DNA of 42,313 bases from an uncultured Clostridia bacterium. GTDB taxonomy: Bacteria > Bacillota > Clostridia > TANB77 > CAG-508. Made by a program: the position numbers and the translations under genes. The stretch spans positions 1 through 42,313 of the forward strand of contig CANRKF010000008.1 in NCBI GenBank assembly GCA_947631145.1, given 5' to 3'. The notes under the pieces were generated by a model that had not been told where the DNA came from, did not search any database, and saw only the letters and a program-made list of their open reading frames with translations. Below, in pieces: positions 1-42,313 of the stretch (positions within the stretch are counted from its first letter, which is position 1; every line of letters begins with the position of its first letter).

Positions 1-1365
1 TTTTACAGAGGAGGTTCTACTACATATTGTGCAGGAGGAAAATGGTGTATAAGGCATGATCACTCAGACTACAAATCTGTAGAAAGAATTAAAGGCTTTT
101 TTAATTTTGCAGTAAGAGTAAATAAAAACGGTGTACATGTAGATGATGGAGAAACAGGTGGGGGTTCAACAACAGAACCAACGCCAGAAGGTCCACAGAA
201 AAATGCAATAGCAAAAGAGTATGGAAAAAAGCAAGGAGCAAATACAAAAGTATCAGATGAAAATCCAGCTGGAGAAAAAGACATGTGGATACCACAAGGA
301 TTTACAGTATTAGATCCTGAACAAAACAAAGATATAAAATATAAAGATGAAAATAATCCAAAAATAAATGAAGGAATAGTAATATCAGACTCAGTAGATA
401 GTACAGGAAAAAGTACAGGAAATGAATTCGTATGGGTGCCAGTAGAAAATATAAATGACATGGTATATTGCCAAGATCATCCAAATGATGGCACAATAAG
501 TTACAATGGAGCAGAAAATAAATTAGAATGTTCACAGTGTAAAACTACAGGAACGCAAGAAACCAAACTTGCAGGGAAACTGTATGCTGATTCTTCTTCA
601 GATAACGACTTCGACGAGAATAGTCCTCAAATAGGTTATAATACATCAGCAAAAGATGATTATTTAGACATAAGAGAGCCAGATGTTTTAACGGGATGGG
701 GTTATAATGCTGGTAAATTTGATGACAATGCAGAAAATTTAAAAATAGTATTAAAAAATTATATAGATGGAAATGATGAGAATACTTTTAAAGATCAATT
801 ACAACAAGAATTTAATGAAATGGCAGAAAGTGTAGGAAAGTATAAAGGATTTTACATAGGAAGATATGAAACAAGTAATTTAAGTAATGATGGAGCAACA
901 TATGACGATGTCACACAAGGACAAGTAGTAAAAACAACAGAAGAAAATAACAAAATAAGTAATGCAAATTGGTATAGACAATATGTAAGTAATAAGAAAA
1001 TAGGAAGTAGTTATATAGGTGTAGCAACAACAGGTATGATATGGGGAAGTCAATGGGATGCAACAATGAAATGGTTTTTAAATTGTGGTGGAGAAACTGC
1101 AGAATTTGTAAAAGATGCAACAGGTAAAGGAAACTTTGAAAGCGATGTGTGGTTGGGTACGTTGTTAATCCCTACGGGTTCTAATGGAGCTTATGCAGTA
1201 AATAACATATATGATATGGCTGGAAATGTTCTGGAATGGACTATGGAATGCGAGGGTGGTGATGGGTTGACACACGATGCGTCACAATTTCGAATTGCAA
1301 GAAATTCCCTAGGGACGTGTTTCAAGAGAAGAATCAGTTCCCCTAATGACGCTGATAGAGAATGA
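1..1365 (+). CDS. FGE-sulfatase/C-type-lectin-fold (SUMF1-like) surface protein, 5' partial, two tandem domains; ends at an apparently premature TGA
   Basis: Frame 1 is open from base 1 (FYRGGSTTYCAGGKWCIRHD...GFFNFAVRVNK), so the listed 283 start is internal. Second domain has NEFVWVPV, GFYIGRYETS, NNIYDMAGNVLEWTMECEGG typical of FGE-fold proteins. Confidence 0.7.
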   Translation, partial: FYRGGSTTYCAGGKWCIRHDHSDYKSVERIKGFFNFAVRVNKNGVHVDDGETGGGSTTEPTPEGPQKNAIAKEYGKKQGANTKVSDENPAGEKDMWIPQGFTVLDPEQNKDIKYKDENNPKINEGIVISDSVDSTGKSTGNEFVWVPVENINDMVYCQDHPNDGTISYNGAENKLECSQCKTTGTQETKLAGKLYADSSSDNDFDENSPQIGYNTSAKDDYLDIREPDVLTGWGYNAGKFDDNAENLKIVLKNYIDGNDENTFKDQLQQEFNEMAESVGKYKGFYIGRYETSNLSNDGATYDDVTQGQVVKTTEENNKISNANWYRQYVSNKKIGSSYIGVATTGMIWGSQWDATMKWFLNCGGETAEFVKDATGKGNFESDVWLGTLLIPTGSNGAYAVNNIYDMAGNVLEWTMECEGGDGLTHDASQFRIARNSLGTCFKRRISSPNDADRE

Positions 1366-1613
1366 GGTTCTCGAACAATTAAGTATTTAAATAAGTAACT
1401 TATTTGGATGATATTGTTAGCTCCAAAGTGAGGGTAATAGAAAACACTATAGATAGGGTTGTTCCTCAAGGGAAAATGTATTTAGCCAGGGAATGGTAGA
1501 AATGCCTAATTCTACTCGACGTTCGTCAAGTAAAAATTTGTATAAACCCCACCTTGACTTTTAATAAAATTATAGTATAATAGAAGTATAGTAAAAATGA
1601 AGGAGATAAGCAA

Positions 1614-1781
1614 ATGATAGCAAAAATTTGGAAAAAAGTATTATTATTTGTTTTAATTATAGCCTGTTTATTTAATATAGTTAACAAAATAGTTCATAAA
1701 GCATCAATGAAAGAAGAAGTAAGCGCATCAGCACAATATGTACAAGAAAAATTAAAAAGTGAACAAAGCATCAATCAATAA
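1614..1781 (+). CDS. small single-TM peptide, 55 aa (MIAKIWKKVLLFVLIIACLF...)
   Basis: Intact short ORF with SD gaaggagat upstream and TTGACT-16-TATAAT promoter-like sequence before it; below the ORF-track cutoff. Confidence 0.5.
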   Translation: MIAKIWKKVLLFVLIIACLFNIVNKIVHKASMKEEVSASAQYVQEKLKSEQSINQ

Positions 1782-1980
1782 TTAAGCAAAAAGAAAATAA
1801 ATGTAAAAGTAAGAATAAATTAGTAATTAAAAAATATAGGCTAAATAAAAAATTAAATACAATTAAAAAATATATCCATAAAAAATGCAAATTAAAAGCT
1901 AAAATACTTGAAATTAAAATAAAACTATGTTAAAATAAATAACAGTGTTTATGAATAAATAAAGGAGAGGTGAATACAAA

Positions 1981-2181
1981 ATGAAAGAAGGAATACATCC
2001 AAACTATACAGAAGCTACAATCACATGCGCTTGTGGAAACGTTATGAAAACAAATTCTACAAAAGCAGATATGAAAGTTGATGTTTGTTCAAAATGTCAT
2101 CCATTCTGGACAGGAAACTTAAAAAGAGAAACAACTGGTGGTAGAGCAGATAAATTTAAGAAGAAATATGGAATTCAATAA
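1981..2181 (+). CDS. rpmE: 50S ribosomal protein L31
   Basis: [20 protein letters not shown]...[13 protein letters not shown]...[13 protein letters not shown] aaaggagagg. Confidence 0.97.
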
Positions 2182-2550
2182 TACAATTATTTTTTCGAAA
2201 TTTATATTAAATTTATATTAACTAAAAGTAGCAAATAAACCAATATTAATAACTAAAACCAAAACTTTTAATCAAAAAGAAATTAAAAAAATTAGTATAA
2301 AATATTCACTTTTATACTAATTTTTTTATGACATTTTTGCTATTGCCAAAACCTTTAAACTATTATAAAATATATAAGTATTTATATGGCCGTATAACAC
2401 TTAACCTTATAATTTATTAATTAAGAATTATGAACATTTAACTTTATAAATTATTAATTAGAAATTATGAATTACTTAACTTTATAATTTATAAGAAAAA
2501 TACAAATATAAATTATATTCAATAGCCATAACAAATTGGAGGAATTAAAA

Positions 2551-3960
2551 TTGACTAAAATAGAAGTAAAACAAGAATTAGAAAACATAGAAAAAGTTGC
2601 CAAAATAAATGAAGGAAAAAATTTAAAATATAGCATTTTAACAATGGGATGCCAGCAAAATGAAAACGATTCAGAAAAATTAAGTGGCATTATAGAAAAA
2701 ATGCATTATACCAAAACAGAAAACTTATCAGAAAGTGATTTAATAGTATTTAATACCTGCTGTGTTAGAGAAAATGCAGAAGATAAATTATTTGGAAAGT
2801 TGGGCGAAGTAAAAAAATATAAAGAGGAAAAAGGAACCATTATTGCAATAGGTGGTTGCATGATGCAAGAAAAGCATATTGTAGAAAAATTAAAAGAAAG
2901 CTATCCATTTTTTGATATTGTATTTGGAACACACACGCTTCATAATTTCCCAACAGATTTATTAAAAGTATTAGAAAATAGAAAAAGAATAGAAGATATT
3001 TTAGATATAGATGGAGAAGTTATAGAAGGTTTACCCATAAAAAGAGAAGATAACATCAAAGCTTCTGTAACTATTATGAATGGATGCAATAATTTTTGTA
3101 GTTATTGTATAGTACCATATGTAAGAGGAAGAGAAAGAAGTAGGCTTCCAAAAGATATTCTAGAAGAAATAAAAGGTTTAGCAAAAGAAGGCTATAAAGA
3201 AATAACTTTACTTGGACAAAATGTCAATTCATATTTAAAAGTAGAAAAAGAAAAGAATATCTTTTTTGAAGAATATGAAGGTGTAAATTCTTTTGCAACA
3301 CTACTTAGAGCCATAAATAAAATAGATGGAATAGAAAGAATACGTTTTATATCTCCACATCCAAAAGACTTTACAGATGATGTAATAGAAGCAATTCGAG
3401 ACTGTGAAAAAGTATGTAAATTAGTACACTTGCCACTTCAATCAGGAAGTTCAAATATTTTAAAAGTAATGAATAGAAAATATACCAAAGAGCAATATTT
3501 AAGCTTAGTGAAAAAAATGAGGAATATTATACCAAATGTTTCTTTTAGCACAGATATTATAGTTGGCTTTCCGGGTGAAACAGAAAAAGACTTTAGCGAA
3601 ACCTTAGATGTTGTAGAAAAAGTAAAATTCGAGCAGGTATATATGTTTATATATTCTAGAAGAGTTGGCACTCCGGGTGATAAAATGGAAAATCAAATTC
3701 CGGAAGAAATAAAGCACGAACGCTTTAATAGGTTAAAAAGGTTAGTGGAAAATCAAATAGCAGAAAGAAATAAAGAATATGTAGGAACAACTCAAGCTGT
3801 ATTAATAGAAGGAAAAAGTAAAACAAATGAGCAAATGCTAACAGGTAGAACAGATTCAAATAAAGTAGTAGTTTTAGAAGGCTCAGAAGCCTTAATAGGC
3901 AAAATGGTAAATTTACAAATTGTTTCAGAACATATGTGGTATTTAAAAGGAGAGATTTAG
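2551..3960 (+). CDS. miaB: tRNA-2-methylthio-N6-dimethylallyladenosine synthase MiaB
   Basis: ILTMGCQQNENDSE, radical-SAM CNNFCSYCIVPYVRGRERSR, SPHPKDF, C-terminal TRAM. TTG at 2551 lies after GGAGG; listed start 2536 overlaps that SD. Confidence 0.93.
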   Translation: MTKIEVKQELENIEKVAKINEGKNLKYSILTMGCQQNENDSEKLSGIIEKMHYTKTENLSESDLIVFNTCCVRENAEDKLFGKLGEVKKYKEEKGTIIAIGGCMMQEKHIVEKLKESYPFFDIVFGTHTLHNFPTDLLKVLENRKRIEDILDIDGEVIEGLPIKREDNIKASVTIMNGCNNFCSYCIVPYVRGRERSRLPKDILEEIKGLAKEGYKEITLLGQNVNSYLKVEKEKNIFFEEYEGVNSFATLLRAINKIDGIERIRFISPHPKDFTDDVIEAIRDCEKVCKLVHLPLQSGSSNILKVMNRKYTKEQYLSLVKKMRNIIPNVSFSTDIIVGFPGETEKDFSETLDVVEKVKFEQVYMFIYSRRVGTPGDKMENQIPEEIKHERFNRLKRLVENQIAERNKEYVGTTQAVLIEGKSKTNEQMLTGRTDSNKVVVLEGSEALIGKMVNLQIVSEHMWYLKGEI

Positions 3961-4114
3961 TAAATAGAAATTAAAATTAAGTTTATTAAAGAATAACACT
4001 GGAATTTAAGTTTATTTATGCAAGCAAGAAATTATGCAAAGCACTGAATTTTAAACTTATTAGCTTTATGAAAAAATTATAAATATTTTTAAAGAAAGAA
4101 AGGAAGCAATAAAT

Positions 4115-6727
4115 ATGGCAGAATATACACCAATGATGCAACATTATTTGCAAACAAAAGAGCAATATAAAGATTGTATTTTATTCTATCGTTTAGGTGA
4201 TTTCTATGAAATGTTTTTTGATGATGCAATAACTACTTCAAGAGAATTGGAGCTAACATTAACAGGAAAAGATTGTGGGCAAGAAGAAAGAGCCCCTATG
4301 TGTGGAATTCCTTTTCATGCTGCAGAAACCTATATTGCAAGATTAATTGAAAAAGGTTATAAAGTAGCTATTTGTGAACAATTAGAAGATCCAAAATTTG
4401 CCAAAGGAATGGTAAAAAGAGATGTTATTCGTGTAGTAACACCCGGAACTGTTATGGAATCTAATTTGTTAGAAGAAAAGAAAAATAATTATATAATGTC
4501 TATTTACAAAAATGGACTATATTATGGACTTGCTGTATGCGATTTAACTACAGGCGATTTTAAAACCACACAAATAAAGGAGCAAAACAATTTTGTAGCT
4601 TTAATAGATGAAATTTCAAGATATTCTCCAGCAGAAATTGTAGCAAATAACATGTTTTATAATTCAACAGAAGAAATTAATAAAATAAGAGAAAGATTTT
4701 CTGTATATATTTCTATGCTAAATGAAGAAAGCTTTAATACAGACTATGAAGCCTTTAATTTAAAATACGATGTAATAGATGAAAACGGTCAAAAAATAGA
4801 AAATATGCAAGAGCAACTATTTTGCATAGCAGCAAGTAATGGATTAATGTCATATTTAAAGCAAACACAAAAAAGTGAATTAGATTATATTCATAAAATT
4901 GTATTATATAGTATTACACATTATATGAACTTAGATATTAATGCAAGAAGAAACTTGGAAATTACTGAAAAATTAAGAGATAAAAGCAAAAAAGGTACAC
5001 TTTTATGGGTATTAGATAAAACCTCAACATCTATGGGCGGAAGACTTCTTAGAAGATGGCTAAATGATCCATTAATTGATATATTTAAAATTAATGAAAG
5101 ATTAGGAGCTGTTAAAGAATTAAAAGAAGATATTATTTTAAGAGGAGATGTAGTAGAAGCCCTAAAAAAAGTATATGATATTGAAAGGCTAGCTAGTAGA
5201 ATTTCTTATGGTAGTGCAAATGCAAGAGATTTAATATCACTTAAAAACTCTGCAAAACAATTACCAACAGTAAAACAAACTTTATCTACCGTAGAAGCAC
5301 CTTTACTAAAACAACTATATGAAAACTTAGATACTTTAGAAGATATATATGAAATTATAGATAATTCCATTATAGAAGATCCACCAATTGGTGTAAAAGA
5401 AGGTGGAATTATAAAACAGGGGTATAACGAAGAAATAGATCATTTAAAAGAAGCAACTACAAATGGAAAATCTTGGGTATTATCTTTAGAAGCAAAAGAA
5501 AGAGAAAAAACAGGCATAAAAGGTTTAAAAGTTGGATTTAACAAAGTATTTGGTTATTTTATAGAAGTTACAAAATCAAATTTATCTATGGTGCCAGAAA
5601 GCTACATTAGAAAGCAAACTTTAGCTAATTGTGAAAGATATGTAACAGAAGACTTAAAAAAAGTAGAAAATGAAATTTTAGGTGCTGAAGAAAAAGTTGT
5701 TAACCTAGAATATAATGTTTTTTGTGATATAAGAGATAAAATAAAAAATCAAATAGATAGAGTACAATTATCTGCTAGCATAATAGCTACTTTAGATGTT
5801 CTTTGTTCTTTAGGAACAGTAGCTTATGAAATGAATTATGTAATGCCAATAGTAGATAATAGTGGTGTAATAGATATTAAAGAAGGACGCCATCCTGTTA
5901 TAGAAAAAATTTTGCCTGCTGGCAGTTTTGTAGAAAATGATACATATTTAGATAAAGATAGCAACAGATTAGCAATTATTACAGGACCTAATATGGCTGG
6001 TAAATCTACATATATGAGACAAGTAGCATTAATTACCTTAATGGCTCAAATGGGAAGCTTTGTTCCAGCATCTTATGCAAGAATAGGCGTAGTAGACAAA
6101 ATATATACTAGAGTTGGTGCTTCAGATGATTTAAGTATGGGGCAAAGTACCTTCATGGTAGAAATGATGGAAGTAGCTAGTATTTTAAAAGAAGCAACAA
6201 GCAATAGCTTAGTTATTTTAGATGAAATAGGAAGAGGAACATCTACTTATGATGGACTTTCTATTGCGTGGGCAGTAGCAGAATACATATGCGATAAAGA
6301 AAAATGCGGTGCTAAAACTTTATTTGCAACACATTATCACGAATTAACATCACTAGAAGAAAAATTAGATGGTGTAAAAAATTATTCTATTGCAGTTAAA
6401 GAAAAAGGAGAAGACATTGTTTTTTTAAGAAAAATAGTATCTGGTGGAACAGATGAAAGCTATGGTGTTCATGTAGCAAAACTTGCAGGAGTTCCACAAG
6501 TTGTTACAAAACGTGCAAATGAAATATTAAAAACTTTAGAAAGAAAAAGTATATTAAATAATAAAGCTGAAGAAAAAGAAAACAAGAAAGTAGCAAGTGG
6601 ACAACTTGATTTATATAATTATAAATTAGCTGAAATTGCACATGAATTAGATAAAGTTAACTTAAATGAGTTAACTCCAATAGATGCCTTAAATACATTA
6701 GTAAAAATGAAAGAAAAAGTGGGGTAG
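4115..6727 (+). CDS. mutS: DNA mismatch repair protein MutS
   Basis: TPMMQHYLQTKEQYKDCILFYRLGDFYEMFFDDA; Walker A TGPNMAGKSTYMRQ; LDEIGRGTSTYDGLSIAWA; FATHYHEL. Confidence 0.98.
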   Translation: MAEYTPMMQHYLQTKEQYKDCILFYRLGDFYEMFFDDAITTSRELELTLTGKDCGQEERAPMCGIPFHAAETYIARLIEKGYKVAICEQLEDPKFAKGMVKRDVIRVVTPGTVMESNLLEEKKNNYIMSIYKNGLYYGLAVCDLTTGDFKTTQIKEQNNFVALIDEISRYSPAEIVANNMFYNSTEEINKIRERFSVYISMLNEESFNTDYEAFNLKYDVIDENGQKIENMQEQLFCIAASNGLMSYLKQTQKSELDYIHKIVLYSITHYMNLDINARRNLEITEKLRDKSKKGTLLWVLDKTSTSMGGRLLRRWLNDPLIDIFKINERLGAVKELKEDIILRGDVVEALKKVYDIERLASRISYGSANARDLISLKNSAKQLPTVKQTLSTVEAPLLKQLYENLDTLEDIYEIIDNSIIEDPPIGVKEGGIIKQGYNEEIDHLKEATTNGKSWVLSLEAKEREKTGIKGLKVGFNKVFGYFIEVTKSNLSMVPESYIRKQTLANCERYVTEDLKKVENEILGAEEKVVNLEYNVFCDIRDKIKNQIDRVQLSASIIATLDVLCSLGTVAYEMNYVMPIVDNSGVIDIKEGRHPVIEKILPAGSFVENDTYLDKDSNRLAIITGPNMAGKSTYMRQVALITLMAQMGSFVPASYARIGVVDKIYTRVGASDDLSMGQSTFMVEMMEVASILKEATSNSLVILDEIGRGTSTYDGLSIAWAVAEYICDKEKCGAKTLFATHYHELTSLEEKLDGVKNYSIAVKEKGEDIVFLRKIVSGGTDESYGVHVAKLAGVPQVVTKRANEILKTLERKSILNNKAEEKENKKVASGQLDLYNYKLAEIAHELDKVNLNELTPIDALNTLVKMKEKVG

Positions 6728-6733
6728 AACATT

Positions 6734-6776
6734 TGCCGTGCAATATATTTATATATTGTGTACCGGCATTTTATTT
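6734..6776 (+). terminator. rho-independent terminator after mutS
   Basis: TGCCG-t-GCAATATA-TTTA-TATATTGT-gtac-CGGCA then TTTTATTT. Confidence 0.7.
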
Positions 6777-6814
6777 AAGATGCAACAAAAAATTAAAAAA
6801 AATAAATGAAATGC

Positions 6815-6843
6815 TTTACAAGAAAAGCGAAAAGTAGTAAAAT
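6815..6843 (+). promoter_or_regulatory. sigma-A-like promoter TTTACA-17-TAAAAT for the GC-rich mini-ORF
   Basis: tttaca agaaaagcgaaaagtag taaaat, followed by SD aaggag and ATG at 6894. Confidence 0.45.
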
Positions 6844-6893
6844 AAAACTTATGATAGCAATGCTATCAAAAACATCAAGAAGGAGACCATATT

Positions 6894-7067
6894 ATGCAAA
6901 ACAACAAGGTGCATGCCAGAACGAACAACAACAGCAGGGAGAAGAAAACCAAAAAGGAAAACCAGTGCATCCACCGGGAAGACTGCGTTCTGCCTGAGTG
7001 CGGAACGGCTAGGTGTGGCTCCGCTAAGCGGTGCCGTTCCTTCAAGTCGCCGGTAAAAAATAAATAA
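6894..7067 (+). CDS. GC-rich, Cys-rich mini-protein, 57 aa (MQNNKVHARTNNNSREKKTKKENQCIHREDCVLPECGTARCGSAKRCRSFKSPVKNK)
   Basis: SD aaggag upstream of ATG at 6894; codon usage very different from neighbours; not in ORF track because it is under 60 aa. Confidence 0.45.
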   Translation: MQNNKVHARTNNNSREKKTKKENQCIHREDCVLPECGTARCGSAKRCRSFKSPVKNK

Positions 7068-7072
7068 TATGG

Positions 7073-7102
7073 AAGGCCGGTGGGTTTTAGTTAACCTACC
7101 GG
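7073..7102 (+). terminator. strong hairpin downstream of the mini-ORF (no clear T tract)
   Basis: GGCCGGTGGGTT-ttagtt-AACCTACCGGCC, 12-bp stem with one G-T pair. Confidence 0.5.
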
Positions 7103-7199
7103 CCTCTTCTGGGTTAAAATAAAGAAATAATTATTTTTTCTCTGCTCTATAAATTGTAAAGGGCAAAATAACAAAGAAAAACTTAAAAGGAGAAGTAAC

Positions 7200-7355
7200 A
7201 TGGAAAAGCTAAAAAATTTTTTATCAATTTTGTTAACTATAGTAATTATAGGAGTTCTATTATATTTTGCAATTTGTAATAATTCAGAAAAAAGTTTAGA
7301 AGATACAAGTGGTTTAACACAAATTGTAGGACATACTCATAATGAGATTATGTAG
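7200..7355 (+). CDS. small membrane peptide, 51 aa
   Basis: MEKLKNFLSILLTIVIIGVLLYFAICNNSEK...; SD aaaggagaag. Confidence 0.45.
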   Translation: MEKLKNFLSILLTIVIIGVLLYFAICNNSEKSLEDTSGLTQIVGHTHNEIM

Positions 7356-7518
7356 AAAAGTCTAAGATGAATATATAAATTTAGAAAAAAAGAGAGGCTA
7401 GCAAAATAGAAATTACAGAAAAGCAAGAAACGAGAGCAAAATAAGAAAAGTTAGCAAAATAAGAGAAATTTAGTAATAAAAGAAGAATTAGTAATGCAAG
7501 AAAGGAAAACAATATAAA

Positions 7519-9384
7519 ATGAAGGAATTTTTGTTAGATAAAGATAATCAAAAAATAATATATGTTATTTTGTCAGGAATTTGTTTAATTATAAGCTTTT
7601 TTAATTTAATTGATAGCACAATTGATATAGCTTGGGTTGCAGTTATTTTATGTGGAACTCCAATTTTAAAAGATGCTATAATAGGACTTGTTACTCATTT
7701 TGATATTAGAGCTGGTGTATTAGTTTCTATAGCCTTAATAGCCTCTATTTATATTGATGCTATTTTTGTAGCAGGAGAAGTAGCCTTCATTATGGAATTA
7801 GGGGAAATTTTAGAAAATATGACTGCTAAAAAAACAAAAAATAGTATAGACCAGTTGTTAAAGCTATTGCCAGATACCGCTAGAATAATAAAGGAAAATA
7901 AAGAAATTATTATTCCAGCAGATGAAGTAAAAGAAAATATGATTGTTCGTGTTAATCCAGGAGAAACCATTCCAGTAGATGGCGTAATTATAAAAGGAGA
8001 AACTTCTGTAAATCAAGCCATTATGACAGGCGAACATATGCCAATAGATAAAACCATTGGAAGTGAAGTATATAGCGGAACAATTAATCAATTAGGTTCT
8101 TTTGATATGAAAGTTACAAAAAACAAAGAAGAAAGTTCTTTACAAAAACTAATTAATCTAGTACAAAAAAATGATTTAAAAAAAGCAAAAGTAATTCGAA
8201 TAACAGATAAATGGGCCACTGTTCTTGTTGTTATAGCCTTCTTATTATCAATAGGAACATGGTTAATATCTGGAGAATTAGTTAGAGGAATAACCATTTT
8301 AGTTGTTTTCTGCCCATGTGCATTAGTTTTGGCAACACCAACTGCAATTATGGCAGGAGTAGGAAATGCAACAAAAAAAGGAGTTTTAATAAAAAACGGA
8401 GAAGTATTAGAAACTTTAGGAAAAGTAAAATCTGTTATATTTGATAAAACAGGAACTTTAACTTATGGAAAGCCAGAAGTAACAAACATTGTATGTTTTG
8501 ATTCTAACAGTTCAGAGAAAGAATTTTTTTCACTATTAGCATTAGTTGAAAGTAAATCAGAACATGCAATAGGAAAAGCAATTGTAAAATATGCAAAAGA
8601 ACAAAAAATTGATTTCCCACAACTTGAAGTCAATAATTTTAAATTACAATTAGGAAAAGGAGTTTCTGCATCAATAAAAGAAGATAGAATTCTTGCAGGA
8701 AACGAAAAATTGCTAGAAGAATATGGAATAAAATTAAATGAACAAAGAAGAAAAGAAATAGAAACCTATACTAAAAAAGGCTGTACAATAGTATATATGG
8801 CAAAAAATGAAAAAATACTCGGATTTATAACCTTAGAAGATACTATAAAAGAAGAAATAGCAGGCACAATAACACAAATAAAACAAAAGGGAATAGAACC
8901 AGTATTACTAACAGGAGATAACACACAAACTGCAAAAAATATTGCCAATATTTCTGGAATTGAAACATATTATGCAGAATGTATTCCAGAAGAAAAATTA
9001 AATATAATTGAAAAAATAAGACTAGAGAATAAATCTGTGTGTATGGTAGGAGATGGAATAAATGATGCTCCTGCACTAAAAAATGCAGATGTTGGCATTG
9101 CAATGGGAGAATTTGGAAGTAGAATTGCAATAGATGCAGCAGATATTGTTTTAATAAGTGATAAAATAGAAACAATACCATATTTAATTGACTTATCTGA
9201 AAAAACTATGCAAACAATACGTATTAATTTAATTATTTCATTATGCATTAATGTTGTATTTATTACACTTTCTATGTTAGGAATTCTTACACCAATGCAG
9301 GGAGCTGTTGTACATAATTGCGGTTCTGTTGCAGTTATAATACATTCAGCATTACTATTAAAATGGAAGGGAAGGAGAAAATAA
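7519..9384 (+). CDS. heavy-metal translocating P1B-type ATPase (no N-terminal HMA domain)
   Basis: MTGEHMPIDK, CPCALVLATPTA, DKTGTLTYGKP, MVGDGINDAPALKNADVGIAMG. Confidence 0.93.
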   Translation: MKEFLLDKDNQKIIYVILSGICLIISFFNLIDSTIDIAWVAVILCGTPILKDAIIGLVTHFDIRAGVLVSIALIASIYIDAIFVAGEVAFIMELGEILENMTAKKTKNSIDQLLKLLPDTARIIKENKEIIIPADEVKENMIVRVNPGETIPVDGVIIKGETSVNQAIMTGEHMPIDKTIGSEVYSGTINQLGSFDMKVTKNKEESSLQKLINLVQKNDLKKAKVIRITDKWATVLVVIAFLLSIGTWLISGELVRGITILVVFCPCALVLATPTAIMAGVGNATKKGVLIKNGEVLETLGKVKSVIFDKTGTLTYGKPEVTNIVCFDSNSSEKEFFSLLALVESKSEHAIGKAIVKYAKEQKIDFPQLEVNNFKLQLGKGVSASIKEDRILAGNEKLLEEYGIKLNEQRRKEIETYTKKGCTIVYMAKNEKILGFITLEDTIKEEIAGTITQIKQKGIEPVLLTGDNTQTAKNIANISGIETYYAECIPEEKLNIIEKIRLENKSVCMVGDGINDAPALKNADVGIAMGEFGSRIAIDAADIVLISDKIETIPYLIDLSEKTMQTIRINLIISLCINVVFITLSMLGILTPMQGAVVHNCGSVAVIIHSALLLKWKGRRK

Positions 9385-10232
9385 TGAAAAAGAAATTAAG
9401 TTTTATTATATTTTTTATTATTATAATAATTTCCCTATTACTTCCAAAAAGTTTTGCTGATTTGCAAGATGCTATAGAAACTATAGTAATAGAAGCAAAT
9501 ATTCAAGAAAACGGCGATGCAGAAATTACAGAAGAATGGATAACAACAGAAATTAATAATTCTACATATTATAAAAAAATTCCTAACCTTTCAGCAGAGC
9601 AAATACAAAATATTACAATTCAGGAAACAACGCAAAACGAAAAATATGTATATGAGGAAAATTGGAAAGAGCTAACAGAAGCCGAAAGAGAAAACAAATT
9701 CTTTGTAGAAAATAAAGAAGATGGAATAGTAATTAATTGGACAGGAAAAAAATCTAGCTTTCATGCATATGAACTAAAATACACTGTAAAATCTTTTGTA
9801 AAACAATTTACAGATAAACAGGGCTTTTGTTTTGATTTTTTATCAGATGATATTAACATAATACCATATGCAATAGAAGTTAAAATAAAAGCACCATTTG
9901 AATTTTCTGAAAAAAATGTAAAGCTTACCAAGTTTGGATTTGATGGAAATGTGAAAATGGATCAGGGAAATATTAGCATTACAGATGTAAAAGCTTTTAA
10001 AACAATTAAAATTTTAGGAGAGGTTAAGAATAAGGTTTTGGAAATACAAAATAATAGCGATTATTCTATAAAACAATTAAAAAATGAATTGCAACAAGAA
10101 TATCCAAAAATTGTAAAAAATGAAGATAAAATTATAATTGGAATTTTAATAGGAGTATCAATTCTTTATATAATACTTGAAGCTTATTATTTAATGAATA
10201 CAAAAAGTAATAAGAAGAATAGTGAGAAATAG
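9384..10232 (+). CDS. secreted/membrane-anchored protein, possibly DUF2207-like
   Basis: ATG overlaps the ATPase stop; signal peptide MKKKLSFIIFFIIIIISLLLPKSFA and C-terminal TM; domain call tentative. Confidence 0.45.
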   Translation: MKKKLSFIIFFIIIIISLLLPKSFADLQDAIETIVIEANIQENGDAEITEEWITTEINNSTYYKKIPNLSAEQIQNITIQETTQNEKYVYEENWKELTEAERENKFFVENKEDGIVINWTGKKSSFHAYELKYTVKSFVKQFTDKQGFCFDFLSDDINIIPYAIEVKIKAPFEFSEKNVKLTKFGFDGNVKMDQGNISITDVKAFKTIKILGEVKNKVLEIQNNSDYSIKQLKNELQQEYPKIVKNEDKIIIGILIGVSILYIILEAYYLMNTKSNKKNSEK

Positions 10233-10312
10233 CATTTTAATTACTAAAATAACAATACCGTTAAAGCTTTACGGAACACCTAGCCGAGCTAAGGGGGTTA
10301 GATAAAAAATAT

Positions 10313-10343
10313 GAGGGCGTCCTAAAACAGGACCCCTCTTTTT
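10313..10343. terminator. bidirectional intrinsic terminator
   Basis: GAGGGCGTCCT-aaaac-AGGACCCCTC-TTTTT on +; reverse complement is followed by ATATTTTTT. Confidence 0.7.
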
Positions 10344-10345
10344 AC

Positions 10346-10446
10346 TAGTTATTTGGTAGGCGTGGCTTTCTCCTACATCTCTCGGGTTTCCCCTGTCGAT
10401 ACCATCAGCGTGTGGTTGCCACGAAATTTACCACCTCAAATAACTA
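10346..10446 (-). ncRNA. truncated 5S-rRNA-like structured RNA
   Basis: Minus strand has CGCTGATGGTATCGACAGGGGAAACCCGAGAGATGTAGGAGAAAGCCACGCC, like the 3' half of bacterial 5S (CGCCGAUGGUA...GAGAGUAGG). Ends pair as TAGTTATTTG/CAAATAACTA, inner CGTGGC/GCCACG, terminator follows on the same strand. Confidence 0.42.
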
Positions 10447-10586
10447 TTTATATTGTATCTTAATTATAACATTTTTATTCATTATTTCATTTTATTTAAC
10501 AATATACTACAAATTTAACCAAAATGCAAGCAAATATCTAATTTTATTATATTGTAACTTTTACCCTAAAAAATTAACAAAACATC

Positions 10587-10615
10587 TTTACAAAAAATAA
10601 TAATTATGTTTTAAT
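10587..10615 (+). promoter_or_regulatory. candidate promoter TTTACA-17-TTTAAT upstream of the (AG)15 leader
   Basis: tttaca aaaaataataattatgt tttaat. Confidence 0.35.
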
Positions 10616-10697
10616 TTAAATAGTACAAATAGTACACAAAAAAAGAAAAAATAAAAAAACGAAGGAGGAAAATAAAATGACAGCAAACCGTTGGGAG

Positions 10698-10732
<35 letters not shown>

Positions 10733-10788
10733 ACATTTTAGAGAATAAAAAAGAAAGGAAAGGTTTATATGAAAATAAGCCGAATTTT

Positions 10789-12261
10789 TTGAGCACTGCA
10801 AGTGGAGCTAAGGGTATAACTTTAATAGCCTTAGTAGTTACTATCGTAGTGCTTTTAATATTGGCAGGAATAACCATAACAATGGTATTAGGAGAAGATG
10901 GAATAATAGCACAGGCAAAATTAGCAGCAGAAAAGACAAAAGAAGCAGAAGAACAGCAAGAAAAAGATTTACAAGATTTAGTAGGAATGATAAATGAGGC
11001 AGTGAATGGAAAGGATCCAGAAAACTTACAAGACGCAGTAAGTAGTAAAAAAGTATTTTCAAACACAACGAAATTTGATGCCGAAGGAAATAAAATAGAC
11101 GAAAGTAATGAAGAAAAAAAGACAACTGCAATAACCATACCAGCAGGCTTCAAAATAATAGAAGGAGATCCAAGTAAAATAAATGAGGGAGTAGTAATAT
11201 CAGACGAAGCAGGAAATGAATTCGTATGGGTGCCATGTACGGCAGAACAATATAAATCACATACTTATACTGGAGATCATTCAAGTGATAATGGAACAAA
11301 TATTATTAAAGATACAGAAGGAGGTTGGAATACATGGGGTTATGGGGCATATAATGATTGGACAGACGAAGGAACAAATGAAGACAGCGTAGCAAAATAT
11401 GGAGGCTTTTATATAGCAAGATACGAAGCAGGAATACCAAGTAGCATGACCGGAATTTATGTAGATTCAAAATCAGCCAATAGACCTTATGTAGTAGACG
11501 GAAGAGATACATCAAATTATGCTCCAGTAAGTAAAAAAGGAGCACAAGCATGGAATTATATAAGTCAAACAAATGCAAAAGAAGCAGCAAGAAAAATGTA
11601 TAGCGGAAGTGGGGCAGTAACAAGTCAATTGATAGATGGAACAGCATGGGATAGAACAGTACAATGGATAGTAGAAAATAGTGGAGTTACAGATATAGAA
11701 AAAGATAGTACAAATTATGGAAACTATGCAAATACTTCGGAGAGATTTGGAGAAAAATATAAAAAATTAAGTATAAATTCTCCTATACTATTTGCAGAAC
11801 ACTTATTTGAGTACAACACCGATGAAACAACTGGTGCTTGGAAACAAAGTGTTGGCTGGAGAGAGGGAAAAAACTATCAATATGGAAGCATAGATACTGG
11901 TTACGAAGATCCATATAATTCATTAACTGATGCAGCAGAAAAATACAATAATTTCGGTGGTACAGAAAATAAAAAGTATAGACATTTTATAGAATTATCT
12001 ACTGGAGCAAGTGAAGATACAAAATTAAATAATATATATGATTTAGCAGGAAACATGTACGAATGGACAACAGAAACAGGTCACCATAAAACAGACACAA
12101 ACACAGAAGCCGGCAGTACGAAGTTCGCTGTCGTTCGTGGTGGCAGCTTAATCGACGTCGGTGAAAGCTATCCCGTTTCTATTCGCTATGGAAACCCTAT
12201 TATAGACACGACTCGTTTTTCAATGGGCTTTCGTGTTGTACTTTATGTAAAGCAATACTAA
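10789..12261 (+). CDS. prepilin-like N-terminus + FGE/C-type-lectin-fold protein, candidate DGR target copy 1; likely phase-variable and out of frame with its ATG
   Basis: GAKGITLIALVVTIVVLLILAGITITMVLGEDGI; NEFVWVPC; GGFYIARYEAGIPSSM; LNNIYDLAGNMYEWTTETG; ...GFRVVLYVKQY. Listed start is a TTG with a weak upstream SD. Confidence 0.8.
   Translation: MSTASGAKGITLIALVVTIVVLLILAGITITMVLGEDGIIAQAKLAAEKTKEAEEQQEKDLQDLVGMINEAVNGKDPENLQDAVSSKKVFSNTTKFDAEGNKIDESNEEKKTTAITIPAGFKIIEGDPSKINEGVVISDEAGNEFVWVPCTAEQYKSHTYTGDHSSDNGTNIIKDTEGGWNTWGYGAYNDWTDEGTNEDSVAKYGGFYIARYEAGIPSSMTGIYVDSKSANRPYVVDGRDTSNYAPVSKKGAQAWNYISQTNAKEAARKMYSGSGAVTSQLIDGTAWDRTVQWIVENSGVTDIEKDSTNYGNYANTSERFGEKYKKLSINSPILFAEHLFEYNTDETTGAWKQSVGWREGKNYQYGSIDTGYEDPYNSLTDAAEKYNNFGGTENKKYRHFIELSTGASEDTKLNNIYDLAGNMYEWTTETGHHKTDTNTEAGSTKFAVVRGGSLIDVGESYPVSIRYGNPIIDTTRFSMGFRVVLYVKQY
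12118..12252 (+). other. candidate DGR variable region, copy 1
   Basis: 135 bp, GC-rich with CGT/CGC Arg codons in a gene otherwise using AGA; aligns without gaps to 33846-33980. Confidence 0.6.
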
Positions 12262-12356
12262 GGAGTGCGCGTTGTTCAAAAAAAGCGAGTATTCCAATTT
12301 AGTAGTCTAATTTACAGTATTATAAAAAAATAAAATAAAAAGGGCACATTATAACA

Positions 12357-12402
12357 GGGCGCTGAAGGAAAACTATAACAATAGTTTATCCGAACAGCGC
12401 CT
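12357..12402 (+). ncRNA. double-stem hairpin downstream of VR copy 1
   Basis: GGCGCTG-aa-GGAAAACTAT-aaca-ATAGTTTATCC-gaa-CAGCGCC, followed by CTAAAATATATGTTTTA. Confidence 0.5.
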
Positions 12403-12475
12403 AAAATATATGTTTTACATTATTAAAAATCTTTAATATTTTTTTTAGTAGATGTAGCATATTTTTTAGTTAATA

Positions 12476-12504
12476 TTGACAGATAAGTTAGAAATTGTTA
12501 TACT
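12476..12504 (+). promoter_or_regulatory. sigma-A promoter TTGACA-17-TATACT
   Basis: ttgaca gataagttagaaattgt tatact upstream of the Rpn remnant. Confidence 0.7.
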
Positions 12505-12543
12505 AGAACTAAAGAAAATAAAAACAAATAAAGAGTGGGATGA

Positions 12544-12604
12544 GAATTACTAGACTGGTTATTTTTCATAGATAATCCAAACTCGGAAAGGAAAAAAGAA
12601 AAAA
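12544..12604 (+). pseudogene. short Rpn-like fragment in another frame (ELLDWLFFIDNPNSER)
   Basis: Frame-1 codons 12544 onward resemble the mid-region of Rpn proteins, out of frame with the downstream tail ORF. Confidence 0.4.
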
Positions 12605-12916
12605 ATGAAAGAAAATGTAAAATTAGAAAAAACAATTGAAAAATTACGAACAATGAAAGAAAACGAATATATGGATTGGATAGCAAATTTCGCGGAAAGA
12701 GCATCAATAGATTATAATTTAGGAATTTTAAGTGCACTAGGGCGAGGTAGAGTAGATGGCTTAGAAAAGGGAATAGCTATAGGAGAAAAAAAGCTAAAAA
12801 AGGCAAAATTAGAAATAGCAAAAAAATTACTAAAAAGAGGAATAGAAATAAATATAATAATGGAAGCAACAGGTCTAACAGAAAAGGAAATACAAGAAAT
12901 TCAAGTTATTAAGTAA
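12605..12916 (+). CDS. Rpn-family C-terminal tail-only protein, 103 aa
   Basis: AKKLLKRGIEINIIMEATGLTEKEIQEIQ matches AGKLLKHGVKINIVKEATGLTEKELKELQ of the full-length gene at 34385. Confidence 0.6.
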   Translation: MKENVKLEKTIEKLRTMKENEYMDWIANFAERASIDYNLGILSALGRGRVDGLEKGIAIGEKKLKKAKLEIAKKLLKRGIEINIIMEATGLTEKEIQEIQVIK

Positions 12917-13043
12917 TAAAAAATATAAAAATAAATTCTCCAATTCTAACATAAATAAATAGTAAAAAGTTGACTAATTACAGCATAAGATATAAAATAA
13001 TAAAAAATCATATTAAAACACATCAAAAACATAGAAAAGGAGA

Positions 13044-14693
13044 ATGATTAATTTGAAAATACAATTAGCCGAAAAAGAAATAGAAATAAAAAACGAAGGG
13101 AAAACAGTAGTAGAATTATTTGAAAATGAAATAAAACAAAATGATTTAATAATCGCTTGCAACTGTAATAATGAAGTAAAAAGTTTAAATTATATACCTA
13201 AAGAAAATGATAAAATAAATTTTATAAACCTATCATCAAGAGATGGAAGAAGAATTTACATAAGAGGAATTTTATACGTAATGAGCATGGCTTTTCATGA
13301 ATGCTATCCAGAAGCATATCTTACTATAAATTATCAACTTACCAATGCCATGTATTGTGAAGTTGATAATATGGAAATAACAAATGAAATGATTTCTAAT
13401 GTTGAAAATAAAATGAAAGAAATTATACAAAAAAATATACCAATAAAAAAAGTAGAAATGAGCAAAGAAGAAGCAGAAAAATTTTATGAAAAAGAAAAAA
13501 CATTAAGAGGAATACTACAATTAGATAATAATGAAAAATCCGGAGTTTCTTTATACTTTTGCGAGAACTATTATAATTATTTTTATGGTGTAATGCCAAT
13601 TAGTACAGGTTATATTAAAGTCTTTGAATTAAAGAAATATAATGATGGCTTTTTACTTAGATATTCAAGCAAAACAAAACCTTATGAATTAGAAAACACA
13701 CAAGCAAGTACAAAACTTGTTTCAGCGCTTGATGAATATATAGATATTCATAATGTATTAAATATTAATACTTTATACAAGCTAAATAAAAAAATAAAAG
13801 AAGGAAAAGCTTCAGAAGTAGTAATGTTAGCAGAAGCTTTACACGAAAAGAAAATATCAGATATTGCAGATAATATTATTAAACATAATGGAGTAAAAGT
13901 AGTTTTAATAGCTGGACCATCTTCTTCTGGAAAAACCACTTTTGCTAAAAGATTAGGAATACAGTTAAGGTTAAACGGCTTAAAGCCTGTTACAATATCT
14001 GTAGATAATTATTTTGTAGAAAGAGAAGAAACTCCTGTAGATGAAAAAGGCAATTATGATTTTGAATGCTTAGAAGCTATAGATAGAAAATTATTTAATA
14101 ATCATTTACTAGCATTATTAAATGGAGAAGAAATACAATGCCCAACCTTTGATTTTAAAGAAGGAACTAAAAAATATGATGGCAAAACCATGAAACTTGC
14201 TGATGACGAAATTCTAGTTATAGAAGGAATACATTGCTTAAATGACAAATTAACAGAAGCCATACCAAAAGATAAAAAATACAAAATATATATTAGCGCA
14301 TTAACTGTTTTAAACGTAGACTATTATAATAGAATTTCTACAACAGATAGCAGATTAATTAGAAGAATAGTAAGAGATAATAACTTTAGAGGCTATTCTG
14401 CACTTAAAACTTTGAAAATGTGGGATTCTGTAAATAGGGGTGAGGAAACCCATATATTTCCATTTCAAGACTGTGCGGATAGTATGTTTAATACTTCACT
14501 AATATATGAATTATGTGTATTAAAAAAATATGCAATTCCTCAGTTAGAAAAAATAGATAATTCAAATCCAGAATATTCAGAAGCAAAAAGATTATATACA
14601 TTTTTAAAATATTTTGAAGATATAGAAGATGACCTAGTTCCAAAAAATTCTTTATTAAGGGAATTTATAGGAGGAAGCATTTTTGAGTATTAA
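13044..14693 (+). CDS. nucleoside kinase (uridine kinase/phosphoribulokinase family)
   Basis: VVLIAGPSSSGKTTFAKRLGIQLRLNGLKPVTISVDNYFVERE...; ILVIEGIHCLN. Confidence 0.9.
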   Translation: MINLKIQLAEKEIEIKNEGKTVVELFENEIKQNDLIIACNCNNEVKSLNYIPKENDKINFINLSSRDGRRIYIRGILYVMSMAFHECYPEAYLTINYQLTNAMYCEVDNMEITNEMISNVENKMKEIIQKNIPIKKVEMSKEEAEKFYEKEKTLRGILQLDNNEKSGVSLYFCENYYNYFYGVMPISTGYIKVFELKKYNDGFLLRYSSKTKPYELENTQASTKLVSALDEYIDIHNVLNINTLYKLNKKIKEGKASEVVMLAEALHEKKISDIADNIIKHNGVKVVLIAGPSSSGKTTFAKRLGIQLRLNGLKPVTISVDNYFVEREETPVDEKGNYDFECLEAIDRKLFNNHLLALLNGEEIQCPTFDFKEGTKKYDGKTMKLADDEILVIEGIHCLNDKLTEAIPKDKKYKIYISALTVLNVDYYNRISTTDSRLIRRIVRDNNFRGYSALKTLKMWDSVNRGEETHIFPFQDCADSMFNTSLIYELCVLKKYAIPQLEKIDNSNPEYSEAKRLYTFLKYFEDIEDDLVPKNSLLREFIGGSIFEY

Positions 14694-14777
14694 TTGTTTA
14701 TTAAAATTTTAATACTATATAATAAAGTTAAGATGTGCTAATATTATAATATAATTATATAAAAAGGGAATTTAAAA

Positions 14778-15089
14778 ATGGGACGAAAATTTACAAAAAT
14801 AGATGAAGAATTTATTTGTGAGCATTGTGGCAAAAAAGTAGAAAAGCTCGGCTATACTTGCCGTAATCACTGTAATAATTGTTTGTATTCCAAACATGTT
14901 GATATCAATCCGGGAGATAGAGAAGAAACATGTCATGGCTTATTAGAGCCAATTAAAGTGGAATTAGATAGTAAAAAAGGTTATGTTATTGTTTATCGTT
15001 GTCAAAAATGTGGTGCAATTAGAAAAAACAAAGCAGCAGAAGATGATAATATGGAATTAATAATTAGTTTAACTGCTATGTCGCGTTAG
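14778..15089 (+). CDS. RNHCP domain protein
   Basis: FICEHCGKKV...TCRNHCNNCLYSKHVD..PGDR...YRCQKCGAIRKNKAAEDDN; last codons lie in the adjacent palindrome. Confidence 0.88.
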   Translation: MGRKFTKIDEEFICEHCGKKVEKLGYTCRNHCNNCLYSKHVDINPGDREETCHGLLEPIKVELDSKKGYVIVYRCQKCGAIRKNKAAEDDNMELIISLTAMSR

Positions 15090-15199
15090 GGACGTTTCTT
15101 AACGCGACAAAATGTCGCAATAGTGCCACATCTTAAAAAGAAATATGTCCCCAATGCGACAAAATGTCGCTTTAAGAAACGTCCCCGAAGCGACAAAAT
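15079..15199. repeat. REP/MITE-like composite palindromic element
   Basis: TGTCGCGTTA-N11-TAACGCGACA; GCGACAAAATGTCGC twice; GGGACGTTTCTTAA near one end and TTAAGAAACGTCCC near the other. Confidence 0.7.
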
Positions 15200-15201
15200 T
15201 T

Positions 15202-17658
15202 TTATACTTCTCTATATAAATTCCCATTAGTATAATCTTTTCCATCTAACTTTTCTCTATTATAAACTGCATCTATAACTGCATTCATTTCATCAATACT
15301 TTCATCAAGCATATCTATTCTAACATTAGGAATAGGTAAATTATTCGTTGAAATAGAAAGCTTTTTGCTATTAAAAATTAAAGTTACAGTTTGAAAATTA
15401 TCAGGAACAACTCTAAATTTAAAACCAAGCCTATCTTTTAAATAGTAAATATTTTCCTTTTTACAGCCCGTTCCGCAATCTGGAAAACAACGATTAGTTT
15501 TTCCTAAAAAGCAATAGTTAGAAGCCATAACAGGCAAACTTCCATAAACAATTAATTCAGTATCAATGCTAGAAGAATTCAGTATTTCTTGCAAATCATT
15601 ATGATTTAATTCTCTAGATAAAGTAATGCGATTTAACCCAATTTTTTTATATTCATCTACTGAAAAATTATTAAATACATTTAAAGAGTAATTTCCAACA
15701 AAATCATAATTATTTTTATATTTTTCTAAAAAATTCAAATCTGCCAAATTAGAAATAACAAACCCCTTAATATTAAATCTAGTAGTTATTGATTGTAAAG
15801 AGTTTAGTATAATATTTTTATAATTAGCTTTAATAATAGAAGGCATATATACATATAAGTTATAATTTTCAGAAAGATAATCTATAATATCATAATAATT
15901 TTTATCAACAAATAATTTAAGCGCAATATAAATTCTTCCAATTTTCTCTTTATGAAGTTTAGAATAATCATAATCTAAATATAAGTTTCGAAGTGATAAA
16001 GCAATTTTGGGATGTTCTAAGCTTGGAACATATGTAACAGTTTCCTCTTTTTTAGTAGGAATAGAAACTGGTTTTCTTACCACCTTTTTCATTACTTGTT
16101 CTTCAAGTTTTTCCAAAGCAGTTCTTCTTAAATCATTTAAAGCGCTTATACTTGGAACATATAAACCATCATCTAAAAGTACAGTAATATTTTTAAAATA
16201 ATATGGCGTATTAGTTGTTTTTGAAATTTGTTTTACTACTCTTTCCACACTAATAGGTGTTTTTAAAGCAGATATTGGAATGGTAGTAGAAGAAACTTCA
16301 AAACTAATATTTTTGTATATAGAATTATTTTCACGCAAAGTAGTAATTTTCATTTTAATAGGAGTATTCTTTTTTATTGTTACAGTACAATTAAGTGGAA
16401 TTTTTATATTCTGAGTATTTTCATAAGATTTTTTTGCAGTATCACTTAAAGCTTTGCTACTAATACGATAAACTTTATCACCAGCAGATATATTTCCCTT
16501 CATACGTCCTATAGTAACCTCAGAGCCACTAGAAGCTTCTTTTAAATTAGAATTTTTAATCATTAATTCTGAAATAAAATATGTACTATCTTCTTTTTGA
16601 ACTGCAATAGAATCTCCAATTTGTAAATTATTTTCCAATTTTAAGGTGATATGACCTTTACTTGCATTATATTTATTTACTTTTCCAAGATAAATTCCCA
16701 TATTATTAGGCTTTTCAGAAAATATAAATTTCTTATTAGGATTAGTATCTAAATGCCCATTAGAAAAGCCACCACGATTGAATACTTGCATTAAATCATT
16801 AATATCATTATCATCTACAATAAATTTATTTTCTTTTAAAATCATGTCTATATATTTACGATAAATTCTAGTAACAGTAGCAACATATTCAGGACTTTTC
16901 ATACGTCCTTCAATTTTGAAACATTTTACTCCAGCCTTAATTAATCTAGGAAGAAATGCAATACCACATAAATCTTTAGGGCTTAATAAATATCCTTTAT
17001 CCATAGTAGTTACTTCTTTAGTATTAATATCTTCTCGTAAAAGTTCATAAGGAAGCCTACATGGACCAGCACATTTACCACGATTAGCAGAACGTCCACC
17101 TGCCATACTTGAAAGCAAACATTGCCCAGAATAACAAATACATAAAGCACCATGAATAAAAACTTCAATTTCAACTTTAGAATTACGGCAAATGTATTCA
17201 ATTTCATCTATTGATAGTTCTCGTGCAAGAACCACTCTTTTAAAACCAAGTTTTTCTAATTCTAAAACTCCTTGCAAATTATGTACCGACATTTGAGTGC
17301 TAGAATGAACAGGCATATTGGGAAAGTTATCTATTAAAAACTTTGCTAAACCTAAATCTTGCACAATAATTGCATCAATGCCAGCTTCATAAGCTTTTTT
17401 TGCTAAATTAATTGCTTCATTAAATTCAGAATTTTTAATTAAGGTATTTAAGGTTAAATGAGTTTTTACATTTCTTAATTTACAGTATTTAATAACTTTA
17501 TTTATATCCTCAAGACCAAAATTATCAGCATACATTCTTGCATTAAATTGTTCAGAACCAAAATATACACTATTTGCACCATTTTGAACAGCTGCTTGTA
17601 AACAATTCCAATCTCCAACAGGGGATAAAAGTTCTACTTCTGGCATAAAAAATTTCAT
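15202..17658 (-). CDS. peptidase U32 family protein
   Basis: MPEVELLSPVGDWNCLQAAVQNGANSVYFG, EVFIHGALCICYSGQCLLSSMAGGRSANRGKCAGPCR, C-terminal extension. Start codon uncertain. Confidence 0.9.
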   Translation of the reverse strand: MKFFMPEVELLSPVGDWNCLQAAVQNGANSVYFGSEQFNARMYADNFGLEDINKVIKYCKLRNVKTHLTLNTLIKNSEFNEAINLAKKAYEAGIDAIIVQDLGLAKFLIDNFPNMPVHSSTQMSVHNLQGVLELEKLGFKRVVLARELSIDEIEYICRNSKVEIEVFIHGALCICYSGQCLLSSMAGGRSANRGKCAGPCRLPYELLREDINTKEVTTMDKGYLLSPKDLCGIAFLPRLIKAGVKCFKIEGRMKSPEYVATVTRIYRKYIDMILKENKFIVDDNDINDLMQVFNRGGFSNGHLDTNPNKKFIFSEKPNNMGIYLGKVNKYNASKGHITLKLENNLQIGDSIAVQKEDSTYFISELMIKNSNLKEASSGSEVTIGRMKGNISAGDKVYRISSKALSDTAKKSYENTQNIKIPLNCTVTIKKNTPIKMKITTLRENNSIYKNISFEVSSTTIPISALKTPISVERVVKQISKTTNTPYYFKNITVLLDDGLYVPSISALNDLRRTALEKLEEQVMKKVVRKPVSIPTKKEETVTYVPSLEHPKIALSLRNLYLDYDYSKLHKEKIGRIYIALKLFVDKNYYDIIDYLSENYNLYVYMPSIIKANYKNIILNSLQSITTRFNIKGFVISNLADLNFLEKYKNNYDFVGNYSLNVFNNFSVDEYKKIGLNRITLSRELNHNDLQEILNSSSIDTELIVYGSLPVMASNYCFLGKTNRCFPDCGTGCKKENIYYLKDRLGFKFRVVPDNFQTVTLIFNSKKLSISTNNLPIPNVRIDMLDESIDEMNAVIDAVYNREKLDGKDYTNGNLYREV

Positions 17659-17842
17659 TCCTTCCTCGCTTTGCTTAAAACACATAGAGTGAAAGAACAA
17701 TTTCTTTCAAACTATCTAAATATATTGTGTGGCTTAAAAAATATATAGCAAAGCTACTTTTTTTAATTACTAAACTAATTGTAACACATTTTTTTACTTT
17801 TGCATACTATTATTATATAAACTAGAAAAGGAGGAAAATAAT

Positions 17843-18007
17843 ATGCCAGAAGAAAATAGAGATTGTGGATGTGGCTGTAATTCTAATAATGGTGGATTTT
17901 TAAACAATATATTTGGTGGAAATGGTTGCTGTGGTGGAGATAATACTATTTTATTCTTCATAATAGTATTTTTATTACTATTTACTAATTGTGGATGCAA
18001 TAGATAA
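17843..18007 (+). CDS. small Cys/Gly-rich protein with C-terminal TM, 54 aa (possibly sporulation-associated)
   Basis: MPEENRDCGCGCNSNNGGFLNNIFGGNGCCGGDNTILFFIIVFLLLFTNCGCNR; SD aaaggagg. Confidence 0.5.
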   Translation: MPEENRDCGCGCNSNNGGFLNNIFGGNGCCGGDNTILFFIIVFLLLFTNCGCNR

Positions 18008-18347
18008 TAATACTTATATTAGAAAAAGCCTTATTTAGCTATAACATGCAGATTTTTTAAAAATAATAAAATTTGCTTTGTTACATGTGAAGGTTTACTT
18101 TGCAAGCACAGCTAAAAATAATTTAAACTTTAGCATAACCAAAAAGTAATTTAAACTTTAGCACAGCCAAAAGTATTGTATAGAAAAAAATTTAACTTTT
18201 TCTATACAAAAAAGAAAATGTGAATTTTGTGTAAATTTTAATACAAAATTCATATTTTTTTTAAATTTAATTGACGACAAAAAATAACAATGTTATACTT
18301 ATTTTGAAAAAATTATATATACTTGTATTACTAACGAGGAGGAAAAA

Positions 18348-20642
18348 ATGTTATTAAAAAACATTTTAATTAATAAAATTATAAGCATATTTTGCATCAT
18401 TATGATGCTAACAAGTTTAATTATGCTTTTTATTGGAAATAATGCTAAAGCTGCAACAGTAAGTGAAGATATAAAAGCTTTCGAAAAATATCCGGGCTAT
18501 GTAGATTTATTAAAAAAATTAAAAGAGGCACACCCAAATTGGACTTTTGAAATTTTAAAAACAAATTTAAAATGGTCAGAAGTAATAATTGCAGAATCTA
18601 CAGGATCTCATGGTAGAAATGTAGTTCCAAAAAATTGGGGTGGTGCATATAAATGTACTTGTGGTAAAGTAGTAGATGCAAGTTGGGTATGTGCTTCAAC
18701 AGCTACAGTTGCATATTATATGGATCCTAGAAATTCTATAAATGAAGATTATATTTTTCAGTTTGAAAAATTAACTTTAGGAGATGTTTCTGAAGAAGAC
18801 TTACAACATCTAGAAAAAGGTGTAGAAAAAATTATTGCAGATTGTAATTATTTACAGGGAAAAATTAAATATTATGATACAACAGGTAAAGAAAAAACTA
18901 TAAATAAAACTTATGTACAAGTTATTATGGAGGCTGCTAAAAAATATAATGTAAGCCCATACCACTTAGCTTCTAGAATACGCCAAGAACAAGGCACAGA
19001 AGATGGAAGCATTATGATAAAAGGAACATATAAAGGTTATGAAGGTTTATACAACTATTTTAATGTTGGAGCTTTTGGAAGCACTACAGAAAAAATCATT
19101 AAAAGTGGTTTAACTAATGCTAGAGATTATGGCTGGACTGATCCAGAAAAAGCAATATATGGTGGAGCTTCCGTAATTTCTAAAGGTTACACTTCTCAAG
19201 GGCAAGATACTTTATATTTAGAAAAATTTGATGTAGAAAAAACAAATGGAATTTATTCACATCAATACATGACAAATGTTTCTGCTTCTAAAACAGAAGG
19301 TGAAGAAATACGTGAAGCATATAGAGATATAGGAATGATATCAAAAGATTCTAGAATGACTTTTAAAATTCCAGTATATGAAGATATGCCAGAAATGAAA
19401 GCACAAATACCCGGCACAGAGCAAATGGTTACAGAAGATGTAAAAATTAATAGTAATCAAGTAGCAGTTAAGGCAGGAAAGGGTACTGACTTTACTACTA
19501 TAGCTACTTTGAATAAAGAAGATAAAATATTAAGAATAGAACTTGATAATAGCAAAGATAAAAATGGAAAAGCTTGGGATAAAGTAGTTTTAAAAGATGG
19601 AAAAAAAGGCTATGTAATGAGAGATTACTTAACTAAAGTTAGCCTTGAAAACCCTTTAAGTGAAGAATATATTGTAACAGCATATACTAATTTTAGAAAT
19701 GGACCTGGAGTTACATCTACTACAATATTAAAGCTACTTTCACCGGGACAAATGGTAACTGTTATAGAAAAAGATAAATACAAAAATGTAGATAGTGAAG
19801 CTTGGTATAGGGTAAAAACTTCAGATGGTTTATATGGATATGTAGGAACAGGATATATTGCACCATATAATCCAACTACAAGCTCAATAGATAAAGTAAA
19901 AGTTGTTTGTACAGATGGTTTAAATATTAGAAAAGAACCAAGTTCTAATAAATCTGTTCAAATATTAAAAACAGTACCTGAAAATACAGTTCTAACTAGA
20001 ACAGAAAAAAATGTAAAAAGCTCAGATACTAAATATATATGGGATAAAGTAACCACTTCAGGTGGAGTTGTGGGCTATGTAGCAAGGCAAGATCCAGAAA
20101 CTAAAAAAGCATGGATAGAGCCTATAAAAGATACAAACGAGCAAAAAGAAGAAACACCAACTCAAAAACCAACTACAACGCCAACCAAAACTCCAACTTC
20201 AACACCGACAAAAACACCAACTGCAACTCCAACCCAAAATCCAAATCAAGAGAATCCAAAAGTTGAAGGCAATGGTTTTAAAATAATTAATAATAATTTA
20301 GTTTGTCAGCCTAATACAACAGTAGAAAATATTAAAAGTGTTGCTAGCACAGTAACTATTAAAAGTGGAAACACAACAAAAACTTCAGGAAAATTAGCTA
20401 CAGGGTGGAAAATTACAGTAGGTGGAAATACATATTCTATTGTAGTAAAAGGTGATGTAAATGGAGATGGAAATGTAAGTTCAGCAGATTATGTAAGACT
20501 TAAAAACTATATACTAAAAAAAGTAACTCTAACAAAAGAACAAGAAAGTGCTTCAGATGCTACAAAAGATGGAAATGTAAGTTCAGCAGATTATGTAAGA
20601 ATAAAAAATTATATTCTTAAAAAAGCAGAAATTACTATATAG
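18348..20642 (+). CDS. secreted glucosaminidase-like cell-wall hydrolase with SH3 repeats, Thr/Pro linker and C-terminal dockerin-like domain
   Basis: Signal peptide; YHLASRIRQEQG...GLYNYFNVGAFG; SH3-like NFRNGPG, LNIRKEPSS; TPTKTPTSTPTKTPT linker; GDVNGDGNVSSADYVRLKNYILKK and DATKDGNVSSADYVRIKNYILKK. Confidence 0.85.
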   Translation: MLLKNILINKIISIFCIIMMLTSLIMLFIGNNAKAATVSEDIKAFEKYPGYVDLLKKLKEAHPNWTFEILKTNLKWSEVIIAESTGSHGRNVVPKNWGGAYKCTCGKVVDASWVCASTATVAYYMDPRNSINEDYIFQFEKLTLGDVSEEDLQHLEKGVEKIIADCNYLQGKIKYYDTTGKEKTINKTYVQVIMEAAKKYNVSPYHLASRIRQEQGTEDGSIMIKGTYKGYEGLYNYFNVGAFGSTTEKIIKSGLTNARDYGWTDPEKAIYGGASVISKGYTSQGQDTLYLEKFDVEKTNGIYSHQYMTNVSASKTEGEEIREAYRDIGMISKDSRMTFKIPVYEDMPEMKAQIPGTEQMVTEDVKINSNQVAVKAGKGTDFTTIATLNKEDKILRIELDNSKDKNGKAWDKVVLKDGKKGYVMRDYLTKVSLENPLSEEYIVTAYTNFRNGPGVTSTTILKLLSPGQMVTVIEKDKYKNVDSEAWYRVKTSDGLYGYVGTGYIAPYNPTTSSIDKVKVVCTDGLNIRKEPSSNKSVQILKTVPENTVLTRTEKNVKSSDTKYIWDKVTTSGGVVGYVARQDPETKKAWIEPIKDTNEQKEETPTQKPTTTPTKTPTSTPTKTPTATPTQNPNQENPKVEGNGFKIINNNLVCQPNTTVENIKSVASTVTIKSGNTTKTSGKLATGWKITVGGNTYSIVVKGDVNGDGNVSSADYVRLKNYILKKVTLTKEQESASDATKDGNVSSADYVRIKNYILKKAEITI

Positions 20643-20670
20643 CAGTTAAAATTAAGCACAAAAGAAAAAT

Positions 20671-20846
20671 TAGTTTTTGTTATTTATAATCGTAAAAAAT
20701 AGCAACTAGCTTTGTTATTAATAATCGCCAAAAATAGCAACTAGCTTTGTTATTAATAATCGCCAAAAATAGCAATTAGCTTTGTTGTTTATGAAAGTAA
20801 AAAATAACATTTAGCTTTGCTATTATACATTTAAAAATAGCAAAAG
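20671..20846. repeat. about five tandem ~35-bp intergenic repeats
   Basis: tagctttgttattaataatcgccaaaaatagcaac units; two central copies near identical. Confidence 0.85.
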
Positions 20847-20866
20847 GCACAAAAAAGGAGATAGAA

Positions 20867-22558
20867 ATGAAAAAATTAAAATTAACAATAATATTATTAA
20901 CAAGTTTACTTATTCTATTTAGTATTCCTGTAATAAGTAAAGCTGCAGGTTCATTCTCAGCAACTGCATCAAAAACTACAGTAACTGTAGGAGATACCTT
21001 TACAGTTACTGCAAAAGCAACTAATGCTACAGGTATTTGTAAAATAAGTGTTAGTGATTCTTCTAAAGTTAGCGTAAGTGGTGAGGCAGAAAAATTTTTA
21101 GAAAATAATTCAGATACATGGACTTTAACAGCTAAAAAAGCTGGAAATGTTACTATTACAGTTACAGCTGTAGATTTAATAGATTCTGAAGATGATACTA
21201 AAACTGTAACAGGTTCAAAAACTTTTTCTGTAACTGTAAAAGACAAAGCTACTAATAATTCAAGTGGTGGTAATACCTCATCAGGAAGTAGCAGTGGAAA
21301 TTCAAGTGGTGGAAGCTCAGGTAATACAAGTTCAGGCAGTAGCAGTTCAGGAAACAGTGGTTCAAGTAGCGGAAGTTCAGGTAACACAAGCACAGGTAAC
21401 AGTAGCTCAAGCAGTGGAAGTAATACAAACTCTACAAAGCCAACATTTAAATCAACAAATAAAAAAGTATATACAACAAATGATGTAAATTTGCGTTCAA
21501 GTTGGTCAACTTCAAGTAGTGCTTTGCAAGTAAAATCTGGTACAGAATTAACATTAACAGGAACTTCAACAGAAATTGTAAATGGATATATATGGTATAG
21601 AGTTACTTATAATGGAGCAACCAAATATATTGCTAGCAATTTTGTTACAGAAACAAAACCTGAAGAAGTAGATTACCCAGAAGATATAAAATCTGCAAAT
21701 AATAGTTTGGATTCATTAAAAATAGAAGGCGTAACTTTAAGCCCAACATTTAGCAGTAGTGTATTAGAATATACAGCTACCTTAGAAGAAGATTTAACAA
21801 AATTAAATATAACAGCTAAAACAGTAAACAATAAAGCAAAAGTAAAAATTGAAGGAAATGAAAACTTAAAAGAAGGAACTAATATTATTAAACTTACTGT
21901 AACTGCAGAAAATGGTTCAACTAAAACTTATACTGTAAAAGTAATAAAAGGAGATGAAACAGCAGTAGCAGAAGAACCTTCAGAAGATTCAAATGATAGT
22001 AATAACAATGATGTTGACAATAGCGTATTAAAATTACAAAGTTTGGAAATTTCAGGAGTAGAATTTAATGGAGTATTTAATCCAGACGAACACTATTATG
22101 AATTAAACTTAAATTTTGCTGTAGAAAATTTAGATATAAAAGCAGTAGCTAATAGGGAAAATGCAACTATTGAAATTTTAGGAAATAGTGATTTTAAAGA
22201 AGGCGAAAATCTAGTTACTATTTTAGTAAAATCTGCAGATGGCAAGGAAGCAGCAAATTATCAAATTAAAGTTAATTTATCAAGAGGAGTTATTCAACAA
22301 AAAAGTGATACAGTATTTTACATAAAATGTGTAGCAATTGCATTTGCTGTACTTTTAGTAGTTCTTGTAATTGTAATAGCTTCAAAAAAAGGAAAGAAAA
22401 AGAATAACAAGTTAGATTATACAAACTTAAAAGAAACTATGCCTACTGCAAATATGTATAAAGAAGAAATAGAAAAAGAAAAAATGCAAGATGATGAAGA
22501 AGAATCAGATGATGAAAATAAAAAATTTAAAAGCTCAAGAGGAAAGCATTCAGTATAG
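20867..22558 (+). CDS. cell-surface protein: signal peptide, Ig-like domain, Ser/Gly linker, SH3, two cadherin-like domains, C-terminal TM
   Basis: SNSSGGNTSSGSSSGNSSGGSSG linker; VNLRSSWSTSSSAL; two SL.I.GV.....F....YEAT-type modules; TM before KKGKKKNNK. Confidence 0.75.
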   Translation: MKKLKLTIILLTSLLILFSIPVISKAAGSFSATASKTTVTVGDTFTVTAKATNATGICKISVSDSSKVSVSGEAEKFLENNSDTWTLTAKKAGNVTITVTAVDLIDSEDDTKTVTGSKTFSVTVKDKATNNSSGGNTSSGSSSGNSSGGSSGNTSSGSSSSGNSGSSSGSSGNTSTGNSSSSSGSNTNSTKPTFKSTNKKVYTTNDVNLRSSWSTSSSALQVKSGTELTLTGTSTEIVNGYIWYRVTYNGATKYIASNFVTETKPEEVDYPEDIKSANNSLDSLKIEGVTLSPTFSSSVLEYTATLEEDLTKLNITAKTVNNKAKVKIEGNENLKEGTNIIKLTVTAENGSTKTYTVKVIKGDETAVAEEPSEDSNDSNNNDVDNSVLKLQSLEISGVEFNGVFNPDEHYYELNLNFAVENLDIKAVANRENATIEILGNSDFKEGENLVTILVKSADGKEAANYQIKVNLSRGVIQQKSDTVFYIKCVAIAFAVLLVVLVIVIASKKGKKKNNKLDYTNLKETMPTANMYKEEIEKEKMQDDEEESDDENKKFKSSRGKHSV

Positions 22559-22599
22559 CTTGACTTTTATCTTGACTATATACTATAATATATTGGTAT

Positions 22600-22675
22600 G
22601 CCGATGTAGCTCAGTTGGTAGAGCAGTGAATTCGTAATTCAAAGGTCAGCAGTTCAATTCTGCTCATCGGCTCCA
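22600..22675 (+). tRNA. tRNA-Thr (CGT)
   Basis: gccgatg...catcggc acceptor, loop ttCGTaa, T-arm, encoded CCA. Confidence 0.93.
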
Positions 22676-22685
22676 ATTTAAGACA

Positions 22686-22719
22686 ACTTACGAACTGTAA
22701 AGGTTTCGTAAGTTTTTTT
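22686..22719 (+). terminator. terminator after tRNA-Thr(CGT)
   Basis: ACTTACGAA-ctgtaaaggt-TTCGTAAGT then T run. Confidence 0.85.
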
Positions 22720-22771
22720 CATTTCAACAATTTTGTCTAAAAAGATAAAGATATCAGAATTATAAGAACCA

Positions 22772-22810
22772 AACCCCATTACTAAGAATAAAATAGTAAA
22801 GGGGTTTTTT
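22772..22810 (+). promoter_or_regulatory. terminator-like hairpin containing the cysE Shine-Dalgarno
   Basis: AACCCC-a-TTACTA-loop-TAGTAA-a-GGGGTT followed by T run and ATG 22813. Confidence 0.65.
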
Positions 22811-22812
22811 AT

Positions 22813-23316
22813 ATGAATTTTATAAAAGAACAAATAAAAACAATAAAAGAAAGAGATCCAGCAATTACAAGTAATCTTGAAGTGCTTTTATATCCATGCT
22901 TTAAAGCCATAATTTATTATAAAATATCCCACTACTTTTATTTAAAAAAGCATTTTTTTATTGCAAGATATATAAGTGAAAAAGCTAAAAGAAAAACAGG
23001 AATAGAAATACATCCAGGAGCAATAATTGGAAAAGGCTTATTTATAGATCATGGAGCAGGAGTTGTAATAGGAGAAACAGCAATTGTAGGAGATAATGTA
23101 ACTATGTTTCAAGGAGTAACACTTGGAGGAACTGGAAAGCAAAAAGGAAAACGCCACCCAACTATTGGAAACGAGGTTTTTATTGGCAGTGGAGCAAAAA
23201 TATTAGGAAATATAACAATAGGAGATCATGCAAAAATAGGTGCAAATGCTGTAATATTAAAAGATGTACCAGAAAATGTAACAGTTGTTGGAGTTCCGGG
23301 AAGAATTGTAACATGA
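22813..23316 (+). CDS. cysE: serine O-acetyltransferase
   Basis: Hexapeptide repeats GIEIHPGAIIGKGLFIDHGAGVVIGETAIVGDNVTMFQGVTLGGTGKQKGKRHPTIGNEVFIGSGAKILG. Confidence 0.95.
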   Translation: MNFIKEQIKTIKERDPAITSNLEVLLYPCFKAIIYYKISHYFYLKKHFFIARYISEKAKRKTGIEIHPGAIIGKGLFIDHGAGVVIGETAIVGDNVTMFQGVTLGGTGKQKGKRHPTIGNEVFIGSGAKILGNITIGDHAKIGANAVILKDVPENVTVVGVPGRIVT

Positions 23317-23356
23317 CTAATTTTAATTTCATATAATTTAGTATAAAAATAATTAC

Positions 23357-23541
23357 ATGAAATTAATTTATTAACATAAATATTAAAGGTTATATGAAAT
23401 TAACTTGTCAACATAACTACTAAAGTTTATATGAAATTAATCTGTTAACATAATTATTAAAGGCTATATGAAATTAACTTGCCAACATAACGACTAAAGG
23501 TTATATGAAGTTAATTTATTAACATAATTACTAAAGGTTCA
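23357..23541. repeat. five tandem 37-bp intergenic repeats
   Basis: atgaaattaacttgtcaacataactactaaaggttat-type units in near-exact 37-bp register. Confidence 0.9.
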
Positions 23542-23587
23542 TAGGTAACCCTTTAAAAACCTAAATATGAAAACAAGGAGTAAACAA

Positions 23588-24079
23588 ATGAAAAATAAAA
23601 ATCTTATAATAACAGCCTTATTAATTGTAATAGTAGTAATGGCAGTAGGTTATTCTGCTTTTGCCACACAATTAACTATAAATGGAACAGCTCAAATTAT
23701 AGGTGAGTGGAATGTAAGAATTGCAGGAATAAAAGCACAATTCGTAAGCGAAGGAGCTAATGCAGGAACGCCAGAATTTACCATTACTACAGCAACTTTT
23801 AATGCATCGCTTTCAAGACCCGGAGACAAAATTATTTATGAAATTACAGTAGAAAATGCTGGAACCATAAATGCTAATCTGCAAAGTGCAACCTTTACAG
23901 CAGATGAAGAAAATGGTTCTCCAGCAATTAAATATGAAACAACACAGCCAGCACAAACTTTAAATTCAGGTGATACAACTACTTTCACAGTAACCGTTAT
24001 GTATGATGAAAATATCGACCAAGTACCAGAAATTACAACAAAAACAATTACTGGAATTATAGAATATGTTCAAAAATAG
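23588..24079 (+). CDS. TasA/CalY-like secreted protein with SipW-type signal peptide
   Basis: MKNKNLIITALLIVIVVMAVGYSAFATQLTINGTAQI; DUF11-like remainder; neighbour of a SipW-like peptidase. Confidence 0.65.
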   Translation: MKNKNLIITALLIVIVVMAVGYSAFATQLTINGTAQIIGEWNVRIAGIKAQFVSEGANAGTPEFTITTATFNASLSRPGDKIIYEITVENAGTINANLQSATFTADEENGSPAIKYETTQPAQTLNSGDTTTFTVTVMYDENIDQVPEITTKTITGIIEYVQK

Positions 24080-24087
24080 TGGGGAAT

Positions 24088-24978
24088 ATGATTAGAAAAT
24101 TTAAAAAATTAATAAAATTAAAAATAACATTAATAATTTGCTCAATTTTCTTGCTAATATTAATTTTTATGGCAAGTGGATATAGCCTGCTAAAAACTAA
24201 ATTAGAAATAAATGGAATAACAACTGCCAATTTAGACTTTTATGAGGATTGGAATCCACAGCTAAGCTTTGTAAAAACCAGTCAAATGGAAGATGTATTT
24301 TTTTATCAAATTATAGTTAATAATGATTCAAACAAAACTTATTATAAATGGAAACTAAAAATAGAGGATACAGGCTATATTGAATTTCCGTTTGGAATTG
24401 ATGCAACAAAGGAAAATAATATTTGGACTTTAGATTATTCTAGCTGGGATAATAGAATAGATGCTGGAAAAAAGCTTGTTTTGAATATTATATTTCGAGT
24501 AACAGATTTAGATAACTCAATGACAAAAGAAGAATATGCAAAATATTTTTTAGAAAACTATGTTAAAATATCTGGAATATCTAAAATAAAAATGAATAGA
24601 AAAGGCGAAATAATAGAAAAAGAAAATGCAACTTTAACTTTAAAGCCAGGTGAAGGAGAAATAAAAACCTTTGAACTTGAAGAAAACTTAGATTATGAAC
24701 CTACAAATCAAAATGAAAAACAGTATATTTTAAATATATATAATAATTCAGATGATTATTATTCTGAACTTAGAGTTAATATGTGCATAGAAAATGTAAA
24801 AACTTTAATAGATATATCTCCAAGTGAAGTCCTTTGCCAGCATAGCAATAATGTTACTTTTGAAATTCCTACATGGATCTCTCTTACTAATAGCACTGCA
24901 GTCTCTGTTTATATTACTGTAATTACAGAAGATGGTACTTTTAACCCAGATATTGTTGTATCAGCTTTGGTAGAATAA
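24088..24978 (+). CDS. membrane-anchored/secreted protein with CBM-like region
   Basis: SGYSLLKTKLEINGITTANLDF signal region; YYKWKLKIEDTGYIEFPFGIDATKENNIWTLDYSSWDNRIDAGKKLVLNIIFRV. ATG 24088 preferred to upstream GTG. Confidence 0.5.
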   Translation: MIRKFKKLIKLKITLIICSIFLLILIFMASGYSLLKTKLEINGITTANLDFYEDWNPQLSFVKTSQMEDVFFYQIIVNNDSNKTYYKWKLKIEDTGYIEFPFGIDATKENNIWTLDYSSWDNRIDAGKKLVLNIIFRVTDLDNSMTKEEYAKYFLENYVKISGISKIKMNRKGEIIEKENATLTLKPGEGEIKTFELEENLDYEPTNQNEKQYILNIYNNSDDYYSELRVNMCIENVKTLIDISPSEVLCQHSNNVTFEIPTWISLTNSTAVSVYITVITEDGTFNPDIVVSALVE

Positions 24979-25081
24979 TATGTAATTTATTATTATTATA
25001 TAACTACCTCATTACAATAATTGTTTATACGTGCATTAAAAGAGTTATATGTGTATTAAGAAGGAGAGACCATCATATAAA

Positions 25082-26236
25082 ATGAAAGTAACAAAAAATT
25101 TAAAAAATAAGGGATTATTATTAATAATAACTATTTATTTATTAATAAAAATCCCTTTTACAATAAAAAATAATATTTTATTTACAAATATTGTTAATCC
25201 AATATTTTGGATTTGCATTTTTATATATGTAATACTAGATATGAAAAAAGGATATTTTAGGTTCAATATAAATAGAAAATATTGTGTGCCTGCTATAATA
25301 ATTTCTTTTATAAATATTTGTATTTACTTTTATTTAGGCTTTATTTTTGGATTTTCAAAAAGTATGTATAAGCATAGTATATATGCAATGCTTCAAAATT
25401 TTGTTATACAATTATTTCCAATTATTGGATTAGAATTTACAAGAGAACTTATAATGGCAAGAAACAAAAATAAGTTTCTAATATTGTATATAACAGTATT
25501 GTTAATACTATTAGAGCTTAATTTTAACACAATAATAAACTTAATTATTAATAAGGAAGAACTGTTTAAATATATATGTTCTACAATAATACCCATAATA
25601 GCTAGTAGTATATTGTATACGTATTTAGCTTTAAAAAGTTGTTATATATTTAATTTAATATATAGAATTTTTACTATAGCAGTAATATTAATTATGCCAA
25701 TTATTCCTAAATTAGACTGGTTTGTATTAGGATCGCTGAAATTATTATCAATAGTAGTAATATATTTATTATTTAAGTACGAATTAATTAAAGAAAAAAG
25801 TATAAAAAAGAAAAGAACGGATTTTTATGCAAAAATTACTTACCTTTTAGCTCTTACTTTAGCAGTAATGCTAATATGTTTTATGCTAGGAAGCTTTAAA
25901 TATGAACCAATATCAATACTTTCAAATAGTATGCAACCAAAATTTGGTATTGGCGATGTAGTTATTTTTGAAAAATTAAGTGAAGCTGAATTAAAGGAAA
26001 TTCCTATAGGAGCTATTATAGTTTATAGTGTTAATGAAAAAAATATAGTACATAGGGTAGTAGACATAATAAAAACAAATGGTGAAATTCTTTACAAAAC
26101 AAAAGGAGATAGAAACAACTTGCCAGACGCTAATTTAGTACAAATAGAGAAAATTCAGGGAATATATAAACTTCATTTAAAATATATAGGATTTCCTTCT
26201 GTATGCTTGTATTATTTTTTTAACTTAGAAAGATGA
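25082..26236 (+). CDS. SipW-like (S26B) signal peptidase I with long TM N-terminus
   Basis: YEPISILSNSMQPKFGIGDVVIFEKL...PIGAIIVYSVNEKNIVHRVVDI...YKTKGDRNNLPD. Confidence 0.88.
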   Translation: MKVTKNLKNKGLLLIITIYLLIKIPFTIKNNILFTNIVNPIFWICIFIYVILDMKKGYFRFNINRKYCVPAIIISFINICIYFYLGFIFGFSKSMYKHSIYAMLQNFVIQLFPIIGLEFTRELIMARNKNKFLILYITVLLILLELNFNTIINLIINKEELFKYICSTIIPIIASSILYTYLALKSCYIFNLIYRIFTIAVILIMPIIPKLDWFVLGSLKLLSIVVIYLLFKYELIKEKSIKKKRTDFYAKITYLLALTLAVMLICFMLGSFKYEPISILSNSMQPKFGIGDVVIFEKLSEAELKEIPIGAIIVYSVNEKNIVHRVVDIIKTNGEILYKTKGDRNNLPDANLVQIEKIQGIYKLHLKYIGFPSVCLYYFFNLER

Positions 26237-26348
26237 AAATTTTAAAATATTATATTAGATAATTAATATGGAATGAAGCTTTTAAATTATTATATTAGAA
26301 AATCAATATAGAATGAAACTCTTAAATTACTATAAAAAATCAATATAA
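26231..26348. repeat. about three ~40-bp intergenic tandem repeats
   Basis: gaatgaagcttttaaattattatattagaaaatcaatata units. Confidence 0.6.
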
Positions 26349-26409
26349 AATTATTATAAATAAAAACTAAATTACGACATTATAGAAGAAGAAAGGAGAT
26401 AAATTTATT

Positions 26410-27525
26410 ATGGTACAAAGTAAAATGAAAACTAAAAGAAAGTATAGAAGTATAAACCAAATGAGAACTACAGCTAAAAATATTAACTATATTAGTATTT
26501 TAGTTATTATAATTATGCTAATATTATCAATTACATTTTTAATTTTAGGTTTAAATTCTAAAAACAATATAAAAACTATATATAATTATTCAGCACAAAA
26601 AAATGGTGATTATAAAGTTTTATTAAAGCCAAATGACTTTTATGTAACTGAAACACTTCCATCAGGCAAATATTATGCAGCTAAGTCAGTAAATAAATAT
26701 ATAATAAATTTTATATATGATTTCAAAGCAAGTAAAAAAACTAACCTAAATTATAACTATAATATTAGTGCTGAAATTATTGGAACTGTGCCAAGTAAAG
26801 ATAACCAAAATCAAGAAATTTGGAATAGAACATTTCCAATTTTAGAAAATAAGGAAAGCATTTATAAAGATAACTTTTGCGTTAATGAGCAAGTTGAAAT
26901 TGATTATGACTATTATAACAATTTAGCACGTTCTTATGAAGAAACTTATGGAATTGAAATTGAAGCTACTTTGAAGGTATATTTTAATATTTCATGTATT
27001 AATGAAAATTTAAAAGAAGATAAAACCATTAATGAAAATATTAAACTAGATGAAGAAAATAAAATTAATGATCGTATTGAACTAGATATAGATTTAAGCA
27101 ATACAGTAACAAAGGTAAATAAAAATTATGACGAAACTACAAATAAAGAAGTTATGTTAGAAACTCAAAATACAGAAAAAATTATATTTTACATTTTAAG
27201 TGGCATATGTGCCATAATATGTATAACAGTAATTGTAGTAAGGTTAAAACAAAATATTAAAACACCAGAACAAAAATATGAGCATAATATTAAGCGCATT
27301 TTAAAATACTATAAAGAATTAATTGTTACTGTAACAAATGAGCCAAATTTAGCAGATTTAAAAATTATGGATATTACCAGTATAGATGATTTAATAGATG
27401 TAGCAGAGCAAAATAATAGCACCATTATTCACTATGAGGCAATAAAAAATAAAAGAAGTAATTTATATGTAATTATTAATAACTATGTATATGTTTATGT
27501 TGTAACTGATGAAATATTGCAATAG
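26410..27525 (+). CDS. DUF5305-like membrane protein
   Basis: N- and C-terminal TM segments, YYAAKSVNKYIINFIYDF and NISAEIIGT; adjacent to SipW-like gene. Confidence 0.6.
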   Translation: MVQSKMKTKRKYRSINQMRTTAKNINYISILVIIIMLILSITFLILGLNSKNNIKTIYNYSAQKNGDYKVLLKPNDFYVTETLPSGKYYAAKSVNKYIINFIYDFKASKKTNLNYNYNISAEIIGTVPSKDNQNQEIWNRTFPILENKESIYKDNFCVNEQVEIDYDYYNNLARSYEETYGIEIEATLKVYFNISCINENLKEDKTINENIKLDEENKINDRIELDIDLSNTVTKVNKNYDETTNKEVMLETQNTEKIIFYILSGICAIICITVIVVRLKQNIKTPEQKYEHNIKRILKYYKELIVTVTNEPNLADLKIMDITSIDDLIDVAEQNNSTIIHYEAIKNKRSNLYVIINNYVYVYVVTDEILQ

Positions 27526-27647
27526 TTTATTGCTATATTTTAATTATCGTGATAAAATATTATAGAAAATTGAAAAATAAGTAACATAATATTAAGTTTT
27601 GGGGGTAACTTTAACCCTCAATATATTTTATACAAGGAGATAAATAT

Positions 27648-28553
27648 ATGGGATTTTTTGAAAAATTAAAACAAGGATTAAGTAAAACGAAAAGTTCATT
27701 CGATGAAAAAATAAATAATGTATTTAGCACTTTTAGAAAAGTAGATGAAGAATTATTAGAAGAATTAGAAGAAGCACTTATAATGTCAGATGTAGGAGTA
27801 GAAACTTCTACTAAAATTATTAGTAATTTAAGAGATAGAGTAAAAAAAGAAAAAATAGAAGATGAAGAAGGAGTAAGAAACGCTTTAAGACTTGAAATAA
27901 GAAAAATTTTAGATGAAGTAGATAATTCACTAAAATTGGAAACACACCCAGCTGTTATTTTAGTTGTTGGAGTTAATGGAGTTGGAAAAACCACCTCAAT
28001 AGGAAAAATAGCAAATAGACTAAAACAAAATGGAAAGAAAGTTGTTATTGCTGCAGCAGATACCTTTAGAGCAGCAGCAGTAGAACAACTAGAAATTTGG
28101 GCAAACCGTGCAAATTGTAAAATGGTAAAAAAAGAAGAAGGCTCAGATCCTGCATCTGTAGTATTTGAGGCTATTCAAATAACAAAAAATGAAAATGCCG
28201 ATGTTTTAATTTGCGATACAGCAGGTAGGCTTCATAACAAAAAGTATTTAATGGACGAGCTAATAAAAATAAAAAAGGTAATAGATAAAGAATTACCAAA
28301 TGCTTCTAAAGAAGTATTAATGGTGCTAGATGCTACAACAGGTCAAAATGCCATAGCACAAGTAAAAGCTTTTAAAGAAACTGTAGATATTAATGGCATT
28401 ATTTTAACTAAATTAGATGGAACTGCAAAAGGCGGAGTGGTAGTAGGAATTGTTTCGGAAAATCAAATGCCTGTTAAGTTTGTTGGCGTTGGCGAGCAAA
28501 TAGATGATATGGAAATTTTTAATAGTGAGGACTTTGTAAAAGCCTTAATTTAA
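27648..28553 (+). CDS. ftsY: signal recognition particle receptor FtsY
   Basis: VVGVNGVGKTTSIGKIANRLK, AADTFRAAAVEQLEIWA, DTAGRLHNKKYLMDEL, TKLDGTAKGG. Confidence 0.97.
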   Translation: MGFFEKLKQGLSKTKSSFDEKINNVFSTFRKVDEELLEELEEALIMSDVGVETSTKIISNLRDRVKKEKIEDEEGVRNALRLEIRKILDEVDNSLKLETHPAVILVVGVNGVGKTTSIGKIANRLKQNGKKVVIAAADTFRAAAVEQLEIWANRANCKMVKKEEGSDPASVVFEAIQITKNENADVLICDTAGRLHNKKYLMDELIKIKKVIDKELPNASKEVLMVLDATTGQNAIAQVKAFKETVDINGIILTKLDGTAKGGVVVGIVSENQMPVKFVGVGEQIDDMEIFNSEDFVKALI

Positions 28554-28861
28554 AGCAAAAGAGAATATAAAAAATAATATATAAAAATTATAAATTAAAA
28601 TAAAAGAACTTGAAGAAAAATATATTAAAATTATAAATTAAACTGAAAAAAGTGATAAAAAATATATAAAAGTAAAAAACTTGAAAAAAATTATAAGTTA
28701 AAGTGAAAAACCTTAAATAAAAACACGTAAAAATTGTACAAGCAAAAATAATGTAATAGTGAAGGGAGGACATATTAGATTTAAAGCAAGAAAAAATTGT
28801 AATTATTAGAAAATCAACATAATTTACAATATTATTGAAATCTAATATAAATTATATATAA

Positions 28862-31690
28862 ATGGAACAAGTAGAAAACTCTAAAAAGTTACAAAAGCAA
28901 ACCTTAATTAAAAAAAGTACAAGAAGATGGATAGTTTTAGCCTTTTTAGTAATATCAGCTTTAGTAACTTATGTTATTTATAGAGGAAACTATTTAGAAA
29001 CCTTAGAACTAGGAGAACAATACACCAGCATATTTTGGCAAAACCTAATATATAAGCTAATTACTTTTGCACTTAATTTTATACTTTTATTTTTATTAAT
29101 ATACCTTACAAATAGAAGAATAAAAAAAGGCTTAACAGCATTTTTTGAAGAAGAAAAAAAGCCAATGCCTAAAATGTTAAATAAATCAATAGCCTTTATT
29201 TTTTCTATTATTATTAGTTTCTTTGTTACAAATGTAATAATAGAAAAATTTATGTTATGTATTAATGCAACAAATTTTGCACTACCTGATCCAATATTTG
29301 GGTATGATATAAGCTATTTTATTTTTGTACAACCCTTTATACAGCTTATATTACGTTATATTATCGAACTTGCAATAGGCTTAACAATATATGCAATACT
29401 TTATTATATAATAGCATTTAATATATATTTTGATGGAATTAATAGAGAAACTTTAAAACAAAATGTTTTAGTAAAACAACTTTGCAATAATATTATTGTA
29501 ATTGTAGTTTTATTAGGAATAGCTATATTTATGGAAACCTTCAATGTTGGGCTTCAAAAATTTTTAAATCTACAAGGAACAAATTATGGACTTTGGGGAG
29601 CAGGGCTTTCAGAAGTAACTATAAAATTATGGGGCTACCGTATTTTATCTGTAGTAATTATATTAGCTGTTGCCAGTGCAATTCATTATTTTAAAAAGAA
29701 AAATACCAAAAAAGTAATTACTTCCTTAGCAGTTGTACCATGCTATTTGTTACTTATGTTAGTTATTTTAGCAGGTTTTGAACTTTTAATTGTTAGCCCA
29801 AATGAACTAGATAGAGAGCAAAAATACATTGAAGCAAATATTAATTATACAAAACAAGCTTATGGCATAGACATAGAAGAAATAAATTTATCAGAAAACG
29901 AAACAATTACTCAAGCAGATTTAGAGCAAAACTCTACAGTAGTAGATAATTTGGTACTTGCAAACGAAGAATTAGTTTTAAAAAGTTTAAATACTTTACA
30001 AACTAATAAAGGATATTATACATATCGTACTACGAAACTTGCAAATTATAATATTAATGGAAAGCAAAGCTTAGTATATATTTCACCAAGAGAAATAACA
30101 TCATCTTCAGGAACATATAACAATAAAACTTATGAATACACACACGGGTATGGAGTAATTATTACATCTGCAACTTCTGTAGATGATAAAGGAAATTTAG
30201 TAAATTTGCAAAAAGGTTTTACAAAAACAAATGAAGATGTAGTAAATATTACTGAACCAAGAATTTATTTTGGCTTAGAAACTAACAATACCGTAGTAAC
30301 AAATAGTAAAGGAAAAGCTGAATTTGATTATCCTATAGAAAATTCAAATAAGGCTGAAAATGCAGAAAATGAATATTCTGGAACTGCAGGACTTAAATTA
30401 AATTTTATAGATAAACTAATTTTATCTATAAAAGAAGGAAACCTAAAATTAGCATTTTCTAATTCAGAAAGTAAAATATTAATAAATCGCAATATAATAG
30501 AAAGAGCCAAAACTTTAATGCCATATATTATGTATGACGAAAATCCATATTTAGTAGTAACTAATGAAGGAAAGCTTGTATGGGTATTAGATGGTTATAC
30601 ATATACAGATAGCTACCCATTTTCACAAAGAATTACCTTACAGCAAAATAAATTATTAGGTGGCGAAAATATAAATTATATTAGAAATTCAGTAAAAGTA
30701 TTAATAGACGCTTATGATGGAACTATAAAATATTATATTACAGATAGAAATGATCCAATAATTATGGCTTATCAAAAAATATATAAAGATTTATTTGTAG
30801 AAAAGGATACTCAAATTCCTCAAGATATTAGTAAAAACTTTATATATTCAGAATTTTTATATAATATTCAGGCACAAGTAATGGAAAGGTACCACAATAT
30901 ACAAACTGATGTATTATATCGAGGAGATGATACATGGGAAGTAGCAAAACATAACACAAGCAATGTATCTAATAAAGTAGGAACAGAAATAAAGCCATAT
31001 TATACAATGCTAAAAACTCAAAATAATATACACTCAAACTTTGGCTTAGTATTACCATACACACAATATCAAAAACAAAGTATTACTTCATATTTAGTTG
31101 GTACATGCGAAAATGGAGAACAAAAATTAACATTATATAAATACCCATCAGATAGCAATATATTAGGTCCAATGCAAATTGATACACAATTAGAGCAAGA
31201 TGAAAGAATTTCAAAAGAAATAGAAAGTATAAATGTTACTGGAACAAAACTAATTAAAAATATGACTGTTGTTCCAATAAACAATTCACTTCTATATGTA
31301 GAACCTATATACCAACAATATATTAATGAAGATGTATCAACACCAATTCTAAAAAAGGTAGTAGTAGCTTCAGGAAATAAAGTTGCCATTGGAGATAATA
31401 TAGAAGAAGCCTTAAATAACTTAGTTTCTCAATATGCAGTTGATATTGAAATAGAAAATACAGATGATATAAAAGGCTTAATAGAAACAATTATAAAGGT
31501 AAATAGTGAATTAAAAAAATCTAATAGTAATGGTAATTGGGAAATGATAGGCAAAGATATGTCTAGACTTCAAGAGTTAATTAATAAGTTGGAAACTTTA
31601 ATGAAAGAAGAAAATAAGGAAAATGAAAATAAAGAAAATACAAACGAGCAAAATGCAATAAATAGTGTGTTTAGTAATAGTTGGCAATAA
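28862..31690 (+). CDS. UPF0182 family membrane protein
   Basis: Multiple N-terminal TMs, DPIFGYDISYFIFVQPF, YTDSYPFSQ, NYIRNSVKVLIDAYDGTIKYYI. Confidence 0.88.
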   Translation: MEQVENSKKLQKQTLIKKSTRRWIVLAFLVISALVTYVIYRGNYLETLELGEQYTSIFWQNLIYKLITFALNFILLFLLIYLTNRRIKKGLTAFFEEEKKPMPKMLNKSIAFIFSIIISFFVTNVIIEKFMLCINATNFALPDPIFGYDISYFIFVQPFIQLILRYIIELAIGLTIYAILYYIIAFNIYFDGINRETLKQNVLVKQLCNNIIVIVVLLGIAIFMETFNVGLQKFLNLQGTNYGLWGAGLSEVTIKLWGYRILSVVIILAVASAIHYFKKKNTKKVITSLAVVPCYLLLMLVILAGFELLIVSPNELDREQKYIEANINYTKQAYGIDIEEINLSENETITQADLEQNSTVVDNLVLANEELVLKSLNTLQTNKGYYTYRTTKLANYNINGKQSLVYISPREITSSSGTYNNKTYEYTHGYGVIITSATSVDDKGNLVNLQKGFTKTNEDVVNITEPRIYFGLETNNTVVTNSKGKAEFDYPIENSNKAENAENEYSGTAGLKLNFIDKLILSIKEGNLKLAFSNSESKILINRNIIERAKTLMPYIMYDENPYLVVTNEGKLVWVLDGYTYTDSYPFSQRITLQQNKLLGGENINYIRNSVKVLIDAYDGTIKYYITDRNDPIIMAYQKIYKDLFVEKDTQIPQDISKNFIYSEFLYNIQAQVMERYHNIQTDVLYRGDDTWEVAKHNTSNVSNKVGTEIKPYYTMLKTQNNIHSNFGLVLPYTQYQKQSITSYLVGTCENGEQKLTLYKYPSDSNILGPMQIDTQLEQDERISKEIESINVTGTKLIKNMTVVPINNSLLYVEPIYQQYINEDVSTPILKKVVVASGNKVAIGDNIEEALNNLVSQYAVDIEIENTDDIKGLIETIIKVNSELKKSNSNGNWEMIGKDMSRLQELINKLETLMKEENKENENKENTNEQNAINSVFSNSWQ

Positions 31691-31968
31691 AAATATATAT
31701 ACAGTGTGTTTAACAATAGTTGACAATAAACTATTACATTTAGATTTGAATATAATTGTAAGAAAATAATAAAGATAGAGAATATTATACCGTTTATGTG
31801 GAAAAATATTCTCTATTTTTATATTCTCATTTTTATATTTATATTTTTATATTCTTCTATTTTTGTATTCTCATTTTTGTATCTTTATTTTCATATTCTT
31901 TATTTTTGTATTCTCAATTTTTGTTTTTAATATGAGTTTTTCTGATTTTACTATTCTAGAATACCATC

Positions 31969-32238
31969 TTATTTTTTTGGTAAATCGTTTTTATCAAATC
32001 TTTCTATGGCTTCTACATCTTTAAAATATGGAGAATCGAAGAAATCTTTTAGTTCAATATTAAAGCCTTCACAAATATGTATAATAGAACTAAGAGTAGG
32101 TTCTTTTACCTTTCCACGTTTGAAGTCACTAATAATAGAGTTAGAAATTCCTGCGCGGTAAGAAAGCTTATATACAGTTAAATTATTTTGTTTTAATAAT
32201 TCATTAATTCGTAAATTAATGGCTTCTGATAATAACAT
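31969..32238 (-). CDS. XRE-family HTH transcriptional regulator
   Basis: LRINELLKQNNLTVYKLSYRAGISNSIISDFKRGKVKEPTLSSIIHICEGFNIELKDFF. Confidence 0.9.
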   Translation of the reverse strand: MLLSEAINLRINELLKQNNLTVYKLSYRAGISNSIISDFKRGKVKEPTLSSIIHICEGFNIELKDFFDSPYFKDVEAIERFDKNDLPKK

Positions 32239-32335
32239 TTAATTCCTCCAAATAATTATTGAAAATACAGAAAAGTTACTACATAAAATAATAAATTCAT
32301 TTATATAAAAGTATAGCAAAAGAATAAAAAACATT

Positions 32336-32353
32336 ATTCGGAAAGAACCAAAT
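32336..32353. promoter_or_regulatory. candidate XRE operator O1
   Basis: ATTCGG-aaagaa-CCAAAT, one mismatch to a perfect inverted repeat. Confidence 0.5.
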
Positions 32354-32369
32354 ATTTTATTATAATGTA

Positions 32370-32398
32370 TTGACAAACATATTTAGCAAATATATAAT
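32370..32398 (+). promoter_or_regulatory. consensus sigma-A promoter for target copy 2
   Basis: TTGACA-17-TATAAT. Confidence 0.85.
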
Positions 32399-32406
32399 AT
32401 ATTTAT

Positions 32407-32424
32407 ATTCGGAATAAACCGAAT
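32407..32424. promoter_or_regulatory. candidate XRE operator O2 over the transcription start
   Basis: ATTCGG-aataaa-CCGAAT perfect inverted repeat, about 9 nt after the -10. Confidence 0.6.
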
Positions 32425-32486
32425 AGTATTAATTCATATAATGAAAGGTTTATTTGAATAAAATTACAAAAGAAAGGGAGAAAATT

Positions 32487-33983
32487 ATGATAGGAAAATT
32501 GCAAATGAGTAATGAAAACAAAAAAATGCAATTAAAAGCAAATAAGAAACAAAATGGAGGAATAACGTTAATAGCCTTAGTCGTTACCATTGTAGTCTTG
32601 CTAATACTTGCTGGAATAACTATAACAATGGTACTAGGAGAAGATGGAATATTATCACAAGCAAAACAAGCAGCAGAAAAAACAAAAGAAGCAGAAGAAC
32701 AACAAGAAAAAGATTTACAAGATTTAGTAGGAATGATAAATGATGCAGTAAATGGAAAAGATCCAGAAAACTTACAAGATGCAGTAAGTAGTGGAAAAGT
32801 ATTTTCAAATACAACAGGATATGACTCAGCAGGAAAGAAAATAGACGAAAATAGTGAAGAAAAGGCGGTACCAGTAATAACAATACCAGCAGGTTTCAAA
32901 ATAATAGAAGGAGATTTAAATAGCATAGACAACGGAGTAGTAATATCAGACGAAGCCGGAAATGAATTTGTTTGGGTGCCATGTACTGCAGAACAATATA
33001 AAAAGCATACTTATGCAGAATTAAAATCTGAAGAAACAGATGAAGGAAAAAATTTAGAAGATGGAAATAATCACGATGAAGGTTGGAATACATATACATA
33101 TAGAAAGTACAACGATTGGGTAGAAGAAAATGAAACAGCCAATAAAGCAAGTATAGGAAAATATGGAGGATTTTATATAGCAAGATACGAAGCAGGAATA
33201 CCAAGTAACATGACAGATGTTTACTTAACCTCACAAACAGGAGATTATACTTATGAAGAAAAAAAGAATACATCAAATTATGTGCCAGTAAGTAAAAAAG
33301 GAGTACAAGCATGGAATTATATAAATCAAACACATGCCAAAGGCGCAGCAGAAAAAATGTATAGCGGAAATAGATATGTAATAAGCCAATTAATAGATGG
33401 AACAGCATGGGATAGAACAGTAGAATGGATAGTAGCTAGTAAAAAATATGCAGACATAGAAAAAGACAGTACAGAACATGGAAACTATGCAAATACTTCA
33501 AAATTAGATATAACAGAAAATATTTTATATGCATTGCACTTGGAAAAGCACGATAACAATCACACAGCAAAAGGTTGGTTCTCAGCAAAGAATTATAGCT
33601 ATGGAAAGCCAGAAAAAATAGGAACAACAGATCCTTATACCGGAGAAGATTTTGGCAATTATAATAATGCAGTTAAAGTAGATGGCAGTGAGCGTCATTA
33701 TAGACAATTATTAGAATTATCAACAGGGGCAAGTGAAGATACAAAACTAAATAATATCTATGATTTAGCAGGAAACATGTATGAGTGGACTACAGAAACT
33801 GGTTATCATAATGTATCAGTTCCAGCAGAAAGAGAGGACACGAGTACACAGTACGCTGTCCTTCGTGGTGGCGCCTTCCTCGGCACTGGGTATGTAGATC
33901 CTGTTTCTATTCGCGCTGGACATAATACTGTAAGCAAAAATGATGTTCACTATGGCTTTCGCGTCGTACTTTATGTAAAATAG
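32487..33983 (+). CDS. prepilin-like N-terminus + FGE/C-type-lectin-fold protein, candidate DGR target copy 2
   Basis: SD aaagggaga before ATG 32487; NGGITLIALVVTIVVLLILAGITITMVLGEDGI; strong similarity to copy 1 throughout; ...GFRVVLYVK. Confidence 0.85.
   Translation: MIGKLQMSNENKKMQLKANKKQNGGITLIALVVTIVVLLILAGITITMVLGEDGILSQAKQAAEKTKEAEEQQEKDLQDLVGMINDAVNGKDPENLQDAVSSGKVFSNTTGYDSAGKKIDENSEEKAVPVITIPAGFKIIEGDLNSIDNGVVISDEAGNEFVWVPCTAEQYKKHTYAELKSEETDEGKNLEDGNNHDEGWNTYTYRKYNDWVEENETANKASIGKYGGFYIARYEAGIPSNMTDVYLTSQTGDYTYEEKKNTSNYVPVSKKGVQAWNYINQTHAKGAAEKMYSGNRYVISQLIDGTAWDRTVEWIVASKKYADIEKDSTEHGNYANTSKLDITENILYALHLEKHDNNHTAKGWFSAKNYSYGKPEKIGTTDPYTGEDFGNYNNAVKVDGSERHYRQLLELSTGASEDTKLNNIYDLAGNMYEWTTETGYHNVSVPAEREDTSTQYAVLRGGAFLGTGYVDPVSIRAGHNTVSKNDVHYGFRVVLYVK
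33846..33980 (+). other. candidate DGR variable region, copy 2
   Basis: 135 bp, same length and register as 12118-12252; shared cttcgtggtggc, gtttctattcgc, ggctttcg, gtactttatgtaaa-type blocks. Confidence 0.6.
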
Positions 33984-34010
33984 TACACTTAAAAAATCAC
34001 AATGTCATTA

Positions 34011-34077
34011 AGGGGCTACAACCTAAAAAGTACAGTTCATGAAGGGTAAAGTAAATTCAAAGGTTGTAACAGCACCT
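34011..34077 (+). ncRNA. hairpin region downstream of VR copy 2
   Basis: AGGGGCTACAACCT...AGGTTGTAACAGCACCT followed by AAAACATATGTCTTA, similar to the 3' flank at 12402. Confidence 0.4.
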
Positions 34078-34216
34078 AAAACATATGTCTTAGACATTTT
34101 AACATTATTATATAAGGAGGTGCGAAATGCATCTCCTAAACAAGTTTTATAAAGGTCACCTCAAGTGAAAAGTTAAATGCAATTTATAAAGGTCACAAAA
34201 AAATTCAAAATTTTAC

Positions 34217-34245
34217 TTGACAAGCAACATAAACTTGTGTAAAAT
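34217..34245 (+). promoter_or_regulatory. sigma-A promoter TTGACA-17-TAAAAT upstream of Rpn gene
   Basis: ttgaca agcaacataaacttgtg taaaat. Confidence 0.65.
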
Positions 34246-34384
34246 AATTACATGTTAATTCAATTATAAAATTAAATCAAAAATATTTTTTCGAAAAAAA
34301 TCCAGAAATTATTTTTTAGTTAAAAAACAAAAGCCAAATTTAAGAATTTATACAATCAAAAACTTAACTAGGAGGTAAAATATA

Positions 34385-35479
34385 TTGAACAAATCAGAAC
34401 AAAAAATTAAAAATATCTTGGGCATTGACATTACATATGAAGAAGATGAAGAACGAATTGGTAATTTATGTTTAGATGATGAAAATCATGTAGAAATTAA
34501 TTATCTAGCAGAAGCTTCTGCAAAGTATTTTTTAACTGAAAATAAAGGACATGATAAACTATTTAAAGAAGCTCTAAAAAATAAAATGGATTTTATAGAA
34601 TTTATACAGCAATTTGTAAGCCAAGAATTAGCAAAAAAATTAACAGAAAATAATATTGAAATATACGATAGGAAATTTATTACCAATAGCTTCACAGAAA
34701 TAGAATCAGATATTATATACAAAGTAAAAAATAAAGCACTATACATAATAATAGAAAATCAATCTACAATAGATAAAAACATGTCATATAGAATGCTAGA
34801 ATACACATCAGAAATAATAAAAGAACATATGCAAATTACAAATAAAGAAAGTGAAAAATATCCAAAAATAATACCAATAGTAATAAGTACAAGTAATAGA
34901 AAATGGAATGCAAAATTAAAATATAGTGAAAAAGAAGAAAAAATAAAAGGACTAAATAAAAGTTACATAGATTTAGAATATATATTAGTAGATATTAATC
35001 AATATACAAAAGAAGAACTATATGAAAAAAACATAATGTTATCATATTTAATGTTATTAGAAAAAGCAGAAACGAAAGAAGAATACGAAGAAACAATAGA
35101 AAAAATGATAAACAATTTACGAGAAGAAAATATAAGTAAAATGGCAAGATTTGTAAAATGCATATTAGGGCAATTGCTAGAAGAAGAAAAAGTAGAACAA
35201 ATAATAGAAGAATTAAGTAAAAAAGGAGGAAAAAAAGTTATGCCATCAGCATTAGAAAGATTTATGTTAAAAGAAAGAAAAGAAGGTAGAGAAGAAGGTA
35301 GAAGAGAGGGAAGAGAAGCAGGCAGACGAGAAGGCAGACAAGAGGGCAGAAAAGAAGCTAGAGACAAATTATATAAAGCAGCAGGCAAATTATTAAAACA
35401 CGGAGTAAAAATAAATATTGTAAAAGAAGCAACAGGACTAACAGAAAAGGAACTAAAAGAACTTCAAATAAATAAATAA
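34385..35479 (+). CDS. Rpn family recombination-promoting nuclease/putative transposase (PD-(D/E)XK)
   Basis: KGHDKLFKEAL at N-terminus, ESDIIYKV...LYIIIENQSTIDKNMSYRMLEY, EGRxEGRx repeat region and LLKHGVKINIVKEATGLTEKEL tail. TTG start after aggaggt. Confidence 0.85.
   Translation: MNKSEQKIKNILGIDITYEEDEERIGNLCLDDENHVEINYLAEASAKYFLTENKGHDKLFKEALKNKMDFIEFIQQFVSQELAKKLTENNIEIYDRKFITNSFTEIESDIIYKVKNKALYIIIENQSTIDKNMSYRMLEYTSEIIKEHMQITNKESEKYPKIIPIVISTSNRKWNAKLKYSEKEEKIKGLNKSYIDLEYILVDINQYTKEELYEKNIMLSYLMLLEKAETKEEYEETIEKMINNLREENISKMARFVKCILGQLLEEEKVEQIIEELSKKGGKKVMPSALERFMLKERKEGREEGRREGREAGRREGRQEGRKEARDKLYKAAGKLLKHGVKINIVKEATGLTEKELKELQINK
35240..35479 (+). CDS. candidate internally initiated RpnS-like C-terminal protein, 79 aa
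   Basis: In-frame ATG 35240 preceded by AGGAGG at 35224-35229 (10-nt spacing). Confidence 0.45.
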   Translation: MPSALERFMLKERKEGREEGRREGREAGRREGRQEGRKEARDKLYKAAGKLLKHGVKINIVKEATGLTEKELKELQINK

Positions 35480-35535
35480 TTTAACACCTTAAATTAATTA
35501 AAATAACAAATAATTTGTATAAAATTCCTAAAAAT

Positions 35536-35567
35536 CTCCATCTTAAATAATAAGGTGGAGGTTTTTC
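35536..35567 (+). promoter_or_regulatory. terminator-like hairpin containing the SD of the DUF5665 gene
   Basis: CTCCATCTTA-aataa-TAAGGTGGAG-gTTTTTc then ATG 35568. Confidence 0.6.
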
Positions 35568-35873
35568 ATGTTCAAATTCAAAAAAGAAAAGAAAGAAAAA
35601 GTAGAAAAGGACCTACTAGAAAGTGTAGATAAACTAAATTTTACATTATCAAAAAACAATATATTAGAACTGGCAGAATTATTAGGAAATAAAAAGCAAT
35701 TATTAATACGAAATTTAATGGCAGGAATGGCAAAAGGAATAGGCATAGGAATTGGCTTCACAGTGTTAACAGCCATATTATTAATCATATTGCAAAAAAT
35801 AGTAACATTAAATATTCCAGTAATAGGAGATTACATTGCAGATATTGTAGAAATTGTGCAAAATAGTAAATAA
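35568..35873 (+). CDS. DUF5665-like small membrane protein
   Basis: NLMAGMAKGIGIGIGFTVLTAILLIILQKIVTLNIPVIGDYIADIVEIVQ. Confidence 0.7.
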   Translation: MFKFKKEKKEKVEKDLLESVDKLNFTLSKNNILELAELLGNKKQLLIRNLMAGMAKGIGIGIGFTVLTAILLIILQKIVTLNIPVIGDYIADIVEIVQNSK

Positions 35874-36066
35874 GCTATAAATAAAATAATAAATTAATAA
35901 AAACTTTTAATAACTATTTATTTTTTTCTAACTTTTATATATAATGTATTCAATATAGAAATATAATTTAAAAAAGTAGCTTAAAAGTTAATTTATTTTA
36001 ATGCTTACGAAATTAAAGTAAATAATAACTTTTGCTATATACAAAATGAAAAAGGTGGAAAGAATA

Positions 36067-36666
36067 ATGAATTTAGCAAATAAAATAACAATAATAAGAA
36101 TTTTATTAGTACCAATAATGGTAATAATTCCATTTTTAAATATTGAATCAAGCTTGTGGGGAATACCAGTAGAATACATAATAATTGACATTATATTTAT
36201 TATAGCAGCTTTAACAGATAAACTAGATGGCTATATAGCAAGGTCAAAAAATCAAATTACTAATTTTGGAAAATTCTTAGATCCAATAGCAGATAAAATT
36301 GTTGTAATTACTGCAATGGTTATGCTTGTAGAATTTAATCACTTACCTGCATGGATTCCAATTATAGTAATTTTTAGAGAATTTGTAGTATCTGGCTATA
36401 GATTAATAGCTGTAGAATCAAATGGAAAAGTAATAGCAGCAAACATGTGGGGAAAACTAAAAACAGTAACTCAAATGTTAGCAATAGCACTTGCTTTTAT
36501 AGATCCAAATGCTTATGGAACCATATTTAATGGTAAATTAACAGGATATGAATTCTTTATAAATTTATTAGTCACTTTAACCATGAGCGTATCTGTGGTA
36601 GCCACAATATTTTCAGGATGGGAATATATTAAAGACGGTAAAAATTTATTTAAAGACTCTATGTAA
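36067..36666 (+). CDS. pgsA: CDP-diacylglycerol--glycerol-3-phosphate 3-phosphatidyltransferase
   Basis: MNLANKITIIRILLVPIMV; TDKLDGYIARSKNQITNFGKFLDPIADKIV. ATG 36067 after gtggaaag. Confidence 0.94.
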   Translation: MNLANKITIIRILLVPIMVIIPFLNIESSLWGIPVEYIIIDIIFIIAALTDKLDGYIARSKNQITNFGKFLDPIADKIVVITAMVMLVEFNHLPAWIPIIVIFREFVVSGYRLIAVESNGKVIAANMWGKLKTVTQMLAIALAFIDPNAYGTIFNGKLTGYEFFINLLVTLTMSVSVVATIFSGWEYIKDGKNLFKDSM

Positions 36667-36766
36667 GGCTACTATAAATAAAAATAACTAAGCCCAAAAT
36701 ATGCAAAATTTTTTTACTTTTAACATAGAAAATTCAATTTTTCATATACAATAAAACCATATATAA

Positions 36767-38821
<2,055 letters not shown>

Positions 38822-38961
38822 ATAAAAAATATATAAAGAAATGATAAATGCCGAATAATAAAATCAATAAATAATAGGAAAAATTAAAATATAATAAAAT
38901 TATTAAACAATAACAAGAATTAAAATATAATAAAAATTTAAATAATAAGAAGAATTAAAAA

Positions 38962-39246
38962 ATGGTAAGTGCAAATTGGGGAGGAAAAATGGACGGAAAA
39001 TATAGTTTTAAAAACTTTAATCAAAATTTAGAAGATGGATATCAAATTTATTTTACTTATGTACGAAATAGATATTTGTTATTTAAAACAGCGGATAATT
39101 GCTATACACAAAAATTACTTACAGTTAGTGATAAAAATCCTCAGCCAAGAAATAGTATGATTACGTATAAAAGAGTAAAAGAAATGTTTCCACACATGGA
39201 AAATATAGAATATAAAACAGGAATTTCAGATGCAATAGAAAACTAA
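38962..39246 (+). CDS. hypothetical protein
   Basis: Intact 94-aa ORF, native codon usage. Confidence 0.45.
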   Translation: MVSANWGGKMDGKYSFKNFNQNLEDGYQIYFTYVRNRYLLFKTADNCYTQKLLTVSDKNPQPRNSMITYKRVKEMFPHMENIEYKTGISDAIEN

Positions 39247-39328
39247 AAAATATAGTTTTGTAAGTAAAATGCAGGTAGGCAAAATAAAGAAACTATTCAT
39301 ACTACAATTATTTTTTAGACCAAATGTT

Positions 39329-39357
39329 TTGACACAAAACCTCAAATGTGCTATAAT
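39329..39357 (+). promoter_or_regulatory. consensus sigma-A promoter TTGACA-17-TATAAT
   Basis: ttgaca caaaacctcaaatgtgc tataat upstream of 39394 ORF. Confidence 0.85.
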
Positions 39358-39393
39358 AAAAGTATACCTAAATTTTGAAAGGGGTTAGCAACA

Positions 39394-39654
39394 ATGATTA
39401 TGCCTATCGTCATGAAAGAAGAACTTCGTACCCAGATTGACCATGAGCTGAAAAGCTATGGTCTCAAGATCGCCGGTTCTCAATGGATACCCACCAATTG
39501 CTGGTGGGTATCCATTGAGAACCGGTACGGTTCCTACAACCGGCGCAATGTCGCCGACATGTTGATGTCCATTTTGGACGTCGAAGAGATCGTTCTTGAC
39601 GGAACGATGTTCATCAGGAAGGACATTAAACCCCATCGCCGCATTTTAGCATAA
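39394..39654 (+). CDS. GC-rich 86-aa hypothetical protein with internal perfect inverted repeat
   Basis: SD gaaagggg; C/G-ending codons throughout, unlike flanks. Confidence 0.6.
   Translation: MIMPIVMKEELRTQIDHELKSYGLKIAGSQWIPTNCWWVSIENRYGSYNRRNVADMLMSILDVEEIVLDGTMFIRKDIKPHRRILA
39473..39525. repeat. 24-bp perfect inverted repeat, 5-nt loop
   Basis: CCGGTTCTCAATGGATACCCACCA-attgc-TGGTGGGTATCCATTGAGAACCGG. Confidence 0.98.
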
Positions 39655-39670
39655 ATGCGGTGAAACCAAA

Positions 39671-39701
39671 AGAGGCTATTACTTTCCTAAGTATAGCCTC
39701 C
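39671..39701 (+). terminator. hairpin downstream of GC-rich ORF
   Basis: GAGGCTAT-t-ACTT-tcct-AAGT-ATAGCCTC; weak T tract. Confidence 0.55.
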
Positions 39702-39779
39702 TTATTATGAAATTAAAAAGTTATTGGGTACCTATTCAAAACCTTTTATATAAAGTAATGAGCAAGGTCTTATTTTAGC

Positions 39780-41468
39780 CTAAAAATCCTTATTAGGTTT
39801 TACAATAACAGTTTTTTGATTAGTATAAATAACCATGCCATGCTTTGCAGACTTTGGCTTTTTTACATATTTTACTAAAGTATAATCAACTTGTGCATTA
39901 GAAGATTGAATAGCTTTACTATGATATGCAGCAATAGAAGCACATTTATTAATAGTTTCTTGAGAAGGAACTAAATTGTTTGTAACTAATATAACATGGC
40001 TTCCATGAATATCTTTAACGTGAAACCAGATATCATCTTTATTAGCAATTTTGAAAGTAAGCTCATCATTTTGCTTATTATTTTTCCCAACTAATACCTT
40101 AAAACCATCAATTTCATACACAATAGGTTCTACTAAAGTTCCTTTTTTACTTTTCTTTTTAACTTGCTTTTTACTATTTTGTTTTTGCTTAGAAGAAAAA
40201 GAATCTTGAATCTCATCATATATTTCATCTAAATCATTTATATTTTTACTAGCCTGAATTTCATAAACAATACTTTCTAAATAATCAATTTCCTTTTCAA
40301 GTTCTATTTTTTGTTCTCCAACAATGGAAAAAGTATTTTTTAGCTTATGATATTTCTTAAAATATTTTTTAGCATTATCAGCAGGTAAAATAGAAATATC
40401 TAAAGGAATATCAATTAATTCATTGTTATTATAATAATTTGTAAGTTCAATATGAGATAAATGCTCCTTAGGTATTTGATATAAAAAATTAGTAATTAAT
40501 TCTCCATATAGTTTATATTTATCTAAGTTTTGACATTCTTTTAATTTTTCATCAATTCCAGAAAGTTTTTTAGAAATTCTTTTTAATTTTGCAGAAATAA
40601 ACTGAAGCAATTGATTTCTATATGATAAAAACTGTTCTTGCCTTTTTTTATTACTATAATAATCATCTAAAAACAAATTAACTTGTAAAGGCTCTTTTGA
40701 ACTTTCACAAATTTGCAAAGTATAGTCATTTTCAAAAGTAATAGCTTCAGTGTTATTTTTTGTAATTTCATTTTGCAATTCTAAAATATATTTAGCAAGA
40801 ACATTATAATTATTTAAATTTAATGCATCATTTATATCAAGAAAATTTATTGCATTTATAACTAAGGTTTTACTAATACCAGTAAAGTTTTCTACAAAAA
40901 AATCACATAAGGAATTGAAGTTACTTAGCTTATTTTCTAAATTTTTATAATCTGAAATATTAACTTTATTAGATGCTGGTAAAATATATTGTACATGCGG
41001 AAAAATATTGCGGTAAGCACCATTTTCTATATAAAAATGTTTTAAAGAATCTATAATAATATTATTCGCATCTAAAAGTAATATATTACTATGTTTTCCC
41101 ATAAGTTCAACAATCAGCTTTTTAGCTTCAGGCTTATATTCATTATCACCATCAGATAAACTTATTACCAAAATTCTTTCATGATTTATTGTGCTAATAC
41201 CTGTAATTTTATAATTCATTAAATGCTTACGTAAAAGCATACAAAAATTAGGAGCAACCAAAGGGTTTTCCTTTTTAGAAGTAGTTAAATAAGCAGAATA
41301 AAAATTAGAAGAAGTATTTAAGCTTAGAGCATAAGTTAAATTATTTGAGTAAATACTTAAAATTACTTCATCTGAATTAGGCTGATAAATTTTTTGAATT
41401 TTTCCACCAATTAAACATGTATTTAATTCTGTTATAACAGCATTTAGTACAAAACCATCAAAAGCCAT
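39780..41468 (-). CDS. rqcH: NFACT/RqcH-family ribosome quality control protein (FbpA-like)
   Basis: MAFDGFVLNAVITELNTCLIGGKIQKIYQPNSDEVILSIY; DDIWFHVKDIHGSHVIL; HSKAIQSSNAQVDYTLVKYVKKPKSAKHGMVIYTNQKTVIVKP. Confidence 0.92.
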   Translation of the reverse strand: MAFDGFVLNAVITELNTCLIGGKIQKIYQPNSDEVILSIYSNNLTYALSLNTSSNFYSAYLTTSKKENPLVAPNFCMLLRKHLMNYKITGISTINHERILVISLSDGDNEYKPEAKKLIVELMGKHSNILLLDANNIIIDSLKHFYIENGAYRNIFPHVQYILPASNKVNISDYKNLENKLSNFNSLCDFFVENFTGISKTLVINAINFLDINDALNLNNYNVLAKYILELQNEITKNNTEAITFENDYTLQICESSKEPLQVNLFLDDYYSNKKRQEQFLSYRNQLLQFISAKLKRISKKLSGIDEKLKECQNLDKYKLYGELITNFLYQIPKEHLSHIELTNYYNNNELIDIPLDISILPADNAKKYFKKYHKLKNTFSIVGEQKIELEKEIDYLESIVYEIQASKNINDLDEIYDEIQDSFSSKQKQNSKKQVKKKSKKGTLVEPIVYEIDGFKVLVGKNNKQNDELTFKIANKDDIWFHVKDIHGSHVILVTNNLVPSQETINKCASIAAYHSKAIQSSNAQVDYTLVKYVKKPKSAKHGMVIYTNQKTVIVKPNKDF

Positions 41469-41699
41469 ATATAAATTAATCCTTGTAATTGTATTTAGGT
41501 TTTTATAAAGGAAATTACCTATAAACCTATAAAAATTAGCTAAAAGCAAGAAGTAATATAATAAATAACAGAAAAATAATAACATATTTCATATAAAATA
41601 TCAACTTTTTCTTTTGTTTCTATTGACAGAAAAATGTAGAGTATATATAATAAAAACAGTGCTTAAATAAATTATAAAAATATTAAATATTTAAAAAAT

Positions 41700-41775
41700 G
41701 CTTCTATAGCTCAGTAGGTAGAGCGCAGCCATGGTAAGGCTGAGGTCGCCGGTTCGATTCCGGCTGGAAGCTCCA
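41700..41775 (+). tRNA. tRNA-Thr (GGT)
   Basis: gcttcta...tggaagc acceptor, loop atGGTaa, T-arm ccggttcgattccgg, encoded CCA. Confidence 0.93.
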
Positions 41776-41785
41776 ATTAAAGACA

Positions 41786-41819
41786 ACTTACGAACTTATA
41801 AAGGTTTCGTAAGTTTTTT
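41786..41819 (+). terminator. terminator after tRNA-Thr(GGT)
   Basis: ACTTACGAA-N11-TTCGTAAGT then T run. Confidence 0.85.
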
Positions 41820-41858
41820 CGTTTTAGAAAAGATGAATCGAACTTAATAAAATTATTA

Positions 41859-41897
41859 AAAATGTTCTCTTAAATCAAAGAAAGGAGGACATTTTTT
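41859..41897 (+). promoter_or_regulatory. terminator-like hairpin containing the SD of the following ORF
   Basis: AAAATGTTCTC-loop-GAGGACATTTT-TT then ATG 41898. Confidence 0.6.
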
Positions 41898-42182
41898 ATG
41901 CTTGAATTTAAAGAAATGCAAGAACTAAAGCCAAATAACGAATTACTAGAACTTATTAAAAATTACACTTATACAACTAAAAACGGTAAAGAAAAGCATT
42001 TGTTATATACTAATCTACAATTTATCCAACCAACAGAATATATAATTACATATCCAATAAGTCTTAAAATTCTTGAATATAAAGTCAATGAAATAAGTAA
42101 TAAATCTTATTATATAAAAGAATACAATGAAAAATATAATTTAAAAGAAATAAAACAAATTCTTATAAAATTAAAAAATTAA
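41898..42182 (+). CDS. hypothetical protein, 94 aa
   Basis: Intact ORF with SD aaggagg inside hairpin. Confidence 0.5.
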   Translation: MLEFKEMQELKPNNELLELIKNYTYTTKNGKEKHLLYTNLQFIQPTEYIITYPISLKILEYKVNEISNKSYYIKEYNEKYNLKEIKQILIKLKN

Positions 42183-42270
42183 TCTTCTATTTTACAATTT
42201 AATAAAAAATTTTAAAATTTAGATTGCAAAATTGCATTTTAGTTAGGAAACATATAGAGGAGGTGATTTT

Positions 42271-42313
42271 ATGAGATGTGGAGTTTATGTAAGAGTTTCA
42301 ACAGATGACCAAA
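42271..42313 (+). CDS. serine recombinase (resolvase/invertase N-terminus), 3' partial
   Basis: MRCGVYVRVSTDDQ after SD gaggaggtgat; runs off the window. Confidence 0.85.
   Translation, partial: MRCGVYVRVSTDDQ

Follow-up and report, generated by a model that had tools for sequence, protein, structure and literature searches.

A candidate RpnL/RpnS toxin-antitoxin gene in an uncultured gut Clostridia bacterium, with an internal start kept in nearly all relatives

The gene described here is an rpn gene at 34385-35479 on the forward strand of a 42,313-nucleotide stretch of DNA (the window) from an uncultured gut Clostridia host, and it encodes 364 amino acids from a TTG start. The features to which the text refers are as follows.

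31691-35567, forward strand: accessory segment with rpn and an FGE-domain gene (32454-33983), flanked by the UPF0182 gene and the DUF5665-pgsA genes
34217-34245, forward strand: candidate sigma-70 promoter of rpn, TTGACA-17-TAAAAT, 11 of 12 consensus positions matched; a consensus match only
34370-34376, forward strand: main ribosome-binding site of RpnL, AGGAGGT, dG -11.6 kcal/mol
34385-35479, forward strand: rpnL, Rpn-family PD-(D/E)XK nuclease and candidate toxin (PF04754, 5.8e-29; TIGR01784)
34550-35131, forward strand: Transposase_31/Rpn nuclease domain, with D57 (34553), D109 (34709), E124 (34754), Q126 (34760) and R136 (34790)
35223-35229, forward strand: internal Shine-Dalgarno sequence (SD) AAGGAGG, dG -11.8 kcal/mol, kept in homologs in three codon phases
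35240-35479, forward strand: rpnS, candidate 79-aa antitoxin, read from an internal ATG at rpnL codon 286; profile match to 7TH0
35249-35470, forward strand: predicted long helix and two short helices, the three-helix RpnS architecture, from AlphaFold2 (AF2) models of the full-length protein and of the short product alone
35276-35357, forward strand: tandem array of 6.8 copies of a 12-bp unit (TRF), which encodes EGRx within the first, long helix of RpnS

In about ten congeners, the UPF0182 gene directly adjoins DUF5665 and then pgsA, while in the window ∼3.9 kb carrying the FGE-domain gene and rpn separates UPF0182 from DUF5665-pgsA. Since rpn is absent from the homologous site in these congeners, the window gene is accessory and horizontally variable, as expected for rpn. 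The neighbours examined were UPF0182, DUF5665, pgsA and a ligA-like gene, none of them a defence gene; the PADLOC models gave no match to the rpn gene, and a search of viral contigs for its relatives found none. A phage collection yielded just 6 matches to Rpn, all distant, and phage records rarely carry Rpn homologs, whereas many plasmids, mostly predicted to be conjugative, carry more distant ones. The closest named relatives come from uncultured Clostridia, many with the sample label Lapin, and the leader ACTAGGAGGT at the main ribosome-binding site is common to close relatives. FGE-type genes join a type IV pilin-like N-terminus to an FGE-sulfatase-like C-terminus, as was checked for 32454-33983; a frame at about 10789-12261 ends in a similar tail, FRVVLYVK, and FGE-like genes also stand before DUF5665 in genome G014 and before pgsA in genome G029. 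An antisense open reading frame at 34999-35388 was set aside as the mirror image of the purine-rich repeats, which it reads as LPSx repeats.

The full-length protein scored 69.4 bits against TIGR01784, for which the cut-off is 52.1. Although its overall identity to E. coli RpnA is 22%, D57, D109, E124, Q126 and R136 correspond to RpnA D11, D63, E82, Q84 and R94 and are invariant in an alignment that includes RpnA, whose activity requires these five residues (PMC5350276); judged from the alignment, the catalytic set of the window RpnL is intact. In the AF2 model of the full-length protein, a nuclease-like core is joined to a long helix by a stretch of low confidence (a dip in pLDDT at residues 281-300) that contains M286. 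The best fold matches of this model, with no E-value below 0.001, include several PD-(D/E)XK nucleases such as R.BspD6I small subunit and Can2. The E/H/Q motif reads ENQ in the window gene but EHQ or EQQ in nearly all relatives. This substitution for EHQ, and the fact that Rpn relics are common in this genome, would suit a decaying copy without current function, but we consider decay highly improbable: the 364-codon frame is unbroken, the catalytic D, D, E, Q and R are kept, and both ribosome-binding sites are strong.

Within this frame, the first-pass annotation had pointed to an internal SD and ATG that would yield a 79-aa C-terminal product beginning just before the EGRx repeats, with an SD at least as good as that of the TTG start. 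Each of these statements was borne out. The ATG at 35240-35242 is in frame, lies 10 nt beyond AAGGAGG and begins the short product 14 residues ahead of the first EGR unit, and the energy of the duplex with the anti-SD is -11.8 kcal/mol at the internal site vs -11.6 kcal/mol at the main one. The predicted unpaired fraction is 0.85 at the internal site vs 0.62 at the main site. The broader proposal of an RpnL/RpnS pair gains from the nuclease domain and its catalytic residues, the kept SD-led start, the RpnS-like C-terminal fold and the variable four-residue repeats, but an internal promoter found no support; a strong sigma-70-like promoter was looked for just upstream of 35240 and none was seen, such a scan being weak evidence.

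When the window gene was synonymously recoded, an equally good site arose in ∼55% of trials (P about 0.55), because Lys-Gly-Gly codons favor such a sequence in an AT-rich genome. Taken alone, the window gene carries an internal motif that is not clearly more than chance. The comparison with homologs gives a different picture. Among 22 full-length genes of the genus and family (the window gene and homologs of ∼27-70% identity), an ATG or GTG led by an SD stands 56-88 aa from the C-terminus in 22 of 22. Named genomes of uncultured Clostridia supplied 47 full-length homologs, a set that overlaps the first, and 46 of these have an SD-led internal start (dG <= -8) at the same domain boundary. The sole named homolog that lacks the start (L186) is no counter-example, as its C-terminal domain is also missing. 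As controls, only 1 of 206 in-frame internal ATG or GTG codons in 21 other genes of the window was equally strong, and 2 of 209 other internal starts of rpn genes qualified, both of them true gene starts. Across the phylum, 33 of 38 PF04754 clusters (made at 55% identity) have a site at dG <= -9 where synonymous recoding predicts 15.3 (log10 P about -17, with clusters taken as independent). The five exceptions comprise two slightly weaker sites (L164, -8.1; L087, -8.3), two strong sites outside the scanned interval (L170 and L106) and one truncated frame (L093).

The same scan applied to E. coli K-12 served as a positive control and recovered the internal start of each of the five genes rpnA-E; these lie 49-62 aa before the C-terminus, with dG of -7.2 to -11.4. 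The start that it placed in rpnA is M244, matching the published start (PMC10327210), which was verified by mutation and immunoblot (PMC10327210).

The recoding result for the window gene would fit an SD-like sequence that arises only because a Lys-Gly-Gly linker is conserved and the genome is purine-rich, with no short protein made. We think this very unlikely, given the 1 in 206 found in the other window genes and given that the encoded residues vary among homologs (KEE, KRR, KGV, SEV and others) while SD and start persist. The AGGAGG core occurs at the boundary in all three codon phases, encoding KGG, KEE and KRR among others. Because SD and start are kept despite changed residues and changed codon phase, it is a nucleotide signal that is conserved and not a peptide, and we conclude from these comparisons that selection on the nucleotides themselves maintains the internal ribosome-binding site and start in divergent Clostridia. 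Another reading of the signal, a ribosome pause without a start, draws on the position of the site, where the nuclease is predicted to give way to the C-terminal helix; this reading is extremely improbable, since an in-frame start follows the site in nearly every homolog, whereas the nuclease parts of the 47 genes hold 9 strong SD-like sites and none of these has an in-frame start after it.

The signal extends to a second family of Rpn proteins, PF12784 (PDDEXK_2), of which the same genome has several genes. These proteins share the C-terminal EGRx/TGL domain of the window RpnL but differ in having a longer predicted short product, of ∼80-130 aa. A strong internal SD and start were present in 12 of 13 phylum-wide PF12784 clusters, with 3.2 expected, and usually it is Glu-Val codons (GAGGTG) that form the SD. 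Copies in the window's own genome (G000) on contigs C42 and C16 carry a strong internal SD and ATG. Two subclades differ within the genus: in EV..IM the site is strong, at -10.7 to -12.9, and in SERVKEKM it is weak, at about -5 to -8.5. One PF12784 Rpn (L238, at G010:C26:6797) has 7-residue ELEGTKE repeats, coiled-coil-like, instead of EGRx and has no SD-led internal start. We did not find the PF12784 internal start spelled out in the main text of PMC10327210 or in the other literature searched. Two genomes of the same genus (G007 and G013) have ∼15 PF12784 matches each, many with differing lengths after the nuclease domain, which makes them a good set for the study of repeat-number evolution.

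The short product is related in fold to E. coli RpnA-S, as far as profile and model comparison can tell. A profile of short products compared with the PDB had as its best sequence the crystal structure of RpnA-S (7TH0, E 2.7e-5), and the AF2 model of the short product had 7TH0 as its best fold match (probability 0.96, 0.5 A over 36 columns, E 0.95). The E-values of the fold searches, 0.95 for 7TH0 and none below 0.001 for the full model, are weak because the domain is small and helical. In the AF2 model, the long helix spans residues 289-338 and holds the EGRx units, with the two short helices after it. This is also where close copies of the gene diverge: their nuclease parts are 98-100% identical, while the short products or C-termini are just 76-84% identical and their lengths differ by 4 or 12 aa. 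In G012 and G018, six close copies show length differences of 4, 8, 12, 16 and 20 aa, all multiples of four, and the window gene carries one extra insertion of 3 aa. Adding one repeat to E. coli RpnC-S broke its action on RpnC-L, and matching the repeats restored it (PMC10327210).

Truncated and relic copies of rpn also occur. The window itself has, at 12468-12916, a 5'-truncated and frameshifted relic of a PF12784-type rpn, with 77% nucleotide identity to G000:C24:2101. The first residue of its sole intact frame (12605-12916, 103 aa) is the Met that corresponds to the PF12784 internal start. This frame has a weak SD (-5.9) and shows dN/dS of 0.37-0.9 to paralogs; it is possibly an orphan antitoxin, and possibly plain decay. 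At locus L074 (G000:C24:19800-23000), the gene at about 21070-21600 of C24 encodes a 177-aa PF12784 Rpn from which the nuclease core is deleted, with both ends in frame; its deletion junction and the point at which homology to the window relic begins on the 5' side both fall close to one sequence (AGTTAATATTGACAG). C-terminal-only matches elsewhere in the genome were considered as free-standing antitoxins and rejected for C1 and C47, which end at contig edges, and N-terminal rpn pieces on C39 and C17 likewise end at contig edges, indicating assembly breaks in multi-copy PF12784 rpn. The real truncated or deleted copies among the C-terminal-only matches are only the one at 12605 of the window and the one at C24:21190. 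Because multi-copy rpn genes break the assembly (contig ends cut the copies at G000:C1:75202, C47:58, C39:15323 and C17:31724), the rpn copy number is underestimated.

Taken together, we favor the reading, with a probability of about 0.78, that the window gene encodes an RpnL nuclease toxin and, from the internal start, an RpnS inhibitor that pairs with it through the repeat helix, probably in phage defence. Initiation at TTG 34385 would give RpnL, a PD-(D/E)XK DNA endonuclease whose C-terminal dimerisation domain resembles RpnS; on the same mRNA, the internal AAGGAGG would direct other ribosomes to ATG 35240, from which they would make the 79-aa RpnS. The EGRx-repeat helix of RpnS would then pair with the matching C-terminal helix of RpnL and keep the nuclease inactive, and loss of this pairing upon infection or stress would release DNA cleavage. 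It is also conceivable, but in our view unlikely, that the internal start is real but yields a protein which RpnL needs as a structural partner, or which tunes its oligomeric state, and which is no inhibitor. Cas11d serves Cas10d as such a structural partner, and the sequence reveals a conserved second product and a dimerisation helix but not the sign of the effect. Tetramers of the form L2S2 exist for RpnA (PMC10327210), which would suit a structural role; against it, the S form in E. coli shuts off what its own L form does, namely cleavage, SOS induction and toxicity (PMC10327210). For the Clostridia host, the production of RpnS, its inhibition of RpnL and an action of the system on phage are inferred by carrying over the E. 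coli findings (PMC10327210).

Nucleotide-level selection on the internal ribosome-binding site is now seen in divergent Clostridia, and a second Rpn family shows it too. Since this site is kept despite changed residues and codon phase, many genes annotated as 'putative transposase' are likely to be toxin-antitoxin pairs with an unannotated antitoxin, and cloning or toxicity tests of any Rpn must allow for an internal antitoxin. More tentatively, with odds somewhat below even, we propose that the internal start is near-universal in the PF04754 and PF12784 Rpn genes of Clostridia and the same phylum, and that, where a copy no longer has its nuclease, the antitoxin frame may survive as a protective orphan, for example 12605-12916.

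In E. coli, the RpnL/RpnS genes (RpnA-E and RpnP2) encode a full nuclease toxin and a small inhibitor read from an internal start (PMC10327210). The window gene resembles them in its PF04754 nuclease with the same catalytic residues, in its SD-led internal start and in a three-helix C-terminal product related to 7TH0. Both have a variable number of 4-aa repeats, 8-20 residues from the internal Met in E. coli, with EGR from residue 15 in the window product. They differ in the length of the short protein (∼49 aa in RpnA-S and 79 aa in the window, mainly through the EGRx units), in the host, here an uncultured gut Clostridia bacterium, and in transcription, since E. coli rpn genes have internal transcription starts (PMC10327210) and an internal promoter, of which the window gene gives no sign. 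A C. difficile Rpn yields RpnS when expressed in E. coli (PMC10327210), and is thus a Gram-positive Rpn with an internal-start product. These comparisons support placing the window gene in the known RpnL/RpnS kind of intragenic toxin-antitoxin. The window gene very probably makes two proteins, as was already known for E. coli rpn genes; the homolog comparison shows that nearly all relatives retain the second start although the amino acids around it change.

Follow-up and report, generated by a model that had tools for sequence, protein, structure and literature searches.

A GC-rich mini-gene between p94 and rqcH

The window, i.e. the whole stretch of 42,313 nt analysed here, contains a small ORF located downstream of ligA and p94 and upstream of a convergent rqcH gene. 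Sequence searches, RNA folding, and visual inspection of the sequence define the following features at this locus.

36776–38821, plus strand: ligA, NAD-dependent DNA ligase (Pfam matches)
38962–39246, plus strand: p94, a conserved 94-aa gene (73–90% identity in most of the genus, 62–63% in its most distant members)
39329–39357, plus strand: σ70-type promoter, TTGACA-17-TATAAT, with an extended −10 TG (12/12 consensus match)
39378–39384, plus strand: Shine-Dalgarno sequence AAAGGGG, the ATG following 9 nt further on
39394–39654, plus strand: 86-aa ORF (the mini-gene), member of a fast-evolving small-protein family (homologues, dN/dS, and a confident AlphaFold2 model)
39473–39496, plus strand: 5′ arm of the inverted repeat, codons 27–34, in a variable strand/turn of the protein family
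39497–39501, plus strand: 5-nt spacer, coding for a predicted β-turn (N35-C36)
39502–39525, plus strand: 3′ arm, codons 37–44 (WWVSIENR), in the conserved WW strand of the family
~39672–39700, plus strand: hairpin 3′ of the ORF, possibly a weak terminator (RNA fold)
39780–41585, minus strand: rqcH/NFACT-family gene, convergent (PF05833, E 3e-102)

The original prediction described a GC-rich ORF in an AT-rich region, equipped with a consensus promoter, a good Shine-Dalgarno sequence, and a closing hairpin. The composition (GC 0.47, against ~0.22–0.28 in the flanks), promoter, and Shine-Dalgarno sequence are as described. The hairpin is also present, but its U-tract is weak and it did not pass a terminator scan. 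A similar TTGACA...TGTGCTATAAT arrangement is found upstream of several homologous genes. Expression of the mini-gene is probably good.

At most of the loci examined in the genus, the gene order is ligA, p94, mini-gene, and convergent rqcH. There are exceptions: one homologue lies in another context (G168), one is near rqcH with ligA absent (G181), two adjoin ligA where p94 was not found (G012 and G027), and two are ~4 kb from p94 on the same contig (G019 and G028). The neighbours are better kept than the mini-gene protein, with identities of 78–93% for ligA, 51–82% for rqcH, and 77–89% for the p94 protein at these loci, against 15–40%. Beside ligA in two genomes (G001 and G022), a GC-elevated small ORF (...FRWEDVAILHFL...) is found on the opposite strand (L057 743–1045 and L059 672–1001). 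Elsewhere in the window, there is a skipping-rope RNA (RF02924, 56.2 bits) at 10348–10444 on the minus strand, and two similar long ORFs (10789–12261 and 32454–33983) with pilin-like N termini (GITLIALVVTIVVLLILAGITITMVLGEDGI...) and a GC content of 0.34–0.35.

A fast-evolving protein family of atypical composition

Using a profile built from relatives, we found homologues of the mini-gene protein in 20 of the 30 genomes in the genus and, beyond it, in a few from two other genera of the same family. Among homologues, L19, G23, and G28 are invariant or nearly so, and WW and IVLDG motifs are kept. Between close homologue pairs, dN/dS is ~0.4–0.5 with an excess of third-position changes, which indicates a protein gene under purifying selection. 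The ORF is thus a genuine small-protein gene. Searches of Pfam, PADLOC, PHROGs, NCBIfam, and PDB sequences with the protein gave no match of weight, and no relatives were found in plasmids, phages, or viral contigs. A candidate homologue in an Oscillospiraceae sequence (L003) was discarded as a spurious 12-residue match within an apparent response-regulator gene.

AlphaFold2 modelling with 18 homologues (pLDDT 85) predicts an α-β-β-α-β-β arrangement, with helices at residues 9–20 and 50–61 and strands at 24–32, 36–43, 65–68, and 71–74. In this model, the two arms of the palindrome code for the two strands of the first β-hairpin and the spacer for its turn. The small α-β topology resembles that of the RNA-binding-like folds of NusA KH, RimP, and RbfA. 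The best PDB match is NusA (2atw), with a Foldseek probability of 0.98, but an E value of 0.015 and a TM-score of only 0.44. There is no sequence similarity to any of these proteins, and such weak scores provide no basis for membership, making an RNA-binding role for the mini-gene protein a lead only. The viral fold library yielded nothing significant for the predicted structure.

The composition of the mini-gene is at odds with that of its genome. Its GC3 is 0.62, whereas in 177 long ORFs sampled from the same genome the median is 0.137 and the maximum 0.226, and the codons CTC, CCC, GTC, and ATC, which represent 0–2% of their codon families genome-wide, reach 29–53%. High expression alone does not explain this, as judged by rpoB, which has a GC3 of 0.14. 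Thirteen family members have GC3 values of 0.42–0.75 and further ones of 0.31–0.53, with GC enrichment over the surroundings varying in degree. Two genomes with no recognised homologue, G020 and G029, have small GC-rich ORFs downstream of p94 (GC3 0.50 and 0.67, respectively). The family profile does not detect these ORFs (L150 and L148), which encode ~100 aa and may be relatives that have diverged strongly. No small GC-rich ORF was found downstream of p94 in G015, G024, and G005.

Such atypical composition is a hallmark of recent horizontal acquisition, but the patchy, non-syntenic distribution that would be expected with it was not found, considering the presence of homologues in two-thirds of the genomes and the ligA-p94-rqcH setting of most loci examined. 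The proposal that this is a foreign gene therefore agrees with the composition and not with the genus-wide synteny: recent transfer accounts for the former but not for the common locus. The nucleic acid may be under selection, or the locus may have undergone repeated replacement. Our literature search on GC-rich mini-genes in AT-rich bacteria returned nothing on point.

When 812 kb of the genome were scanned, setting aside ORFs that overlap tRNA, six standalone small ORFs with a Shine-Dalgarno sequence and a GC3 of at least 0.40 were identified. Two are in the window (starting at 39394 and 6894), and the others are on C10, C14 (two), and C21. The ORF at 6894–7067 is a 57-aa basic, Cys-rich mini-gene (GC3 0.67) with a Shine-Dalgarno sequence and a GC-rich hairpin after the ORF, and has relatives in four other members of the genus. 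Beyond the two in the window, small ORFs bearing Shine-Dalgarno sequences, with GC3 values of 0.40–0.55, lie at L107 716–928 (G000:C21), L078 12246–12506, L097 19578–19913, and L098 5351–5605, three of which carry promoter-like TTG...TATAAT sites. The C21 protein (L107) has no relative in the 29 other genomes of the genus.

The inverted repeat in the mini-gene and in its homologues

The inverted repeat, spanning 39473–39525, is exactly as originally predicted: two 24-nt arms, 100% complementary, separated by 5 nt. Identical arms (24/24) with a short spacer are what is expected of a product of template switching. In shuffled versions of the ORF, the longest perfect stem averages 6.4 bp and never exceeds 11 bp. 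Within 812 kb of the genome, no other perfect short-spacer inverted repeat is as long, the next-longest ones being 21 bp and AT-rich. No further copies of the arms were found in the window or in the whole 1.55-Mb assembly, allowing up to three mismatches. A downstream segment resembling the 3′ arm (39725–39743, TGGGTACCTATTCAAAACC) was considered as a relic copy. Its p value is 0.004 for the arm chosen post hoc, but 0.24 over the whole ORF, so the resemblance was treated as chance.

Comparison with homologues shows that the stem is not shared. In the 12 homologues compared, perfect arms reach 8 bp at most and there is no comparable stem that would suggest a conserved RNA or attenuator; no Rfam match was found at the palindrome. 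The stem-bearing segment (~−49 kcal/mol) has a z score of −4.75, with none of 300 synonymous shuffles equally stable, whereas the homologous segments have z scores of −2.3 to +1.9. The one partial counterpart, in a distant relative (G003, L004), is a weak inverted repeat at the same place, in which 11 of 14 pairs are Watson-Crick and which is matched in stability by 23 of 300 synonymous shuffles. This relative also has nine bases of the 5′ arm, CTCAATGGA, in another reading frame, and another distant relative (G014, L060) shares CTCAATG. At the protein level, the W-W-V-S-I residues of the 3′ arm agree with the family. The SQWIPTN of the 5′ arm resembles no homologue; at this position the family mostly shows ASK or GGS, with variable residues after it. 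Taken together, these findings, in which the protein is kept and the stem is absent apart from one weak quasi-palindrome, argue against a functional stem, and correspond to the outcome that the original prediction itself had named as speaking against one.

Origin of the palindrome

Several explanations can be weighed against this background. The stem could be a selected, species-specific regulatory RNA, acting through ribosome pausing or as an RNase III target to limit a strongly transcribed gene. The stability of the perfect 24-bp stem and the strong promoter are consistent with this, as is whole-ORF folding relative to synonymous shuffles, which has a z score of −4.6 here and of ~−3.5 in L004 and L060, which allows for some selection on RNA structure. 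However, homologues have no comparable stem at this position, the z scores of the local segment are near 0 in most of them and whole-ORF z scores are positive in five, and we consider such a regulatory RNA unlikely. Still less plausible is an assembly or sequencing artefact. The sequence does rest on one genome of the species, but the reading frame is open across the repeat, both flanks show homology to family members, the 3′ arm codes for conserved residues, and the repeat lies ~2.8 kb inside the contig end. A recombinase site or foreign unit, both also put forward originally, or a transposon end would be in line with the GC contrast to the surroundings. This is largely refuted and, to us, barely credible, considering that the genome holds no other copy of the arms, the ORF matches no such family in Pfam, PHROGs, or NCBIfam, the neighbours are ligA, p94, and rqcH, and homologues in other species share this genus-conserved site without having the repeat.

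A broader explanation, which we view as conceivable but rather doubtful, is that the mini-gene is one of a class of standalone GC-rich mini-genes, in an AT-rich lineage, whose GC is held high by selection on the nucleic acid while the protein diverges rapidly, the palindrome being a by-product. If so, selection would act on mRNA stability/structure or on a special mode of translation, and the palindrome would be an extreme product of structured, strongly transcribed DNA.

Real though it is, the palindrome is most likely incidental, i.e. a lineage-specific mutation in a genuine gene. The protein is kept in related species that lack the palindrome, which is therefore probably a copying accident in one species. 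We think it reasonably probable that a template switch perfected an imperfect repeat in this fast-evolving gene, the stem being no conserved element. In the event that we infer, the polymerase would have switched template inside a short pre-existing imperfect inverted repeat during DNA synthesis, so that one arm became a reverse-complement copy of its partner. The frame would have stayed open, and the change would have been tolerated because the rewritten arm coincides with the strand and turn of the predicted β-hairpin that vary in the family, the conserved WW strand being retained in the 3′ arm. A family-like 3′ arm paired with an aberrant 5′ arm is the pattern expected had one arm been rewritten from the other across a short stretch of ancestral similarity. 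In the mRNA, the hairpin may hinder ribosome progress or undergo cleavage by RNase III. Counting against template switching, L004 is not the closest species as judged by rqcH/ligA, and its quasi-palindrome surpasses synonymous shuffles by no more than a modest margin. The nearest mini-gene homologues share only ~40% protein identity, which places the pre-mutation sequence beyond reconstruction.

The palindrome would thus offer a clear example of a perfect hairpin arising in a bacterial gene and tolerated by its protein, with two DNA arms encoding two strands of a predicted β-hairpin. Of greater interest are the gene family and its composition. That a tiny gene with a rapidly changing protein remains GC-rich in a genus of extreme AT-richness is odder than the palindrome, and its codon usage, opposite to that of the genome, in a protein evolving much faster than those of its neighbours is a separate question.

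Template switching inside genes has been described in yeast and Escherichia coli (PMC8604942, PMC3820800, PMC7202029). It homogenises short inverted repeats and leaves clustered amino-acid changes (PMC8604942, PMC3820800, PMC8794818), and a single event is able to make a perfect hairpin (PMC8794818). The mini-gene palindrome shares with these quasipalindrome mutations a short spacer, identical arms, and clustered in-gene amino-acid changes (PMC7202029, PMC3820800, PMC8604942). It differs in that its stem is 24 bp, against 5–8 bp for the hotspot products in PMC3820800, and in that the event is deduced from distant homologues rather than observed. Template switching has also been proposed for the coding palindromes of Nematomorpha mitochondria (PMC6649704), which are likewise perfect inverted repeats within translated protein-coding sequence. 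In four such genomes there are 110 repeats of 15 bp or more, some of them at positions that the four species have in common and with conserved residues encoded by both arms, whereas here there is one repeat in one species, and only one arm is conserved.
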